Shown: one piece after another, positions 1 through 64,000 of the stretch
Position numbering within the stretch: the stretch's first letter is position 1
How the letters are laid out: each line of letters starts with the position of its first letter
From: an uncultured Nitrospira sp.
GTDB lineage: Bacteria; Nitrospirota; Nitrospiria; Nitrospirales; Nitrospiraceae
DNA length: 64,000 nucleotides
Direction of reading: 5' to 3'
Assembly: GCA_902500995.1 (NCBI GenBank)
Contig: CABVSR010000003.1
Span: 1-64,000, forward strand
Position numbers and translations under genes: made by a program
The notes under the pieces: model-generated
What the model saw: only the letters and a program-made list of their open reading frames with translations
Databases searched by the model: none
What the model was told of the DNA's origin: nothing

Positions 1-56
1 CGTGAAGCGTGAAGCGTGAAGCGTGAAGCGTGAAGCGTGAAGCGTGAAGCGTGAAG
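1..56. repeat. Heptamer tandem repeat (CGTGAAG)8
   Basis: Eight perfect head-to-tail copies of CGTGAAG run from the first base of the window, so the array may extend further left. An inverted copy (CTTCACG) lies at 95-101. Nothing in the repeat looks coding. Confidence 0.95.
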
Positions 57-77
57 AAAACTGCCTCGCTGCTTCTT

Positions 78-147
78 ACGAGATACGAGAGACGCTTCAC
101 GAGAGACGCCCTGACCCCACGCGATGGGGGCAATCGAGCGACGAACC
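78..147. repeat. Dispersed low-complexity repeat, left copy
   Basis: This stretch shares two exact blocks with the region after the next gene: a 17-base block at 78-94 recurs at 1524-1540, and a 13-base block at 135-147 recurs at 1539-1551. The gene at 172-1353 is therefore bracketed by related direct repeats. Confidence 0.8.
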
Positions 148-171
148 ACGAATTGAAGGAAGGAGCCTCAT

Positions 172-1353
172 ATGAGCCGGGTACGGGTGCTTGTCGGGAC
201 GAGAAAAGGCGCGTTTATCCTCACCTCGGATGGCGCGCGGAAACAGTGGGACGTGCAGGGCCCGCATTTCGGTGGCTGGGAGCTGTACCACCTCAAAGGC
301 TCGCCTGCCGACCCCGACCGCCTTTATGCTTCGCAGAGCAGCAGTTGGTTCGGGCAGGTCATTCAGCGGTCGGATGACGGCGGCAAGACCTGGAACCCGC
401 CGGGAACCAAGCCGGAAGATCTGATGGGGGCGGACGGCATGCCCAACGGCGCGAGCAACATGTTCGCCTATGACACGTCGGCAGAAAGCGGAAAACCGCT
501 CACGACGCATCAACATTATGACGGGACGCAACGCCCGTGGGAGTTCAAGCGGGTCTGGCATCTGGAGCCGTCGCCCACCGATCCGGATACGGTCTATGCC
601 GGTGTCGAGGATGCGGCGCTCTTCAAATCTACGGATGGCGGGCGGACCTGGCAGGAATTGGCCGGCCTGCGTGATGCCAAGGGGAAGTTGTGGCAACCGG
701 GCGCCGGCGGGATGTGTTTGCACACCATTGTTCAGGATCCGGCTCATCCTCAGCGGATGTATATTGCCATCAGCGCGGCGGGCGTCTTCCGGACCGACGA
801 CGGCGGCAAGAGCTGGCGGCCGACCAATCGCGGATTGAAGTCGCAGTTCGAACTACCTGATCCCGACGCAGAGGTCGGCCACTGTGTGCATTGCATCACC
901 ATGCATCCTAGCCGCCCGAACGTGCTGTTTATGCAGAAACATTGGGACGTGATGCGCAGCGACGACGGCGGCGACTCGTGGCATGAAATCAGCGGGAACC
1001 TGCCGACGGATTTCGGGTTCCCCATCGCGGTGCATGCGCACGAACCAAATACCGTCTATGTGGTGCCGATCAAGAGCGATTCCGAACACTATCCACCCGA
1101 GGGGAAGCTGCGGGTCTATCGCAGCCGCAGCGGCGGCAACGAATGGGAGGCGCTGACGAAGGGGCTGCCGCAAGAGAATTGCTACGTCAACATCCTGCGA
1201 GATGCCATGTCCGTCGATTCCCTCGATCCCTGCGGACTCTACTTCGGGACGACCGGCGGGCAAGTGTACGGCTCGGCTGACGGCGGAGAGAGTTGGGCGC
1301 CTATTGTGCGGGATTTGCCGGCGGTTTTGTCCGTCGAAGCCCAAACCTTATAG
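172..1353 (+). CDS. BNR/Asp-box beta-propeller (sialidase-like fold) protein
   Basis: The 393-residue product carries five Asp-box motifs of the form S/T-x-D-G-G-x-(T/S)-W at residues 67-74, 153-160, 208-215, 263-270 and 368-375. These mark the blades of a sialidase/VPS10-type beta-propeller. I see no signal peptide, so it is probably cytoplasmic. The sialidase fold alone does not prove glycosidase activity, and many relatives of this length are annotated only as 'WD40/YVTN/BNR-like repeat' proteins. The ATG at 172 has a good Shine-Dalgarno (AAGGAAGGAG). A MoaD/ThiS-like gene follows after a repeat-filled gap. The fold is secure and the substrate unknown. Confidence 0.85.
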
Positions 1354-1689
1354 CAAGCGCTGAAAACGCCCTCCAGTGGCGTTCTCGCCTCGGCGGCGTC
1401 CGAGGCAGAACGGGGAGCTGATAGCTGATAGCGGAGAAACGTGACTGGGAGCTGAGAGCTGTCGGCTAAAGCTGATGGCTGTAGCTGGGAAAAATAAAGA
1501 ACCGCGAGAGACCGCGGAATTTGACGAGATACGAGAGACGAGCGACGAACCCGATAGCCGATAGCGGAGAAACGTGACTGAGAGCTGATAACTGACGGCT
1601 GATAGCTGATAGTCGACAGCTGATACCTCAGCGGGGTCTTGCCATCGGCCATCAGCCAGCGGCTCTTTTCCCCACTCTGGAGGTTTTAC
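1354..1689. repeat. Intergenic region of degenerate AGCTGATAG-type repeats
   Basis: This 336-base gap holds many imperfect copies of an AGCTGATAGC-like unit (about 1416-1435, 1449-1480 and 1581-1625). A 20-base stretch at 1427-1446 recurs exactly at 1560-1579. The stretch 1524-1551 matches sequence upstream of the preceding gene. A short hairpin (1365-1370 with 1378-1383) lies just after the stop codon but has no T-tract. No coding sequence is apparent. Confidence 0.85.
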
Positions 1690-1986
1690 ATGGTGCGCGT
1701 CATCTTGCCGCAACATTTGCGGACGTTGGCGAGGGTTCAAGGTGAAGTGCCGGTGGAGGTCGCCGGACCTGTGACCCAGCGGTCGCTGCTTGACGCGCTG
1801 GAGGCGCAGTACCCTATGCTGCGGGGGACCATTCGAGAACATGTGACTAAACGGCGGCGGCCCTTCATCCGGTTTTTTGCCTGCGAGGAGGATCTGTCGC
1901 ATGAGCCGGATGATGCGCTGTTGCCTCAGGCGGTGGTTGATGGCGTTGAGCCGTTGTTGATCGTCGGTGCGATGGCGGGTGGATAA
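1690..1986 (+). CDS. MoaD/ThiS-family small sulfur-carrier-like protein
   Basis: The 98-residue product ends in Gly-Gly (residues 97-98). This is the tail on which MoaD and ThiS carry a thiocarboxylate after adenylation by MoeB/ThiF-type enzymes. Length and the hydrophobic beta-strand pattern suit a ubiquitin-like fold. I placed the start at the ATG at 1690, because GGAGG lies just upstream and the preceding in-frame codons are repeat-derived. No molybdopterin or thiamine gene is nearby, so the pathway served is unknown. The neighbouring BNR gene may be a functional partner, but that is inference from adjacency. Confidence 0.75.
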
Positions 1987-2032
1987 CAGGCGGGTGAGGC
2001 CCGCCAAGGTGAACAATCCAGAAGGAGGAAAT

Positions 2033-2395
2033 ATGCACTATGTCGATGGCTTTGTGTTGCCGGTGCCGAAGAAGAACCTCAAGGCCTATATTCAGATGTC
2101 CAAGAAGGCCGGTGCGGTGTGGCGCGAACATGGCGCACTGGAATATCGCGAATGCGTCGGCGACGACCTCAAGGTCAAGATGGGATTGCCGTTTCCCCGG
2201 TTAGTCAAACTCAAGGCCGGCGAGACGGCGGTGTTTTCCTGGATCCTCTATAAGTCACGGGCCCATCGCGACCGGGTCAATGCCAAGGTGATGAAGGATC
2301 CGCGCCTCAATGAGCTGTGTGGCGACAAGGGGATGCCATTCGACGTGAAGCGGATGGCCTACGGCGGATTTTCCGTCATCGTCGATGCGAAATAA
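2033..2395 (+). CDS. DUF1428 family protein
   Basis: A 120-residue soluble protein with the features of DUF1428: an N-terminal MxYVDGFVLPVPKKN, a central W-x-E-x-G-A-L-E-Y segment and a C-terminal K-R-M-x-Y-G-G-F. The family has a dimeric ferredoxin-like alpha/beta-barrel fold and no settled function. Translation starts at 2033, behind a near-ideal GAAGGAGGAA. It lies 46 bases after the MoaD-like gene and probably belongs to the same transcription unit. Confidence 0.85.
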   Translation: MHYVDGFVLPVPKKNLKAYIQMSKKAGAVWREHGALEYRECVGDDLKVKMGLPFPRLVKLKAGETAVFSWILYKSRAHRDRVNAKVMKDPRLNELCGDKGMPFDVKRMAYGGFSVIVDAK

Positions 2396-2471
2396 CCACC
2401 TGTCGGCATCGGTAGACTCGATCCGATGGCGGCCGTGACCCCTTTCCTGCGCGACGGAGGGAGGACGCACC

Positions 2472-2921
2472 ATGACTGATTGGCTGCTTTCCAGTCTCCA
2501 CTTTCTCCTGGCCTTTACCCTGGTGGCGATGTTGACCGTTCAAAACGCGGTCATCAGGCCGGGCATGACCGCCACCGGCCTGCGTCTTGCCGCGCATGTG
2601 GATCGGATCTACGGCGGGAGCGCAGTCTTGTTGCTGGGTGTCGGATTCGGTCGCGTGTATTGGGGCGCGAAGGATTCATCCTTTTATCTGTCGAATCCAC
2701 TTTTCTGGACCAAGATAGGTCTCTTCGTGACAGTCGCCTTCCTGTCGGTTTCACCGACTCTGCGGTTGATCCAATGGAACAAGCAGGCACAATCGCACAG
2801 GGCATTGCTGCCATCCGACGAGCAGGTTCAACGTCTTCAATGGTGGCTGCGCGCGGAAGTCTTCGCGCTCTTGTGTATCCCCCTGGCCGCAGCAGCCATG
2901 GCGCGCGGAATCGGTCTGTAA
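2472..2921 (+). CDS. DUF2214 family integral membrane protein
   Basis: The 149-residue product is predominantly hydrophobic. About four membrane-spanning stretches are visible (roughly residues 5-25, 45-65, 77-95 and 128-147). The composition and the R-P-G-M and D-R-I-Y-G-G segments fit the DUF2214 family of small bacterial membrane proteins of unknown function. A strong GGAGGGAGG precedes the ATG at 2472. It is co-directional with its neighbours. Confidence 0.75.
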   Translation: MTDWLLSSLHFLLAFTLVAMLTVQNAVIRPGMTATGLRLAAHVDRIYGGSAVLLLGVGFGRVYWGAKDSSFYLSNPLFWTKIGLFVTVAFLSVSPTLRLIQWNKQAQSHRALLPSDEQVQRLQWWLRAEVFALLCIPLAAAAMARGIGL

Positions 2922-2993
2922 GGTTTTTCAACGTGGATCACATCATCGACGATCAAAGGCGATACCCAAGCAAATCCTAGTGGGGAGGCATCC

Positions 2994-3731
2994 ATGGCCG
3001 ATCGAGCGAGGGTGACTGAGATCGCACCGGATCTCTATTCGATCTCAATCTATGTCCCTGAATTCAATCTTCGGTTCAACCACTTTTTGATCAAGGACGA
3101 CGAGCCGCTCCTGTTCCACACGGGCATGAAACACATGTTCCCGCTGGTGCGCGAGGCGGTGGCGAGCATTCTCGATGTGAAGCGCTTGCGCTGGATTTCG
3201 TTCAGCCATTTTGAGGCCGATGAATGCGGCGCGCTGAACGACTGGCTGGCCGCGGCGCCGCGCGCTGAGCCGGCGTGCAGCCTGGTCGGGGCGCTGGTCA
3301 GCGTCAATGACGCGGCTCTTCGCCCGGCTCGGGCCCTTGCGAATGAAGAAGTGCTCACGACTGGCAAGTACCGCCTGCGGTTCCGCCAGACCCCGCATGT
3401 CCCTCACAATTGGGAAGCCGGTCTCCTGTTTGAAGAAACGACGAGAACGTTGTTGTGCTCGGATTTGTTTACGCATGAGGGGGACGTTGAGCCGGTCATC
3501 GAATCCGGGATCGTTGATCGGGCAAGACATTGGTTGATCCAAGGTCAGGCGGGTCCGTTTGCCAATGCCTATCCGTATACGCCGCTGACCGGACCGACGC
3601 TGCATGGCCTGGCCGACCTCAAGCCCAAACGATTGGCGCTCATGCATGGATCATCGTTTGTTGGAGACGGTGAAGGCGCGCTGCGGGAGTTGGCGACCAC
3701 CATGCAGGAGTTGTTGGGTGGTCGTGCATGA
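2994..3731 (+). CDS. Metallo-beta-lactamase-fold protein with flavodiiron-type (ODP) di-iron site
   Basis: A 245-residue stand-alone beta-lactamase-fold domain. The usual HxHxDH signature is replaced by H72-x-E74-x-D76, the ligand set of flavodiiron proteins. Other candidate ligands are H138 (or H135), D157 and H218, in the order expected for that family. There is no C-terminal flavodoxin domain, so it cannot be a complete oxygen or nitric-oxide reductase by itself. Known single-domain relatives (ODP domains) act as di-iron oxygen sensors or reductase modules, and such a role here is inference. GGGGAGG precedes the ATG at 2994. The protein is probably cytoplasmic. Confidence 0.8.
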
Positions 3732-4220
3732 CAGGTGGAGAGTCGCCTGAGCGATGTCGAATGGCAGAACAACATCCAGGTTTCCGCCTTCGGCAGAGTG
3801 ACGGGTCGCGGATGTGCGCCGGCAAGAATGGAACGAGCCTCGCCGTTCTTCGATCGGTGGATCGAGGCCGACCCATCCCAGCCGGCCTGTGACAGCGCCT
3901 GCGTCTTGTTACGGATAGACGATCCCGCTTCGAGCGGACATTTTGTCCTCTTCGAGACAATGTGGACTTCGTGTAGGGAGAAATCGTCCAGGTAGCTTGA
4001 TCTTCTACCGGCATGCGCCTTGCGAGTTGATCGAAAAGGAGCCTTCATCAAGGTTGAAGTGGAGGCCTCAGTCGAGAAAAACCTTCTCTGTCGATTTTGC
4101 GGTCGCCGAACGACTATTGGATGAAGCGTGAGACCAGCGCTTTAGGTGTTGCGAGAATCGAGAGCACACGAATCGTAGAAGCCTGTGTCGGCGGCAAAGA
4201 CGAAGAAAGGAACGCTACAG
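3732..4220. other. Intergenic region, nothing recognised
   Basis: About 490 bases without a convincing gene. An 86-codon frame at 3735-3995 has no family character and no good ribosome-binding site. No repeat or strong hairpin was seen. Confidence 0.5.
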
Positions 4221-4601
4221 ATGAAAAATAAAGCCTGCTTCTTTGAGATCCCGGCGACGGATTTTCAGAAGGCGAAGACTTTCTACGAAGCGATATTCGA
4301 CTGGAAGGTTGAGGTGCAGGGCAACGAAGGGGCAATGGCGCTCACGACAGCGGCGGATAAGGATTATAACCCGATCGAAGTGGGGGGCATCAACGGCGGC
4401 TTTTACATGCGGAAATCCAAAGAGGATCACCCGTCGGTGGGCGTCGAAACCGACTCGATCGATGACACGCTCAAGGCCGTTGAGCAGGCCGGCGGGAAAA
4501 TCGTGACGCCGAAACACGCCATCGGTGAGTGGGGATTCATGGCCGATTTTGCCGATCCGGAAGGCAATGTGATGACCTTGTGGGAAAGGCAGAAGAAGTG
4601 A
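4221..4601 (+). CDS. VOC-superfamily (glyoxalase/dioxygenase fold) protein
   Basis: A 126-residue protein with the paired beta-alpha-beta-beta-beta pattern of the vicinal oxygen chelate fold. The opening FFEIPATDFQKAKTFYEAIFDW and the closing FADPEGNVMTLWER are typical of it. Members bind a divalent metal or act as small-molecule binding proteins. The substrate cannot be read from the sequence. I chose the ATG at 4221 because AAAGGA precedes it and homologous sequence starts there; an in-frame start at 4185 is less likely. It is the first of four VOC-type genes in 2.4 kb. Confidence 0.85.
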   Translation: MKNKACFFEIPATDFQKAKTFYEAIFDWKVEVQGNEGAMALTTAADKDYNPIEVGGINGGFYMRKSKEDHPSVGVETDSIDDTLKAVEQAGGKIVTPKHAIGEWGFMADFADPEGNVMTLWERQKK

Positions 4602-4647
4602 GGGGCTTCGGCTCGCCGGTGTGGAACAGCAACGAAGGAGAAGAGCA

Positions 4648-5139
4648 ATGACGAATAGGTCGAAAATTGCGAATTGCCTGTGGTTCGACCACGGCGAGGC
4701 CCGCAAAGCGGCGGAGTTTTACGCCAGTGTGTTTCCTGACAGCCACGTCGGGCCGGCGATGAACGCCGCCTCCGACTATCCAGGGGGGAAAGCGGGTGAT
4801 GAACTGACGGTCGACTTCACGGTGCTTGGCCGGCCCTTCGTCGGCCTGAACGGCGGGCCGCAGATCAAGCCCAATGAAGCGGTCAGTTTTCAGGTCTTCA
4901 CCGACGACCAGGCCGAGACCGACCGCTATTGGAACGCGATCGTCGGGAACGGCGGCGCCGAGAGCGAATGTAGCTGGTGCCAGGATCGCTGGGGATATTC
5001 GTGGCAGATTGTTCCCAGGGCGCTGCTTGCGGCGATGAACCACCCTGACAAGGGGGCGGCGAAACGGGCGATGGACGCGATGTTGACGATGAAGAAGATC
5101 GACATTGCCGCGATTGAAGCGGCCGTCGCGAAAACGTAG
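4648..5139 (+). CDS. VOC-superfamily PhnB-like protein
   Basis: The 163-residue product belongs to the PhnB/'3-demethylubiquinone methyltransferase-like' branch of the VOC fold. Signs are the opening KIANCLWFDHGEARKAAEFYASVF, the central VDFTVLGRPFVGLNGGP and the W-C-Q-D-R-W-G-Y-S-W-Q-I-V-P segment. That branch name is historical: the proteins are not methyltransferases and their activity is generally unknown. The start at 4648 follows GAAGGAG. The gene sits 46 bases after another VOC gene in the same direction. Confidence 0.85.
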   Translation: MTNRSKIANCLWFDHGEARKAAEFYASVFPDSHVGPAMNAASDYPGGKAGDELTVDFTVLGRPFVGLNGGPQIKPNEAVSFQVFTDDQAETDRYWNAIVGNGGAESECSWCQDRWGYSWQIVPRALLAAMNHPDKGAAKRAMDAMLTMKKIDIAAIEAAVAKT

Positions 5140-5248
5140 CGGCGTCGCGCTTGTCGATTTTCTCGCAGGCGGACGATTAGCTGATGAGAGATGAGGAACC
5201 GCCGGCAGCCGGAGCAATCATTGCCCATACGCGTGAAAGGAGAGAACC

Positions 5249-5713
5249 ATGAACCAAACAGTCAAGCCGATCCCGGACGGTATGCGCACCGTCACCCCGC
5301 ACCTGGTCTGCGACGGCGCTGCCGCTGCGATTGAATTTTATAAGAAAGCCTTTCATGCCAAGGCGCTGGGCACGGTGCCGGGACCGGGAGGAAAGCTCTT
5401 GCATGCCCTCATCCAGATCGGCGATTCAGCCGTTATGCTGGTCGATGAATTTCCCGATCACCAGACCTTGGGGCCGAAATCGCTCAAGGGTTCGCCCGTG
5501 ACCATTCATCTCTATGTCGAAGATGTGGACAAGGTTTTCGCCCAGGCAGTGGCAGCCGGTGCGAAGATCATCACTCCGGTCGCCGACATGTTCTGGGGAG
5601 ATCGCTACGGCGTGATCGAAGATCCGTTCGGACATCACTGGTCCATCGCCACGCATGTGCGAGACATGGGCCCGCATGAAGTACAGGACGCGGCGCGCAA
5701 GGCTTGCTCTTAA
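5249..5713 (+). CDS. VOC-superfamily PhnB-like protein (YurT-type)
   Basis: A 154-residue VOC protein. It opens with I-P-D-G-M-R-T-V-T-P-H-L-V-C-D-G-A-A-A-A-I-E-F-Y and closes with W-G-D-R-Y-G-V-I-E-D-P-F-G-H-H-W-S-I-A-T-H. This pattern is common in bacterial 'glyoxalase/bleomycin resistance' proteins. It could bind an antibiotic-like ligand or catalyse an isomerisation; the sequence does not decide. AAAGGAG precedes the ATG at 5249. An SRPBCC gene begins 22 bases downstream, so co-expression is likely. Confidence 0.85.
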   Translation: MNQTVKPIPDGMRTVTPHLVCDGAAAAIEFYKKAFHAKALGTVPGPGGKLLHALIQIGDSAVMLVDEFPDHQTLGPKSLKGSPVTIHLYVEDVDKVFAQAVAAGAKIITPVADMFWGDRYGVIEDPFGHHWSIATHVRDMGPHEVQDAARKACS

Positions 5714-5735
5714 GACGTTGGAAAGGAGACTCACG

Positions 5736-6185
5736 ATGCCCTCAAACAACACCGTCCGTTTACATCGAGTCCTGGCCGCCAAGCCGGACAAAATCTATCG
5801 CGCCTTCCTCGACGCCGACGCGATGAACAAGTGGCTGCCCCCGAACGGGTTTACCGGCAAGGTGCATCATCTGGATGCGAAGGTCGGAGGCACATACAAG
5901 ATGTCATTCACCAACTTCACCACCGGCAAGAGCATCGGGTTCGGTGGCGAGTATCTCGAACTGGTGCCGAATGAATGCCTTCGTTACACGGATTGTTTCG
6001 ATGATCCGAATCTCCCTGGAGAGATCCGGGTCACGGTCCTCCTGAAGGAGGTGTCGGTCGGCACGGAGCTTCGCATCGAGCAGGAAGGGATTCCGGATGT
6101 GATTCCGCTGGAGGCCTGTTATCTGGGCTGGCAGGAATCACTTCGTAACCTGGCGCAGCTCGTCGAGCCTGAGATCAAGGAGTAA
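5736..6185 (+). CDS. SRPBCC-family (AHSA1-like) protein
   Basis: The 149-residue product has the START/AHSA1 signature: an N-terminal V-L-A-A-K-P-D-K-I-Y-R-A-F-L-D-A-D-A-M-N-K-W-L-P-P and a C-terminal W-Q-E-S-L-R-N-L-A-Q-L-V-E. The fold encloses a deep hydrophobic ligand cavity. In bacteria such genes often accompany VOC and ArsR genes, although no ArsR regulator is present here. I preferred the ATG at 5736, behind GAAAGGAG, over the longer upstream frame, which would overlap the previous gene. Confidence 0.85.
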   Translation: MPSNNTVRLHRVLAAKPDKIYRAFLDADAMNKWLPPNGFTGKVHHLDAKVGGTYKMSFTNFTTGKSIGFGGEYLELVPNECLRYTDCFDDPNLPGEIRVTVLLKEVSVGTELRIEQEGIPDVIPLEACYLGWQESLRNLAQLVEPEIKE

Positions 6186-6254
6186 CTCGCACGATCTATC
6201 TGAAGGGCGATGGCCCGAGCCGCTGGCGAGGCCTCAACCGCAGGGAGGCAAACA

Positions 6255-6635
6255 ATGCCACGTCGATTCGACCATATCGATTTGCGAGTCCGTCGGCTTT
6301 CAGGGGTCCGACATTTCTACGAGAGATTACTGCCGGCGCTTGGATTCACGCGCGAAGTCGGCATCGAGGGCTGGCTCACGTATGAGGCTGAGACGTCCGG
6401 CGGCGTGCCGGAATTTTTCGGCGTCACCGAATCTGCGCAACACGTGCCCAATGAGTCTCGGATCGCGTTCTGGGCGGACAGTATTGAGGAGGTGAACCGG
6501 CTGGCCACGATCGCCGTTGAGGCAGGCGCGCAGCACGTGGAAGGCCCCATGGTGTACGACGATGAGAATTATTATGCCGTATTCTTCGAGGATCCAAGCG
6601 GGAATCGGTTGGAAATTTGTTGCCGCAGTGGGTGA
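6255..6635 (+). CDS. VOC-superfamily (glyoxalase-like) protein
   Basis: A 126-residue VOC protein beginning with F-D-H-I-D-L-R-V-R and ending with Y-A-V-F-F-E-D-P-S-G-N-R-L-E-I-C. These are the two metal-site regions of the fold: His in the first strand (F-D-H-I) and Glu near the end (L-E-I-C). That makes it the most glyoxalase-like of the cluster. The start at 6255 follows GGGAGG. It may act on glutathione- or thiol-adducted substrates, but no substrate can be assigned. Confidence 0.85.
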   Translation: MPRRFDHIDLRVRRLSGVRHFYERLLPALGFTREVGIEGWLTYEAETSGGVPEFFGVTESAQHVPNESRIAFWADSIEEVNRLATIAVEAGAQHVEGPMVYDDENYYAVFFEDPSGNRLEICCRSG

Positions 6636-6733
6636 TCCGACTCTCTATCGGTGCGGGCATCACCCTATCACCGAAACGCATCAACAACCGGATGGCGTCG
6701 ACCGGCGTCATCTTCACCGATAAGGAGGCCACT

Positions 6734-7333
6734 ATGCGACGTCTAGCAGTTCTACTTGCCTGTGTCTGCACGGTCATGCTGACTCTGCCTGTCTCCGCCA
6801 AGGAGAAAAAGTCCGACAAGGCCATGGATCCGCAAGCCATGATGGAGGTGTGGAAGAAAGCGGCCATGCCGGGCGAGCCCCATAAGTTGTTTGCCACGCT
6901 TGCCGGCAGTTGGACGACTCAGACGAAAGAGTGGACGGAGCCGGGGAAGCCGCCGTCGGAATCATCCGGGACCGCCGAGATGAAGATGTTGCTGGATGGG
7001 CGTTTTCTGTATCAGGAATTCAACGGCACCATGATGGGACAACCGTTCGCCGGGATCGGCATCGACGCCTACGACAACATGACGAAAAAATATGTCACTT
7101 CCTGGATGGACACCATGGGGACGGGGATTTTCATCATGCAGGGCACGGCCGGTGCCGACGGCAAAACGATTACCTTGAAGGGCTCGCACCCGGAACCGGG
7201 CGGAGGACAGATGCACCACCGTGCGGTCTGGAAAATCATCGATCAGAATTCGCAGGTCTTTGAGATGTACGGGAACCACGGGCACGGGAAAGAGATGAAG
7301 CTGATGGAGATTACCTATACGCGGAAATCATAA
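6734..7333 (+). CDS. Exported DUF1579 family protein
   Basis: A 199-residue protein. An N-terminal signal peptide (about residues 1-22, ending at an A-K-E boundary) is followed by a DUF1579 domain. That domain shows the hallmark L-A-G-S-W-T near residue 57 and a lipocalin-like series of beta strands, with G-R-F-L-Y-Q-E-F and G-M/I-G-I-D-A-Y-D-N segments. DUF1579 has no settled function; a periplasmic ligand-binding role is plausible. TAAGGAGG precedes the ATG at 6734. This gene closes the VOC/SRPBCC cluster. Confidence 0.85.
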   Translation: MRRLAVLLACVCTVMLTLPVSAKEKKSDKAMDPQAMMEVWKKAAMPGEPHKLFATLAGSWTTQTKEWTEPGKPPSESSGTAEMKMLLDGRFLYQEFNGTMMGQPFAGIGIDAYDNMTKKYVTSWMDTMGTGIFIMQGTAGADGKTITLKGSHPEPGGGQMHHRAVWKIIDQNSQVFEMYGNHGHGKEMKLMEITYTRKS

Positions 7334-7710
7334 GGCCAGATGCGGGCGTGGGGCATCGAGGCAGATGGATGCCCCGGGCCCCATGATGGCCGGGCTGCGG
7401 GGCTGGGCGTTCTTGAGTCAGGGGTGGCCCCGTGGCCGGCCGGCGTGGGCCCCGTTTATCAATGGGGGCGGTGTTTTCACGTTTGTTGAAGCTGCGGTGC
7501 TTCCGGTTGATCTTCGGCGAGTCTCTTGTTCACAGTCGGAACATTGTCATCCCTCACCTGCCGCTCATCCTCGATTCCGAAGCGAAAGGCCTGCCGCCGG
7601 TTTTCCTCCTCAATGGATAGCCGCTCCGTTGCTTACGTGTCAGCCAATCAGTAAGATAGGTTGCGGTGGAAATCCTACAAACTGCGTATTGCTTGTCATC
7701 AGGAGCCAAC
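7334..7710. other. Intergenic region with a weak hairpin
   Basis: The 377-base gap holds an 8-bp inverted repeat (7350-7357 with 7368-7375) soon after the preceding stop codon. It lacks a T-tract, so it is at best a poor terminator. The promoter of the efflux operon should lie here, but I see no convincing -35/-10 pair and no adjacent regulator gene. Confidence 0.45.
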
Positions 7711-8907
7711 ATGACCCGGCGATCACCATTCCTGACCATCTCTCCGGTACTCTGCGCGTGGCTCGCGCTGGCGCTTCTGCCGGGGTGTAAGCCGGAAGCC
7801 GGTTCGTCTCCCCCTCCTCAGGTTCCGGAGGTCGGCATCGTAGTGGCGACCACGCAGGATGTGCCCGACGAACCGGAGTTCATCGGGCAGGCGGAATCGT
7901 CACGTCCCGTGGAGATTCGTTCCCAGGTGACCGGCATTCTGAAGCAGTGGTTTTTCAAAGAAGGCCGGGATGTAAAACAAGGCGATCGCCTGTATCAAAT
8001 CGATCCCGTGCCTTTCCACGCCGCGATGTTGAGCGCCAAGGCAAAAGTCGCGCAGTCTGAAGCGCGGCTGGTCCAAGCCAAGCAGAATTTGGCCCGTGTG
8101 AAACCGCTGCTGGCTGAACAGGCCGTCAGCACCAAAGACGTGGATGATGCGGTGGCCGAAGAGCTGGCGGCGAAGGCGGCCCTTGAAGGCGCAAAGGCCG
8201 AACTCGTCAAAGCCAAATTCGACCTCGACAATACGCTGATCCTCGCACCGAATGACGGCATGATCGAGCGGACCCGGGTCTATGAAGGCCGATTGGTCTC
8301 GGCGCAAACAGACTTGCTGACCATGATCCATCAAGTCGACCCCATGTATGTCATCGTCAGCGCGCCCGAGAGTTTTTTGCTGAAACGCCGGCGAGATACC
8401 GATGCGAAACGCCTTCAGCACCCCGGTGTGTACGAATTGCGCGGTGTCCTCACCTTTGTCGACGGAACGACCTACCGGCATGAAGGCGTGCTGGACCTGC
8501 TTGATGTGGGATTAAAAACCGATACGGGCTCCAGGCAGGCCAGGGTCGTGTTTCCCAATCCGGACCGGGTGCTGTTGCCTGGACAGTTTGTGCGGGTGCG
8601 GTTCAAGGGCACGCTCAAAACCGGCGCTATCCTAGTCCCGCAACGTGCGGTGCAGCAGGGGGCGAAGGGTTCCATCGTGTTCGTCGTCGGCAAGGACGAC
8701 AAAGTAGAGATGCGGGAAATCGTGGCGACCAGTTGGCAAGGCACTCAATGGATCGTCGAGGAGGGATTGCAGGTCGGCGATCGCATCATCGTGGAGGGCC
8801 TGCATAAAATCGCGCCCGGCGCGCCGGTGAAGCCTGTGCCGGTCCCCGCCGCCGGCGCGACGACCGTTCCGACTGCCCCCCCGACGCAGCCGGAGCGCGC
8901 CTCGTGA
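7711..8907 (+). CDS. RND efflux periplasmic adaptor (AcrA/MexA-type lipoprotein)
   Basis: The 398-residue membrane fusion protein links the inner-membrane pump to the outer-membrane channel. A lipoprotein signal peptide ends L-L-P-G-C with Cys26 as the lipidated residue. A barrel/lipoyl region (I-R-S-Q-V-T-G-I-L, with its partner D-N-T-L-I-L-A-P-N-D-G-M-I) flanks a long alpha-hairpin rich in Ala, Lys and Glu (about residues 105-175). Next comes the membrane-proximal domain. The tail is Pro/Ala-rich. The start at 7711 follows CAGGAG and gives a normal signal peptide. Its stop codon overlaps the next start, showing translational coupling. Confidence 0.93.
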   Translation: MTRRSPFLTISPVLCAWLALALLPGCKPEAGSSPPPQVPEVGIVVATTQDVPDEPEFIGQAESSRPVEIRSQVTGILKQWFFKEGRDVKQGDRLYQIDPVPFHAAMLSAKAKVAQSEARLVQAKQNLARVKPLLAEQAVSTKDVDDAVAEELAAKAALEGAKAELVKAKFDLDNTLILAPNDGMIERTRVYEGRLVSAQTDLLTMIHQVDPMYVIVSAPESFLLKRRRDTDAKRLQHPGVYELRGVLTFVDGTTYRHEGVLDLLDVGLKTDTGSRQARVVFPNPDRVLLPGQFVRVRFKGTLKTGAILVPQRAVQQGAKGSIVFVVGKDDKVEMREIVATSWQGTQWIVEEGLQVGDRIIVEGLHKIAPGAPVKPVPVPAAGATTVPTAPPTQPERAS

Positions 8908-11900
8908 TCTCACACTTCTTTATCGATCGCCCGATTTTCGCCTCCGTGTTGTCGATCATCATCATGGTGATCGGCTTGGTGGCCTTGCAAGCGCTGCCCG
9001 TCGCGCAGTTTCCTGAAATCACCCCTCCCGTCGTACAGATCGAAGCCGACTACCCCGGCGCCAACGCGGAAATTCTGGCTGATTCGGTCGCGCGCCCGAT
9101 TGAGGTGCAACTGCCCGGCATCGACAATCTGCTCTATTACGATTCCACCAGCACGAACGACGGGCACATGTCGATCAAGCTGACCTTTGAGATCGGCACG
9201 GATGTCGATATCGCGCAGGTGCAAACTCAGAATCGCGTCAAACTTGCTGAGCCTCAGCTGCCGCCGGAAGTCGTCCGGCAGGGTATCAGCATCAACAAGG
9301 TCTCGCCGGACCTGTTGGCCGTCGTGGCCTTGAGTTCCACCGACCCGACGCATGACACGGTCTATCTGTCCAATTATGCGATTCTTCGCGTCCTCGACAA
9401 TCTCAAGCGTCTCCGCGGCGTGGGTAATGCGGTGGTGTTCGGTTCGCAGAATTACTCGATGCGGCTGATTCTGGACCCGATCCGCATGGCTCAACTCAGC
9501 CTCACGCCGACGGATATTGCCAATGTGGTGCGTGAGCAGAATCGGGATTTTCCGGCGGGAACCATCGGCCGGGAGCCCGCGCTGAAGGGCACGGAGCTGA
9601 CGATCCCCGTCATCACGCAGGGCCGCCTGACGGAAGTGAAAGACTTCGAAGACTTGATCGTTCGCGCCATGCCCAATGGCTCCATGGTTCGATTGAAAGA
9701 CGTGGCGCGCGTGGAGTTAGGGGCTCAATCGTACACGCTGGAAGGGCGCTGGAACGGCAAGCCGAACGTCTTTCTGCTGACGTTTCTTTCGCCCGGCGCG
9801 AACGCGCTTGAAACGGTGAAGCGGCTTCGCGCTGAATTGGCGACGGTCTCCAAAGGCTTTCCCACCGGCGTGTCCTACGACATTCCCTATGACACCACGC
9901 GGTTTATCGACGTCTCCATTAAAGAGGTGGTGAAGACGCTGGCGGAAGCGATGGTGCTCGTCATCCTCGTGGTCTATCTCTTTCTGCAGAGCTGGCGCGC
10001 GACGTTGATTCCAGGCGTGGCGGTGCCGGTATCGCTCATCGGCACGTTCGCCGGGATGCAAGCGCTGGGCTTTTCCATCAATACGCTGACCCTGTTCGGG
10101 ATGGTCCTGGCCATCGGTATCGTCGTCGACGATGCGATCGTCGTGGTCGAAAATTGCGAGCGGCACATGACCGAAGGCAAACTGTCGGCCAAGCAGGCCG
10201 CGAAGCGAGCCATGGAGGAAGTAACGGGGCCGGTGATCGCCATCGTGCTGGTGCTGTGCGCGGTGTTCGTGCCCGTCGGTTTTCTCGGCGGCATCACCGG
10301 GGAGCTGTACAAGCAGTTCGCCATTACCATTTCCATCGCCGTGATTATTTCCGGTTTCGTGGCCTTGACGCTTAGCCCTGCGCTGTGCGCGCTCGTGCTG
10401 AAGCCGGGAGAAGAACGGCGCCACGGGTTTTTCGGGCTATTTAACCGAACCTTTTCCTGGATGCAGGGGCGATATATCTCGACGGTGGGGACGGCGCTGG
10501 CACGGCGGGTCTTGTCCGTTGCAGTGTTCGCCGTGCTGCTGGCCGGCGTGTTTGTCTTGTTCAGAATCATTCCCGGCAGTTTCCTTCCCGAGGAAGATCA
10601 AGGATATTTCATCACGATCGTGCAACTTCCGGATGGGGCCTCGAAGCAGCGCACGGATACGGTGTTGAGCAAGATCGAACGCTATTTCTTGGCGAATCCG
10701 GCGATTCATTCGACCGATGCCCTGTCGGGACAGAATTTCGTGTTCAGCACGCGCGGGCCCAATGCGGCGACCATGTTTGTTCCTCTCACCCATTGGGACG
10801 AGCGGACGGCGCCGCACCAGCATGTCAAATCGTTGATCGGTGCGGCCTACGGCGAATTTGCCAAGATCCCTGAAGCCTTGATTCTGGCGTTCAACGCCCC
10901 GTCCATTCGCGGGCTCGGCGCGACGGGTGGATTTTCCGTGCAGCTCCAAGATCCGAGCGGCGGTGATTTCAATAAGTTCTCGGCGGTGGCGCAGGAGTTC
11001 GTCGCCAAGGCGCGGCAGAACCCGGCCATTGGCGCCATCGGCACCAGCTTCCGTGTCAGTGCTCCGCGAATTTTCGCCAGAGTGAATCGCGAGCGCGCCA
11101 AGGCGTTAGGGGTACCGATCTCCGAGGTGTTTGATACGCTGCAGGCCTATTTCGGAAATTTATACGTCAACGACTTCGTCAAGTTCGGCCGGGTGTTTCG
11201 CGTGCAGACCGAGGCGGAGGCGCAGTATCGATCAACCCCCGACGACATCTCGAAAATTTATGTGCGGGCTGTGGGCGCGCAGGGTCCGACCATGATTCCT
11301 TTGGACACGGTGGTGAGCACGGAATTCAGCAGCGGTCCCGATCCCGTCACGCATTTCAATGGCTATAATACGGCGCTTGTGCTGGGCTCGGCGGCTCCTG
11401 GGGTGAGTTCGGGGCAGGTATTGGATGTCCTCGACCGGTTGGCGAAGGAGGTGCTGGTGCCGCAGGGATACGGGATTGATTGGAGCGGCATCTCCTATCA
11501 GGAACGTATGGTGGGCAATCAGTCGCTGTATGCCTTTGGCTTCGGGTTGTTGATGGTGTTCTTGGTATTGGCCGCGCAATATGAGAGCTGGGTGGTGCCT
11601 TTTGCGGTGATTCTCGCGGTTCCCATCGGGTTGTTCGGCGCCTTGAGCGCCGTCTGGCTCAAGGGGATGACGAATGACATCTATTTTCAGATCGGACTGG
11701 TGACACTCATCGGACTCTCGGCGAAGAACGCGATCCTCATTGTGGAGTTCGCCAACAAACGTTATGAGGAAGGGCATCCCTTACTGGAGGGCACCATCGA
11801 AGCGGCCAGACTCCGGTTCCGTCCGATCGTGATGACCTCGATGGCTTTCATTCTGGGTGTCGTCCCGTTGGTGATTGCCACGGGCGCAGGCGCAGCCAGC

Positions 11901-12086
11901 AGAAATTCGATCGGGACGGGAGTATTCGGGGGCATGCTGGCAGCCACGTTTCTGGCCATTTTTTTCGTGCCGCTGTTTTTTGTCTTGATCCGTTCGCTGC
12001 GTCGCGGCCGCACAAGTCAGCCTCCTCCTTCCGTCCAGGAAGATCCGGATGCACCTCAAAAGGAGCGTGATTATCAGCATGCGTAG
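8904..12086 (+). CDS. RND efflux pump permease (HAE-1 family, AcrB/MexB-type)
   Basis: A 1060-residue proton-driven inner-membrane pump of standard family length. It begins with the canonical F-F-I-D-R-P-I-F-A and has 12 predicted membrane segments in two halves separated by large periplasmic loops. The proton-relay residues are present: D409 and D410 in the fourth helix (I-V-V-D-D-A-I) and K941 in the tenth (S-A-K-N-A). The start is GTG at 8904, overlapping the adaptor stop as GTGA. HAE-1 pumps export hydrophobic and amphiphilic drugs; the actual substrates here are unknown. Confidence 0.96.
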   Translation: MISHFFIDRPIFASVLSIIIMVIGLVALQALPVAQFPEITPPVVQIEADYPGANAEILADSVARPIEVQLPGIDNLLYYDSTSTNDGHMSIKLTFEIGTDVDIAQVQTQNRVKLAEPQLPPEVVRQGISINKVSPDLLAVVALSSTDPTHDTVYLSNYAILRVLDNLKRLRGVGNAVVFGSQNYSMRLILDPIRMAQLSLTPTDIANVVREQNRDFPAGTIGREPALKGTELTIPVITQGRLTEVKDFEDLIVRAMPNGSMVRLKDVARVELGAQSYTLEGRWNGKPNVFLLTFLSPGANALETVKRLRAELATVSKGFPTGVSYDIPYDTTRFIDVSIKEVVKTLAEAMVLVILVVYLFLQSWRATLIPGVAVPVSLIGTFAGMQALGFSINTLTLFGMVLAIGIVVDDAIVVVENCERHMTEGKLSAKQAAKRAMEEVTGPVIAIVLVLCAVFVPVGFLGGITGELYKQFAITISIAVIISGFVALTLSPALCALVLKPGEERRHGFFGLFNRTFSWMQGRYISTVGTALARRVLSVAVFAVLLAGVFVLFRIIPGSFLPEEDQGYFITIVQLPDGASKQRTDTVLSKIERYFLANPAIHSTDALSGQNFVFSTRGPNAATMFVPLTHWDERTAPHQHVKSLIGAAYGEFAKIPEALILAFNAPSIRGLGATGGFSVQLQDPSGGDFNKFSAVAQEFVAKARQNPAIGAIGTSFRVSAPRIFARVNRERAKALGVPISEVFDTLQAYFGNLYVNDFVKFGRVFRVQTEAEAQYRSTPDDISKIYVRAVGAQGPTMIPLDTVVSTEFSSGPDPVTHFNGYNTALVLGSAAPGVSSGQVLDVLDRLAKEVLVPQGYGIDWSGISYQERMVGNQSLYAFGFGLLMVFLVLAAQYESWVVPFAVILAVPIGLFGALSAVWLKGMTNDIYFQIGLVTLIGLSAKNAILIVEFANKRYEEGHPLLEGTIEAARLRFRPIVMTSMAFILGVVPLVIATGAGAASRNSIGTGVFGGMLAATFLAIFFVPLFFVLIRSLRRGRTSQPPPSVQEDPDAPQKERDYQHA

Positions 12087-13500
12087 ACTGGCATTGATGC
12101 TTTCCTCGACCCTTCTGGCGGCCTGTGCCCTCGGTCCTGATTTCACTCGGCCTGATGCGACGACGCCGGACGCATTCCGCATGGCAGAACCGGGTGGCGA
12201 CGCGGCGTCGATTGCCAACACGCCCTGGTGGGAGTTATTGAAGGATCAAGAGCTGCAGAAACTCATCCGAACCGCGCTGGATGAAAACAAGGACCTCAAG
12301 CGGGCGGCGTCGGCGGTCGAAGAATTTCAGGCGCGGCTGTTCATTGCGAAGACCGATTATATTCCGCAAATGAATGTGACTGCTAACGCGCCGCTCTTCG
12401 GTCGTAAAACCAACTTTCTCTTCCCCGGATTTCCCAACCCGTTCAACTATTATTTGCAGGGAAATCTGTCCTGGGAACTCGACATTTGGGGACGCATTCG
12501 CCGGTCCAACGAGGCGGCGCGGGGAGATCTGTTGGCTCGAGAGGAAAATCGGCGCGCTATTGTTCTGCAACTGGTCAGTGGCGTGGCGGAGGCGTACTTC
12601 GACCTGCTCCAGTTTGATATGCAACTTGATATCGCCCGGCGTACGCTGAAGTCATGGGAGGAATCAGTCAGAATTGCTCAGGCCCGCTTGCGACAAGGCA
12701 TGATCTCGAAACTCGACGCCGATCAGTTCGAGGCCGAACGGGCCAATGCGGCGGCGAGGGCGGCGGAATTCGAGCGGCAGAAGGTGCAGAAGGAGAATCA
12801 GTTGAGTGTCTTGCTGGGACGAAACCCCGGCGCGATCGCGCGAGGCCACTCCCTTACCGAACAGGTCATGCCGCCGGAGGTGCCGCCGGGGCTTCCTTCC
12901 GAATTGCTTCAACGCCGCCCGGATATTTTGCAGGCCGAACAAGATCTCGCCGCAGCGACGGCTCGAATCGGGATGGCCAAAGCCGACCGGTTTCCCAAAC
13001 TGAGTATTACGGGGATCTTGGGTGTGGCGAGCCCGCACCTGTCCCGGTTGGTGGCGAATGAGACGGCGTTCGGTGTTGCCGGTCCCGGTCTGGCTGGTCC
13101 CTTGCTGAATGCGCAAATCTTAGGATTCCAACAGAAAGCTGCGGAGGCCCAAGCGCGGCAGGCCGTGGCTCAATACGAGCAGTCCGTACTGGTGGCGTTT
13201 AAAGAAGTCGAGGATTCTCTGGTGGCGGTGAGGACCGTCCGTGAACAGCGGACTGCGCAGCTGCAACAGGTCGAGGCTCTCCGATCAGCGCTGAGTCTCG
13301 CCAACCTGCGTTACAAGGGCGGGTTGGCCAACTATCTGGATGTCTTGATTGCGCAACGCAATCTCTTCGAAGCCGAGTTGGCACTCATGGGGACGCATCG
13401 CTTGCATCTGGTGTCCATTGTCCAGCTATACAAAGCGCTTGGTGGAGGGTGGACACCTGAGGAGCAACCGGCTGCGCCATCCGCGACCGGAAAGAGTTAG
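12079..13500 (+). CDS. Outer-membrane efflux factor (NodT/OprM-type lipoprotein)
   Basis: A 473-residue TolC-like outer-membrane channel subunit. Its lipoprotein signal ends L-A-A-C with Cys16 lipidated. The mature start A-L-G-P-D-F-x-R-P and the segments W-W-E-L-L-K-D, L-S-W-E-L-D-I-W-G-R-I-R-R and Y-L-D-V-L-I-A-Q-R-N-L are diagnostic of the NodT family. The ATG at 12079 is preferred and overlaps the pump gene by 8 bases. A start at 12049 would only lengthen the signal peptide. It completes the tripartite pump, and it could also serve the type I secretion system downstream, which lacks its own outer-membrane channel. The stop overlaps a convergent gene by four bases. Confidence 0.94.
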   Translation: MRRLALMLSSTLLAACALGPDFTRPDATTPDAFRMAEPGGDAASIANTPWWELLKDQELQKLIRTALDENKDLKRAASAVEEFQARLFIAKTDYIPQMNVTANAPLFGRKTNFLFPGFPNPFNYYLQGNLSWELDIWGRIRRSNEAARGDLLAREENRRAIVLQLVSGVAEAYFDLLQFDMQLDIARRTLKSWEESVRIAQARLRQGMISKLDADQFEAERANAAARAAEFERQKVQKENQLSVLLGRNPGAIARGHSLTEQVMPPEVPPGLPSELLQRRPDILQAEQDLAAATARIGMAKADRFPKLSITGILGVASPHLSRLVANETAFGVAGPGLAGPLLNAQILGFQQKAAEAQARQAVAQYEQSVLVAFKEVEDSLVAVRTVREQRTAQLQQVEALRSALSLANLRYKGGLANYLDVLIAQRNLFEAELALMGTHRLHLVSIVQLYKALGGGWTPEEQPAAPSATGKS

Positions 13501-13907
13501 CGCCGTGACGTGAGAAGGGTGGCGAACATTCCACCCAGGGCAGCCATGAGGATCAGGGTGAAACCACTGCGAATCCACGAGGCAGTCGTTTGGATGCCTA
13601 AGGCAATGTGTGCGAGATTGAAGATCCAGACTGTCGCCGCCACCCATGCCAAGTGTTCCGTTCGATGGCGTGATATGCGGATACCTGCGACGCTGAAGCC
13701 CAGTGCACCGGATAAAAGATTGGCCGTGTAAGTAGTTGACGGGTTACCCTCCAGATTGACGCCGACGACAGCCATCCCGAATCCCGCCGCGAACGTCAAA
13801 CCATACACGAGTGTCGCATCGCGAAGAACGGCTTTTGCGCCGACCGGCAGTGGAGGCGGCCCTTCGTCCGTTTGAAGGGCCGCACGCAAGTTTCCGGGGG
13901 TCATCAC
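13497..13907 (-). CDS. Small integral membrane protein, unknown function
   Basis: The 136-residue product has about four hydrophobic spans (roughly residues 33-55, 62-78, 87-105 and 112-130) after a Pro-rich cytoplasmic N-terminus. I do not recognise the family. Its start overlaps the end of the next upstream minus-strand gene by four bases (ATGA). Its stop overlaps the efflux operon's last stop codon, so the two transcripts converge with no visible terminator between them. Confidence 0.65.
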   Translation of the reverse strand: MMTPGNLRAALQTDEGPPPLPVGAKAVLRDATLVYGLTFAAGFGMAVVGVNLEGNPSTTYTANLLSGALGFSVAGIRISRHRTEHLAWVAATVWIFNLAHIALGIQTTASWIRSGFTLILMAALGGMFATLLTSRR

Positions 13908-14104
13908 AATCTTTTCTTCGGTGTGGAGGGGTATGCCGTGGGAGGTCGAGACAGGGATTTCCGAGTGCGCATCCAGCGACTCAGGCGCTTGGATATCGCG
14001 TAGACCAGGTTGTCGATGGCGAGAACCAGCGCGCCGATCGTGAATAGTCCCAGTACCAGGGCCAGCTCTACATCGATGGACATGCTCGGTATTTCCATGG
14101 TCAA
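13904..14104 (-). CDS. Small single-span membrane protein
   Basis: The 66-residue frame starts M-T-M-E-I-P-S-M and has one strongly hydrophobic segment (about residues 12-36), followed by a basic, Ser/Pro-rich tail. The ATGA overlap with the downstream gene suggests translational coupling and supports its reality. No family is recognised. It could instead be spurious, because it is short and tail-heavy. Confidence 0.5.
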   Translation of the reverse strand: MTMEIPSMSIDVELALVLGLFTIGALVLAIDNLVYAISKRLSRWMRTRKSLSRPPTAYPSTPKKRL

Positions 14105-14118
14105 AAGACTGCTGCCAT

Positions 14119-14355
14119 TTATGCCGCTAGATCAGCCATGCCTTCTGTGTTGGTGAAGTGAACGTCCGTCTTGACTGAATGGGCGGGACAGGTGGTTTTG
14201 GCTGCCTGCGTCTGGCGGTTTCGCTCGAATACACTCTCCGACAAATTCCCGCAGTTCATGCAGCGCCATGCCTGCAGCCACATAGGGCCTGAAGAGTCTT
14301 CCATATCGAGGAGAAAATCTTCGATCATGCATCCGTTACAGCGAGAACAGCTCAT
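14119..14355 (-). CDS. Small Cys-rich (zinc-ribbon-like) protein
   Basis: A 78-residue protein with two CxxC pairs, C3-S-R-C6 and C32-M-N-C35, and an additional Cys at residue 9. This suggests a single zinc-binding knuckle. The N-terminal part M-S-C-S-R-C-N-G-C-M and the W-R-C-M-N-C-G-N segment resemble short proteins I associate with Nitrospira genomes (recall, not a search). AGGCACCAC precedes the start, with AGGGAGG slightly further upstream. A regulatory or nucleic-acid-binding role is possible but not shown. Confidence 0.7.
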   Translation of the reverse strand: MSCSRCNGCMIEDFLLDMEDSSGPMWLQAWRCMNCGNLSESVFERNRQTQAAKTTCPAHSVKTDVHFTNTEGMADLAA

Positions 14356-14504
14356 GTGGTGCCTCCCTTATTCCGTGCTTGTGTCTAAGCGTAGAACCTC
14401 AGCGACGTCCGGGGTAGACCTGTCTGTAGTACCTCCTTGGTAGTGTGGTTTGCGGGGGGAGGATCGTCTGGTGGTGGTCATGGGTCTCCAGGTCCTTCTC
14501 ACGG

Positions 14505-14867
14505 CTAGTCCATAGCCCTAATCGTCAATTCTGGAGGCGTATTCCGGAACTCCAATTCAGGGGGGTATTTCACTTGCAGGAACCAGTTGAGACGAGCGCG
14601 TTCATCGACATCCATAACAAGAAGTTCCACGCCAAATCGTTCTCCTTGCATCCAGCTGACTTTTGCCAGCCTAACCGAGACGGGGCGTCCTTCGTCGGGA
14701 ATTCGAATCTTGACAGCAAGATGATCCCCATCGATGAGATGGTGGAAGGTTGTGCGCAGGGTTTCGTGCTGCCCGATTTCAAAAATCTTCCCTTGTTCCG
14801 CGCAACCCAGAGACACATCTGAAAGGATGCAATGAACGAGGAGCCGTATTTGCGATGAGCGTTTCAT
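14505..14867 (-). CDS. PilZ-like domain protein
   Basis: The 120-residue protein is essentially one beta-barrel-like domain with PilZ features. They include L-S-D-V-S-L-G-C near the front and a closing G-E-R-F-G-V-E-L followed by a helix (D-E-R-A-R-L-N-W-F-L). PilZ domains bind cyclic di-GMP through R-x-x-x-R and D/N-x-S-x-x-G. The second motif is recognisable (D-V-S-x-x-C, with Gly displaced) and the first is weak (M-K-R-S-S-Q-I-R), so binding may be degenerate. I chose the internal ATG at 14867, since upstream residues look non-native. The gene stands alone. Confidence 0.55.
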   Translation of the reverse strand: MKRSSQIRLLVHCILSDVSLGCAEQGKIFEIGQHETLRTTFHHLIDGDHLAVKIRIPDEGRPVSVRLAKVSWMQGERFGVELLVMDVDERARLNWFLQVKYPPELEFRNTPPELTIRAMD

Positions 14868-15038
14868 TCTCCCTCCCCCGCCTTGCATGGCGTCGTGAAC
14901 AAACTGCTGCGGAGAATATCGCGCTGACACCGGGTCAGATAGTCTTCGAAGAGGGTACTGCGATCGAGGGGCACGTGCGCGAAGGAAAGATACGCCTCAA
15001 GGGCCTACCTGTGCATGCTGCGTCGGCCTGGGGAGGGC

Positions 15039-16241
15039 TCAGAGCTGAGGGAATGTGAGGAGGTTGTTCAGTCCCTCATTCTTAGGTCGGTAGGGTGGAG
15101 TGTGGAGGAGTCGAGCGCGCACTGATCCGTCCAAAACTTCTGTGCCTGTGCCTGTTTGCATTACCGGCCGATAGAATCGTGGGTGAAGCCATTTTCGAAA
15201 TCCGACAAAACTTTCCCGAAAAGAGTCATGAATGGGGCTTAACACGCTCAGCGTTTCCGGTATTCCGCTTGGCTCGATGGCCAGGCCCTTTGCCGCCGAA
15301 TTTCGCTGGATCCAGGCTAAAGATACGTCAGCCATTTGCCGGTCGGGATAGGTTCCGCCGAGATCCCCATGGGATCCGGCAAACCACCGCTGTTCAATGA
15401 CTTGCCCGCTTTTGGCCGGCGTTGTCCAGAGTGTCGCATTGTGATCGGCCCGATGTTCGTCAATCGCAAGGGCGTGACAAGCCTGGTGCACAATCGGACT
15501 TAATTCCGTGTCGCGAAAATTGTACCGGTGCTCGTTCAGCCATTTGAGCGCGCTCGTTGGAATACCAAGCGGTCCCACGGTATCCCAGAGTCCCAACACC
15601 GTGACGGCAATCTCAACAGAACCTCTGCGCCGGCTGAGGGCACGCCTTGTAGCCTCCGGTGTGTGCGGCAAAGCACGGTACATGCGATAGGCGTCATTGA
15701 TAACATGATCGTCAGGATCGATGATCATTCCGGTGAGGCATTCGTGCAGATGCGCGACTGACTCGCCTGAAGAGGAGAGCGAATGAGCCGCTTCTCGCAC
15801 AAGCCCAGCCAGGCGTTTATTGAGTAATGCTGGCGGTGGGAGTCCGGCGAGCGTGAGGAGGCCGACAAGCGAGCGCGCGGTGTAGGCCCCTCGGCTGAAC
15901 CCATAGATATACACCTCATCACCAGGATCATAGGTTGCGGCAAGGTACGCGTAGCCCTGGAGAATCGTGCGATCCAGCCCGTAGCCGAACGCACCTTCAC
16001 GGAACCGATGGAACCAGGGGACAGCCGTACCCGGTTCGTACCATTTCTGCTGTAACTGTCCATCGCTTGCGAGAGGAAGAATCGATTGGTACAGCTGGAA
16101 GACGTTTGTTGCCGGACGCACAGGGCATTCGGCCGCGGATCGGGATTGCCCGAGAATGGTTCTTGATGACACGGCCCGGGCGCCGGCGTCTGGAGGCCGG
16201 TCCCATTCACCATCGAAACACAGAATCACGCGTTTTGACAC
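15039..16241 (-). CDS. DUF2235 alpha/beta-hydrolase (Tle1-like phospholipase fold)
   Basis: A 400-residue protein opening with R-V-I-L-C-F-D-G-E-W, the usual start of DUF2235. The G-F-S116-R-G-A nucleophile elbow, D220 in L-G-L-W-D-T-V-G and H291 in G-S-H-G-D-L-G-G are plausible members of a Ser-Asp-His triad. DUF2235 forms the catalytic core of Tle1 type VI secretion phospholipases. No VgrG, PAAR or immunity gene is nearby and there is no signal peptide, so an effector role is not supported. It may be a cytoplasmic lipase or esterase. The family call is firm. Confidence 0.88.
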   Translation of the reverse strand: MSKRVILCFDGEWDRPPDAGARAVSSRTILGQSRSAAECPVRPATNVFQLYQSILPLASDGQLQQKWYEPGTAVPWFHRFREGAFGYGLDRTILQGYAYLAATYDPGDEVYIYGFSRGAYTARSLVGLLTLAGLPPPALLNKRLAGLVREAAHSLSSSGESVAHLHECLTGMIIDPDDHVINDAYRMYRALPHTPEATRRALSRRRGSVEIAVTVLGLWDTVGPLGIPTSALKWLNEHRYNFRDTELSPIVHQACHALAIDEHRADHNATLWTTPAKSGQVIEQRWFAGSHGDLGGTYPDRQMADVSLAWIQRNSAAKGLAIEPSGIPETLSVLSPIHDSFRESFVGFRKWLHPRFYRPVMQTGTGTEVLDGSVRARLLHTPPYRPKNEGLNNLLTFPQL

Positions 16242-16682
16242 ATAGGCACTTTCTCCACGACAAGCGGGAGCCGTCAGTCTCGCCGCGTGAGTCGCCTCCC
16301 AGGTCAGGAGTACTCAACGTCAATGGTGATCAGGGTTGAACGCCGGCAGCGGAGAAAGCAATCCTGATGCCAGTCGTGCACTATGTCGTGACCGCAAGGC
16401 GATAGAAGGATCTGACATCGAACGGCCCAAATGCCGCTTTGCGCGCTAGGAAGTCTGGAGCAATGCTGCAGCGTGGCTCAAAGTCTGTATCGGATGTGAT
16501 ACGCAGCAGTATCTAAACGCATACGCGATGCTTCGTAGCAAGGGACGATAGCATGGCGAGTGTCGGACCCACACGTTGCGTCCCCCATCACGGCTCAAAT
16601 GGAGCTCAGGTCAGATATTTGAGTGAAGCTCCAGCAGAAGCGATGTCGGGAAGGGGATGGTCTTACAACCCCGTGCAGCTGC
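16242..16682. other. Intergenic region, nothing recognised
   Basis: About 440 bases between two minus-strand genes. I found no convincing gene, RNA, repeat or terminator. A promoter for the DUF2235 gene would be expected at the left edge but is not distinct. Confidence 0.45.
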
Positions 16683-17234
16683 CTATCGGCCGTTGCCTCT
16701 GAGGATGAGGTCTCGATCCTGCTCGATGTGAGCGGCTAAATCTTGGAGGGCCTGAGTGGTGGCTTTTTCAATAGGCTCTTGGTCTGAGGCCGTGACCCAT
16801 CGCACGGAGGATCCCAAAGCCTCGCCTTCGGCAGCATAGGTTTTGAACGCCGCCTGCCCCGTGTAGGAGAGGTCGGCTTCCAGATGCACTCGATAGAGAT
16901 ACCGATCCGGTGCTCGTAGAGTCAGCCAGGCCTTTACGATCAGCTTGAGTTCGGCCGGATCAGGTCCAATCGCCTTGAACGTTTGCCGTTCAGCAAAGTA
17001 CTGGATGATGGCTTGACGCAGGTCTTTCGTGGGCCAATCGAGCATGGGTATGCCCGGCATGTGGTCAGCGCCTTCGATGGCGAGAAAGGGCACTTCAAGC
17101 TGTGCATCCACAGGAATCGTACTGGGGGCCTGGCCGTGCGATGAGGGCGTGACGTGAATGTGATGAACGCAGCCTGACAGGAGCAGGCAGGCACCAATCA
17201 GCAACATCGTCAGTCGTGGAAGAGGATTCAGCAT
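16683..17234 (-). CDS. Putative lipoprotein, unknown function
   Basis: The 183-residue product has a lipoprotein signal ending L-L-S-G-C with Cys22 lipidated. The mature part resembles an LPS-assembly- or curli-type 'lipoprotein of unknown function' with mixed alpha/beta content. A T-x-L-K-A-W-L-T-L-like strand pattern is visible, but no family is recognised. The next upstream minus-strand gene also encodes an exported protein and ends 26 bases before this start, so the two probably form an operon. Confidence 0.75.
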   Translation of the reverse strand: MLNPLPRLTMLLIGACLLLSGCVHHIHVTPSSHGQAPSTIPVDAQLEVPFLAIEGADHMPGIPMLDWPTKDLRQAIIQYFAERQTFKAIGPDPAELKLIVKAWLTLRAPDRYLYRVHLEADLSYTGQAAFKTYAAEGEALGSSVRWVTASDQEPIEKATTQALQDLAAHIEQDRDLILRGNGR

Positions 17235-17260
17235 GGCGCGCGTCTACTGGTTGTGGCTCG

Positions 17261-17746
17261 TTATCGGGCGGCAGGGGAAGGACTGAGCATATCCAGATCG
17301 CGAATGGCTCGCGCGGCTTGCTCCCGATAGGTTCGTTCGCTGGCGCCGGTGTAGGTATCGATCACGCGTTGATAGGTCGCCCGCGATTGAGCATAGTGTT
17401 TCTTGATCGAGAGATACTGCCCCAGCGCCAGCCAGTTTTGTGCGGCGGTTTCATTGGCCGTGCGGAGGTCCGTCCATTCACGATCGATCTGATTGCTGCC
17501 TGGTTGATTGACACGCCGGGTCACCATTTCTCCCAACTGAGTGGAGAGCTGCTCGATGGCTTCGTTCTCCCGAACGGCGGCGGCGACTCGATCGTGCTTC
17601 AAATGCTCGTAGAACGATTCGACATGCCCTTTAATGACGTCGGTGCGTTTCTCATGAATGTCGTGCGAGCAATGCGGGAGGGAAAGGCAGAGAGCAAGCA
17701 GCAGCAGGCCTTGCCACAGGACACTCGTGCGTGAGCGAATCGCCAT
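17261..17746 (-). CDS. Putative exported helical (TPR-like) lipoprotein
   Basis: A 161-residue protein with a hydrophobic leader ending L-P-H-C (Cys26), a weak lipobox. The mature part is helical. W-L-A-L-G-Q-Y-L-S-I-K-K-H-Y-A-Q-S-R-A-T-Y-Q-R-V-I resembles one TPR-type helix pair. I chose the ATG at 17746 because AAGGAGG then sits five bases upstream; starts at 17749 and 17761 overlap or precede that site. Function is unknown. Confidence 0.65.
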   Translation of the reverse strand: MAIRSRTSVLWQGLLLLALCLSLPHCSHDIHEKRTDVIKGHVESFYEHLKHDRVAAAVRENEAIEQLSTQLGEMVTRRVNQPGSNQIDREWTDLRTANETAAQNWLALGQYLSIKKHYAQSRATYQRVIDTYTGASERTYREQAARAIRDLDMLSPSPAAR

Positions 17747-17837
17747 CATCGCCTCCTTCATGAACCAAATGAGCCCGCCGAGATGGGATGCCGTGATCCT
17801 ACCTGAGCCACAATAGAAAGGCGGGCGGTGACGGGCA

Positions 17838-19805
17838 CTACGATGCGGACTTCAAAAACAGGACCGCCAGGGGAGGCAGGGTTAAGGTGAGCGAATGGGC
17901 CCGGTCGTGGGCAGGCACAGGCTCGGCCGTGACCCCGCCGAGATTTCCCAAACCGCTCCCGCCGTAGATGGAGGCATCGCTATTCAGCAGTTCCTTCCAA
18001 TATCCGCCCTGCGGGACGCCGACTCGATACTGCAGCCTTGGGACCGGAGTGAAATTACAGACAACGGCAATACTCTCCCGGGAAGATCGTCCGTGGCGGA
18101 GCAGGCTGATGATGCCCGCGTCCACATCCTGGCAATCGATCCATTCGAATCCGCGAGGGTCAAAGTCGAATTCGTGCAAGGCCGGTTCGGCGCGATACAG
18201 ATGATTGAGATCAGCGACCCACCGCTGCAAGCCTTGATGCGGCGGATAATGAAGAAGGTTCCAATCGATACTGTCGTCGTGCGCCCATTCCCGCCATTGG
18301 CCGATCTCCCCGCCCATAAAAATCAGCTTCTTTGCCGCCTGGGCATACATATACCCGAACAGCGTGCGGAGGTTCGCGAATTTCTGCCAATCATCGCCGG
18401 GCATTTTCCCCAGGAGTGAACCCTTGCCGTGCACAACCTCGTCGTGGGAGAGCGGGAGTAAAAAATTTTCCTGGAACGCATAGAGCATCCGGAAAGTCAG
18501 GTTGCGGTGGTGATGTTTGCGATACACCGGATCCAATGCCATGTACTGCAGCGTATCGTGCATCCAGCCCATATCCCATTTCATGCCGAATCCCAGCCCG
18601 CCGGCATAGGTCGGACGCGACACGGACGGCCACGAGGTGGACTCCTCCGCGTATGTTTGCACGTCCGGGTGCCGGCGATAGACTTCCTCATTCAGCTGGC
18701 GCAAGAAGGCAATGGCCTCCAGATTCTCCCGGCCGCCATGTTTGTTGGGGACCCATTCCCCTTCCTTGCGAGAATAGTCGAGATACAACATCGAGGCCAC
18801 GGCATCTACCCGCAGTCCGTCGGCATGATATTGCTCCAGCCAGAAAAGCGCGCTGCTGATGAGAAAACTGCGCACTTCGTTGCGGCTGTAATTGAAGACC
18901 GCGGTTCCCCAGTCCGGATGCAGGCCCTGGCGGGGATCGGCATGTTCAAACAGATGGCTGCCGTCGAACCGGCTGAGCCCATGTTCATCAGTCGGGAAAT
19001 GCGAGGGAACCCAGTCGAGGATGACGCCGATCTGATGCTGGTGAAGCTGGTCGATGAGATACATGAGATCTTGCGGCGTACCATAGTTGCCGGAGGGCGC
19101 AAAGTAGCCGGTGGTTTGATAGCCCCAGGAGCCAAAAAACGGATGGTCCATGAGAGGGAGAAACTCTACATGTGTGAATCCCAACCGCTGCACATACTCG
19201 ATCAGTTTCGGCGCGGCTTCGCGATAACTGAGGGAGCGATGGCCTTCGCCGGGCACTCGCATCCACGAGCCGAGATGCACTTCGTACACACTGATCGGGG
19301 CCTGAAGGGCATTGTGCCGGGCGCGGGTCTGCATCCAGTGGTCGTCCTGCCACGAATAATTCAGATCCCAGACCACGGAGGCGGACTTCGGCGGAATTTC
19401 ATTCAAGCGGGCAAAGGGGTCGGTTTTGATGAGCACGGCCCCATGGTTTCGGGATCGAATATGAAACTTATAGAGCGCGCCGATTCCTACGCCGGGAACA
19501 AACCCTTCCCAAATGCCGGATGAGTGGCAAGGGCGAAGCAGATGGCGAGTCTGATCCCAATGGTTGAACGTGCCGAATACGGAGACCTGTTCCGCTTCCG
19601 GCGCCCACACCGCGAAATAGGTGCCTTCAACCCCCTGAACGGTCGTAGGATGCGCACCCAGTTTGTCATACAGATGAAAGTGTGTGCCTTCGTTGAAGAG
19701 GTACAGATCTTCCAATGAAAGGAGGCTACCGGCCTGCACCGAAAGTGCCGAGGCGGGCGCCACATCCAGGGATTCGCCCGGAGCCGAATTCTGAAAATGA
19801 TCCAT
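17838..19805 (-). CDS. glgB: 1,4-alpha-glucan branching enzyme
   Basis: The 655-residue product is a GH13 glycogen branching enzyme that makes alpha-1,6 branches in glycogen. An N-terminal CBM48 domain ([20 protein letters not shown]) is followed by the (beta/alpha)8 barrel and a C-terminal beta domain. The catalytic nucleophile is D334 in G-L-R-V-D-A-V-A and the acid/base is E387 in Y-A-E-E-S-T-S-W-P. The H-D-E-V-V-H-G-K-G motif is also present. I preferred the ATG at 19805 over an upstream TTG at 19841. No other glycogen gene is adjacent. Confidence 0.97.
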
Positions 19806-19907
19806 AGGCGCAGAGTACTGTGGTTCGGGGCGGGGCGTCAATCGGCGCGTTATTCGGCTGGAAGGGTGGGATGGTGGCGACGTTCACGAGGATCTTGGTT
19901 CAGACTA

Positions 19908-19937
19908 GTGACACCTCTCGATCAAGTATGGTATGAA
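19908..19937 (+). promoter_or_regulatory. Possible promoter of tRNA-Glu
   Basis: GTGACA (19908-19913) and TATGAA (19932-19937) are separated by 18 bases. This would place the start of transcription about 20 bases before the tRNA. The matches are partial. Confidence 0.3.
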
Positions 19938-19964
19938 TCATCCCGCCGATACGGATCTTTCTTC

Positions 19965-20042
19965 GTCCCCATCGTCTAGCCTGGCCTAGGACATTGCCCT
20001 TTCAAGGCAGTAACACGGGTTCAAATCCCGTTGGGGACACCA
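19965..20042 (+). tRNA. tRNA-Glu (anticodon TTC)
   Basis: A 7-bp acceptor stem (GTCCCCA with TGGGGAC, 20032-20038) encloses a complete cloverleaf. The anticodon stem is 19994-19998 with 20006-20010, and its loop carries TTC at 20001-20003. The T arm contains GGTTCAAATCC. The discriminator A and an encoded CCA end the gene (20040-20042). It lies between the divergently oriented glgB and lipocalin genes, with no sign of an integrated element next to it. Confidence 0.95.
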
Positions 20043-20167
20043 CACTTCTCCCTACTTTATTTGCCTCGCCTCGGCCCCGGAAGCTGGTTTGGCTTCGAAT
20101 CTGCACCCGTTCCATGCTCCTGCTTGACCATGGCATCCTCGCGGCTCGACAAGGTGGAATACGACCT

Positions 20168-20794
20168 TCACGGGGCAGAGGTGTGGGAAAGAGGCACATG
20201 ATTCCTGCCTTTTTCAGATGCCGCTGATCGCCGCGTACGAATGAGATCTGAAACAGCAAAACCGAGTTGCGTGGCCTGCTGAACCAGCCCTTGGTAGGTA
20301 GCCTCGTCGAGTTGGCGCGAGCGCGACAGGATCCAGAGATATCGGCGATCAGCTGTGCCCACCATTGCGGTTTGGTACTCAGGGTCAAGCGCGAGAATCC
20401 AATAGTTGCCTTCGCGTGACGAGCCCAAAAGCCGCGCAAAGAAATTGTCAAAGACCACTCTCAGGCGGGCATTCGTGCTCCGATCCACCACTGTGGCCAC
20501 ACCTCTGACTTCGTCACGCTCTCCGGTATCGGTGATGCATTCGTTGTGGACTCCGATGGCGCCATCAGCACGTACTGTGTAGGTGGCTTTCGAGTCTACA
20601 CAGTGGCGTTGAAACCACATCGGCAAGCGCGCGATTTCGTGCCAGGTTCCGGCGTATCGTGCCAGATCGACTGAAGGCACCGTTGCCAAGGTGTTCGTGG
20701 AACTCGCTCCCGCACAGGCGGATAAGGCCAGGCACAATGAAGCGACGGTAGAGAGCGTCCGTAATCTGGTCGGACGATTGACGACTCTTCGCAT
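20168..20794 (-). CDS. Lipocalin-family outer-membrane lipoprotein (Blc-like)
   Basis: A 208-residue lipoprotein with the signal ending A-L-S-A-C (Cys27). The lipocalin G-x-W motif appears in Y-A-G-T-W-H-E-I-A-R-L-P, as in E. coli Blc. The second conserved region is Y-W-I-L-A-L-D-P-E-Y-Q-T-A-M-V-G, and the third is Y-L-W-I-L-S-R. Blc-type proteins bind fatty acids or lysophospholipids in the outer membrane under envelope stress. The ATG at 20794, behind ACGAGG, is chosen over a TTG at 20815. The C-terminal 25 residues are basic and lie outside the fold. Confidence 0.9.
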   Translation of the reverse strand: MRRVVNRPTRLRTLSTVASLCLALSACAGASSTNTLATVPSVDLARYAGTWHEIARLPMWFQRHCVDSKATYTVRADGAIGVHNECITDTGERDEVRGVATVVDRSTNARLRVVFDNFFARLLGSSREGNYWILALDPEYQTAMVGTADRRYLWILSRSRQLDEATYQGLVQQATQLGFAVSDLIRTRRSAASEKGRNHVPLSHTSAP

Positions 20795-21167
20795 CGTAGC
20801 CTCGTAGTACCTCAACGATTCTCAGTCTACACCGCTCGGACATCGGGAGAGAAGGCTGGACAGGCGCTGAACTTTGTGACGAAGGAGCCGGAGGGGCCTC
20901 TCAGCCTGCGTGTTCGTGAGCGCAACGTCATCGCTCAGAAGTTCTCATCTGCGCCTCTTCGTGCTGTGGCTTGGTGCCGATCCCGTCTGTTCATCCTAGC
21001 AATGAAGTCTCGTGGACTACGTATATGCGTGGCCTACCAAAGTTTTCGTCAGCGCCCACCCTCCGGGGAATGGTCCACTCACCGACCTTGACATACCATC
21101 GCCCCTGTTCGGCGGGTCGAGCAATCCCATTCGATGTCCCCGTCACTTGTCTAAAAGGAGGAAACGC
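20795..21167. other. Intergenic region between divergent genes
   Basis: This 373-base stretch separates the minus-strand lipocalin from the plus-strand secretion operon and should hold both promoters. A perfect TTGACA sits at 21088-21093, but no acceptable -10 box follows at 16-18 bases. No gene is convincing. Confidence 0.45.
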
Positions 21168-21503
21168 ATGGCCGTGGGCAGCAATTCCAAACAGCATGAT
21201 GATAGGTCAGTCACGGTAAATGTTCGTCTGAAGTCCACCGGGGAGTCCCATCAGCCGACTCTGGCCAACTATTCCAATGTCAGCCTCGCACTGGGGTTGG
21301 CATACGTTGATTTTGGGTTTCTTGAACCGGGATTGCTTGGTGCAGTCGCTCAGCGGGCACAGAAAGGTGAAGCGGTTCCAAAACAGCTTGAGGGCACCAG
21401 AGCCGTTCGAGTGGCCTTACCGTTTGATGCAATGATCCGTTTGCACCGGCAGCTTCAGCAGATGGTCGCCGGTCTTCAACCCTCCAAATCGAACCTGTCT
21501 TAA
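21168..21503 (+). CDS. DUF3467-like small protein, first gene of the RTX secretion operon
   Basis: The 111-residue product includes Y-S-N-V-S-L-A-L-G-L-A-Y-V-D-F-G-F-L-E-P near the middle and V-R-V-A-L-P-F-D-A-M-I-R-L-H-R-Q-L-Q-Q-M at the end. This layout recalls DUF3467: an 'N-x-x-x-V-x-x-x' strand, then a 'V-x-x-x-P-x-x-A-x-x-L' helix. No signal peptide is present, so it acts in the cytoplasm. A strong AAAAGGAGG precedes the ATG at 21168. The exporter gene starts 21 bases downstream. Its place at the head of the operon suggests a role in RTX substrate handling or regulation, but that is inference. Confidence 0.7.
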   Translation: MAVGSNSKQHDDRSVTVNVRLKSTGESHQPTLANYSNVSLALGLAYVDFGFLEPGLLGAVAQRAQKGEAVPKQLEGTRAVRVALPFDAMIRLHRQLQQMVAGLQPSKSNLS

Positions 21504-21524
21504 ATTACCAGTTGCCTTACCATC

Positions 21525-23687
21525 ATGGATGTTCTGACTCCCCATCTCGATTCTTGTTCAACGACGACCCCTGTGCCGGATACCGGGTTATTAAGCTTGC
21601 TCTTGATCGCACGGTTCCATGATGTGCCTATGGACGGCGGCCAGATTCGGCATCAATTCGGCCAGTCTGGCCACGCGTTGACGGCCAATGCGCTAGTGCG
21701 CGCTGCGAAACATATCGGTCTCAAGGCTGGTTTTGTGACCACCTCGTGGGATGAATTGGCGGCGATGCCCCTTCCGGCGATCGCCCAACGCACCGATGGA
21801 AGCTACTTTCTTGTAGCGAAGGTGCAGGGCGCGAAGGTGCTGCTTCAGGATCCGCTGCAAGAGCGGCCGTATATTCTTTCGAAGGAGGATTTTCTCGCGA
21901 TCTGGAGCGGAAGTCTGCTGCTCTGTACCAAGCGCGCAGGCTTACGAGTAGAGGATCTCGCCTTCAATGTCGCTTGGTTTGTTCCCGCTGTGCTCAAGTA
22001 CAAGCGCTTGCTGGGCGAGGTCGTATTGGCTTCGTTTTTTCTTCAGCTGTTTGCACTGCTGACTCCGCTCTTTACGCAAGTGGTCATCGACAAAGTGCTG
22101 GTGCACAAAGGATTCACGACGCTGCACGTGATGGCCGTTGGCATGTTGGCGCTGGCGGTGTTCGATGTATTGCTCGGCGGGCTGCGCACCTACCTGTTCG
22201 CGCACACCACGAATCGGATCGATGTGGGACTGGGAGCGAAACTCTTCCGTCACCTCCTCGCGCTGCCGTTGGCCTACTTCGAAGCTCGACGGGTCGGCGA
22301 TACGGTGGCACGGGTGCGCGAACTCGAACACATCCGCCAGTTTCTCACCAGTAATGCTGTGACGGTCGTGTTGGACGCGGTGTTTACCGTCGTGTTTCTA
22401 GGCGTGATGTGGATCTATAGTTCCACTCTCACCCTGGTCGTGATGGCCTCGTTGCCGCTGTACGCTCTCCTCTCGGTGCTCATCACGCCGACCATCCGCG
22501 CTCGGCTCCATGAAAAATTCAACCGCGGTGCGGAGAACCAATCGTTTCTGGTCGAGGCAGTCAGCGGAATTCAAACCGTAAAGGCGCTCGCGGTTGAGCC
22601 ACCGCTGCAGCGTCGCTGGGATGAACAATTGGCCGGGTACGTCCGAGCGAGTTTCCGTGCCACCAGCCTCATCACGGTTGCCGGCCAAGTGGCAACGCTG
22701 ATTCAAAAATGTACGACCATTGCCATCATGTGGGTGGGCGCCTACCAAGTCATCGACGGCGCGCTGAGCATTGGGGAGTTGATCGCGTTCAACATGCTCT
22801 CGGGCCAAGTCACGGGCCCCCTCTTGCGCATGGTGAACCTCTGGCAGGAGTTTCAACAAGCTGGGATCTCGATTGAACGGCTTGGGGATGTGCTGAACAC
22901 CAAACCGGAACCGTCCTACAATCCCAACCGCACGACTCTACCGCAGATTGCCGGACAGATTATGTTCGATGACGTGGCGTTTCGATATCGTGCCGATGGC
23001 CCCTTAGTGCTGCAACATGTCTGCCTCACGCTGTATCCGGGGCAGATCGTCGGCGTGATCGGGCGCTCTGGATCAGGGAAAAGCACGATTGCCAAATTGA
23101 TGCAAAGGCTCTATGTGCCGGAGCGCGGCCGCGTGTTGGTGGACGGCGTTGACCTCGCGCAGATCGATCCCGCCTGGTTGCGGCGTCAAGTCGGGGTTGT
23201 GCTGCAAGAGAACTTTCTCTTCAACCGGTCGGTGCGGGACAACATTGCGCTGACTGACCCAGGGCTTTCTATGGATCGTGTGATGCATGCCGCTAAACTC
23301 GCCGGCGCCCATGAGTTCATTCTTGAACTCCCTGAGGGCTACGACACGATAGTCGGAGAGCATGGCTGCGCGCTGTCCGGCGGGCAGCGTCAGCGTATCG
23401 CTATCGCACGCGCATTAGTGGCCAACCCTCGTATTCTCATCTTCGACGAAGCGACCAGCGCCTTAGACTACGAGTCCGAAGCGATCATCCAGCGAAACAT
23501 GGCTCAAATTTGCAAAGGGCGTACAGTGATCATCATTGCCCACCGGCTCAGCACGGTTCGGCCGGCTCACAGAATCTATGTCATGGACCGAGGGCAACTG
23601 ATTGAGCAAGGCACGCATGATGAATTACTTACACGTAACGGGATGTATTCACGACTACATCAACATCAGGAAGGGCGCGCAGCATAA
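21525..23687 (+). CDS. Type I secretion ABC transporter, permease and ATPase (HlyB-type)
   Basis: The 720-residue protein has the three-part HlyB layout. An N-terminal C39-peptidase-like domain (about residues 15-135) opens D-T-G-L-L-S-L-L-L-I-A-R-F-H-D-V. It lacks the catalytic Cys, as in the non-cleaving CLD of HlyB that docks RTX substrates. Six membrane helices follow (about 160-430), then an ATPase domain. That domain has Walker A G513-R-S-G-S-G-K-S-T, signature L-S-G-G-Q-R-Q-R and Walker B I-L-I-F-D-E-A-T-S. It would export the RTX protein encoded four genes downstream. The stop overlaps the next start by one base. Confidence 0.96.
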   Translation: MDVLTPHLDSCSTTTPVPDTGLLSLLLIARFHDVPMDGGQIRHQFGQSGHALTANALVRAAKHIGLKAGFVTTSWDELAAMPLPAIAQRTDGSYFLVAKVQGAKVLLQDPLQERPYILSKEDFLAIWSGSLLLCTKRAGLRVEDLAFNVAWFVPAVLKYKRLLGEVVLASFFLQLFALLTPLFTQVVIDKVLVHKGFTTLHVMAVGMLALAVFDVLLGGLRTYLFAHTTNRIDVGLGAKLFRHLLALPLAYFEARRVGDTVARVRELEHIRQFLTSNAVTVVLDAVFTVVFLGVMWIYSSTLTLVVMASLPLYALLSVLITPTIRARLHEKFNRGAENQSFLVEAVSGIQTVKALAVEPPLQRRWDEQLAGYVRASFRATSLITVAGQVATLIQKCTTIAIMWVGAYQVIDGALSIGELIAFNMLSGQVTGPLLRMVNLWQEFQQAGISIERLGDVLNTKPEPSYNPNRTTLPQIAGQIMFDDVAFRYRADGPLVLQHVCLTLYPGQIVGVIGRSGSGKSTIAKLMQRLYVPERGRVLVDGVDLAQIDPAWLRRQVGVVLQENFLFNRSVRDNIALTDPGLSMDRVMHAAKLAGAHEFILELPEGYDTIVGEHGCALSGGQRQRIAIARALVANPRILIFDEATSALDYESEAIIQRNMAQICKGRTVIIIAHRLSTVRPAHRIYVMDRGQLIEQGTHDELLTRNGMYSRLHQHQEGRAA

Positions 23688-25081
23688 TGGTGGATACCCT
23701 TCAACGAAAACTCTCAGGATGGCGAACGGGAAGCCGCGTTAATAGGCCTCAACCACCTCGAGCCGAACCCCACGGACAAGCGCTCGAATTTCTTCCAGCG
23801 GTCCTTGAAATTCAGCTTGCACCGCCATCGCCGATCGGCCGCGCAATCCTGTGGACGATCATGTTGATGTTTGTCTCGGCTGTGTCATGGGCCTCGCTGA
23901 GTCAGATCGATATCGTAGCGGTGGCGCCGGGGAAAATTATACCCAGCGGCCATTCCAAAACCATCCAGCCGTTCGAGACCGGCGTAATCGCCGCCATTCA
24001 CGTCCAAGACGGTCAAGCAGTCAGACGGGGTGACGTGCTCATTGAGCTGGACGCCACGCAGAACGGCGCCGATCGTGATCGGGCCTCGAGCGAGTATCGA
24101 GCTGCGTTGGTTGAGGCGGCTCGCTTGCGCGCATTGATTGGCGGGCAGGGTACGTTCACTGCCCCCAGCGATGCCGATCCAGCATTCGTCTTGCTGCAAC
24201 AACAACTTCTGCGGGATCAAACCGCGGAATACTCGGCGCGGGTCGATGCCGCGCGACATCTGATCAATCAGCGTCAAGCGGCTGTGGATGCGACGAAAGA
24301 CAATCTGCGGCGCCTTGAAGCCACAGTTCCGATGGAAAATGAGCGGGCCGCGGCCTACCGGGCGCTACTTGCACAGCAGTATGTGTCGAAGATGGATTAC
24401 CTCCAATTCGAGCAACAACGCGTCGATAGGGCGCAGGAATGGGCTGGACAGAAGAGCAAGTTGCGCCAGGATCAAGCGGCACTGGCCGAAGCAGAGCAGA
24501 ACTACCAGGTTCTCATCTCGGAATTTCAACAGAACAAGCAAGCGGAGCTTTCAACCATCGAGATGAAAGCCGCGTCGCTCATTCAGGAGATTCGCAAAGC
24601 CGGCCAGAAAACGGACCTTCAGAAACTCGTCTCTCCGATCGACGGCGTCGTCCAACAGTTGGCGGTCCACACCGTGGGCGGAGTGGTGACGCCCGCTCAA
24701 CCGCTGCTGATGGTCGTGCCTCAGGATCACCCGGTTGAAGTCGAGGCACAACTTGAGAATAAAGACATCGGATTTGTGAGGGAAGGGCAAGCTGTAGAAC
24801 TGAAGATCGAAACCTTTCCGTTTACCCTGTACGGAACGATTCCGGGAAAGGTGTTGACCGTCTCAGACGATGCGGTACCGTTAGACAAGGAGAAGAATGC
24901 TTTGGTCTACACGAGCCGAGTGAGCATGGATCGTATCTCGATGCAGGTCGAAGGAAAGCAGATTCGGCTCGCACCCGGCATGGCGGTTACGGTCGAGATC
25001 AAGACCGGGCAACGACGGGTGATTCAGTATGTGCTGAGTCCCTTGTTGAAATCGGCGAAGGAAGGACTGCGGGAGCGGTAG
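23687..25081 (+). CDS. Type I secretion periplasmic adaptor (HlyD-type)
   Basis: A 464-residue membrane fusion protein. Its short cytoplasmic N-terminus precedes a single membrane helix (about residues 48-68). Then come a lipoyl-like half (V-A-P-G-K-I-I-P-S-G-H-S-K-T-I-Q-P), a long coiled-coil hairpin (about 115-300) and the second lipoyl half (L-V-S-P-I-D-G-V-V-Q-Q-L). The tail has the HlyD-family strand G-M-A-V-T-V-E-I-K-T-G-Q-R-R-V. It bridges the ABC exporter and an outer-membrane channel not encoded in this operon. The start overlaps the exporter stop as TAATG. Confidence 0.95.
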   Translation: MVDTLQRKLSGWRTGSRVNRPQPPRAEPHGQALEFLPAVLEIQLAPPSPIGRAILWTIMLMFVSAVSWASLSQIDIVAVAPGKIIPSGHSKTIQPFETGVIAAIHVQDGQAVRRGDVLIELDATQNGADRDRASSEYRAALVEAARLRALIGGQGTFTAPSDADPAFVLLQQQLLRDQTAEYSARVDAARHLINQRQAAVDATKDNLRRLEATVPMENERAAAYRALLAQQYVSKMDYLQFEQQRVDRAQEWAGQKSKLRQDQAALAEAEQNYQVLISEFQQNKQAELSTIEMKAASLIQEIRKAGQKTDLQKLVSPIDGVVQQLAVHTVGGVVTPAQPLLMVVPQDHPVEVEAQLENKDIGFVREGQAVELKIETFPFTLYGTIPGKVLTVSDDAVPLDKEKNALVYTSRVSMDRISMQVEGKQIRLAPGMAVTVEIKTGQRRVIQYVLSPLLKSAKEGLRER

Positions 25082-25125
25082 CAGCATCAGGATTGCGCAA
25101 TGAACCTTCAGGAAGAAGGATCTTT

Positions 25126-26127
25126 ATGAAACACAACACAAGACTGCCTAGGCTGCTGGTTCTTGCCGGTCTTGTCTCGCTGACCATGACAAGTCTTGGT
25201 TCCGCGGGCCTATTTGAAAAGGAGGAGACTGTTGGTGAGCGATTCCGGAAAGCCATCGAGAAGATTCGACAGAGCTGCGAAGGCCGGACGTTGGCCAGGG
25301 GAGAAATGTGCGGAGAGGTAGCCAAGCTCAAACCAGCAGACCCCCTGGCGACCGAAGAGGGGCGCTTCGCACACTCGCTCAAAATTCCCAACCCCGTGCC
25401 AAAAGACAGCGGGTATAAACCGGGGATGACCTCGGAACAATATTTCAATCATCTGTGCAAGACAGAAGCAGGGGAGTTCATCTACAAGACCGCGGAAAAT
25501 GTGGAAGGCATTTTTATGATGCGGCCAAGAAAAGCGGCCACAGATTGGGATCTGGAGCATCTATATGCGCTGGAGGATCCGTATGGATACATGGACGCAG
25601 AGGCCCACGATCCAGAATTTCTTTTCGTTGGTCCGGTACGATATCGATTTTTTGAGCAGGCTATAGCTCACGATAAAAAGTCTAGTTGGAGTGGGCAATT
25701 CCTAAATCCGTCATACTTTGTGCCACCTTCCTCGGATGCTCAGTATGAGAGGTATCTAGGATCTGACGGACGAAATCCTCAGTCCATGATCAAACAATAC
25801 GCAACGAAACGGAGCACGAGATATGGGTACACGTGGCGCGGTATTGTCAGGCCTCACGATCGAGAAATGGGAATAGCTGGTGGGGAACTAATAGTTCTCA
25901 ACGTGGACACTCAAGAGATCCTCGGCGTACGACGCGGATACATTCGGACGGGCAACGTTCGTAACAATTCCACGGGTGTATGGTGGCTTACGGGACAAGC
26001 TTGTCCGAACTATGATTACAGGGGACGTCGCAGTAGGGATTTTGATTTTTCTTACTGGTTTATTGGGAAAGTCGTTAAGCCCGTTAACTACGAGATGAGC
26101 TTCAAGGAGTTGATGAATGCCAAGTAA
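25126..26127 (+). CDS. Exported protein of unknown function, coupled to the RTX gene
   Basis: The 333-residue product has a signal peptide (about residues 1-27, ending at G-S-A). A soluble mature region follows that I do not recognise. It contains four widely spaced cysteines that could form disulfides, and segments such as Y-F-N-H-L-C-K-T-E-A-G-E-F-I-Y-K-T and W-D-L-E-H-L-Y-A-L-E-D-P. I see no active-site signature. Its 3' end overlaps the RTX gene by 11 bases and it lies inside the secretion operon, so the two are probably translated together. It could be a partner, periplasmic chaperone or inhibitor of the RTX protein. The start at 25126 follows AAGAAGGA. Confidence 0.8.
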   Translation: MKHNTRLPRLLVLAGLVSLTMTSLGSAGLFEKEETVGERFRKAIEKIRQSCEGRTLARGEMCGEVAKLKPADPLATEEGRFAHSLKIPNPVPKDSGYKPGMTSEQYFNHLCKTEAGEFIYKTAENVEGIFMMRPRKAATDWDLEHLYALEDPYGYMDAEAHDPEFLFVGPVRYRFFEQAIAHDKKSSWSGQFLNPSYFVPPSSDAQYERYLGSDGRNPQSMIKQYATKRSTRYGYTWRGIVRPHDREMGIAGGELIVLNVDTQEILGVRRGYIRTGNVRNNSTGVWWLTGQACPNYDYRGRRSRDFDFSYWFIGKVVKPVNYEMSFKELMNAK

Positions 26128-29100
26128 CACGACGTCATTGTTGAATTTTGCTCTTCAGCAAATGGCTGCGGAATCTTACCTTCAAGGAATCGAGTGGAAT
26201 AGCGCTCTTCAGGTTCGCCCTCGCTTATTACTCGGCAATAACAACGTGCCGGGTGTCGACCCGACAGAGGCAACTCTCGCGGGCAACACGAGATTTACAG
26301 GCGCGTTAGTGGAACGCTTCCTTAAGCAATACGACATACTCGATCATCACGCCAATGACGCCACGGGGTTCTCAGCCACGTTGATGCGCGATAGAAACAC
26401 TGGGGAGTACACGCTATCCTTCCGGAGCACGGAGGCAAAGCACCAAGCTGCCGGCGGTGATTGGGAGCGGGACGGATTATCCGGCGCTGATGGAGAAATC
26501 GCCAAAACGGGGTTTGCGTTGGCGCAATTGGTGAGCATGGAGAAGTATTACCGTTCGCTCAAGGCCGATCCCACCAAACTTCCAGCGGGGGTTGTCCTCA
26601 ATGTCACTGGCTATTCTTTGGGTGGTCATCTGGCGACGGTATTTACCGAACTTCATGCCAATGAAGTTCAAGCTGCCTATACCTTTAACGGGGCAGGGCG
26701 TGGGCGAATCCATGGCGGCACGACCGGACTTCCCGAAGGTGAACGGATCCGACAAATGCTGGAGGTGGCCGAAACGCAGCTTGATGCAATTGATCCCAGC
26801 TGGTTTAACAGTGGGAACATGGTGAATGTCTATACGGATCAGCAGTATCAAGATGTTCGGCAAAGCATCGTTCGAAGTTTCAATACCACCCGTTCGCTTT
26901 TTCCGCCGGGTGAGATCGGTACAGGCGCTGGTTTCGATCGGATCACTCAGCTGGTGGGGCTGGCGACCCATAACGATGGCGTTATGGTAGCCAATTCGGG
27001 CATTCACGGTAGGCCGACCACGATCTTTATCGAAGACCAGCCTAACGTCGAGGGTATCAGCCCGGGCCTTACGCACAGTATCACACTCATTGTGGACTCA
27101 CTGGCATTGAACGAATTGTTCCAAAGCGTTGATGGTAGTTTGCAGAAGAGCACTATCGAGGAGATATTCGCAGCGTCGTCCAGCCAATCTGCTTCAGGTT
27201 TTGTTGGGATGTCGGGCGTTGCAGAAGGAAATTCTCTCGAGCAAGCGCTGGACGCTCTTGGAGGCATCTTCGTTCCGAACTACACACCGACGTTGTTTGG
27301 TCGGGGAGGGCATGATTTTGGTAACCTCACGTTCAGGAACTCCTTTTACGACAATATACAAGCGGTCAAGGCCGCCGTGGGAACGGAGAGCTACCAGATC
27401 GTCAGCGTTGCCACTAGGACCAGCAGTGAGATCTTTGCCGTAGCCCGACAGGATGACGCTTCTGGCCTCGCGTATCGATATGCCCTCCGCGAGCTGAACC
27501 CATTTATCGTAACGGGTGTCGACTATCTCACGGTTCACAATCAAGATCATTCGCTTGATCTCTATGATGGGAGGACCGGGGCTGGTGTGTGGACTCAGAT
27601 GGCACTCAGCGACCGCGCCGAGCTGTTGGTCGAAAAATTTCGATTCAATCAGGCCAATGGATCTCCGGTCAGCCAGACGTTGTTCGTTGATGAAGCCACC
27701 TTCTTCTATAACCTTCGCGGGGCTACGGCGACAGAGACCGTCATCTTCGGGGACGCCGAAGGCCGGGAATATGTTGGGAGGAGGGGCGCCGATCATATAT
27801 ACGGAGGGGCTGGAGAGGACACGATTCGCGGTGCCGAAGGACAAGACTATCTTGAGGGAGGCGACGGCAATGACAACCTCTTTGGCGAAGCTCACAAGGA
27901 CACCCTAGTAGGACTGCAGGGCGAGGATTTCCTGGACGGAGGTCGTGGCGCTGATCGTCTGACTGGAGGTGTCGGGGATGACAGGTACATTGTTGACGAT
28001 CCAGGTGATCAAGTCGTGGAATTTGAGGGCGGAGGAACTGACCAGGTACAGGCCGACATCAGTTTTGCGCTGAGTACAAACGTGGAGCGCCTGATCCTTA
28101 CAGGATCAGGCAACATTGCTGGGACCGGCAATGACCTTGATAACCGCATAATAGGCAATAGCGGCAACAATAGGCTGGCAGGAGGAAGAGGCAACGACCT
28201 CCTCGAAGGCGGCATCGGATTCGATACGTACATCTATGATGCCGGTGACGGACTGGATCGGATTGAAGATAGCGATGCGCAGGGACAGATTGTTTTTGAC
28301 GGCCATTTGTTGCAGGGCGGTATTCGTCGTACAGGAGATGCCACGAATACCTATACGAGTCTCGATGGAAAAACGACCTATGCCATGTCCGGAACCGACC
28401 TGATTGTCAACGGGATACTCATCGTCAACGAGAACTTCCAAAGTGGCCAGATGGGGATTGAGTTGCGAGATGTTTCGGAGATGCCACACGACGCGGGTGC
28501 TCCCACAGGGTTCTTCAAAGACACCTACATAGGCAATGCAGATGGTGTGGAATATTCTCCAGGTTCTGGTGCAACAGAAATTTATGCGAACGGCGGAGAT
28601 GATACGCTCTTTGGAGATCATGTGCCAATTTTGGGCGCCTTCGATGATCTGTTGGATGGTGGCATCGGAAATGACGTATTTTGGGGTGGATTCGGAGAAG
28701 ATTATTTGATCGGTGGTCCTGGAGATGATTACGCATTCATGACTGAGGGGGATATGTTCCTGGGTGGAGACGGCGACGATTATGCAGTGGGTCTTGCCGA
28801 CTATTGGGATTTAAGAGGTCTTCGTATAGATGGCGGGGCGCACTATGCTAACGGTGGGGCAGGTAGCGACACGTTGATGGGGGAGATGGGAGCGGATGTG
28901 CTCGTGGGAGGAGATGGTAACGATGTCCTCCGCGGAGAGAATCGGCCAGCGGGCTGGATCAGTCTTTACTACGACAATTTTGCGTGGAATCGATCACCAC
29001 AGTCGGCCATGATCTCATTTTCCGGAGCCGACGATTACCTGGACGGCGGTGCGGGAAATGACCTGCTCGTCGGCGACGGCGGGGATGACATTCTGCTCGG

Positions 29101-32100
29101 CGGAACTGGGGACGATCGGCTCTATGGTGAATCGGATTTCACTCTGACTCTTCCCGGGGACGATTGGTTGGATGGTGGTGAGGGCAATGACCAGCTGTTC
29201 GGTGGAGCGGGCGTGGATTCCCTTTCGGGAGGGGACGGTGACGACCTCTTGGTCGGAGATTTCTCCGATGATCCCGATTCCGAAGATGTTCTTGATGGCG
29301 GCGCCGGGGCGGATGAGCTCCAGGGGGGCGGGGGTGACGACATTCTCTATGGTGGGAGCGGGATGGACCGGCTGGGCGGGTTCGCTGGAGATGATATCCT
29401 GGATGGCGGGGCTGACAATGATGAGTTGCAAGGCGGCCTCGGAGACGACGCGCTTTGGGGGGGAGTTGGTCACGATCGCATAATCGGCCAGGAAGGGGAT
29501 GACACGCTCTTTGGTGACGAGGGAGATGATGAGCTTGAGGGAAGTGTCGGCAGCGATGTTATGTTTGGCGGGGCTGACAATGACTCACTCTTTGGTCAGG
29601 ACGGACAGGATCTTCTTTCCGGCGAAGCCGGCGACGATTTGTTGAATGGGGGTGCGGGGAACGACGAGCTGGACGGAGGCGATGGCATAGACGATGTGCA
29701 GGGCCGGGAGGGGGATGATGTCTTGGTGGGTGGCACAGGGAACGACTTCTTATACGGCGATGGTAACAATCCTACCGTTCTGAGTCTCGTAGGGGGAGAC
29801 GATACATTAGACGGTGAGGATGGGGACGATCAGTTGTGGGCCGGTGCGGGAGAGGATCAGTTGTTTGGTGGTGAAGGACATGATCAGCTGGTCGGTGACG
29901 TAGGTGACGATCACCTCTACGGTGAAGGCGGTGATGATGTTCTCTTTGGGGACACCTCCCTCTTTATTGCCGAAGCCGGAGCTGATGTGCTGGATGGTGG
30001 TGATGGAAATGATGTGCTTCAGGGCGGGGGCGGCGATGATGATCTTCAGGGTGGAGTCGGGGACGATCGTCTGGTCGGCGGCGGAGGGCTCGATACCTAT
30101 CGGTTCAATTTAGGAGATGGCATCGACTCTATCGAGGACAACGCCGTGCAGGCCAACAGACTCGTTTTTGGAGCCGGAATCACCCTGGACTCGCTGACCT
30201 TGGATGTGGCACCTGCTGACACCCTGGTGCTGCGCGTGGGCAATGGTGGAGATTCGATTCAGATCACCGGGTTTGGATTAAACGGTCCCGCCGATTTCCA
30301 TACCATCCGTCAATTTGAATTTCATGATGGGACGGTATTGACGGATGGCGAATTGTTTGCCCGCGGATTTCAGTTATCCTCCCCAGCAAATGGCGGATCG
30401 CTGCAAGGAACGAGCTTTGCCGATCATATGCAAGGCAGCCAAGTCGGGGATTGGCTGCATGGGCGTGGGGGCAACGATGTGTTGCTGAGTGGATTGGGCG
30501 ATGATGTCCTAGAAGGTGAAGAAGGTGACGATGAGTTAGATGGTGGCGCTGGAGACGACCGACTGTATGGAAACGAGGGGCACAACCTGTTGCGCGGTGG
30601 TGAGGGGAACGACATTCTAGATGCGGCGGGTCTTGGAGATCAGCTCTCCGGTGGTGCGGGGGATGATGCATACCATCTCCGGTCAATAGGAGGTCATGTC
30701 ATCACCGAGGAAACGAATGCGGGCCAGGACACGGTTTACCTGACGTCGAATGAGTCGCTCACCTTTCAGGCTCCGATCAACGTCGAAAACGTGCGGATTG
30801 AGGATGATGTGCCCCTTGATCCGACGATTCAGGTGAATTTGGTTGGCAATGCTCTAGACAATGAACTGTCTGGCTCTCACCGGCTCGACGGACAAGCGGG
30901 TAACGACACGCTAATAGGGACCGGCGACAATACGTTTGTGTTCGGACCTGGATACGGCCAGGACGTGGTGCGGATGGGGATGCAAATGTATGCCCGTTCG
31001 GGCCTGGATCAAGTGCAATTTCTTGCAGGCGTGACACCGGCCAGTCTGAGTTTCGAAGGGCAGGCGAACGATCTAGTCGTGAAGGTGACTGGAACTGCCG
31101 ACGAGTTGCGCCTGAAGTCCTATTTCGAATCTCCTGCAAACAAGGTTGATCAGTTCATCTTTTCCGATGGGACCATCTGGACTTCTGAAGAGATCGATGC
31201 CCGCGTACGCACCCGCATCGGCATCGAGGCCGACGAATCATTTTACGGCTCGACTGGCGACGATACGATTCGAGGCATGGGAGGAAATGATCAAATCAGA
31301 GCCGACGTCGGAAATGATGTGCTTGACGGAGGCACCGGGAACGATTTCTTAGAAGGATTTAGTGGAAATGATGTCTATGTGTTCGGTCGTGGTTATGGGC
31401 ACGATTCGATTGACGAGCAAGGCGACAGCGCTGATATAGATATACTCCAACTCATCGATGGAATTACGCCGGGCGATATCACCCTACAGGCAACGCCTGA
31501 TTTTGGAACTACTGCTCTTCTCACCATCAAGAATACTGCAGACCAAGTCGCCCTTGGAGGATTTTTCTTCTATGAAGGGGCGCGCGTTGATCAAATCCAA
31601 TTCAGCGATGGAACGATATGGGACTACAGCACCATGCTAGCCCGCGTGGAAGGCGTCAATCTTGTCGGCACCGAAGATACGGACTATTACTACGGAAATG
31701 TGACGAACGATGTGCTGTTTGGCTTGGGCGGGGACGACACTCTCTCAGGTGGCGCAGGAAATGACACCCTGGACGGAGGCAGTGGCGCGGATTACATGAC
31801 GGGTGGAACCGGAAATGATGTGTATGTCGTCGACGATATTGACGACATGGTGACGGAGCAAGGCGGACAGGGTACGGATACGGTACAGAGCAGTCGGAGT
31901 TACCTACTGGGTGCGAACCTGGAGAATCTCACTCTTACCGGAAGCGCCGCCATCAATGGTACCGGCAACTCGCTTAATAATACCCTAGTTGGAAATAGTG
32001 CGATGAATCTGCTGGCCGGTGGGGCGGGGAATGACACCTATATAGTCGGCTTCGGCGACACCGTTGTGGAGGCGGCCAGTGCCGGGGCCGACACTGTAAA

Positions 32101-33337
32101 GTCTGATATCAGCTGGACGTTGGGCGCGAATGTCGAACATCTTGTCTTGACGGGCGTTGCCGCTGTTAACGGGACCGGTAATAATCTTGCAAATACCATC
32201 TCCGGTAACAGCGCCGGAAATATCCTTAGCGGAGAATCTGGGGCGGATACGCTGATCGGGGCGCAGGGGGATGATCTGTATATTGTGGACAATGTCGGCG
32301 ACAGAGTCACGGAATTAACCGGTGAAGGGCTAGATACGATTCAGAGTTCCGTGACGTATGCCTTGGGCGCCAATGTAGAGAATCTTACCCTGAACGGTAC
32401 GGCCGCGATCAACGGGACCGGAAATGGATTGGACAACGTGCTGATTGGAAATAGCGCTGCGAACCGGCTGACCGGAGGGGCGGGACACGATACGTATGTC
32501 GTGGGTGCAGGCGATACCATCGTCGAGGGCGCAAATGCCGGGATCGATACCGTTCAGAGTTCTGTGACTCATACTCTCGCAGCGAATGTCGAAAATCTCA
32601 CTCTCCTAGGCACAGGAGCTATTAACGGTACAGGGAATGGGCTCAACAATATTCTTGTCGGCAATAATGCCGTGAACACACTGGCCGGCGGTGCCGGAGA
32701 TGATACCTATGTGGTCGGCGCGGGCGACACGGTCGTCGAAGCAGCGAACGCCGGCATTGATACAGTGCAAAGTTCGGCGACCTGGACATTGGGAGCGAAC
32801 GTCGAAAATCTCAGTCTTTCCGGGGTAGCCGCCATCAATGGAGCGGGCAACACGTTGGCCAACGTTGTAACTGGGAACGCCGGAAATAACATCCTAACTG
32901 GTGGCGATGGCAACGATACACTGTCTGGCGGTAAAGGGAACGATGCGCTTAATGGCGGGACGGGCAGTGACGTGTTTCAGCTCACTCGTGGAGATGGCCA
33001 GGACACGATTATCGATGCCAGTGGGACCGGTGATCGATTGAGCTATGCGACGGGAATTAATCCGCTGGATCTCATTTTAAGTCAGAGTGCCAATGATCTG
33101 CGCATTGCGGTATATGGCTCGACGGATCAAGTGACCATAGCCAACTGGTATGCAGGCGCAGCCAACCAGATTGAAACGGTTCAAGCCGGTAATGGGCAAC
33201 AATTGATGAACACTCAGGTGAATCAACTCATTCAGGCTATGGCGGGATTTACCCAGCAGACCGGACTAAGTTGGGATCAGGCGATTGCCCAGCGGCCCCA
33301 GGACGTCCAACAAGTTCTTGCCGCGAACTGGCACTAA
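26117..33337 (+). CDS. Giant RTX protein with N-terminal lipase-like domain
   Basis: The 2406-residue protein is the likely type I secretion substrate. Residues 1-330 look like a lipase-type alpha/beta hydrolase. The nucleophile elbow is G165-Y-S-L-G-G with Ser167, and a possible catalytic His320 lies in G-L-T-H-S-I-T-L. From about residue 555 come many Gly-Gly-x-Gly-x-Asp-x-(L/F) nonapeptides that would bind calcium, interrupted by several haemolysin-related domains (about 1330-1410, 1610-1690, 1755-1840 and 2295-2375). Four to five 71-residue repeats lie at about 1931-2260. There is no Sec signal; secretion signals of this class are C-terminal. AAGGAG precedes the ATG at 26117. Confidence 0.93.
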   Translation: MPSNTTSLLNFALQQMAAESYLQGIEWNSALQVRPRLLLGNNNVPGVDPTEATLAGNTRFTGALVERFLKQYDILDHHANDATGFSATLMRDRNTGEYTLSFRSTEAKHQAAGGDWERDGLSGADGEIAKTGFALAQLVSMEKYYRSLKADPTKLPAGVVLNVTGYSLGGHLATVFTELHANEVQAAYTFNGAGRGRIHGGTTGLPEGERIRQMLEVAETQLDAIDPSWFNSGNMVNVYTDQQYQDVRQSIVRSFNTTRSLFPPGEIGTGAGFDRITQLVGLATHNDGVMVANSGIHGRPTTIFIEDQPNVEGISPGLTHSITLIVDSLALNELFQSVDGSLQKSTIEEIFAASSSQSASGFVGMSGVAEGNSLEQALDALGGIFVPNYTPTLFGRGGHDFGNLTFRNSFYDNIQAVKAAVGTESYQIVSVATRTSSEIFAVARQDDASGLAYRYALRELNPFIVTGVDYLTVHNQDHSLDLYDGRTGAGVWTQMALSDRAELLVEKFRFNQANGSPVSQTLFVDEATFFYNLRGATATETVIFGDAEGREYVGRRGADHIYGGAGEDTIRGAEGQDYLEGGDGNDNLFGEAHKDTLVGLQGEDFLDGGRGADRLTGGVGDDRYIVDDPGDQVVEFEGGGTDQVQADISFALSTNVERLILTGSGNIAGTGNDLDNRIIGNSGNNRLAGGRGNDLLEGGIGFDTYIYDAGDGLDRIEDSDAQGQIVFDGHLLQGGIRRTGDATNTYTSLDGKTTYAMSGTDLIVNGILIVNENFQSGQMGIELRDVSEMPHDAGAPTGFFKDTYIGNADGVEYSPGSGATEIYANGGDDTLFGDHVPILGAFDDLLDGGIGNDVFWGGFGEDYLIGGPGDDYAFMTEGDMFLGGDGDDYAVGLADYWDLRGLRIDGGAHYANGGAGSDTLMGEMGADVLVGGDGNDVLRGENRPAGWISLYYDNFAWNRSPQSAMISFSGADDYLDGGAGNDLLVGDGGDDILLGGTGDDRLYGESDFTLTLPGDDWLDGGEGNDQLFGGAGVDSLSGGDGDDLLVGDFSDDPDSEDVLDGGAGADELQGGGGDDILYGGSGMDRLGGFAGDDILDGGADNDELQGGLGDDALWGGVGHDRIIGQEGDDTLFGDEGDDELEGSVGSDVMFGGADNDSLFGQDGQDLLSGEAGDDLLNGGAGNDELDGGDGIDDVQGREGDDVLVGGTGNDFLYGDGNNPTVLSLVGGDDTLDGEDGDDQLWAGAGEDQLFGGEGHDQLVGDVGDDHLYGEGGDDVLFGDTSLFIAEAGADVLDGGDGNDVLQGGGGDDDLQGGVGDDRLVGGGGLDTYRFNLGDGIDSIEDNAVQANRLVFGAGITLDSLTLDVAPADTLVLRVGNGGDSIQITGFGLNGPADFHTIRQFEFHDGTVLTDGELFARGFQLSSPANGGSLQGTSFADHMQGSQVGDWLHGRGGNDVLLSGLGDDVLEGEEGDDELDGGAGDDRLYGNEGHNLLRGGEGNDILDAAGLGDQLSGGAGDDAYHLRSIGGHVITEETNAGQDTVYLTSNESLTFQAPINVENVRIEDDVPLDPTIQVNLVGNALDNELSGSHRLDGQAGNDTLIGTGDNTFVFGPGYGQDVVRMGMQMYARSGLDQVQFLAGVTPASLSFEGQANDLVVKVTGTADELRLKSYFESPANKVDQFIFSDGTIWTSEEIDARVRTRIGIEADESFYGSTGDDTIRGMGGNDQIRADVGNDVLDGGTGNDFLEGFSGNDVYVFGRGYGHDSIDEQGDSADIDILQLIDGITPGDITLQATPDFGTTALLTIKNTADQVALGGFFFYEGARVDQIQFSDGTIWDYSTMLARVEGVNLVGTEDTDYYYGNVTNDVLFGLGGDDTLSGGAGNDTLDGGSGADYMTGGTGNDVYVVDDIDDMVTEQGGQGTDTVQSSRSYLLGANLENLTLTGSAAINGTGNSLNNTLVGNSAMNLLAGGAGNDTYIVGFGDTVVEAASAGADTVKSDISWTLGANVEHLVLTGVAAVNGTGNNLANTISGNSAGNILSGESGADTLIGAQGDDLYIVDNVGDRVTELTGEGLDTIQSSVTYALGANVENLTLNGTAAINGTGNGLDNVLIGNSAANRLTGGAGHDTYVVGAGDTIVEGANAGIDTVQSSVTHTLAANVENLTLLGTGAINGTGNGLNNILVGNNAVNTLAGGAGDDTYVVGAGDTVVEAANAGIDTVQSSATWTLGANVENLSLSGVAAINGAGNTLANVVTGNAGNNILTGGDGNDTLSGGKGNDALNGGTGSDVFQLTRGDGQDTIIDASGTGDRLSYATGINPLDLILSQSANDLRIAVYGSTDQVTIANWYAGAANQIETVQAGNGQQLMNTQVNQLIQAMAGFTQQTGLSWDQAIAQRPQDVQQVLAANWH
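27782..30680 (+). repeat. RTX calcium-binding nonapeptide array within the RTX gene
   Basis: Codons for G-G-x-G-x-D-x-hydrophobic-x nonapeptides recur densely through this part of the gene, with linkers of varied length. Such parallel beta-rolls fold only when calcium is bound outside the cell. Confidence 0.9.
31907..32905 (+). repeat. Tandem 213-base (71-residue) repeats within the RTX gene
   Basis: Codons for L-G-A-N-V-E-N-L-x-L start at 31907, 32120, 32363, 32576 and 32789. The spacings are 213, 243, 213 and 213 bases, all in frame. Each unit continues with A-I-N-G-T-G-N and D-T-Y-V-V-G-A-G-D-T-V-V-E. The second unit has a 10-residue insertion carrying an extra D-D-L-Y-I-V motif. Confidence 0.9.
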
Positions 33338-33341
33338 CATT

Positions 33342-33385
33342 GAGCCTCCGTCCCGCCTTTGAGGCGGGACGGAGGCTCCCTTTTT
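33342..33385 (+). terminator. Rho-independent terminator of the RTX operon
   Basis: A perfect 16-bp stem (33342-33357 with 33363-33378), a 5-base loop and a CC-TTTTT tail begin four bases after the RTX stop codon. Confidence 0.95.
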
Positions 33386-33611
33386 CGCTCGTCTTCTCTC
33401 CTCAGATCCATCAGACCAAGCCCGCATTGCGACGAATCAGTACCTAGCCCATGGGAAGTGCAGTGTGGCTCAATTGCCCCATACCGAGGAGGTACAGCCT
33501 CTGAGTAATGGTCCGAGGCATGGTCGATGGTACAGTCAGAACATCGCTGCAAGTGCGGCACATCAGAATGTGATCGCCCCCCAGTCAACGGGGCGGATGA
33601 GGAGGTTTACG

Positions 33612-34106
33612 ATGTCGACACGCACGGTACTCTGCGTCACCTTTAGTATGATGCTCGTCGGCGGGATCCTGGGATGTACCACGGTGAAATCCGGCTCTTC
33701 CACCATCCTCCCGAGCAGCGCATTTTTCCAGCTCGACCCCTCAGAATTAAAGCCGCTTCAAGCGATTGCTCATGTGCAGGATGTCAGAATGAAGAATTGC
33801 CATAAGGGACCAGCCTGTGAGGATGCCTACTACACTCGGGCCTTGGTCGCGTTGTTTGAAAATCGAGCCGACGCCATCACCGTATTTCAAGAGTTACGAA
33901 CCGCTATGCCCAATAGTCGGTATGAGGTGGCGACGAAGGGCTGGTTGAATTTGCTTCAAGATGCATCGCTCCCTTCCAACCATAACAAGGCCCTTATGAT
34001 TCAGTTAAGACAGGAAGTGCTCCGCAACCTATTGGACCGGTCTGAACCTACCACGGCAAGAGCAGTAAAAGATCAGGACCGGCGTGTCGCAGGGCTCGTT
34101 CGCTGA
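33612..34106 (+). CDS. Small putative lipoprotein, unknown function
   Basis: A 164-residue protein with a signal peptide ending G-G-I-L-G-C (Cys22 lipidated). The mature part contains C-H-K-G-P-A-C-E-D-A-Y-Y-T-R-A-L-V-A-L-F-E-N-R. This pattern suggests a helical repeat stabilised by a Cys pair spaced four residues apart. No family is recognised. I use the ATG at 33612, preceded by GAGGAGG, because the longer upstream frame lacks a signal peptide and overlaps the terminator region's downstream sequence. A possible hairpin terminator follows. Confidence 0.75.
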   Translation: MSTRTVLCVTFSMMLVGGILGCTTVKSGSSTILPSSAFFQLDPSELKPLQAIAHVQDVRMKNCHKGPACEDAYYTRALVALFENRADAITVFQELRTAMPNSRYEVATKGWLNLLQDASLPSNHNKALMIQLRQEVLRNLLDRSEPTTARAVKDQDRRVAGLVR

Positions 34107-34133
34107 CCGACGTACCGACCTTTCTTTCCCCGC

Positions 34134-34161
34134 CGGCCGGCAAGGCGCATCTTGCCGGCCG
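34134..34161 (+). terminator. Possible terminator hairpin
   Basis: An 11-bp GC-rich stem (34134-34144 with 34151-34161) and a 6-base loop stand 28 bases after the lipoprotein stop. The following sequence is only mildly T-rich. Confidence 0.45.
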
Positions 34162-34357
34162 CGCTTCTTCTGGCGGTGATACCGCAACTTTCACATCCAT
34201 CAAGGCTCAGGAAGCGTTTCGAACCAACATCGCTATCGACGCCCCTTCACTGTTGTGATGTGCATTCATGCAGTTGAGTTTGCCTGCCGGCACGGCTACA
34301 CTTTACGCGTAAGTGGACGTGACCTGCCTCTGGACCTATCGCAGATGGGAGGACTGT

Positions 34358-35209
34358 ATGCGACTCGTTAGTGCAGCCGCCGTGCTGGCCGTTATCATGT
34401 TTTTTGACTTGGGGATGGCTTCGGCGGTCGAACCACAGATTACCCCAGGAGGTGCCGCTTCGGAATCTGCCAAAGGTAAGGATGGTGCACCGATGGTGCT
34501 CATTCCTGCTGGGGCATTTACGATGGGAAGCAACGACGGACTTCCTGCTGAACGACCGGAGCACGTCGTCACTCTCGACGCCTTTTATATCGACCGCTAT
34601 GAAGTTTCAATGGCGCATTACCGGTCATTTCTCGTGGGTGCGAAGCATGATGCCCCTCCCACCTGGGACGATGAGGCCGCAGAGACGGTCGGCGATCGCC
34701 CGGCAGTCGGAATGGGCTGGGCTGATGCCAAGGCCTATTGTGCATGGGCAGGGAAACGGCTTCCGACGGAAGCCGAGTGGGAAAAAGCGGCGCGAGGTAC
34801 CGACGGTCGGCGGTACCCCTGGGGGCAGATGCAACCGTTCGTCGACATTGCGAATTACAATCGCGGGGTATGGGTAAATGAGGCGGTGACGCTCGTCGGC
34901 GTGAGCGGTGGCGTGGAAGGAATGAGTGTGCGCCATGGATTGAAGGAAGGTGGGCGTAGCCCATATGGGCTTCATCACATGGCAGGGAATGCTGCTGAAT
35001 GGGTAGCCGATTGGTACGACCGCGAATACTATTCGAAGAGTCCTGAGAAAAATCCTCCTGGTCCGGCAACCGGGGAGAAGAAAGTGATACGGGGTGGGGC
35101 CTGGTCCGATCTGCCGGTAGCATTACGATCGTCAGCGCGGGTGTCAGCAGAACCGGATTTTCAGGATCGGGCCATCGGATTCCGTTGCGCAATGAGTCAG
35201 GCACAGTAG
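34358..35209 (+). CDS. Formylglycine-generating-enzyme-like (SUMF1/EgtB-type) exported protein
   Basis: The 283-residue product begins with a signal peptide (about residues 1-24, ending A-S-A). An FGE-sulfatase fold follows. Its hallmarks are P-A-G-A-F-T-M-G-S, D-R-Y-E-V-S-x-A-H-Y, A-Y-C-A-W-A-G-K-R-L-P-T-E-A-E-W-E-K-A-A-R-G, R-Y-P-W-G, G-N-A-A-E-W-V-A-D-W-Y and V-I-R-G-G-A-W. SUMF1 enzymes modify sulfatases and EgtB makes ergothioneine. Many bacterial relatives have no assigned role, and no sulfatase gene is nearby. GGGAGGA precedes the ATG at 34358. It may act with the cytochrome c encoded next, but this is only adjacency. Confidence 0.88.
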   Translation: MRLVSAAAVLAVIMFFDLGMASAVEPQITPGGAASESAKGKDGAPMVLIPAGAFTMGSNDGLPAERPEHVVTLDAFYIDRYEVSMAHYRSFLVGAKHDAPPTWDDEAAETVGDRPAVGMGWADAKAYCAWAGKRLPTEAEWEKAARGTDGRRYPWGQMQPFVDIANYNRGVWVNEAVTLVGVSGGVEGMSVRHGLKEGGRSPYGLHHMAGNAAEWVADWYDREYYSKSPEKNPPGPATGEKKVIRGGAWSDLPVALRSSARVSAEPDFQDRAIGFRCAMSQAQ

Positions 35210-35302
35210 CTGCTGCCTGGGAATGGTTGTCTTCAGGACTGTCCCGATATAGGGCGGAAAAGCAAATTTTCAATGTGTTTGCGAGGTTCATGATCCGGGT
35301 GT

Positions 35303-35809
35303 ATGACTGCTTCAAACGTGTCCCCATCCCCTCCCCCTTCACAGCACAACAATAAAGCGATTGCGGCATTAGTTGCCGGATTGGTGTTGTTGCTTGCCTT
35401 GGTGGGAATTCAGAATGCCCCGCCCCCGTCCGCATTGGCTCCGGCTGTTCCAAGGATAGACCCGAATCTGGTTCCGTTGGTGACGGGAGAGGAACCAATT
35501 CAAGAGCTCTTTGTGCGAGCCGGTTGTGTCGTCTGCCACCGGATTCCGGGTATTGCGGGGGCTGATGGGAAGGTCGGGCCTCCGCTCTGGTTGGGGAAGA
35601 CCGGAGCGGCTCGTCTGGCTGATCCCCAGTATCGAGGGCAAGCGCAGACCGTGCGAGAATATATTGTCGAATCAGTCGTATCACCCGGTACCTATGTGGT
35701 GCCGGGTTTTCCTGCTGACACGATGCCGGTGTGGTATGGAAGGAAATTGACGGCTGGAGCGCTGGATAAGATAGCCGCGTATCTCGAACTCGCCATGGAT
35801 GAGCCCTAG
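35303..35809 (+). CDS. Membrane-anchored mono-haem cytochrome c
   Basis: A 168-residue protein with one N-terminal membrane anchor (about residues 18-38) and a periplasmic cytochrome c domain. The haem attachment motif is C75-V-V-C-H79, and M141 in D-T-M-P is the probable sixth ligand. The G-P-x-L-W segment and the Y-I-V-E-S-V-V-S-P-G-x-Y-V-V-P-G-F helix are usual for small class I cytochromes. It could donate electrons to a membrane oxidase or another periplasmic redox protein. It ends 90 bases before the convergent pilU gene. Confidence 0.92.
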   Translation: MTASNVSPSPPPSQHNNKAIAALVAGLVLLLALVGIQNAPPPSALAPAVPRIDPNLVPLVTGEEPIQELFVRAGCVVCHRIPGIAGADGKVGPPLWLGKTGAARLADPQYRGQAQTVREYIVESVVSPGTYVVPGFPADTMPVWYGRKLTAGALDKIAAYLELAMDEP

Positions 35810-35899
35810 CGAGGGTGGTTGTTACTGCTGACTTGACGCGATGCCTGAGGCAGAGGTTCAACGCTTCGCGCCCATTCTAGACAGGCATTCGCGAAAAGA

Positions 35900-37063
35900 T
35901 CACCGTTTCTTGCCGATGCCCTGGCTCATCTGTCCCTGGATCTGGAAACCCTTCTCATCTCTTTCATTCTTGTCGAGAAGGGCTGCCACTGCATCGTCCC
36001 CTTTCAATCCCGCCAGCTTAATCTTGAGACGAAGATTGTTTGCGCTATCAGCGTTGATGAGAGCTTGCTCAATGCTGATTTTCCCTGCCTTGTAGAGTTG
36101 CAAAAGCACGTGGTCAAAGGTCTGGCAACCTTCATCAATGCCTTGCTCCATCGCTTCCTTTAACGTATCGATTTCCGAGCGCTTGATCAGATCTTTGATA
36201 CGGGGGGTATCGAGCATGATTTCCAACGCAGGAACTCGGCGGCCGTCAAGTGAGGGAATGAGGCGTTGAGAGATGATGGCTCGCAAATTGAGCGATAGCT
36301 GCAGATAAATCTGCGCGTGCCGCTCCACCGGGAAGAAATTCATGATGCGTTCGATGGATTGGTTGGCATTGTTGGAGTGCAGGGTTCCGAGGCAGAGGTG
36401 GCCCGTCTCTGCGAAGGTGATGGCTGCTTCCATGGTTTCCGTATCCCGGATTTCGCCGATGAGAATGACATCCGGGGCTTGGCGCAAGGTGTTCTTCAGG
36501 GCATTTCCGAAGGAATGGGTGTCGAAACCGACTTCACGCTGGGTCACGATAGATTTCTTGTGGTGATGGACGAACTCGATCGGGTCTTCCACGCTGATAA
36601 TATGGCCGGCGTGTACGGTGTTCCGGTGATCGATCATGGCCGCCAGCGAGGTAGATTTACCGGAACCGGTCGCGCCGACAACGAGGACCAGCCCTCGTTT
36701 CGTCATGGCGATATCCTTGACGATGGGCGGCAGATCCAGTTGCTCGACCGTCATGATCTCTGCCTTGATGTGTCGAAACACCAACCCCACATTTCCCTTT
36801 TGCCGGAAAATATTCACACGAAACCGCCCCAAGTCTTTGTAATACAAGGCGAGATTCATTTCCATTTTCTCTTCAAACTCGCCCCGCTGCTGGCCGCGCA
36901 TGAGCGCCAGCGCCAATGACTCCAACTGTTCATTCGTAAACGGCGGCGCATCCGTACGATGGGTCGAGCCATGAATCCGATAAATGGGCGGGGCATCGAC
37001 GGTGAGATAGAGGTCGGACGATTCCTGTTTGACCATCACTTCGAGGAGTGTGCGAACATCCAT
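35900..37063 (-). CDS. pilU: Type IV pilus retraction ATPase, PilU-type
   Basis: The 387-residue hexameric ATPase has Walker A G-A-T-G-S-G-K136-S-T, Walker B I-L-I-G-E-I-R-D and the His-box segment A-E-T-G-H-L-C-L-G-T-L-H. Residues D-T-E-T-M-E-A-A-I-T-F and N-A-N-Q-S-I-E-R-I-M-N-F-F-P identify it as PilU rather than PilT. PilU assists PilT in powering pilus disassembly at the inner membrane. The tail (about residues 345-387) is charged and variable. It lies 50 bases downstream of pilT in the same direction. Confidence 0.93.
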   Translation of the reverse strand: MDVRTLLEVMVKQESSDLYLTVDAPPIYRIHGSTHRTDAPPFTNEQLESLALALMRGQQRGEFEEKMEMNLALYYKDLGRFRVNIFRQKGNVGLVFRHIKAEIMTVEQLDLPPIVKDIAMTKRGLVLVVGATGSGKSTSLAAMIDHRNTVHAGHIISVEDPIEFVHHHKKSIVTQREVGFDTHSFGNALKNTLRQAPDVILIGEIRDTETMEAAITFAETGHLCLGTLHSNNANQSIERIMNFFPVERHAQIYLQLSLNLRAIISQRLIPSLDGRRVPALEIMLDTPRIKDLIKRSEIDTLKEAMEQGIDEGCQTFDHVLLQLYKAGKISIEQALINADSANNLRLKIKLAGLKGDDAVAALLDKNERDEKGFQIQGQMSQGIGKKR

Positions 37064-37113
37064 GAGACGCCTCTTATCCTGCTACCGGGGGACGGTTACG
37101 ATGCACAGCGGTC

Positions 37114-38169
37114 TTATGCCGCGCCTGCCGCGTTGAAGAGGTTCGGATTCATACTGCGCGACTGCGCTTCGGCTTTGGTCACCATGCCGCGTGTGGCGAG
37201 ATCGACCAGGGCCATGTCCATGGTCTGCATGCCGTCCTTCTGGCTTGCTTGCATGATGCCGGGAATTTGATGAAGTTTGCCCTCGCGGATGAGGTTGCGC
37301 ACGGCTGTGGTGCCGACCATGATTTCCACCGCCGCAATCCGGCCGCCGCTTTTCTTTTTGAGCAGCGTTTGGGTCAGCACCGCTTCCAACGTTTCCGACA
37401 GTTGCGCGCGGACCTGCGCTTGCTGGTTCGGAGGGAACGCGTCGATGATGCGATCGATGGTTTTTGGAGCGCTGGATGTGTGGAGTGTCGCAAAGACCAA
37501 GTGTCCAGTTTCAGCCGCGGTCAGGGCCAGCTGAATCGTATCCAAATCGCGCATTTCGCCGACGAGAATAATGTCAGGATCTTCGCGCAGTGCGGCACGG
37601 AGCGCATTGGCAAAGGACAGGGTGTGCACGCCGAGTTCGCGTTGGTTAACCAGGCACTTTTTCGATTTGTGAACAAACTCCACCGGGTCTTCAATCGTCA
37701 GGATGTGGCCTTCGAAGGTATTGTTCAAGTAGTCGATCATGCCGGCGAGCGTGGTGGACTTTCCGGATCCGGTTGGGCCGGTGACGAGAATCAAACCTTT
37801 CTCGCGGTCACAGAGTTGGCGGAGAATGGGTGGCATGCCGAGCTTTTCGAGGGGGAGGATCTCGGTTGGAATAGTCCGGAACACCGCGCCTAAACCGCGG
37901 CCCTGGACAAAGACGTTCACGCGAAATCGGGCGATGTCGCCGAGGTCGAAGGAGAAGTCGCATTCCCGATGTTCTTCGAAATTCTTGCGCTGCGCATCGC
38001 TCATCATGTCGTAGATGAGGGCGTGCGTTTCGTCCTGAGTCAGGGGTGGATGGTCCAGTTTTTTAAGATCGCCATGCAAGCGAATCATCGGTGGTTCGCC
38101 GGCGCTGATGTGACAGTCTGAGGCCCCTTGCTGGACACCAAAGGTCAACAGTTTCGAAATGTCAATCAT
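37114..38169 (-). CDS. pilT: Type IV pilus retraction ATPase PilT
   Basis: A 351-residue ATPase with Walker A G-P-T-G-S-G-K137-S-T-T, Walker B I-L-V-G-E-M-R-D and A-E-T-G-H-L-V-F-A-T-L-H. The characteristic PilT motif (A-I-R-N-L-I-R-E-G-K) appears as A-V-R-N-L-I-R-E-G-K-L-H-Q-I. The protein drives pilus retraction and twitching motility and would act on the pilins encoded at 49793-51109. ACGGAG precedes the ATG at 38169. The spacing to pilU supports an operon. Confidence 0.95.
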   Translation of the reverse strand: MIDISKLLTFGVQQGASDCHISAGEPPMIRLHGDLKKLDHPPLTQDETHALIYDMMSDAQRKNFEEHRECDFSFDLGDIARFRVNVFVQGRGLGAVFRTIPTEILPLEKLGMPPILRQLCDREKGLILVTGPTGSGKSTTLAGMIDYLNNTFEGHILTIEDPVEFVHKSKKCLVNQRELGVHTLSFANALRAALREDPDIILVGEMRDLDTIQLALTAAETGHLVFATLHTSSAPKTIDRIIDAFPPNQQAQVRAQLSETLEAVLTQTLLKKKSGGRIAAVEIMVGTTAVRNLIREGKLHQIPGIMQASQKDGMQTMDMALVDLATRGMVTKAEAQSRSMNPNLFNAAGAA

Positions 38170-38362
38170 CGGGTCGCTCCGTAAATAAGAATGTAAGCGG
38201 ATAAACGAGCGTGGTTATGGTCGATTGATCAGGTTCTGCAGGACACGCTCGATCATGCCATAGGAGAGAGGGAAAGCAAGAAAATACCCAGAAGAGGCGA
38301 CGAGGAAGGGGCTCGGCGAGCGCTGTGACGCTCAGGCCATCAAGCCCTGATCGGCAGGGTGG

Positions 38363-39523
38363 TCACATCACATTCAAGGATCGTCCCGCCCGCTCCAGCG
38401 CTGCCAGCGCGCCATCAATGTGTTCATTCGTATGATCCGCGGTGATGGTGAAGCGAATCCGGCTGGTAGCAGGCGGAACCGTCGGTGGGCGAATGGCGGG
38501 CGCGTACACGCCGTGGGTGAGAAGCGCCTGCGCCAGGTTCATCGCCTGATCGGGATCACCAACGATCACGGGAAGGATCGGACTCTCGGAGGCCGCGAGA
38601 CGGAAGCCCAGCCGAGTGAGCCCTTGCGCCAGACGATCTCGATTACGCCAGAGACGGGCTCGCCGCTCCGGTTCCTGCTCCAGCACCTGGATCGCGGCCG
38701 TCGCCGCAGCCGCACTGGCAGGCGGAGGGGCAGTTGTATAGATAAAGGCGCGGCACGTGTTGACGAGATAGGCAATGAAGCTGGCAGAACCAACCAGGTA
38801 TCCTCCGGCGCTGCCAATGGCTTTGCTCAAGGTTCCCATGTGGTAGGGGACGCGCGATTCCACCCCACAATGTTCGAGCGTGCCACGGCCGGTGCGTCCC
38901 AGAATCCCCGTGCCATGCGCATCGTCGACATACAGCGCTGCGCCATACTGTTCCGCCAACTGCGCCATGTCCTTCATCGGAGCAATGTCTCCGTCCATGC
39001 TGAACAGCCCGTCGGTCACGATCAGAGTGCGCCGGGCCGTGCGCCGGCGTGCCAGCAGCTGCTCCAGATGATTCATGTCTCGATGATGGTACACGCGAAA
39101 GGTGGCTCCACTCAGACGGCAGCCGTCGATGAGGCTGGCATGACACAGCCGGTCGGCGAAGATCAGGCCGTCTTTTCCGATCAAGGCAGGGATGGCGCTG
39201 ATGTTGGTCAAGTAGCCTGCGGCAAAGGCAAGCGCTGCTTCCGTACCTTTAAAGCGGGCGAGGGTGGCTTCAAGCGATTCATGCGGCGTGAGGGTACCGC
39301 AGACCAACCGTGCTGCGCCTGAGCCGGCACCATATCGGCGAGTCGCGTCGATGGCGGCCTTCACCACTGTCGGATGCGTGGCCAAACCGAGATAATTGTT
39401 GGATGAGAGCAGGATGATCTCACGGCCGTTCAGCATGACCGTTGGTCCTGTCGCCGATGCAATGGTTTGAAGCCGGCGCAAGAGATGCTGGTCGTCTAAT
39501 TTCTTGAGATGTTCTTCAAACAT
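38363..39523 (-). CDS. bioF: 8-amino-7-oxononanoate synthase-type aminotransferase
   Basis: The 386-residue PLP enzyme belongs to the alpha-oxoamine synthase family. Features are S-S-N-N-Y-L-G-L-A near the front, D-D-A-H-G-T-G-I-L-G in the middle and the PLP lysine K234 in T-L-S-K-A-I-G-S-A-G-G-Y. BioF joins pimeloyl thioester to alanine in biotin synthesis. The related KBL uses acetyl-CoA and glycine, and sequence alone does not fully separate them. I preferred the ATG at 39523, where the conserved region begins, over 39616. No other biotin gene is adjacent. Confidence 0.85.
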   Translation of the reverse strand: MFEEHLKKLDDQHLLRRLQTIASATGPTVMLNGREIILLSSNNYLGLATHPTVVKAAIDATRRYGAGSGAARLVCGTLTPHESLEATLARFKGTEAALAFAAGYLTNISAIPALIGKDGLIFADRLCHASLIDGCRLSGATFRVYHHRDMNHLEQLLARRRTARRTLIVTDGLFSMDGDIAPMKDMAQLAEQYGAALYVDDAHGTGILGRTGRGTLEHCGVESRVPYHMGTLSKAIGSAGGYLVGSASFIAYLVNTCRAFIYTTAPPPASAAAATAAIQVLEQEPERRARLWRNRDRLAQGLTRLGFRLAASESPILPVIVGDPDQAMNLAQALLTHGVYAPAIRPPTVPPATSRIRFTITADHTNEHIDGALAALERAGRSLNVM

Positions 39524-39635
39524 GGGTGCTCGACTTCGGCTAGGCCAAACAATTGACAAGGCTGACTGGTCCCTAGTATAAGGCGCGAGGCTCTGAGAAA
39601 CGACCGTCTTTTCCACCCAGACTCCTGTTCCGGCT

Positions 39636-40472
39636 ATGAGTTATCGAATCAGGGTTCCTACAAAAGTTGACCCGCTCGACGAAGCCCATCTCCTGACCGG
39701 GGTGGATCGGTTCCTCCATGTGCTGCAGGAACAGCGGCGCGCGGTGTTGGCCGGGCTGGGGGTCGTTCTGGTGGCGGGGGCGGTCGTCGCCGGTGTGATG
39801 TGGTACGACTATCAAACCACATTAAAGGCGCGAGAGCTGGATCACGAGGCGACGCTGCACTATCTCACTCGGCCCGCAGACGATCCGAAGAAAAGCCAGG
39901 AGCAACTGTCCCAAGCCATTACGCTCTATAAGCAGGTAGTGGAGCAATATCCCAGAAGCCCCGCCGCGCCTTTGGCGTTGTTTCACCTGGGCAACGCCCA
40001 GGTGCTGGCGAATCAAGTTGATGCCGGGATCGAGACGTACAAACGGTTCATGTTGTTATATGGCTCGAATACCTCGCTCCTGGGGCTGGTCCAGCAACGG
40101 CTGGCCTACGCCTACTTAGCTAAAGGTGATCGCGACCAGGCGGTGAAAGCCTTCACCGGCATTCTCGACATTCCGGGTGCCCTCAATAAGGACCATGTGC
40201 TGTTCGAACTGGCAAAACTTGAAGAATCGCAATCCCGCCCGGAGGGGGCCCTCGCGCATTACCAGGATCTGATGAAGAATTACCCTAACTCGCCCTTCAC
40301 CAGTGAAGCGGCGGTGCGGGTGAAAGTGCTGGAAGTGAAGAAGACTCCAGAAACTCCGGCGGCGGCTCCCGCGTCAGCTCCTGCCGCCAGCGCCCCTGCC
40401 CCTCAGCCTGAGCAGCCTGCCAAGGCTGCATCCGGCAAGTCGGCTGCACCCGCCTCCAAGAAAAAGCCGTAA
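39636..40472 (+). CDS. Membrane-anchored TPR protein (YfgM/CpoB-like)
   Basis: The 278-residue product has a short cytoplasmic N-terminus and one membrane helix (about residues 36-58). A periplasmic helical-repeat domain with several TPR-like units follows (about 68-225, for example A-I-T-L-Y-K-Q-V-V-E-Q-Y-P-R-S-P-A-A-P-L-A-L-F-H-L). The tail is Ala/Pro-rich, about 45 residues long and low in complexity. Relatives of YfgM tether protein-folding and translocation factors at the inner membrane. That function here is inferred from architecture. Confidence 0.8.
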   Translation: MSYRIRVPTKVDPLDEAHLLTGVDRFLHVLQEQRRAVLAGLGVVLVAGAVVAGVMWYDYQTTLKARELDHEATLHYLTRPADDPKKSQEQLSQAITLYKQVVEQYPRSPAAPLALFHLGNAQVLANQVDAGIETYKRFMLLYGSNTSLLGLVQQRLAYAYLAKGDRDQAVKAFTGILDIPGALNKDHVLFELAKLEESQSRPEGALAHYQDLMKNYPNSPFTSEAAVRVKVLEVKKTPETPAAAPASAPAASAPAPQPEQPAKAASGKSAAPASKKKP

Positions 40473-40502
40473 CGCCTCCTCCGAAGAGACCGATGCGTCG
40501 CG

Positions 40503-41900
40503 CTAGTTCGTGATGACCAGGCGGCTTCCTGCCTTGATGGTAGGACCAGTCAGGTGATTATTGGACTTGAGGGTCTTGACGGAGATGTTGAATCGTTTGG
40601 CAATCTTCTCAAGCGAATCACCGACCCGGACTCGATACCAATGTCCGGTTTCAGGCTCTGGTTTGACGTGCCGTATTTTCACCGGAACCGGCAACGGCGG
40701 GAATTTGTGGGTCGGAGCCCGTTCCAGCAATTGTTCCACTTTCTCTCGCGTACCGACGGGCACCTTCAAGTGATATTCGGGGTCGTTTGGGGGCGTGGCG
40801 TCGCGCCGTAATTCGGGGTTGAGCACCTTCAGTTCCTGATACGAAATTCCGGTCACATTGGCAATGGCTTTGAAGTGGATGGGGCGCCGCACAATGACCT
40901 CTTCAAATTGATGCGGGCGGACATCGTTTTGCGGGAAGCCGTACCGATCCGGGTTCTTCGCGATGATGGTGGCGGCCATAAATCGAGGGACGTATTCTTT
41001 CGTTTCCCGGCGAATGAGTCTCGTTTTCGCAATGTCTGAAAAGCTCTCTGCTTGTGCCGTATGCAGGGCCCGCATCACCTTGCCCTCTCCGGCATTGTAA
41101 GCGGCCATCGCCAGCGGCCAGGTGCCGAACAAATCGTACAGGTCGCGCAGGTAGCGTGCCGCCGCCACGGTCGATTTCACCGGGTCCCGGCGCTCATCCA
41201 CATAACTATCCACCCGCAGGCCATAGACCTTGGCGGTGCCTTTCATGAATTGCCAGGGGCCGGCGGCCCGGGCGCGCGAGTACGCATGAGGATTGAATCC
41301 GCTTTCGACCAAGGACAGGTAGATCAGATCACTCGGGAGCTGAAATTCGGAGAAGATGCTATCCACCAGCGGTCGATAATGGCTGAGCCTGATGAGCCAT
41401 TGCTCGAATCGGTTGCGGATCGACACGTTGAAGAACCGGATATGGCCTTGAACCGAAGGGTCGAGCACGATCGGGACGTTGTACTCGGAGGCCTGTTCCG
41501 TTTCGGATCCTTGCTCGGCGGCTGCTTCCTGAAGAACTTCGGCTGGAGGCGTCAACAAGTCGGCAAACCTGGCCGTCGTTCCGCTGAGTGGCTTGAGTTG
41601 AAGCAACGCCTCGGCGGGTGGGACTTCCGTAGATGGTTCGCTGGCAACGGCTGCCGGAACCTCCGCCGCTTCAATCTCCGCGGCGGCGTGATCGTCTTCT
41701 TCTAGGAGAATGTCCGGTTCCGGTTCTAACGCAGTTGGCTGGACGACTTCTTGCGGAGCTGCTTCCGATGCGAGGGCAGATTCGGATGGCATCGGAATCG
41801 GCGTCTCAGCGCTTGCGGGAACAGTCCATGAGAAGGACAGCAAACAGGTGAACAAAAGCCGAAAGGGCGGAACGCCGAAGCCGGAAGCACGTACATGCAT
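40503..41900 (-). CDS. mltD: Membrane-bound lytic murein transglycosylase D-like protein
   Basis: A 465-residue exported protein that cleaves peptidoglycan glycan strands. A signal peptide (about residues 1-31, ending A-S-A) is followed by an Ala/Pro/Glu-rich linker of about 100 residues. The SLT domain has catalytic E199 in L-V-E-S-G-F-N-P-H-A-Y-S and the A-G-P-W-Q-F-M motif. A single C-terminal LysM domain (about 420-465: Y-R-V-R-V-G-D-S-L-E-K-I-A) binds peptidoglycan. MltD usually has two LysM domains; here one is clear. It is convergent with the upstream TPR gene, separated by 30 bases. Confidence 0.9.
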   Translation of the reverse strand: MHVRASGFGVPPFRLLFTCLLSFSWTVPASAETPIPMPSESALASEAAPQEVVQPTALEPEPDILLEEDDHAAAEIEAAEVPAAVASEPSTEVPPAEALLQLKPLSGTTARFADLLTPPAEVLQEAAAEQGSETEQASEYNVPIVLDPSVQGHIRFFNVSIRNRFEQWLIRLSHYRPLVDSIFSEFQLPSDLIYLSLVESGFNPHAYSRARAAGPWQFMKGTAKVYGLRVDSYVDERRDPVKSTVAAARYLRDLYDLFGTWPLAMAAYNAGEGKVMRALHTAQAESFSDIAKTRLIRRETKEYVPRFMAATIIAKNPDRYGFPQNDVRPHQFEEVIVRRPIHFKAIANVTGISYQELKVLNPELRRDATPPNDPEYHLKVPVGTREKVEQLLERAPTHKFPPLPVPVKIRHVKPEPETGHWYRVRVGDSLEKIAKRFNISVKTLKSNNHLTGPTIKAGSRLVITN

Positions 41901-42211
41901 AAGGTACCTACTAGACGGTTCTGGAAAGGGGAGAGGATCGACTCTCGATGGGTAGCCTATCGAGGAGGTGACAACTTGTCAAGAAATTGAGGGAGTTGGA
42001 GCTGCGTCGCGCGGCGTATGTTGAACACGATTAGGCGGCCATGTTCTGCGAAATTTTTTGGATGCGCCTCGGTTCCTCGATGGAGGGAAGTGGCTGATAA
42101 GATGAGCATCTTCGTAAGGCCTTACCTTGACACCTCCGGGGGGCTATGGTAGCGTACGCCCCTTCTAAATCCCTGACATTGTTCGTTCCGTACAGCGAGG
42201 AGGATCGTCCC
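41901..42211. other. Intergenic region between mltD and the aminotransferase
   Basis: The 311-base divergent region holds a good -35/-10 candidate for the aminotransferase gene at its right end. Nothing else is distinct. Confidence 0.5.
42127..42155 (+). promoter_or_regulatory. Candidate sigma-70 promoter of the aminotransferase-serA operon
   Basis: A perfect TTGACA (42127-42132) is followed after 17 bases by TAGCGT (42150-42155), a moderate -10 match. The 5' leader would be about 50 bases, ending in GAGGAGG before the ATG at 42212. Confidence 0.4.
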
Positions 42212-43357
42212 ATGCTCAAACGGTATTTGCTGGCTCCCGGCCCCACCCCCGTTCCGCCGGAGGTGCTGCTGGCCATGGCCAGGCCGATGATTCATCACCG
42301 GGCTCCCGAGTTCGATAAATTGTTCGCGGAAGTTCGTGAGGATCTGAAGTGGCTCTTCCAAACGCGCAATGACGTGCTGATTCTCGCGGCATCCGGTACC
42401 GGCGGCATGGAAGGTTCGGTGTCAAATTTTCTCTCGCCCGGCGATAAGGCCCTGACGATCAACGGCGGCAAGTTCGGTGAGCGATGGACAAAGCTCTGTA
42501 AGACGTTCGGCGCGCAGGTGACTGAGTTGAAGGTCGAGTGGGGGCGTGCCATCGACCCGCAAGCGGTGGCCGATGCCTTGAAAAAAGACCCCTCAATTAA
42601 AGCCGTATACGTGCAAGCAAGTGAAACCTCCACAGCGGTAGCCCACGATGTGAAAACCCTGGCCGAAATCGTCAAGCAGTACGAGGACACGATTCTCGTC
42701 GTGGATGCGATTACGGCTCTGGGAGTGCTCGACCTCAAGACCGACGCTTGGGGCCTCGATGTCGTCATCACCGGATCGCAGAAGGCATTGATGCTACCCC
42801 CCGGCTTGGCCTTCGCCAGCGTGAGCGACAAGGCCTGGCGTTTGGCCGACAAAGCCAAGAATGCCGCGTTCTATTTCAACTTCAAACGCGAACGGGAAAA
42901 TCAGCAGAAAAGCACCACCGCGTACACGCCGGCGGTGTCCCTGATCCTGGGCCTGAAGGAAGTGATGAACATGCTGAAGGCCGAGGGATTGGAGGCCGTC
43001 TTTGCCCGCCACGCCATGCTGGCAAAGGCGATGCGGGAAGGCGTCAAGGCGGCGGGGCTTTCTATTTTCCCACAGGAGCGCCCCAGTGATGCATTAACGG
43101 CCATCTCGGCGCCGGAGGGTGTGGACGGTCAGGCAGTCTATAAGAATTTGCGCACCCAATACGGCATGACGGCCGCTGGTGGTCAGGACCATTTGAAAGG
43201 CAAGATCTTCCGCATTTCCCATATGGGATATATCGATAGTTTCGACGTCATTACGGCCTTGGCGGCCGTCGAGATGGTCATCAAGGGGCTGGGGCATCCC
43301 GTCAAGCTCGGTAGCGGGGTCGCCAAGGCCCAAGAAATCATTATGGGCAAGTCATAG
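42212..43357 (+). CDS. Class V aminotransferase (alanine/serine-glyoxylate type)
   Basis: The 381-residue PLP enzyme opens Y-L-L-A-P-G-P-T-P-V-P-P-E-V-L and has the cofactor lysine K191 in I-T-G-S-Q-K-A-L-M-L-P-P-G. This is the signature of the alanine-, serine- and phosphoserine-type subgroup. It would transfer amino groups between alanine or serine and glyoxylate or pyruvate. Because serA follows 28 bases downstream, it may instead supply the transaminase step of serine synthesis (3-phosphohydroxypyruvate to phosphoserine). Sequence does not settle this. The ATG at 42212 follows GAGGAGG. Confidence 0.88.
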   Translation: MLKRYLLAPGPTPVPPEVLLAMARPMIHHRAPEFDKLFAEVREDLKWLFQTRNDVLILAASGTGGMEGSVSNFLSPGDKALTINGGKFGERWTKLCKTFGAQVTELKVEWGRAIDPQAVADALKKDPSIKAVYVQASETSTAVAHDVKTLAEIVKQYEDTILVVDAITALGVLDLKTDAWGLDVVITGSQKALMLPPGLAFASVSDKAWRLADKAKNAAFYFNFKRERENQQKSTTAYTPAVSLILGLKEVMNMLKAEGLEAVFARHAMLAKAMREGVKAAGLSIFPQERPSDALTAISAPEGVDGQAVYKNLRTQYGMTAAGGQDHLKGKIFRISHMGYIDSFDVITALAAVEMVIKGLGHPVKLGSGVAKAQEIIMGKS

Positions 43358-43385
43358 ACTCACCTTCAGGTAAGGCGCCACGACA

Positions 43386-44978
43386 ATGAAAATCTTGGTC
43401 AGCGATAGTCTTTCAAAGCAGGGTGTAGAGGTGTTGGAAAAGGCCGGATTTACGGTCGTGGTGAAAACCAAGCTGCCGAAAGAGGAGCTGCTGAAGGAAA
43501 TTAAGGATGCAGACGGTTTGATCGTCCGCTCCGGGACGAAAGTGACGGCAGAACTCATTGCTGCCGCGAACCGCCTGAAAGTGGTCGGCCGGGCCGGTTC
43601 CGGTCTGGACAACGTCGATACCCCCGCTGCAACCCGTCGCGGTATCGTGGTCATGAATACGCCGGGCGGCAACACCGTGACCACCGCTGAGCACACGATG
43701 GCCATGATTTTTTCCATGTCGCGGCGTATACCGCAGGCGACCGCCTCCACGAAAGGCGGAAAGTGGGAAAAAGAAAAGTTCATGGGCGTGGAACTGTACA
43801 ACAAGGTGCTGGGGATTGTGGGCGTCGGACAAATAGGGGGCTATCTCACGAAGCTTGCCCAGGGAGTCGGCATGCAGGTGATGGCCTACGACCCGTACCT
43901 GGCCCCCGAGCGCGCGCAGAAAATGGGCGTCGCCATCGTGGAGTTGGATGAATTGTTCCGGCGGGCTGATGTCATCTCGGTACACACCCCGTTGACCCCG
44001 GAAACCAAGTCGCTGATCAACGCGCAGGCGATCGCCAAAATGAAGACGGGCGTGATGATCGCCAACTGCGCCCGTGGCGGGATTGTGCATGAAGGGGACC
44101 TCTGCGAAGCGCTGAAATCGAAGAAAGTCGCCGCCGCCGCGTTCGACGTGTTTGAAGACGAACCGGTGAAACCGGACAACCCACTGTTGGCGTTGGATAA
44201 TTTCATTTGTTCCCCGCATATCGGTGCCTCGACGACCGAGGCGCAAGAAAACGTCGCGGTCGGGATTGCCGAGCAGATTGTCGAATATTTCACGAAGGGC
44301 ATCGCCAAGGGAGCGGTCAACATTCCTTCCGTGTCTCCGGAGCTCTTGCCGCAGCTCCAGCCGTACCTTTCCTTGGGTGAGCGTGTGGGCTTGTTCCAGG
44401 CTCAATTATTGGAAGGCGGATTAGAGCGATTGACCGTCGAATACAGCGGTGAAGTGGCGGGATTAAATGTCGCCCCGTTGACGATTGCGGTGTTGAAAGG
44501 GCTCCTGACGCCGATCCTCGAAGATCCGGTCAACTATGTGAACGCGCCGGTGGTCGCCAAAGAGCGAGGAATCGAAGTCAAAGAGGTCAAGATCAACGAT
44601 GCCGGCGATTTTACCAGTGTCATTCGTGTACGGGTTGAGGCCGGGAAAAAATCCCATCAAGTGGCCGGGACTCTCTACCACCGCAAGGATCCGCGGATCA
44701 TTGAAATTGATGAGTTTAAAGTCGAAGTCGTCCCGGACAATCATCTGTTGCTGATCCTCAATGAGGATCGTCCGGGAGTGATCGGCACGGTCGGGCACAT
44801 TTTAGGCGACCACAACATCAATATCGCGCGCATGCAATGCTCACGTGAAGAGCGCGGCGGCAAAGCGCTCTTGATTTTCGGGTTGGACGCGCCACTGCCT
44901 GCGCCGGTGCTGGATCAGATTACGAGCAGCAAGCATATTCTTTCCGTCAAGGTCGCCGACCTGTCGAAGGGTCTGTAG
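43386..44978 (+). CDS. serA: D-3-phosphoglycerate dehydrogenase
   Basis: The 530-residue enzyme oxidises 3-phosphoglycerate to 3-phosphohydroxypyruvate, the first step of serine synthesis. The NAD-binding site G-V-G-Q-I-G is at residues 146-151. The catalytic triad residues are R230 (N-C-A-R-G-G-I-V), E259 (F-E-D-E-P) and H278 (C-S-P-H-I-G). An intervening domain follows, then a C-terminal ACT domain (about 458-530) with E-D-R-P-G-V-I-G. This long form with the extra domain is the type found in many bacteria, and the ACT domain suggests allosteric control by serine. It lies in the operon with the aminotransferase upstream and hisZ downstream. Confidence 0.97.
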   Translation: MKILVSDSLSKQGVEVLEKAGFTVVVKTKLPKEELLKEIKDADGLIVRSGTKVTAELIAAANRLKVVGRAGSGLDNVDTPAATRRGIVVMNTPGGNTVTTAEHTMAMIFSMSRRIPQATASTKGGKWEKEKFMGVELYNKVLGIVGVGQIGGYLTKLAQGVGMQVMAYDPYLAPERAQKMGVAIVELDELFRRADVISVHTPLTPETKSLINAQAIAKMKTGVMIANCARGGIVHEGDLCEALKSKKVAAAAFDVFEDEPVKPDNPLLALDNFICSPHIGASTTEAQENVAVGIAEQIVEYFTKGIAKGAVNIPSVSPELLPQLQPYLSLGERVGLFQAQLLEGGLERLTVEYSGEVAGLNVAPLTIAVLKGLLTPILEDPVNYVNAPVVAKERGIEVKEVKINDAGDFTSVIRVRVEAGKKSHQVAGTLYHRKDPRIIEIDEFKVEVVPDNHLLLILNEDRPGVIGTVGHILGDHNINIARMQCSREERGGKALLIFGLDAPLPAPVLDQITSSKHILSVKVADLSKGL

Positions 44979-44996
44979 ATTGCCCGGCCGTCGATC

Positions 44997-46121
44997 ATGG
45001 GCTCTCTTTCGTTGAAGGCCTCTGCTTCCTCCACCTCTCCGGTAGCCGGTCGGGAACGCTCGCTTATTCCGGTCGGAATGAGCACGATCCTCCCCGCCGC
45101 GGCTCGGCGTATCCGGCATCTCGAGCACACCCTGCTCGCCGTGCTCGCCCGGGGTGGGTATGAAGAAATCATCCTGCCGATGTTCGAGTATCTGGACGTT
45201 CTTGCGCCGGGGCTCGAGCGCGAACTTCTCGAAAAATGTTATCAGTTGGTGGATCGGACGACGGGCCGCCTGATGGTGCTGCGCCCGGATGCAACGGCAC
45301 AGATCGCCAGAACTGTCGCGATGGGAATGATGGGCGCGCGGCTCCCGTTACGACTCTGTTATCGCACCTCAGTCTTTCGATACGAGCGGGAGCATGCTGG
45401 CCGTGACCGTGAAATTTTCCAAGTCGGCGCTGAGCTGATCGGAATCGATGGGGCGGCCGGCGATGCGGAAGTGCTGACGCTTCTGCTGGACTGTTTACAT
45501 CAAGTGGGGCTCAGCTCGTTTAAGGTTGCCGTCGGGCATGTGGGATTTTTTACGGCGCTGCTTGTCCGGTCCGGTCTCTCGTCCGAAGGACAGAAACGCG
45601 TGGAACAAGCCGCTGCACGCAAAGATATCCCGCTCCTTGAAGAATTGCTGGCACGCGAGGGGCTGGCCCGATCGACAGGGCGGGTCATTCTCGAGGTCCT
45701 GGAATTATGCGGCGGTCCGGAAGTGCTGTCACGAGGCCGCAAGCTGGTCGGGCGTGATAGGACGTTGCTGAAACCGCTCGATCGGTTGGCGCAGGTCTAT
45801 GAACGGTTGGCTTCGCCGGGGCAGGAATCGGTGTTGATCGATTTGGGAGAGTTCCGCGGGTTTGAATATTATGACGGGATTGTCTTTGATGTCTTTGCGC
45901 CGGGCATCGGGGCGGAATTGGGTGGCGGAGGCCGCTACGACCATTTGATGGGCCGCTTCGGTCGCACGGCGGCCTCCTCAGGATTTGCCCTCGATGTCGA
46001 TCGCCTGTTTCGAGCCATCGATTCGTCGGCCCACTCGTTACCGTCCGACGCGGCTGCACTCGAAACGGGTCGCAAGACATCCACTTCGGTCGCCCCGCGA
46101 CGCACAAGGAGCCGGGCATGA
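44997..46121 (+). CDS. hisZ: ATP phosphoribosyltransferase regulatory subunit
   Basis: A 374-residue histidyl-tRNA-synthetase-like protein without the anticodon-binding domain, as expected of HisZ. HisZ activates the short HisG enzyme in the first step of histidine synthesis. The class II synthetase core is visible (L-R-P-D-A-T-A-Q-I-A-R; Y-R-T-S-V-F-R-Y-E; E-L-G-G-G-G-R-Y-D-H-L). The HisRS-specific His-binding motif is not intact at R-G-F-E-Y-Y-D-G-I. The first 20 residues are variable and the start (44997) lacks a clear Shine-Dalgarno. HisG is not in this window. Its stop overlaps dnaB as ATGA. Confidence 0.9.
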   Translation: MGSLSLKASASSTSPVAGRERSLIPVGMSTILPAAARRIRHLEHTLLAVLARGGYEEIILPMFEYLDVLAPGLERELLEKCYQLVDRTTGRLMVLRPDATAQIARTVAMGMMGARLPLRLCYRTSVFRYEREHAGRDREIFQVGAELIGIDGAAGDAEVLTLLLDCLHQVGLSSFKVAVGHVGFFTALLVRSGLSSEGQKRVEQAAARKDIPLLEELLAREGLARSTGRVILEVLELCGGPEVLSRGRKLVGRDRTLLKPLDRLAQVYERLASPGQESVLIDLGEFRGFEYYDGIVFDVFAPGIGAELGGGGRYDHLMGRFGRTAASSGFALDVDRLFRAIDSSAHSLPSDAAALETGRKTSTSVAPRRTRSRA

Positions 46122-47473
46122 AATCGCTCTCAGCCGTTGATTTGGCGGCGCCCCGACTTCCGCCGCAGAATCTCGAGGCCGAACAGTCCGTCCTGGGAGG
46201 AATTCTGTTGGACAACACGGCGATGGCCAAGGCCATGGAAGTCTTGACGGATCAGGAGTTCTACCGGACCGCGCACCGCAAGATTTACCAGGCCATGCTG
46301 GAATTGTCCGACCGTGGCGAAGTCATTGATCAGATTACGTTGACGGAATGCCTGAAAGGACGCTCCGAGCTGGATGCGGTCGGGGGGGCAGCGTACCTCG
46401 CCGAGCTGGTGCAGGCCGTCCCTACCGCTGCCAACATTCGGTACCACAGTAAAATCGTACGCGACAAAGCCCTCTTGCGGGGACTCATCGAAACCTCCAC
46501 GGAGGTCATCACGCGGGGCTACGACGGCACGGCGGCAGTCGACGAGTTGCTCGATTTTGCCGAACGCTCGGTCTTTGGACTCGCCCAGGGCAAGCTGGAT
46601 CGCTCGTTTACTCCGGTCAATCAGATCATCAAGGAAAGCCTTGATGTTGTCGACAAGCTATCCAAGCGGAAAGAGCGTGTGACCGGGGTGCCGACCGGCT
46701 ACATCGATTTGGATGATCTGACGGCCGGGTTGCAGCCATCGGATCTCATCATCGTGGCCGGACGGCCGAGCATGGGGAAAACCAGTTTGGCGCTCGGTAT
46801 GGCGCAACATGCCGCCTTACATGCCGGAACCGTCGTGGGAATTTTCAGCCTTGAAATGTCCAAGCCGCAATTGGTGCTGCGTATGCTCAGCTCCGAGGCC
46901 CGTGTTGATTCCCACGCGCTTCGCACCGGCAGATTGCAAAAAGAAGACTGGTGGCGATTGGCTGAAGCGGCCGGGAAGCTTGAGCAGGCGCCGATCTTTA
47001 TCGACGACTCCGGGGCCGTGACGGTGCAGCAGATGCGCGGCAAGGCTCGGCGGCTGAAGGCCGAGCGGGGGCTCGATCTGTTGATCGTGGACTATCTCCA
47101 GCTCATGCAGGGAAGAAGCGACTCCGAATCGCGACAGCAGGAAATTTCCGACATTTCACGATCCTTGAAAAGCCTGGCGAAGGAGTTGAACGTCCCGGTG
47201 ATCGCCTTGTCGCAGTTGAGCCGAGCCGTCGAGGCCAGAAAACCGCCGGTGCCCATGCTGGCTGATTTGCGCGAAAGCGGCGCCATTGAGCAGGATGCCG
47301 ATGTGGTGATGTTCATCTACCGCGAAGAGGTCTACGAGCCGGCCACGGAACGGAAGGGGATTGCGGAGATTCTTGTCAGCAAACATCGCAATGGGCCGAT
47401 CGGCAAACGGGAATTGTTTTTTCACGACCGGTTCGCCAAATTTGAGAATCTGGAAACGCGCGAGTCGGTTTGA
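46118..47473 (+). CDS. dnaB: Replicative DNA helicase
   Basis: The 451-residue hexameric helicase moves along the lagging-strand template at the replication fork. An N-terminal helical domain (about residues 1-115) begins P-P-Q-N-L-E-A-E-Q-S-V-L-G-G. A linker and a RecA-like ATPase domain follow. The ATPase domain has Walker A G-R-P-S-M-G-K221-T-S and Walker B L-L-I-V-D325-Y-L-Q-L-M, plus the conserved S-R-A-V-E-x-R region and D-L-R-E-S-G-A-I-E-Q-D-A-D. No intein is present. The start overlaps the hisZ stop by four bases, so its expression depends on hisZ translation. Confidence 0.97.
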   Translation: MKSLSAVDLAAPRLPPQNLEAEQSVLGGILLDNTAMAKAMEVLTDQEFYRTAHRKIYQAMLELSDRGEVIDQITLTECLKGRSELDAVGGAAYLAELVQAVPTAANIRYHSKIVRDKALLRGLIETSTEVITRGYDGTAAVDELLDFAERSVFGLAQGKLDRSFTPVNQIIKESLDVVDKLSKRKERVTGVPTGYIDLDDLTAGLQPSDLIIVAGRPSMGKTSLALGMAQHAALHAGTVVGIFSLEMSKPQLVLRMLSSEARVDSHALRTGRLQKEDWWRLAEAAGKLEQAPIFIDDSGAVTVQQMRGKARRLKAERGLDLLIVDYLQLMQGRSDSESRQQEISDISRSLKSLAKELNVPVIALSQLSRAVEARKPPVPMLADLRESGAIEQDADVVMFIYREEVYEPATERKGIAEILVSKHRNGPIGKRELFFHDRFAKFENLETRESV

Positions 47474-47605
47474 CGCGTTCTTTCACGAGCCGGTATAATT
47501 CCGCAGCGTGTTCGTGCCCTCGACTATTTCCCCTGCAAATTGAGCGAATGGATCGTGCAACGATTGAGTGAAGAGCGCCGGCGGTCCTGCACCCTCGGCC
47601 CATCC

Positions 47606-49411
47606 ATGGGGACGAGAACTGCAGCCGTTCTGCTGATGGCGCTCTCGTGCGCGACCGCCGCTTGTCAGAGCGCTCCCCCTGCTCGCCCCGATCCACCCGT
47701 CGTTCCGGCGTCCGTGCCGCAGGCTCCCCGCGCCATGCCTCCCGCCTCAGATTCCCGCGCCTCCTATCACTTCCTGCTCGGGTATCAGGCCGAGCTGGAG
47801 CAGGAGACGGAACAGGCCATCAAAGAGTATCAGCTGGCTCTGCAGACAGACCCATCGTCGAACTATCTCAAGGCGCGATTGGCGGTCCTCTACTTCACAG
47901 CAGGTGATGTGCAGGCCGCGGTGCGTTTTGCCGATGATGTCGCGGATGCCCCGGGACTGGATGCGCAGATGCTCGGCCAAATCGGCGGAATGTATGCGGC
48001 CGCCGGGAAGCCGGACAAGGCTTTACGACTGTTCAATCGGGCGATCGAGCAGGAACCGCAGCGCAGCGAACATTTTTTCGCCAAAGGGCTGTTGTTGGCG
48101 AATCAAAAACAGTATGCCGAGGCCGAAGAGACGATTCGGTCAGGCATCAAAATCAGCCCGGATTCGGCGGTCGGGTATTACTACTTGGGCCGCATCGGCG
48201 TCGAGGCCAGGGATTTCGACAAGGCCACCACGCACTTCGAGCAGGCAGTGGCGCTGAATCCGGCGTTCGAGCCGGCCTATGTCGCTCTGGGCTCCGTGTA
48301 CGAAGCCAAGCAGGATCGCGGGAAGGCCATCGATATTTACCGCCGATACTTGCAAGGTGTGAATCCCAAAAATCGTGAAATCCGGCATCACCTCATCCGG
48401 CTCCAGGTGTCGGCGAAACAATACGACGAAGCTTTGCGGGAACTGCAGGAGATGCTGGAGGAGGACCCCTCCGATCTCGATGCCCAGTTGCGGATGGGAC
48501 TCGTCTACGGCGAACAGAAGAATTATCCGAAAGCGATTCAGCAATTGACCCAGATCCTTACCCTGCGTCCGTCCGAACTGAAGGTGCGCGACTATCTGGG
48601 CTATCTCTACGAGGAGACGAAGGATTATCCCCACGCGATCGAGGCGTACCGTCACAATCTCACGCTGGAGCCCTCGTATTTCGAGGGGCACTTACACCTG
48701 GGCGTGTTGCTCTATCGCACCAAACAATATCCCGAGGCCATTCAGCATCTCCGGGAAGCCAGCCGGTTGAACCCCAAGCAACCTGAGGCCCACATCGTGC
48801 TGGGGCTGTCGCATTTTCAAGTGGAAGAATATGAGCCGTCTCTCCAGGCCTTCCTGGAAGGGATTCGTCACAATCCCGACAATGCCGACTTGCATTTCAA
48901 CGCCGGAACGGCCTACGACAAATTGAATCGTTTTGACGACGTGGTCAAGTCGATGGAAACGACGCTCACGTTGGATCCCCACCACGCGGATGCGCTGAAT
49001 TACCTCGGGTATAGCTACGCGGAACGGGGAGTCAAGATTGAGGAGGCCATTGCGCTGACCAAGCAGGCCGTCGCGCTCCGGCCGACCAATGGATACTACG
49101 TGGATAGTCTCGCCTGGGCCTTTTTCAAGAAGGGCATGCTGAGCGAGGCGTTGGCCGAAATGAAGCGCGCAGTGGCGCTGGTCGGCGACGATCCGGTGAT
49201 CTACGAACATCTGGGCGAAATCCATCTGAAGCAGCAACACCTCTCGGACGGTCGGGAGGCGTTGCTGCATGCCCTCGAACTCGACCCTTCCAATGACAAG
49301 CTCATGCAGCGCTTCCGCGAACTCGGCTTAGGGGATCCTGCCAAGGAAGATCGAATTCGCCAGGCCATCCGGCGTGTGACAGAACGGAAAGCTGCCCCCT
49401 CGGCTCAGTAG
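47606..49411 (+). CDS. Large TPR-repeat lipoprotein
   Basis: A 601-residue protein with a lipoprotein signal ending A-T-A-A-C (Cys20) and a Pro-rich spacer. More than a dozen TPR-type helix pairs then fill nearly all the rest. Examples are A-I-K-E-Y-Q-L-A-L-Q-T-D-P, A-L-R-L-F-N-R-A-I-E-Q-E-P and A-I-Q-H-L-R-E-A-S-R-L-N-P. The layout matches tetratricopeptide scaffolds that act in outer-membrane or pilus assembly. The two pilin genes lie just downstream, but in a separate unit with their own promoters. I preferred the ATG at 47606 because it gives a normal signal peptide, although no Shine-Dalgarno is obvious. Confidence 0.85.
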   Translation: MGTRTAAVLLMALSCATAACQSAPPARPDPPVVPASVPQAPRAMPPASDSRASYHFLLGYQAELEQETEQAIKEYQLALQTDPSSNYLKARLAVLYFTAGDVQAAVRFADDVADAPGLDAQMLGQIGGMYAAAGKPDKALRLFNRAIEQEPQRSEHFFAKGLLLANQKQYAEAEETIRSGIKISPDSAVGYYYLGRIGVEARDFDKATTHFEQAVALNPAFEPAYVALGSVYEAKQDRGKAIDIYRRYLQGVNPKNREIRHHLIRLQVSAKQYDEALRELQEMLEEDPSDLDAQLRMGLVYGEQKNYPKAIQQLTQILTLRPSELKVRDYLGYLYEETKDYPHAIEAYRHNLTLEPSYFEGHLHLGVLLYRTKQYPEAIQHLREASRLNPKQPEAHIVLGLSHFQVEEYEPSLQAFLEGIRHNPDNADLHFNAGTAYDKLNRFDDVVKSMETTLTLDPHHADALNYLGYSYAERGVKIEEAIALTKQAVALRPTNGYYVDSLAWAFFKKGMLSEALAEMKRAVALVGDDPVIYEHLGEIHLKQQHLSDGREALLHALELDPSNDKLMQRFRELGLGDPAKEDRIRQAIRRVTERKAAPSAQ

Positions 49412-49792
49412 ATTCCCTTTCCCTTTACAGAGTGTTCGTGCCGCGCTCACGGTTGCGCATTCGGCGCGAAGCGCAATCGGTTCATCACTCAACTCCCTGA
49501 CCTCCTCCTGGCGATCCCGCCATGTTCTCTGCATCAAAACTCAGGGCTTTGCCTGTTCGATTCAGTCAATTTTTGGCACTTTACCGGGGCCGGTCATCTT
49601 TCCTGCTTCGGTGATGAGTGCCGGGATTTTCGAGCCAAGCAAAAATATCTCATGTTGTCGGTGTGTTACGAGGAGGGGCCTGATGGATTCTGCCGTGGCA
49701 TGGGGCCTGCTTATTGGCGGGCTGTCCATGCGGGATAGACGGTTGGCAAGCAGGGGGAGAATGAGTATCCCGTGCAGACGTCATCGAGCTGA
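49412..49792. other. Intergenic region carrying the first pilin promoter
   Basis: A 381-base region that contains a sigma-54-type promoter (see separate entry). The remainder shows no gene or terminator; small hairpins lack T-tracts. Confidence 0.5.
49696..49711 (+). promoter_or_regulatory. Sigma-54 (-24/-12) promoter-like element of the first pilin
   Basis: TGGCAT-N5-CTGCT, with GG at 49697-49698 and GC at 49709-49710 exactly ten bases apart, matches the RpoN consensus closely. A transcript would begin near 49722, about 70 bases before the pilin start. Pilin genes are classic targets of RpoN with the activator PilR. Confidence 0.7.
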
Positions 49793-50320
49793 ATGGTGAT
49801 GGACTCAAAACAAGCAGGTTTCACACTCATCGAACTCATGGTCGTGGTCGCGATTGTGGGCATACTGGCCGCATTCGCGATACCGAACTTTCTCCGTTAC
49901 CGGGCGCAGGCCATGCAGGCTGAGGCCAGGACCAATCTGGCGGGAGTGTTCGTCGCTGAAATGTCGTTCTTCACTGAACGGAAAGAATTTGGAAACTTCA
50001 CCGACATTGGATTCGCCATCGCTGGGCCAGGAACGAATCGCTATACCTATCGCACGGGACTCAGCCTGGGTGCTGGGCTGGGACCAAACGGGGGGAACCT
50101 CTGCGGGGCTGCCGGCAGTTGCGACACGATTCAGACGGAAATACCGGCGGCGGGCCCGATTAGTTTTACCGGCAGCGCTGGTATCGCCACGACGTCCTCG
50201 GCAGGATTTACCGCCACCGCTGCGGCCGATCTCGATGGGGATTCCACGCATGACGGCTGGTACGTCAACGATTCGAAGCAGGGGCTGACTGTCGCAGACC
50301 CGAATGATGTGTCGAGTTAG
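49793..50320 (+). CDS. Type IV pilin-like protein (first of tandem pair)
   Basis: The 175-residue product is a type IV prepilin. A 9-residue leader ends in Gly9 and the prepilin peptidase would cut before F10 (F-T-L-I-E-L-M-V-V-V-A-I-V-G-I-L). E14 is the conserved +5 glutamate. The hydrophobic N-terminal helix is followed by a globular domain with a Cys pair near C-G-A-A-G-S-C. The start could also be the ATG at 49799. The protein is probably a major or minor pilin or a pseudopilin. The next gene encodes a close paralogue. Confidence 0.9.
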   Translation: MVMDSKQAGFTLIELMVVVAIVGILAAFAIPNFLRYRAQAMQAEARTNLAGVFVAEMSFFTERKEFGNFTDIGFAIAGPGTNRYTYRTGLSLGAGLGPNGGNLCGAAGSCDTIQTEIPAAGPISFTGSAGIATTSSAGFTATAAADLDGDSTHDGWYVNDSKQGLTVADPNDVSS

Positions 50321-50459
50321 ATACCGGTGCCAAAACTTGTCACCCGATGACGGAAAAAGGAATGGGATTCAGGTGATCGATGAAAACGCCCGGATCAATC
50401 GCAAGGCTAACCGATTGGAAAATAGACAGAATGATACGCAAGTCAAGGAAGGAGGTGTT

Positions 50460-50475
50460 GGGCATAGAATCTGCT
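50460..50475 (+). promoter_or_regulatory. Sigma-54 (-24/-12) promoter-like element of the second pilin
   Basis: GGGCAT-N5-CTGCT, with GG at 50461-50462 and GC at 50473-50474 ten bases apart, repeats the spacing and the CTGCT half of the element before the first pilin. A start near 50486 would leave a leader of about 90 bases. Confidence 0.6.
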
Positions 50476-50575
50476 ATTCCCAAGATCTGTCGGGCGTGAA
50501 CAGGCAGTGTTGAATGAAGAGAGAGGAATCGAGAACGTGTCGGATGAAGTGGCAACAATAGGAAAGGGAGGACGT

Positions 50576-51109
50576 ATGTTGAAGCAAATCAAGGGTCAGA
50601 AGGGTTTTACGTTGATTGAGTTGATGATCGTCGTGGCGATCATCGGTATTTTGGCGGCCATCGCCATTCCGAACTTCTTGCGCTATCAAGCCAAGTCGCG
50701 CCAGTCGGAAGCCAAGACCAACCTGGGCGCGATCTTCGTGGCTGAGACGGCTTATCTCAGCGAAAACTCGCGCTACGGCAGCTTCTCTGAGATCGGATAT
50801 GCCCTGGCCGGAACGACGAATCGATATACCTATCGCAGCCCGCTGGCGGGCGGTGTTGGGGCGTCCGGGGGCACCGTATTCCCGGCTGCCAACTATGACC
50901 TGATTCCGTGCGGTGCTCCTGTGGGTTGTGCGGTGTCGACCGATGCAGCGCCAGCTGTTCCGTCAGCCTCAAATTCGGCGGTGGGTGCGGTCGGTTTCAC
51001 CGCGTCAGCGGTGGCCAGCATCGACAATGACGCCACTATCGATGGTTGGTCAGTCAACGATATCAAGGGTGGCTTGACCCAAGCAGTTCCTGACGACGTG
51101 ACCACTTAA
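50576..51109 (+). CDS. pilA: Type IV pilin (second of tandem pair)
   Basis: A 177-residue prepilin with a 10-residue leader ending Gly10, cut before F11 ([16 protein letters not shown]), and E15 at +5. It is closely related to the first pilin through the N-terminal helix, R-Y-(Q/R)-A-x-x-x-(Q)-x-E-A-(K/R)-T-N-L and the N-R-Y-T-Y-R segment. A Cys pair in C-G-A-P-V-G-C may form the D-loop disulfide. AAGGGAGG precedes the ATG at 50576. With its own promoter and a strong terminator, it is the better candidate for the major pilin. Confidence 0.93.
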
Positions 51110-51134
51110 CGATCGGTCGCAGGGGTTCGTTGGT

Positions 51135-51172
51135 GCGGGGGAGGAACGATGTTCCTCCCCCGTATTCATTTT
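51135..51172 (+). terminator. Rho-independent terminator of the pilin gene
   Basis: An 11-bp stem (51136-51146 with 51152-51162), extendable by one G-T pair, and a 5-base loop. A short T-rich tract follows. It stands 26 bases after the second pilin stop. Confidence 0.85.
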
Positions 51173-51326
51173 GAATGATCGGACGAAGCCTGCTCTTGAA
51201 TAGCCCCTGTGACTTCCCTGCCAGGTTGTCTCTGCCGCAGTAACCAATTTCAGTTTCACTTTGCCAAATCGGCGGTCTCTGATAAAGCAGACAGTATCGG
51301 TTGAGCCACGTCTGCGAACTGCTCCT

Positions 51327-53324
51327 ATGCGATTTCTCTCTTTGATGCCACCGGCCGTGATCAGCGCGCTCGTGATCTTTTCTCCCCTGCAGGAAGGCGG
51401 GACCACGCATCCGGCCCAAATGATCATCCGTCTTCTGATCCTAGCCTGGTTGGGCCTGGCTCTGATGGAGGCCATTCGAGTGGGCCGTCTCGTCGTCCCG
51501 CGGCTGGTCACCAGGTATGTGCTCTTGACGTTCCTGGGCCTGACGGTCGCCGCCACAATTTTTTCGCCGTATGTGAACCAGAGCCGGCAGTGGTTGTTCA
51601 TGATTACAGGGTACGCCATCCTATTCTATCTCCTGGTCTCCTACGTGAATCGATGGGAATCTGTTCGCACGATAGCGTTGATCGTCGTCGCGATGGGGCT
51701 GGGAGAAGCGGCCTGGGCGATTGTGCAAGGGATGGGCTTGAATGTCGCAAGACCCAGTGGAACTTTTTTTAATCCGAATTTTCTCGCCGGGTACCTCACT
51801 GTCAGCTGGGCAATCTTGTTAAGCATCGCGGTGTATGGCTATCGGAAGCACGCACTATTGTTCCAGTCAGGGCAGTCGGCTGCGTTCTGGTGGGCCGGCG
51901 TGATGTCGCTATCAGGCATCCTCCTCGTCGCGATTGTCTTCACCCAGTCGCGCGGTGGCATGGTCGCATGGTTCGCGGCAACGGTGTGTGTTCTCACAGC
52001 ACGATATGGATGGAAGGTGGCCGGTGCCGGCACCGCCGGGCTGTTGCTCGCCGGAATCCTGTTGCCGACCCCGCTCAAAGAACGAGCCCTGGTTGAACAT
52101 GAACAGAACCCCGTCTCCTACGCCCGCTGGCAAATGTGGCAAGGAGCAGTAACCCAGATGGCCGATCATCCGTTCGGAATCGGGCTGGGCCTCTATCAGT
52201 ATACGTATCCCCAGTACGCGTTTCCGGTTGAAGGGGAGATTACTCGATACGGAAAGGTCGCCCATACGCCACACAATGACTACCTTCAACTCGGTGTGGA
52301 GATGGGAATCGTGGCGTTGCTCGCCGTTCTCGTCGGGATAGGCCTGGTGGTACGGGAGTGTATGCAGGTGCTTCGAGCGAGACTGTTGCGCTGGCAGAGA
52401 AGCCTCATGGTAGGGATCGGAGGCGGAGGAACAGCCCTTCTCGTTCATGCCGCTCTGGACTCCAGCTTGCGTGAATCGGCGCTGGCGATCCTGCTCGTGC
52501 TCTGCGCCGGCCTCGTGGCATCGGCTGCCCGTTTGACCGGTTCCAACAGCGATGCCGTGCATGTCATCCCTATTCGATCGCGCCTACTGTGGGGGACGAG
52601 TGCGGCCTGCCTGGTGTTGTTGCTGGGGGCGGAAGTCGGTCGGATGGGAATTGCGTGGATGACCTTCGATACCGCATCGCGCCGGGCCACGGCGGGCGAA
52701 ACCGATGCGGCGATTGAAGGTCTGAAACAGGCGATCGCGTGGGACCCTGGAAAATCGCTGTACCACCATGGTCTCGGCTCGGTCTACGCGAGAACGTTCG
52801 ACGCGTCTCGCGATAAGGACATGTTTCGGCTTGCGCATGCGGAGTTCAAAGAGGCGATTGAGTTAAATCCGTTGGACAGCCGATTGCTGGGACTTCTGGC
52901 TCAGCTGTATGTATCGGCGGCGAAGCCGACCTCGATGCCAGTCGACCTGGACGATCAACAGAAATTTTGGTTGCGGGCGGCATTGCGCGTGTATGAACGG
53001 GCTGTCCGGCTCGCGCCATTCTCCGCTCCCTATCAGTATGAACAGGCGCGACTCCACTGGCTGCTTGGCGAGCGAGCCGCGGCCGAACAGCGTGCGAAGG
53101 AAGCCGAACGCCTGGAGCCGAATTTTCTCCCTGCGCGGGCTTTGCTGGCGCAATTGTGGATCGATGCAAACCGCCTCGATGATGCCAAGCGGGAGCTGCA
53201 TGAAATTCAATCGCGGCAGGCCAGGTATGAGCAGTGGAATAAAACCAGTCTGGATCGAGCCTTCTTACATATCGATGTGGCGCCCTTGCGGGCAGCGGTT
53301 GAAGGAAAGGGCATTGCCGGGTGA
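51327..53324 (+). CDS. O-antigen ligase/polymerase-like membrane protein with C-terminal TPRs
   Basis: The 665-residue protein has about ten to twelve N-terminal membrane helices of the WaaL/Wzy type. The Wzy_C signature F-T-Q-S-R-G-G lies in a central loop, and H-T-P-H-N-D-Y-L-Q-L-G-V-E-M-G in the following one. A C-terminal TPR domain (about residues 460-665) has A-I-E-G-L-K-Q-A-I-A-W-D-P and similar units. Such ligase-TPR fusions attach glycans to lipid or protein acceptors, and pilin glycosylation is a possible role because the pilin genes are next to it. That is inference. I chose the ATG at 51327. The downstream gene overlaps its stop. Confidence 0.8.
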   Translation: MRFLSLMPPAVISALVIFSPLQEGGTTHPAQMIIRLLILAWLGLALMEAIRVGRLVVPRLVTRYVLLTFLGLTVAATIFSPYVNQSRQWLFMITGYAILFYLLVSYVNRWESVRTIALIVVAMGLGEAAWAIVQGMGLNVARPSGTFFNPNFLAGYLTVSWAILLSIAVYGYRKHALLFQSGQSAAFWWAGVMSLSGILLVAIVFTQSRGGMVAWFAATVCVLTARYGWKVAGAGTAGLLLAGILLPTPLKERALVEHEQNPVSYARWQMWQGAVTQMADHPFGIGLGLYQYTYPQYAFPVEGEITRYGKVAHTPHNDYLQLGVEMGIVALLAVLVGIGLVVRECMQVLRARLLRWQRSLMVGIGGGGTALLVHAALDSSLRESALAILLVLCAGLVASAARLTGSNSDAVHVIPIRSRLLWGTSAACLVLLLGAEVGRMGIAWMTFDTASRRATAGETDAAIEGLKQAIAWDPGKSLYHHGLGSVYARTFDASRDKDMFRLAHAEFKEAIELNPLDSRLLGLLAQLYVSAAKPTSMPVDLDDQQKFWLRAALRVYERAVRLAPFSAPYQYEQARLHWLLGERAAAEQRAKEAERLEPNFLPARALLAQLWIDANRLDDAKRELHEIQSRQARYEQWNKTSLDRAFLHIDVAPLRAAVEGKGIAG

Positions 53325-54280
53325 AACCACGTCAATCCAGCAAGGCCACGAAGTCCCTTGCCGCGCAGGTCTTGTGCGGCCTGGCGTTGCTGGCCGGCGC
53401 GTCGAGCTTGCTCCATGTTCTGGATCAGGACCGAACCGCCGTGGCACGCGCCGAACAATTGGCCTATCTCCCCAAAGGGGACTATTTGAAATTGGCCGTG
53501 CTCGGGTATCGGCAAGTCGTCGCCGACCTGATCTGGCTGCAGGCGGTCCAGCACATCGGCGCAAAGCACGATACGCAGCTGGGCTATACCTGGACCTATC
53601 ACGCCGTGGACGTCCTAACGGATCTGGATCCTACCTTCCTCCCTCCCTACCAGGCGACGGGGCTCTTCCTCGGTGTGCTGGTCGGACGCCAGGATGAAGG
53701 CCTGGCCATCGTCAGGAAAGGCATCAGCCACAACCCGTCGAACTGGCACCTGCCGTTCCTGGCCGGCTACATCGCGTACTATGAGCGTTGCGATGCGGCT
53801 GCAGCGGGAGAGTTCTTCCGGATGGCGGCGCAGGTGCCGGGTTCGCCTGCCTACCTGCCCCGGTTAGCCGCGCGTATGACGGTAGTAAGCGGAGACCCCA
53901 CAGCCGCCTTGGAGTTTTTGGACCGCTTCTCCCGGAGCGTAGCCGATGAGCGAATTCGGGAGGCCCTGTTTGAGCGCAAGAAAGAAATCGTTCAAGAGCA
54001 GGATTTGCGTGTGCTCGAAGAAGGCATCAAGCGGTATCGGCTCAAGTATGGCCAAGGCCCGGCGAAGTTGGACGATCTGATGTTGCGCGGAATCATTCCG
54101 CAGCTTCCTGAGGATCCTTTAGGCGGGCGGTATGAAATCGATGGTCTGACCGGCGCCGTCAGTGCCTCCTCAAAACGCGACCGGCTCCTTATCCATGAAA
54201 AAGTCGCCTGCCGTGTGGGACCGGCGAAGTCTTCAACAGATTCTCCTGCAACCGGAACGCCGCTGCCCGCTGCACTGTAA
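53321..54280 (+). CDS. Membrane-anchored TPR-like protein
   Basis: The 319-residue product has an N-terminal membrane anchor (about residues 14-34). A helical-repeat domain follows (about 55-215: W-H-L-P-F-L-A-G-Y-I-A-Y-Y-E-R and P-T-F-L-P-P-Y-Q-A-T-G-L). The C-terminal segment L-P-E-D-P-L-G-G-R-Y-E-I-D resembles the end of pseudopilins. The start is GTG at 53321, overlapping the previous stop as GTGA. It is followed 15 bases on by an ABC transporter pair, which it may serve as an accessory protein. No named family is recognised. Confidence 0.75.
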   Translation: MKPRQSSKATKSLAAQVLCGLALLAGASSLLHVLDQDRTAVARAEQLAYLPKGDYLKLAVLGYRQVVADLIWLQAVQHIGAKHDTQLGYTWTYHAVDVLTDLDPTFLPPYQATGLFLGVLVGRQDEGLAIVRKGISHNPSNWHLPFLAGYIAYYERCDAAAAGEFFRMAAQVPGSPAYLPRLAARMTVVSGDPTAALEFLDRFSRSVADERIREALFERKKEIVQEQDLRVLEEGIKRYRLKYGQGPAKLDDLMLRGIIPQLPEDPLGGRYEIDGLTGAVSASSKRDRLLIHEKVACRVGPAKSSTDSPATGTPLPAAL

Positions 54281-54295
54281 CGACGGAGGAGAGCC

Positions 54296-55267
54296 GTGGA
54301 CGATATCGTCACAGACAATTTGAGCAAATCCTACGCATCTGGCTGGCCCGGACGCCCTCCATTCGTGGCGCTGGATGGTCTATCTCTCACGGTGGGACGG
54401 GGAGAAATTTTCGGATTTCTCGGTCCGAACGGGGCGGGAAAAACCACCACATTAAAAATTCTGATGGGACTGGTGCGTGCGACGAGTGGAACGGCTCAGT
54501 TGCTGGGACAACCGGCAGGAGATGTCGCGACGCGCCGCCGGATCGGCTTCCTGCCGGAATCGCCCTACTTTTACGACTATCTCACGGCCGAAGAGTTCCT
54601 TGGCTTCTATGGGCGCCTGGCCGGATTGAATCATGCGGCTCTCGCTCTGCGGGTCACGGAGCTTCTGGAACTCGTGGGGCTTGTGGAGGCGCGCACCAGA
54701 CAGCTGCGAAAGTTTTCCAAAGGCATGCTGCAACGTATCGGGTTGGCGCAAGCGCTCATTCACGATCCGGAGTTGATCGTCCTCGATGAGCCCATGACCG
54801 GTCTTGACCCGATCGGACGCAAACAGGTCCGCGATCTGATTTTGAGCTTGCGCGATTGCGGGAAGACGGTATTTTTCAGCACGCACATTCTGCATGACGT
54901 CGAGATGATCTGCGACCGTGTCGGAATTGTGATGAAGGGTCGTCTGGTCGCCAGCGGCCGTGTCGATGAGTTGGTTCGTCAGGATCATACCCAGTCCGTC
55001 GAGGTGGTGTGCCAGCAACTGAAGGTCGAAGGAAATGCATTCATTCACTCACTGGCCAGCCGCGTGCTGCAACAGGGGCAGCAATGTCTGATCGTGTTGC
55101 CGACTCCCGATGCCGTGGACGCACTGGTGGGAGAAATTCGTCGCCAGGGGGGACGGCTGCTTTCCGTCACGCCGCACAAAGCGTCATTGGAGGATCTGTT
55201 TTTTCAGGAGGCTACGCAAGAAGCCACGCGCGTTTTGCCGCAGATGACGAGTGGGAGGGCGTCCTGA
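54296..55267 (+). CDS. ABC-2 exporter ATP-binding protein
   Basis: A 323-residue ATPase with Walker A G43-P-N-G-A-G-K49-T-T, signature L-R-K-F-S-K-G-M-L-Q-R and Walker B L-I-V-L-D-E-P-M-T-G-L-D-P. The H-loop is F-F-S-T-H. The C-terminal domain (about residues 225-323) is the type seen in ABC-2 drug, polysaccharide or gliding exporters. The start is GTG at 54296, behind GGAGGAG. The permease gene begins two bases after its stop, so the two form one transporter. The cargo is unknown. Confidence 0.94.
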   Translation: MDDIVTDNLSKSYASGWPGRPPFVALDGLSLTVGRGEIFGFLGPNGAGKTTTLKILMGLVRATSGTAQLLGQPAGDVATRRRIGFLPESPYFYDYLTAEEFLGFYGRLAGLNHAALALRVTELLELVGLVEARTRQLRKFSKGMLQRIGLAQALIHDPELIVLDEPMTGLDPIGRKQVRDLILSLRDCGKTVFFSTHILHDVEMICDRVGIVMKGRLVASGRVDELVRQDHTQSVEVVCQQLKVEGNAFIHSLASRVLQQGQQCLIVLPTPDAVDALVGEIRRQGGRLLSVTPHKASLEDLFFQEATQEATRVLPQMTSGRAS

Positions 55268-55268
55268 T

Positions 55269-56033
55269 ATGGGTGCGATCGGGGTCATTGCAGTCAATGC
55301 ATTCCGTGAAAGCTTACGGGATAAGATCCTCTACAACCTCGTGTTGTTCGCGGGATTGCTCATCGGATTGTCGGTACTACTGGCGGACCTTTCCATCACC
55401 GAGCACCACAAGGTGATAGCCGACATGGGCTTGGCGGCCATCAACGTGATCGGCGTCATCATTGCCATTTTTGTGGGGATCAGTCTGGTGAATAAGGAAA
55501 TCGAACGGCGGACGATTTACACGATCATGGCCAGGCCCATCAGCCGGACCTTTTTCATCATGGGCAAATACCTTGGTTTGGCGCTGACGCTGTTTGTGAA
55601 CATGGCCATCATGTGGGCCGTATTCCTCCTCACCCTCTGGCTCTATCATGTGCCGATTCACCCGTCGCTGTTTCAGGCGGCCGCCCTGATCTTCGTGGAA
55701 ATTCTCGTGGTGACCGCCGTGGCACTCTTTTTCTCGACGTTCACGTCGACCACGCTGAGTGCCATCTTTACCCTGGGCCTCTATGTCATCGGCCATCTCA
55801 CCGCGGATTTGCGGTCGATGGTGGCCAATCACGAAAGCGGGCCGATCAAGTCGCTCGTTGACCTACTGTATTATGTCTGTCCCAACCTCGACATGTTGAA
55901 CATCAAGGGCCAGGCCGCGGTGGGCATTGCCGCGGCGCCGGAGTTTGTGCTGATGGCGTCGCTCTACGGGCTGGTGTACGCCGGCTTCCTGCTGACTGGA
56001 GCCTGTCTCGTGTTCCAGCAACGGGATTTTTGA
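55269..56033 (+). CDS. ABC-2 exporter permease
   Basis: A 254-residue membrane protein with about six hydrophobic spans, typical of ABC-2 permeases (V-N-A-F-R-E-S-L-R-D-K-I at the N-terminus; a G-I-S-L-V-N-K-E-I-E-R-R-T-I-Y-T-I-M-A-R-P-I-S-R loop). I chose the ATG at 55269 over GTG at 55251, because GGGAGG is positioned for the later codon. It pairs with the ATPase immediately upstream. Substrate unknown; the context suggests a glycan or lipid-linked precursor. Confidence 0.92.
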   Translation: MGAIGVIAVNAFRESLRDKILYNLVLFAGLLIGLSVLLADLSITEHHKVIADMGLAAINVIGVIIAIFVGISLVNKEIERRTIYTIMARPISRTFFIMGKYLGLALTLFVNMAIMWAVFLLTLWLYHVPIHPSLFQAAALIFVEILVVTAVALFFSTFTSTTLSAIFTLGLYVIGHLTADLRSMVANHESGPIKSLVDLLYYVCPNLDMLNIKGQAAVGIAAAPEFVLMASLYGLVYAGFLLTGACLVFQQRDF

Positions 56034-56158
56034 TCCGTGGTCGTGCTGTATCGATGGGTTGAGGGGGCGTACGAACCTCACCATCATCGGGCGTCCTTCA
56101 CTCATACCCGCTCCGGCCGCGTGGTCTGACAGCGGGGCTCTCAGCCAAAGGCTATGAA

Positions 56159-56983
56159 ATGCTGTTGCGGGAACACGGCCTCTCTCCCCTCATGGTCTTC
56201 ACTAGTATGTCCTCGCATTGGGATTTGATCCGGCAATTGACCAAACGCGAAATCGCAAGCCGATATCGTGGTTCATTATTAGGGATGCTGTGGTCGCTGG
56301 CTCATCCGATAATGATGGTGATGGTCTATACATTTGTTTTTCATGTTGTGTTCAAGGCTTCTTGGCATCCGGGAGGAGAGAGCAGCTTAGAATTTGTGCT
56401 CACGCTTTTTACGGGATTGATCGTGTGCGGGGTGTTTAACGAATGCGTCAATCGTGCACCAACCCTTATGTTGAATCACGCGAGCTTTGTCAAAAAAGTT
56501 GTGTTCCCACTGGAGATTCTCCCCTGGGTGTCGTTAGGTGCGGCGTTGTTCCAGATGGGGGTGAGCTTGGCCGTGCTTATGCTATTCCACCTGCTGACTC
56601 ACATTTCTCTGAACTGGACGGCTGTTCTCTTGCCGTGCGTAGTTGTTCCTTTGGCCTTATATGCGCTGGGACTATCTTGGTTCTTGGCTTCAGTCGGTGT
56701 GTTTGTGAGAGACGTAGGGCCGGCGATTACTGTGGTGACCAATCTTCTGCTGTTTCTAGCCCCTGTGTTCTATCCGTTGTCCTCGCTTCCCGAATCCTAT
56801 CAACCGCTCCTGTATCTAAATCCGCTTACGTTCGTCGTTGAGCAATCACGGAATGTATTGATCATGGGCAAGATGCTCCCCTGGCCAGGGGTGGTCGTGT
56901 ACTTCCTTTGTAGTTTGATCGTGGCGTGGTTGGGGTTAGCATGGTTTCAACGCACCCGAACGGGGTTTGCCGATGTCCTCTGA
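56159..56983 (+). CDS. wzm: Polysaccharide ABC transporter permease (Wzm-type)
   Basis: The 274-residue product has six membrane helices and the Wzm/KpsM pattern: L-T-K-R-E-I-A-S-R-Y-R-G-S-L-L-G-M-L-W-S-L near the N-terminus and L-P-E-S-Y-Q-P-L-L-Y-L-N-P-L-T-F-V-V-E in the last third. It would export undecaprenyl-linked polysaccharide, such as O-antigen, across the inner membrane. The ATP-binding partner overlaps its stop codon by 11 bases. This gene opens a new transcription unit of lower GC content than the preceding genes. Confidence 0.92.
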   Translation: MLLREHGLSPLMVFTSMSSHWDLIRQLTKREIASRYRGSLLGMLWSLAHPIMMVMVYTFVFHVVFKASWHPGGESSLEFVLTLFTGLIVCGVFNECVNRAPTLMLNHASFVKKVVFPLEILPWVSLGAALFQMGVSLAVLMLFHLLTHISLNWTAVLLPCVVVPLALYALGLSWFLASVGVFVRDVGPAITVVTNLLLFLAPVFYPLSSLPESYQPLLYLNPLTFVVEQSRNVLIMGKMLPWPGVVVYFLCSLIVAWLGLAWFQRTRTGFADVL

Positions 56984-58397
56984 TGTCGCGATCAAGGTAG
57001 ACAATCTCAGTAAATGCTATCACCTGTATGATCGCCCCATTGACCGCGTGAAGCAGTCTGTCGTGCCGCGATTGCGTGGAATGTTCGGACTTTCGTCAGT
57101 GCCATATTTTCGAGAGTTCTGGGCACTCAATCGGTGTTCGTTTGAGATTAAGAAGGGCGAGACCGTCGGAATAATAGGAGTCAACGGCTCAGGTAAGTCA
57201 ACCTTACTTCAGCTGCTCTGCGGAATCCTTGCACCAACTAACGGAGACATTGAATTGCAAGGACGCGTCGCAGCCCTTCTTGAACTCGGCGCAGGGTTTC
57301 ATCCTGAGTTTACGGGGAAAGAGAACGTCTATATGAATGCCTCGATTCTTGGTCTTTCAAAAGCGGAAATCGATGCCAAGTATGATGAGATTGTCGCTTT
57401 TGCTGAAATTGGCGACTTTATCGATCAGCCTATCAAAACCTACTCCAGCGGGATGTTTGTACGCTTGGCATTTGCAGTCATTGCGCATGTTGACGCAGAA
57501 ATCCTCGTTGTTGACGAAGCATTGGCTGTTGGGGATGTGTTTTTTACGCAGAAATGTATGCGGTTTTTGCATACTTTTAAGACTCGGGGTACGATCGTGC
57601 TTGTGACGCACGATTCCGGTACGGTGGTGAGTCTGTGTGATCGCGCTATTTGGTTAGACCACGGTGAGGTCCGGTCGATAGGTTCGGCAAAGCATGTCTG
57701 CGAAGAATACCTTGCCACGCGCTATGGCGTCTCACCTTCTGTCATTGCCAATCAAGTGCAAAGAACACCTCTCCCAAGTTCCGAGCAGCACAGATTGTCA
57801 CGGCACGATGCGCGCATCGATTTTATCAATCATTCGAATCAAAGAAATGACATCGAAATTTTTGAGTTTTCCTCAGAAGCGCATAGCTTCGGCCACGGAG
57901 GCGCCACGATCACCAATGCAGCATTGACTGATTTGCAAGGCCGTCCTCTCGCCTGGGTCGTTGGGGGAGAGATGGTGCGCATAGAGATAGAGGCGTTGAT
58001 CGCAGTGGCGTGCGGGAGCATTATCTTCGGTTTTCAATTTAAGAATAAGCTAGGACAAATTCTATTTGCGCAGAATTCCTATACGACCTACTGTTTGACC
58101 CCCGTATCAGCGGACCCCGATGAGACTGTCAAAGGTGTCTTTGAGTTCCGGTTGCCGATATTGCCATGTGGTTCCTATACGGTGGATGTGGCGATTGCAG
58201 ACGGAGCTTCCCTTGAAAGTGTTACTCAGTTGCAGTGGTTGCACGATGCGTTCAGTCTGGAATCCCATGCGTCAAGCGTGGTGGTTGGCATGATTGGTTT
58301 GATGTTTGACTCCATTAAGGTCACTAGGACAATGGCGTCGCCTCGAAGTCAGCGGCAGTTTAATTCGAGTGGTTTTCCTGGCAATAACTATCAGTAG
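56973..58397 (+). CDS. wzt: Polysaccharide ABC transporter ATP-binding protein with glycan-recognition domain (Wzt-type)
   Basis: The 474-residue protein joins an ATPase domain to a C-terminal beta-sandwich. Walker A is G-V-N-G-S-G-K75-S-T, the signature is Y-S-S-G-M-F-V-R-L-A-F, and Walker B is I-L-V-V-D-E-A-L-A-V-G-D. The sandwich (about residues 300-440) includes F-G-F-Q-F-K-N-K-L-G-Q-I-L-F and S-Y-T-V-D-V-A-I-A-D-G. In Wzt of E. coli O8/O9a such a domain recognises the capped non-reducing end of the glycan before export. The start at 56973 lies inside the Wzm gene, an 11-base overlap. Confidence 0.93.
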   Translation: MSSDVAIKVDNLSKCYHLYDRPIDRVKQSVVPRLRGMFGLSSVPYFREFWALNRCSFEIKKGETVGIIGVNGSGKSTLLQLLCGILAPTNGDIELQGRVAALLELGAGFHPEFTGKENVYMNASILGLSKAEIDAKYDEIVAFAEIGDFIDQPIKTYSSGMFVRLAFAVIAHVDAEILVVDEALAVGDVFFTQKCMRFLHTFKTRGTIVLVTHDSGTVVSLCDRAIWLDHGEVRSIGSAKHVCEEYLATRYGVSPSVIANQVQRTPLPSSEQHRLSRHDARIDFINHSNQRNDIEIFEFSSEAHSFGHGGATITNAALTDLQGRPLAWVVGGEMVRIEIEALIAVACGSIIFGFQFKNKLGQILFAQNSYTTYCLTPVSADPDETVKGVFEFRLPILPCGSYTVDVAIADGASLESVTQLQWLHDAFSLESHASSVVVGMIGLMFDSIKVTRTMASPRSQRQFNSSGFPGNNYQ

Positions 58398-58563
58398 TTC
58401 TGTGTAAACGACGCGACAGGGCATGGCTGGAAAACGAATGTGCCCATACGGACAATCTTAGACATTGGCGTCTTTGGGCGTGGAAGTGCTCGTCGCGTCG
58501 CGTCATTATCCCCCAGTGGCCGTGGAAACTCATTCTCAGCAAGCATCAGCAAGCGTTGAAAGC

Positions 58564-59682
58564 ATGGACACGCGTTCTATAGGCTCCCAGAGCAAGTTGC
58601 AACGCGTGAGGAATGACTATCTAGATCTTATGCAAGCTTGCTTGACTGGCAGTATTGTTCGGGACTTTTCTCAGGCTCCTTTTGGCTCGAACGTGTTTGA
58701 TTCCCGTTGCCGAGAACACGGCCTGGATTGGCCTTCGAGAGCACACACGATGATTGGCACAAAGCGGCTCGCCAATCTTCGAGCATTGACTGAATCTGTG
58801 ATTGCCGACAACGTGCCTGGTGATCTTATTGAGACAGGGGTGTGGCGTGGTGGTGCGTGTATCCTGATGCGTGCCGTGTTGTTTGCTTACAACGTGTCTG
58901 ATCGATCAGTGTGGGTTGTTGATTCGTTTGAAGGGCTGCCGGTACCTAGTGAACTACGTTACCCCGCTGATGCTGGTTCCGATTTTCATACATACGAGCA
59001 ACTGGCAGTATCCCTGGATGAAGTTCAGGAAAACTTCCGTGCCTATGGCTTATTGGACGAGCAGGTGACATTTCTCAAGGGCTGGTTCAAGAATACCTTG
59101 CCGAACGCGTCGATAGGTCAATTGGCGCTGATGCGACTGGATGGCGACATGTACGAATCAACAATGGATGCGCTGACCAATTTATACCCCAAGCTCTCAC
59201 CTCAAGGGTACGCAATCATCGATGACTATCATGCGGTTCCTGCATGTAAAGCTGCTGTTAGTGACTATTGTGTCCAGGCCGGGATAAGTCCGGAAATCAT
59301 CGAAATCGACGGCGTTGGTGTGTATTGGAGAAAGTCCGCTGGGCCGAGCCGCCACGTGGAGGTCGTTCGGCAGAATGACGCGGTGGCATCCCAAGAAATG
59401 CAGATCGCCCACCTCAATCAGGCTCTGGCAGAATTAAGCGGCAATGTAATCATTCGCCTTAATCAGTCTTTGGCCGACCGGGATGACTCGATCAGTGCCT
59501 TCAGCAGGCAGATCGCGAGCCTCAACCAGGTTTTGGCAGAGAGGGATGAGCGGATTTCCGCCCTCCTGTCGTCTACCAGCTGGAAAATAACCAAACCACT
59601 TCGTGCGGTTGGTTCGCTCCTAAAAAGACGCCAAGTGTCTAGTCGTATAACACTCAAAGAAAATGTAGAAGGGAAGAAATGA
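58564..59682 (+). CDS. TylF/MycF-type methyltransferase with C-terminal coiled coil
   Basis: The 372-residue product has a TylF-like SAM-dependent O-methyltransferase domain. Residues I89-E-T-G-V-W-R-G-G-A form the SAM motif, and R-L-D-G-D-M-Y-E-S-T and A-I-I-D-D-Y-H supply the metal and catalytic-site residues. From about 275 to 340 it has a helical stretch with L-N-Q-x-L-A at 284, 299 and 320, consistent with a coiled coil. S-S-T-S-W-K-I-T-K-P-L-R follows, a motif often seen near the ends of glycosyltransferases. It may cap a polysaccharide. The start is uncertain (58564 or an upstream frame to 58465). It overlaps the next gene as ATGA. Confidence 0.8.
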   Translation: MDTRSIGSQSKLQRVRNDYLDLMQACLTGSIVRDFSQAPFGSNVFDSRCREHGLDWPSRAHTMIGTKRLANLRALTESVIADNVPGDLIETGVWRGGACILMRAVLFAYNVSDRSVWVVDSFEGLPVPSELRYPADAGSDFHTYEQLAVSLDEVQENFRAYGLLDEQVTFLKGWFKNTLPNASIGQLALMRLDGDMYESTMDALTNLYPKLSPQGYAIIDDYHAVPACKAAVSDYCVQAGISPEIIEIDGVGVYWRKSAGPSRHVEVVRQNDAVASQEMQIAHLNQALAELSGNVIIRLNQSLADRDDSISAFSRQIASLNQVLAERDERISALLSSTSWKITKPLRAVGSLLKRRQVSSRITLKENVEGKK

Positions 59683-60455
59683 CCGCACCCGCTTTAACTT
59701 GGGAAAATGATTCCAATCTAAAAATCAATGATGTCGAGTTCTATGTCGCCTATACCTCTGAGGAGTTGCATGGAATAAACTCCACAGTAGACCGGTTTCT
59801 TCTTGGTAAGAGCCGCTCCATGATTGAAAAAGTGGTTGCCATGCTCGGGGGGCATACAATCGGTAATGTGTTTGAAATGGGGATATTCAAAGGCGGAAGC
59901 GTAGTCCTGTACGACCAACTCTTTCAACCGAACAAAATTGTGGCTGTCGAGTTCATGCCTAAACCCGTTCAGGCGCTTGCCCAATACATCGCTAAGCACG
60001 GAAACCCAGATCGGATCAAACCATACTATGGTGTGAATCAAGCAGATCGCCGGACGATGCAGAAGATTCTGTTCTCCGAGTTTCCCAATAGAGATATCGA
60101 TATCATCGTCGATGATGCATCACATTTGTACGAAGAGACGCGCGAGGCATTCAATATTGCTTTCCCGTTCCTGAAGCCTGGTGGTCATTACGTCATTGAA
60201 GATTGGGCTTGGGCGCATTGGTCTGGCGATCTGTGGCAGAAAGATAATCCTCATTTCGGGGGAAAGCGCGCACTAAGCAACTTGCTGATCGAGTTGTTCA
60301 TGCTGGCTGCCAGCCGATGCGATTTGATCGAAGAGATTTTTGTGAATCACAATTTTATTATCGTGAAGCGAGGGGTGACTGCGCTACCGCAAAGTGATTT
60401 TGATCTCGGCCGGCACTATTTGCTCCGCGGGAAGCATTTTGGCGCCTGGTTATGA
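59679..60455 (+). CDS. SAM-dependent methyltransferase (cephalosporin-hydroxylase/sugar methylase-like)
   Basis: A 258-residue protein with a SAM-binding Rossmann fold. The segments are I-G-N-V-F-E-M-G-I-F-K-G-G-S, a post-strand acidic residue in I-V-A-V-E-F-M, D-I-I-V-D-D-A-S-H-L-Y-E and F-L-K-P-G-G-H-Y-V-I-E-D. The V-D-D-A-S-H and E-D-W motifs recall methyltransferases in macrolide and LPS sugar pathways. The acceptor is unknown; context suggests a sugar hydroxyl of the exported glycan. It starts inside the previous gene's stop (ATGA). Confidence 0.82.
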   Translation: MTAPALTWENDSNLKINDVEFYVAYTSEELHGINSTVDRFLLGKSRSMIEKVVAMLGGHTIGNVFEMGIFKGGSVVLYDQLFQPNKIVAVEFMPKPVQALAQYIAKHGNPDRIKPYYGVNQADRRTMQKILFSEFPNRDIDIIVDDASHLYEETREAFNIAFPFLKPGGHYVIEDWAWAHWSGDLWQKDNPHFGGKRALSNLLIELFMLAASRCDLIEEIFVNHNFIIVKRGVTALPQSDFDLGRHYLLRGKHFGAWL

Positions 60456-60482
60456 CGCTATTTGATTTGAAGCCGAATAAAT

Positions 60483-61670
60483 ATGCGTGCATTTAGTTCG
60501 ACGCTTGTCCAGCAAGAACGGTTCTTGCCCGGCATCCATGGTCTCAGGGGAATCGCAGCATTGGCTGTGGTCCTTTTCCACCTCGTTCATGTCGGCGGTA
60601 TCAAGACTCCAATTTTTTTAGAGTGCATCGGGCGAGACTTTGGTTTTGGCGTTCATCTGTTTTTTATTCTGAGCGCGTTTTCTCTGATGCACTCAACAGG
60701 GCCGCGAATTTACATGCCCGGCTGGCTATCTCAGTATTTCATTAAGCGATTCTTCCGAATCGCGCCGCTCTTCTATTTCATGCTTGCATTGTGGCTGGCT
60801 GTCGGCCTCATCAAGGGAACCGGGGCAAAGGATCCCATCGGCATTTTCCTCAATCTAACCTTCACGTTTGGCTTTATCCCCCAGTCTGGCATTGTGTGGG
60901 GCGGCTGGTCGGTTGGCGTGGAGATGATCTTTTACGCGGTGTTTCCTGTGGCGCTCCTGCTTATTCGATCCCACAAGTCCGCACTGGTATTGCTGGTCCT
61001 CAGCATTCTTGCAACCACCGCCTTGCGTGCTGCGTTGCACGATCAGTATATGGCTCTGGATCCCGCTGCGCAATTTGATTGGAGTTATTTCTCCTTTCCA
61101 TCGAATATGTGCTTTTTTGTAATGGGCATCTATGTTTATCAGCTAGGGAAATTGTCAAAGGCGTATCCCCAGCTGCCTAGGGTTTGGGCTCCATTAGCCG
61201 CGACTGTGATTCTCGGGGCCTTGCTTGGGTCTGATCTGGGGCCGCGACTCTACAATTCGGCCAGATGGGATATTGTGCTTTGGGGGGGCGGGCTGAGCGC
61301 GCTCTGCGCTTGGCAAGGCTGGCAACCGAGCGGGGCCATCTCCAGCCGTCCGTTTCAGTATTTTGGGGAGCGCAGCTATAGTATTTATCTGGTACACCCA
61401 GTCGTGCTTCACGTTGTGAAGGGGCAGGTACTCAAACTTTATGAATGGTGTGCCCCCGCTATCGGGGCGTATTCTTTTTTCGTTTGCGCTGGCGTTGCGG
61501 TGAGTGCTGTGTTGGTGTGCGCAGAGGCTACCTTCCGATTAATTGAAGTTCCGGGAATACGTCTGGGCCGAAAAATGCTTGCAATGAAAAGATTTCAGGC
61601 AGTCAAGACAGCGTTGAGTTTGGAGGCAAATGAGTACCACGTCCCGGCACAAGTACGAATTCGCGGTTGA
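60483..61670 (+). CDS. Acyltransferase family 3 membrane protein (OafA-like)
   Basis: The 395-residue product has about ten membrane helices and the family-3 signature. R-F-L-P-G-I-H-G-L-R-G-I-A-A-L-A-V-V-L-F-H is near the N-terminus with catalytic His in F-H. F-F-I-L-S-A-F-S-L is in the second helix, and R-F-F-R-I-A-P-L-F-Y in the next loop. These proteins acetylate or otherwise acylate surface sugars from the periplasmic or lipid side. The gene overlaps the next by 41 bases. Some members act on Nod factors or macrolides, but the LPS-gene context favours O-antigen modification. Confidence 0.9.
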   Translation: MRAFSSTLVQQERFLPGIHGLRGIAALAVVLFHLVHVGGIKTPIFLECIGRDFGFGVHLFFILSAFSLMHSTGPRIYMPGWLSQYFIKRFFRIAPLFYFMLALWLAVGLIKGTGAKDPIGIFLNLTFTFGFIPQSGIVWGGWSVGVEMIFYAVFPVALLLIRSHKSALVLLVLSILATTALRAALHDQYMALDPAAQFDWSYFSFPSNMCFFVMGIYVYQLGKLSKAYPQLPRVWAPLAATVILGALLGSDLGPRLYNSARWDIVLWGGGLSALCAWQGWQPSGAISSRPFQYFGERSYSIYLVHPVVLHVVKGQVLKLYEWCAPAIGAYSFFVCAGVAVSAVLVCAEATFRLIEVPGIRLGRKMLAMKRFQAVKTALSLEANEYHVPAQVRIRG

Positions 61671-62475
61671 TCCGTGCGGACAGACTGCGCCAGCACATGT
61701 CGCACGTCTGGTTGGTTCGTCCAAGCGGGTCTTAGAGGTCGGGTGCGGACCGGGTTCGATTACAAAACTGTTGGCACAGCACGGGCAGTGCCGAGTGACT
61801 GGACTCGACTGGGATCAAGAGGCAATCGAGAAGGTTGCGCCCTACTGTGAGACTGTCATGCGGGCCGATCTGAATTCTGCTGAGTGGCCGCGGCTGCTCG
61901 ATGGTACGGAGCGATTTGATGTTGTTGTGGCGGGCGACGTGCTCGAACATCTCTATGATCCATGGGCCGTTCTGGCGCAGATGGCGGGGTTTATTAATTC
62001 TAACGGGTATCTCGTGATTTCACTGCCGCACATGGGGCATGCGGCCGTTGTGTCGTGCCTGATCAATGGTGACATTGAATATCGCGAATGGGGCCTGCTT
62101 GATCGCACCCATATCCGCTTCTTCTGTCTTAAGAATATCGAAAACTTGTTTGCCCAGGCTGCTCTCAAGATCGTTGAGGCCAGATACGTTGTAAAGTCGC
62201 CCGAAGAGACAGAATTGTCTGCAAGCTGGTACAGGCTTCCTGCGGGAGTAAAAGAAGTATTGAGGCGATGTGCCCATGCAGATGTCTACCAGGTGGTCAT
62301 CAAGGCTGTTCCCCTCAGCTACTCTGGCGATGCGGTCTCTTTAGTGCCTCCGGAATACCGTCGTAGGTCAGCTGCTTTGGCGGCAGTGTGGAGAAGGCGT
62401 GTTGCTAATCGTTTGAGTGAGCAGGCTAGGCAGCGGATCCGCCTCATATGCAGTCTTCTCGGCATCCGCCTTTGA
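61630..62475 (+). CDS. Class I SAM-dependent methyltransferase
   Basis: A 281-residue protein whose SAM motif I is V-L-E36-V-G-C-G-P-G-S-I. D-V-V-V-A-G-D-V-L-E-H-L-Y-D-P follows as motif II, and N-G-Y-L-V-I-S-L-P-H as motif III. These are typical of the Methyltransf_11/23 group. The C-terminal 60 residues are basic. The start at 61630 lies 41 bases inside the acyltransferase gene, behind GGAGG, and indicates coupling. The methyl acceptor is not evident. Confidence 0.87.
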   Translation: MSTTSRHKYEFAVDPCGQTAPAHVARLVGSSKRVLEVGCGPGSITKLLAQHGQCRVTGLDWDQEAIEKVAPYCETVMRADLNSAEWPRLLDGTERFDVVVAGDVLEHLYDPWAVLAQMAGFINSNGYLVISLPHMGHAAVVSCLINGDIEYREWGLLDRTHIRFFCLKNIENLFAQAALKIVEARYVVKSPEETELSASWYRLPAGVKEVLRRCAHADVYQVVIKAVPLSYSGDAVSLVPPEYRRRSAALAAVWRRRVANRLSEQARQRIRLICSLLGIRL

Positions 62476-62529
62476 CTCTGGTGGGTGCGTCACTTTCGCG
62501 CCCTAACCAGTATCAAATTGGAGCAAAGC

Positions 62530-63816
62530 ATGTCGGATACTTTGTCCGGATCAGGTGATCGGACTAGCCCTAGGCTGATCGCGTTTTTTCTTACCCAATT
62601 TCACCCAACTGCGGAGAATGATGAGTGGTGGGGCAAAGGGTTCACAGAGTGGACCAATGTGACGAAAGCCTCGCCTCTTTTTAATGGTCACTATCAACCT
62701 CACCTTCCGGCTGATTTGGGATTTTATGATTTGCGTCTTCGGGAAATCCGTCACGAGCAGATCCAGCTTGCTAAACAGTACGGTATCGACGGGTTTTGTT
62801 ATCATTATTATTGGTTTTCAGGCACTCGCATTTTGAATCGGCCGCTCGATGAAATGTTGGCGGATCCGGATAGTGACATGCCGTTCTGCCTTTGCTGGGC
62901 GAACGAAAACTGGACTAGGCGATGGGATGCTGCTGAGCATCAAGTCCTTATCAGTCAAAAGTACCTGCCCGATGACGATCTGAATTTTATAAAGAGCCTA
63001 GTCCCGTTCTTTAAGGACCCACGCTATATCAAGCTTGGAGGGGAGCCATTTCTCATCGTATATCGACCGCAGCATTTGCCCAACCCGCGTAGAACGGTGC
63101 AGGTGTGGCGAGAGTATTGTGAGAATCTAGGTATCGGCAAGATTCATGTGTGCGCTGCGCTTACTCATGGCAATGAGGAGTACAGCCAATTTGGATTTGA
63201 CAGTGGCGTGGAATTTCCCCCGCACAATCTCTATTGTCGGAACGTGAATGACCGGATCGAATTTTATGAACAGTTTTATGGTAATGCCATGGAATATCAG
63301 GATATTGCCATATCTTATATGGGGAGACAGTATCCTGAACAGAATGTCTTTAAGACGGTGTTCCCTTCTTGGGACAATACGGCTCGTGCACATGAACGGG
63401 CGCTCGTTGTGTTAAATGGAACGCCAGAAAACTACGAGTGCTGGTTGGCGAGAACTGTGGAGCAAGCACGTAATATGTATCCGGGTAAGGACCGATTGGT
63501 ATTTATTAATGCCTGGAATGAATGGGCCGAAGGTTGTCACTTAGAGCCGGATAGGCGGTTTCAGCGACGATTTCTGGAGGCAACACGGCGAGCGAAGAAA
63601 GGTCTTTCGACCGTTCAAGGGTTCCGGGCGGTTGGGGTGCCTGGAATGGATGGCGTTACGCCACGATCCATATGCGGTGATTTAGTTTCAGTTGCTCGCT
63701 ATCATGGGTGGAGGATTTTGACAGCTTGTCGTTTTAGGCTCAACCGCTATCCCAGGATTAGAGGTTTGATCAGAACACTGCTCTCTCCTGTTAGACGACT
63801 TTTTGTCGGCGGATAA
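62530..63816 (+). CDS. WbsX/GH99-like glycan-processing protein
   Basis: The 428-residue protein belongs to the WbsX family (glycoside hydrolase 99-like domain). Hallmarks are F-F-L-T-Q-F-H-P-x-x-E-N-D-E-W-W-G-K-G-F-T-E-W-T-N-V, Y-G-I-D-G-F-C-Y-H-Y-Y-W-F-S-G and I-N-A-W-N-E-W-A-E-G. WbsX proteins are found in O-antigen gene clusters and are called glycosyltransferases or endo-acting hydrolases; which applies here is unknown. The ATG at 62530 is chosen as the start of the conserved part. No terminator follows, and the cluster may continue beyond the window. Confidence 0.88.
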   Translation: MSDTLSGSGDRTSPRLIAFFLTQFHPTAENDEWWGKGFTEWTNVTKASPLFNGHYQPHLPADLGFYDLRLREIRHEQIQLAKQYGIDGFCYHYYWFSGTRILNRPLDEMLADPDSDMPFCLCWANENWTRRWDAAEHQVLISQKYLPDDDLNFIKSLVPFFKDPRYIKLGGEPFLIVYRPQHLPNPRRTVQVWREYCENLGIGKIHVCAALTHGNEEYSQFGFDSGVEFPPHNLYCRNVNDRIEFYEQFYGNAMEYQDIAISYMGRQYPEQNVFKTVFPSWDNTARAHERALVVLNGTPENYECWLARTVEQARNMYPGKDRLVFINAWNEWAEGCHLEPDRRFQRRFLEATRRAKKGLSTVQGFRAVGVPGMDGVTPRSICGDLVSVARYHGWRILTACRFRLNRYPRIRGLIRTLLSPVRRLFVGG

Positions 63817-64000
63817 AAGGCTGCGTGTAAGAGCGCCAGCAATATCTAGTCGGGCCTAGAGTCTTATTCTCGCCGCCAATGCATCGGTCGTACGCCCAAC
63901 TCCAAGCTCTTGATGCAACTGCTATCCGGAAAGGCCAATCGAGGCAACTTCTGCAAGCTTCCGAATCGAGCATGAAATTTCGGAACAAAGAAAAAAAAGC
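63817..64000. other. Non-coding window end
   Basis: The last 184 bases carry no supported gene. They are somewhat AT-rich at the very end. A downstream gene may start beyond the window. Confidence 0.4.

Follow-up and report, generated by a model that had tools for sequence, protein, structure and literature searches.

Why does a Nitrospira genome keep two type IV pilin genes in tandem, each preceded by what looks like a sigma-54 promoter of its own, and are the two pilins made together or in exchange for one another? Type IV pili are hair-like fibers on the cell surface. The arrangement lies in a 64,000-nucleotide stretch of DNA from an uncultured Nitrospira sp. (contig CABVSR010000003.1, positions 1 to 64,000), which we analyzed as a whole and refer to as the window. 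An earlier note on this DNA had proposed RpoN and PilR as the machinery behind the two genes and had read the duplicated promoters as a sign of separate or switched expression. Control of pilA by PilS-PilR and sigma-54 has been described in Pseudomonas aeruginosa (PMC6058289), Kingella kingae (PMC9592894), and Geobacter sulfurreducens (PMC2725144). For Nitrospira, a nitrifier group, the literature searched yielded no work on how pilins are regulated.

Results

A tandem pilin pair and its history

Both genes (Table 1) encode pilins with a class III leader and the GFTLIEL N-methyl motif, and both are matched by PF07963 and TIGR02532. The nearest solved structure is, for each of them, the PilA chain 8tj2 (E 2.5e-26 for pilin 2), and the best sequence relative of both is the Myxococcus-type PilA (NCBIfam model NF041775). 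However, the two Nitrospira pilins are shorter proteins than Myxococcus-type PilA, and they score 100 and 114 bits against this model, far under its curated equivalog cut-off of 400. AlphaFold models of the two pilins, with a mean pLDDT of 38 and 41, were too poor for interpretation.

When relatives were searched with pilin 2, nearly all genomes of the genus yielded the tandem pair; a scan of genome contigs with generic pilin N-terminus patterns was swamped by unrelated pilins, and nothing was gained from it. In the tree, pilin 1 forms a single clade in the genus (support 100/99), as does pilin 2 (support 93/89), and the tandem pilins of a second family, f2, fall nearly all in a group of their own. 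The two pilins keep to separate clades with no gene exchange, and we see no homogenisation between them. The pair appears to stem from an ancient duplication that took place no later than the base of the genus. In one draft genome (G012, L106 at about 1577), a frameshift splits pilin 1, which could be a sequencing error.

The gene neighborhood is shared as well, with a TPR protein upstream of the pilins and a Wzy_C/TPR ligase downstream, both through the genus and in f2. In the window, the latter (51327-53324) is an O-antigen-ligase-like Wzy_C protein with C-terminal TPRs, and it is a candidate pilin glycosyltransferase of the PglL/TfpO-like kind. The window also holds two neighboring PilT-like retraction ATPases (T2SSE; 35900-37063 and 37114-38169, minus strand) and a single open frame of 2406 aa (26117-33337, plus strand).

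Table 1. Features of the tandem pilin locus and one further open reading frame in the 64-kb window
Feature	Position	Strand	Description
UAS1, conserved upstream block	49553..49582	-	CTGTTCGATTCAGTCAATTTTTGGCACTTT (plus-strand letters); near-invariant in 27 congeners
UAS1 palindrome core	49565-49577		GTCAATTTTTGGC; 131 bp before P1
P1, sigma-54 -24/-12 element	49696..49711	+	TGGCATGGGGCCTGCT; predicted transcription start about 49722
Possible 12-codon upstream ORF	49761..49799	+	MSIPCRRHRAEW; own Shine-Dalgarno; stop overlaps pilin 1 start (ATGGTGA)
Pilin 1, type IV prepilin, 175 aa	49793..50320	+	PF07963 2.3e-10; without Shine-Dalgarno
UAS2, conserved upstream block	50329..50357	+	GCCAAAACTTGTCACCCGATGACGGAAAA; palindrome core 50329-50341, 131 bp before P2
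P2, sigma-54 -24/-12 element	50460..50475	+	GGGCATAGAATCTGCT; predicted transcription start about 50486
Pilin 2, type IV prepilin, 177 aa	50576..51109	+	PF07963 2.5e-10; strong conserved Shine-Dalgarno AAAGGGAGG
Strong terminator-like hairpin	51132..51166	+	Closes the pilin unit; 16 pairs, then T-rich tail
400-aa ORF	16241-15039	-	Begins MSKRVILCFDGEWDRP; sigma-54-like site 116 bp before

Two sigma-54-type promoters conserved through the genus

The earlier note had described a GG-N10-GC element with a CTGCT -12 half ahead of each pilin gene, and P1 and P2 are found exactly as claimed, both near the sigma-54 consensus used for comparison (TGGCACG-N4-TTGCW, with GG-N10-GC at -24/-12). Its estimate of 70-90 bases between element and pilin start is right for pilin 1, where about 81 bp separate the end of P1 from the ATG at 49793, and slightly short for pilin 2, where about 100 bp separate the end of P2 from the ATG at 50576.

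Since the plain consensus at 3 mismatches was not enriched in the 64-kb window (152 sites found against 160 expected from shuffles), P1 and P2 are not significant when taken from one sequence alone. On a simple weighted sigma-54 score devised for this analysis, which tolerates C or T at two positions and has a maximum of 23, just four sites on both strands of the 64 kb reached 22, P1 and P2 among them. Over the genome, the pattern with the correct sigma-54 spacing gave 25 matches compared to 14 for the reversed pattern, and a wrong-spacing control gave 12 compared to 19 for its reverse. A good sigma-54-like site, TGGCATCAGGATTGCT, also occurs at 16357-16372 on the minus strand, 116 bp ahead of a 400-aa ORF whose product we take to resemble DUF2235 hydrolases.

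What decisively raises these predicted promoters far above chance is their conservation through the genus. P1 is kept in all 27 genus genomes that have pilin 1, reading TGGCA(C/T)(A/G)(A/G)G(C/G)(C/T)CTGCT, and P2 in all 28 that have pilin 2, reading (G/A)GGCA(C/T)(A/G)GAANCTGCT. In oriented upstream alignments, the -24 GG, the -12 GC, and the spacing between them are invariant (27/27 P1 and 28/28 P2 regions), while the intergenic DNA around them has mostly diverged. The earlier description of a tandem pilin pair with a sigma-54 promoter for each gene is thus borne out by N-methyl pilins and by P1 and P2 elements conserved genus-wide.

Conservation at P2 extends beyond the element itself. A purine block, AGGAAGGAGGTG (50447-50459), lies immediately 5' of the -24 in nearly all congeners, not in G004, and it resembles a perfect Shine-Dalgarno sequence with no conserved reading frame after it. 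We considered a translated mini-ORF in the conserved block around P2 (AAGGAGG-TG-TTG...) and dropped it upon inspection, as changes occur at first codon positions. After the -12, the stretch ATTCCCAAGATCTG (50476-50490) surrounds the predicted start of transcription and takes in the early leader, and its conservation is about equal to that of the promoter; a search of Rfam matched no RNA element, including in this stretch.

Matched palindromes upstream of both promoters

Both promoters are preceded by an element absent from the earlier note, the imperfect palindrome GNCAA-N3-TTGNC, which sits in the conserved blocks UAS1 and UAS2. UAS1 lies in reverse orientation relative to UAS2, and the reverse complement of its block resembles the UAS2 block. 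Across 295 kb of DNA from this genome, the palindrome has 10 exact copies, and the only two in the 64-kb window are those of UAS1 and UAS2, each of which starts 131 bp before its -24 element. Through the genus, this spacing is 131-133 bp at P1 and 128-131 bp at P2, with one outlier at 120 bp, one helical turn less. At both promoters, the palindrome thus occupies a phase-conserved position within the 80-200 bp range of a predicted upstream activator site.

Since the motif was derived from UAS1 and UAS2 themselves, their mutual match is partly circular and constitutes moderate evidence. When the two profiles were compared with spacing ignored, 37 of 5000 column permutations were as good, which is moderately significant. 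Independent support for the motif, itself drawn from sequence comparison, comes from two sides. In f2, 7 of 10 pilin promoters have the palindrome core, with no more than one mismatch, 85-106 bp upstream, and its offsets fall into two clusters, -85 to -87 and -105 to -106. Within the genus, 27 of the 29 genomes contain a single match each to a composite UAS2-P2 signature, invariably located at pilin 2, compared to 2 matches in total over the genomes for the reversed-pattern control. The genomes with no match are G017, which is without tandem pilins, and G043, where the core reads CAAATCTTGTC. The presence of matched palindromes at conserved spacing before both promoters makes a shared activator and joint induction of the two genes probable.

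Candidate regulators

The earlier note had called for rpoN and pilR/pilS to be sought elsewhere in the genome, and we found both rpoN (C13:76790, E 1e-56) and a pilC-pilS-pilR operon (C4:2213-6684), the latter located away from the pilins. PilS carries 6TM_PilS (PF25323, 7.5e-17), HisKA, and HATPase domains, and the adjoining gene encodes a PilR with Response_reg, Sigma54_activat, and HTH_8 domains. Since the genome encodes 26 full sigma-54 activators and pilSR does not lie beside the pilins, PilR is the best candidate for the activator, not a proven one.

The distribution of these genes fits RpoN and PilR as candidate machinery. While rpoN is present in 41/41 genomes of the order, PilS is confined among them to the genus and f2, the same two families whose pilins carry the sites, and this restriction suggests that the sites are tied to PilSR and not merely to RpoN. 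The pilins of f2 have sigma-54 sites; families f3 and f4 are without PilS, and none of their pilins that we inspected has a sigma-54 site of comparable score. We count G017 against the explanation favored below, since it keeps PilS and rpoN and no tandem pilins were found in it.

In P. aeruginosa, PilR recognizes TGT-N11-AGA with GTCT elements (PMC6058289). We did not find the hallmark TGT-N11-A(G/C)A upstream of P1 or P2, GTCT elements occur upstream of P2 only, and the palindrome described here differs from the hallmark; if PilR binds at this locus, the sequence that it uses therefore differs. Since the PilR site is species-specific, the absence of the hallmark limits the likeness to P. aeruginosa and not PilR control as such.

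Different ribosome sites for the two pilins

The two genes contrast at their ribosome sites. The Shine-Dalgarno sequence of pilin 2 is invariant and strong (median -11.3 kcal/mol across the genus), whereas that of pilin 1 is almost never above weak (median -2.2 kcal/mol). An upstream ORF like that in Table 1, with about 12 codons, its own ribosome site, and a stop overlapping the pilin 1 start, stands before pilin 1 in 17 of 27 genomes. In four other genomes, about 60 bp are deleted and the -12 element lies 19-21 nt from the pilin 1 start codon, so that use of this promoter would yield an mRNA with almost no leader. Diversity in the upstream ORF is equal across codon positions (0.48, 0.46, and 0.47), which means that no constraint on its peptide is visible, and a role as a translational coupling element is suggestive only. 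Pilin 2 is probably the major pilin subunit, and pilin 1 is probably a minor or specialised one.

Read-through, switching, or a vestige

An alternative is that the two genes form an operon in which P1 is the main promoter, pilin 2 is expressed mostly by read-through, and P2 is merely a booster. We found no terminator-like hairpin between pilin 1 and pilin 2, as this explanation would have it, and the strong one follows pilin 2. Nonetheless, we consider it unlikely that P2 is so subordinate, because UAS2-P2 shows high conservation and occurs without the first unit in the complete congener genome G004 (L105, 1680-2100). There, pilin 1, P1, and UAS1 have been cleanly lost and UAS2-P2-pilin 2 is retained, showing that this unit can stand by itself.

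The same loss, in which pilin 1 went together with its promoter, upholds the part of the earlier suggestion that concerns separate promoters. Its other part, switched expression, would place each promoter under a different activator or signal, so that cells change pilin type. The two promoters are autonomous and differ in their -24/-12 sequences and in their flanks, which could serve such a purpose, P2 has a conserved purine block, AGGAAGGAGG, and a leader of its own that are absent from P1, and the genome offers 26 activators to choose from. However, the same type of palindrome stands at an equal distance before both promoters, and the pilin lineages do not exchange genes, which leaves switching a quite improbable explanation. 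We rejected switching by inversion or recombination, since a search for inverted repeats found none that reaches 14 nt and the two pilins form separate clades; neither an invertible segment nor pilin gene exchange, the marks of phase-variable or recombining pilins, was found. Co-activation with different output levels fits better than switching, and the difference in amount is likelier to be set at translation.

Finally, although the gene duplication is a plausible origin of both units, it is highly improbable that the second promoter is a vestigial leftover of it, since both promoters are invariant across the genus amid diverged DNA and GG-N10-GC is intact even in G004, where the P2 region is much altered.

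Discussion

We favor co-activation of the two pilin genes from matched sigma-54 units, and we consider this mechanism as a whole to be likely. Each gene would lie behind a complete unit in which an enhancer-like palindrome is followed, about 131 bp further on, by a -24/-12 element and then a leader, with RpoN-RNA polymerase waiting in closed form at both promoters. The two units would share one activator, for which PilR, after phosphorylation by PilS, is the likeliest candidate; it would bind both enhancer sites and open both promoters, and it probably drives the two genes together. Transcripts from P1 may also continue into pilin 2, since there is no terminator between the genes. Output would then be differentiated after transcription, with a strong Shine-Dalgarno for pilin 2 and none for pilin 1. 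A more specific version is that the pilin ratio is fixed at translation, by the strong Shine-Dalgarno of pilin 2 on one side and, for pilin 1, by upstream-ORF coupling or, in four genomes, a near-leaderless mRNA; this version, with one activator acting through matched enhancers, is possible, and we hold it only tentatively.

The locus resembles known PilSR-pilA systems in two respects: a -24/-12 promoter with a distal predicted upstream activator site precedes a type IV pilin gene, and the genome encodes a 6-TM PilS kinase, a PilR-type activator, and RpoN. The locus differs from them in having two tandem pilins with a full unit each. Paired pilin paralogues also occur in tandem in Pseudomonas stutzeri, as pilAI/pilAII. 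In Geobacter, pilA follows pilR (PMC2725144), whereas pilSR here adjoins pilC, away from the pilins. Legionella pneumophila likewise has two related pilins paired at one locus, PilA1 and PilA2, of which PilA2 behaves as the major subunit, but the accessible part of that account does not describe matched enhancer-promoter units at equal spacing (PMC13170364). In Nitrospira, the pilin pair is conserved through the whole genus. Paired pilins and PilSR/sigma-54 control of pilins are each already known; what we describe is an unusually clear duplicated form.

Our findings provide a clean genus-wide regulatory signature for Nitrospira pili, consisting of the palindrome, about 131 bp, and GG-N10-GC. 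With this signature, the question of why there are two pilins becomes one that can be tested concretely, as co-regulation versus switching, for which the loss of pilin 1 in G004, the loss of both pilins in G017, and the shift by one helical turn are ready-made controls. If the ratio of the two pilins is indeed fixed at translation, it would mean that the stoichiometry of a mixed pilus is built in.
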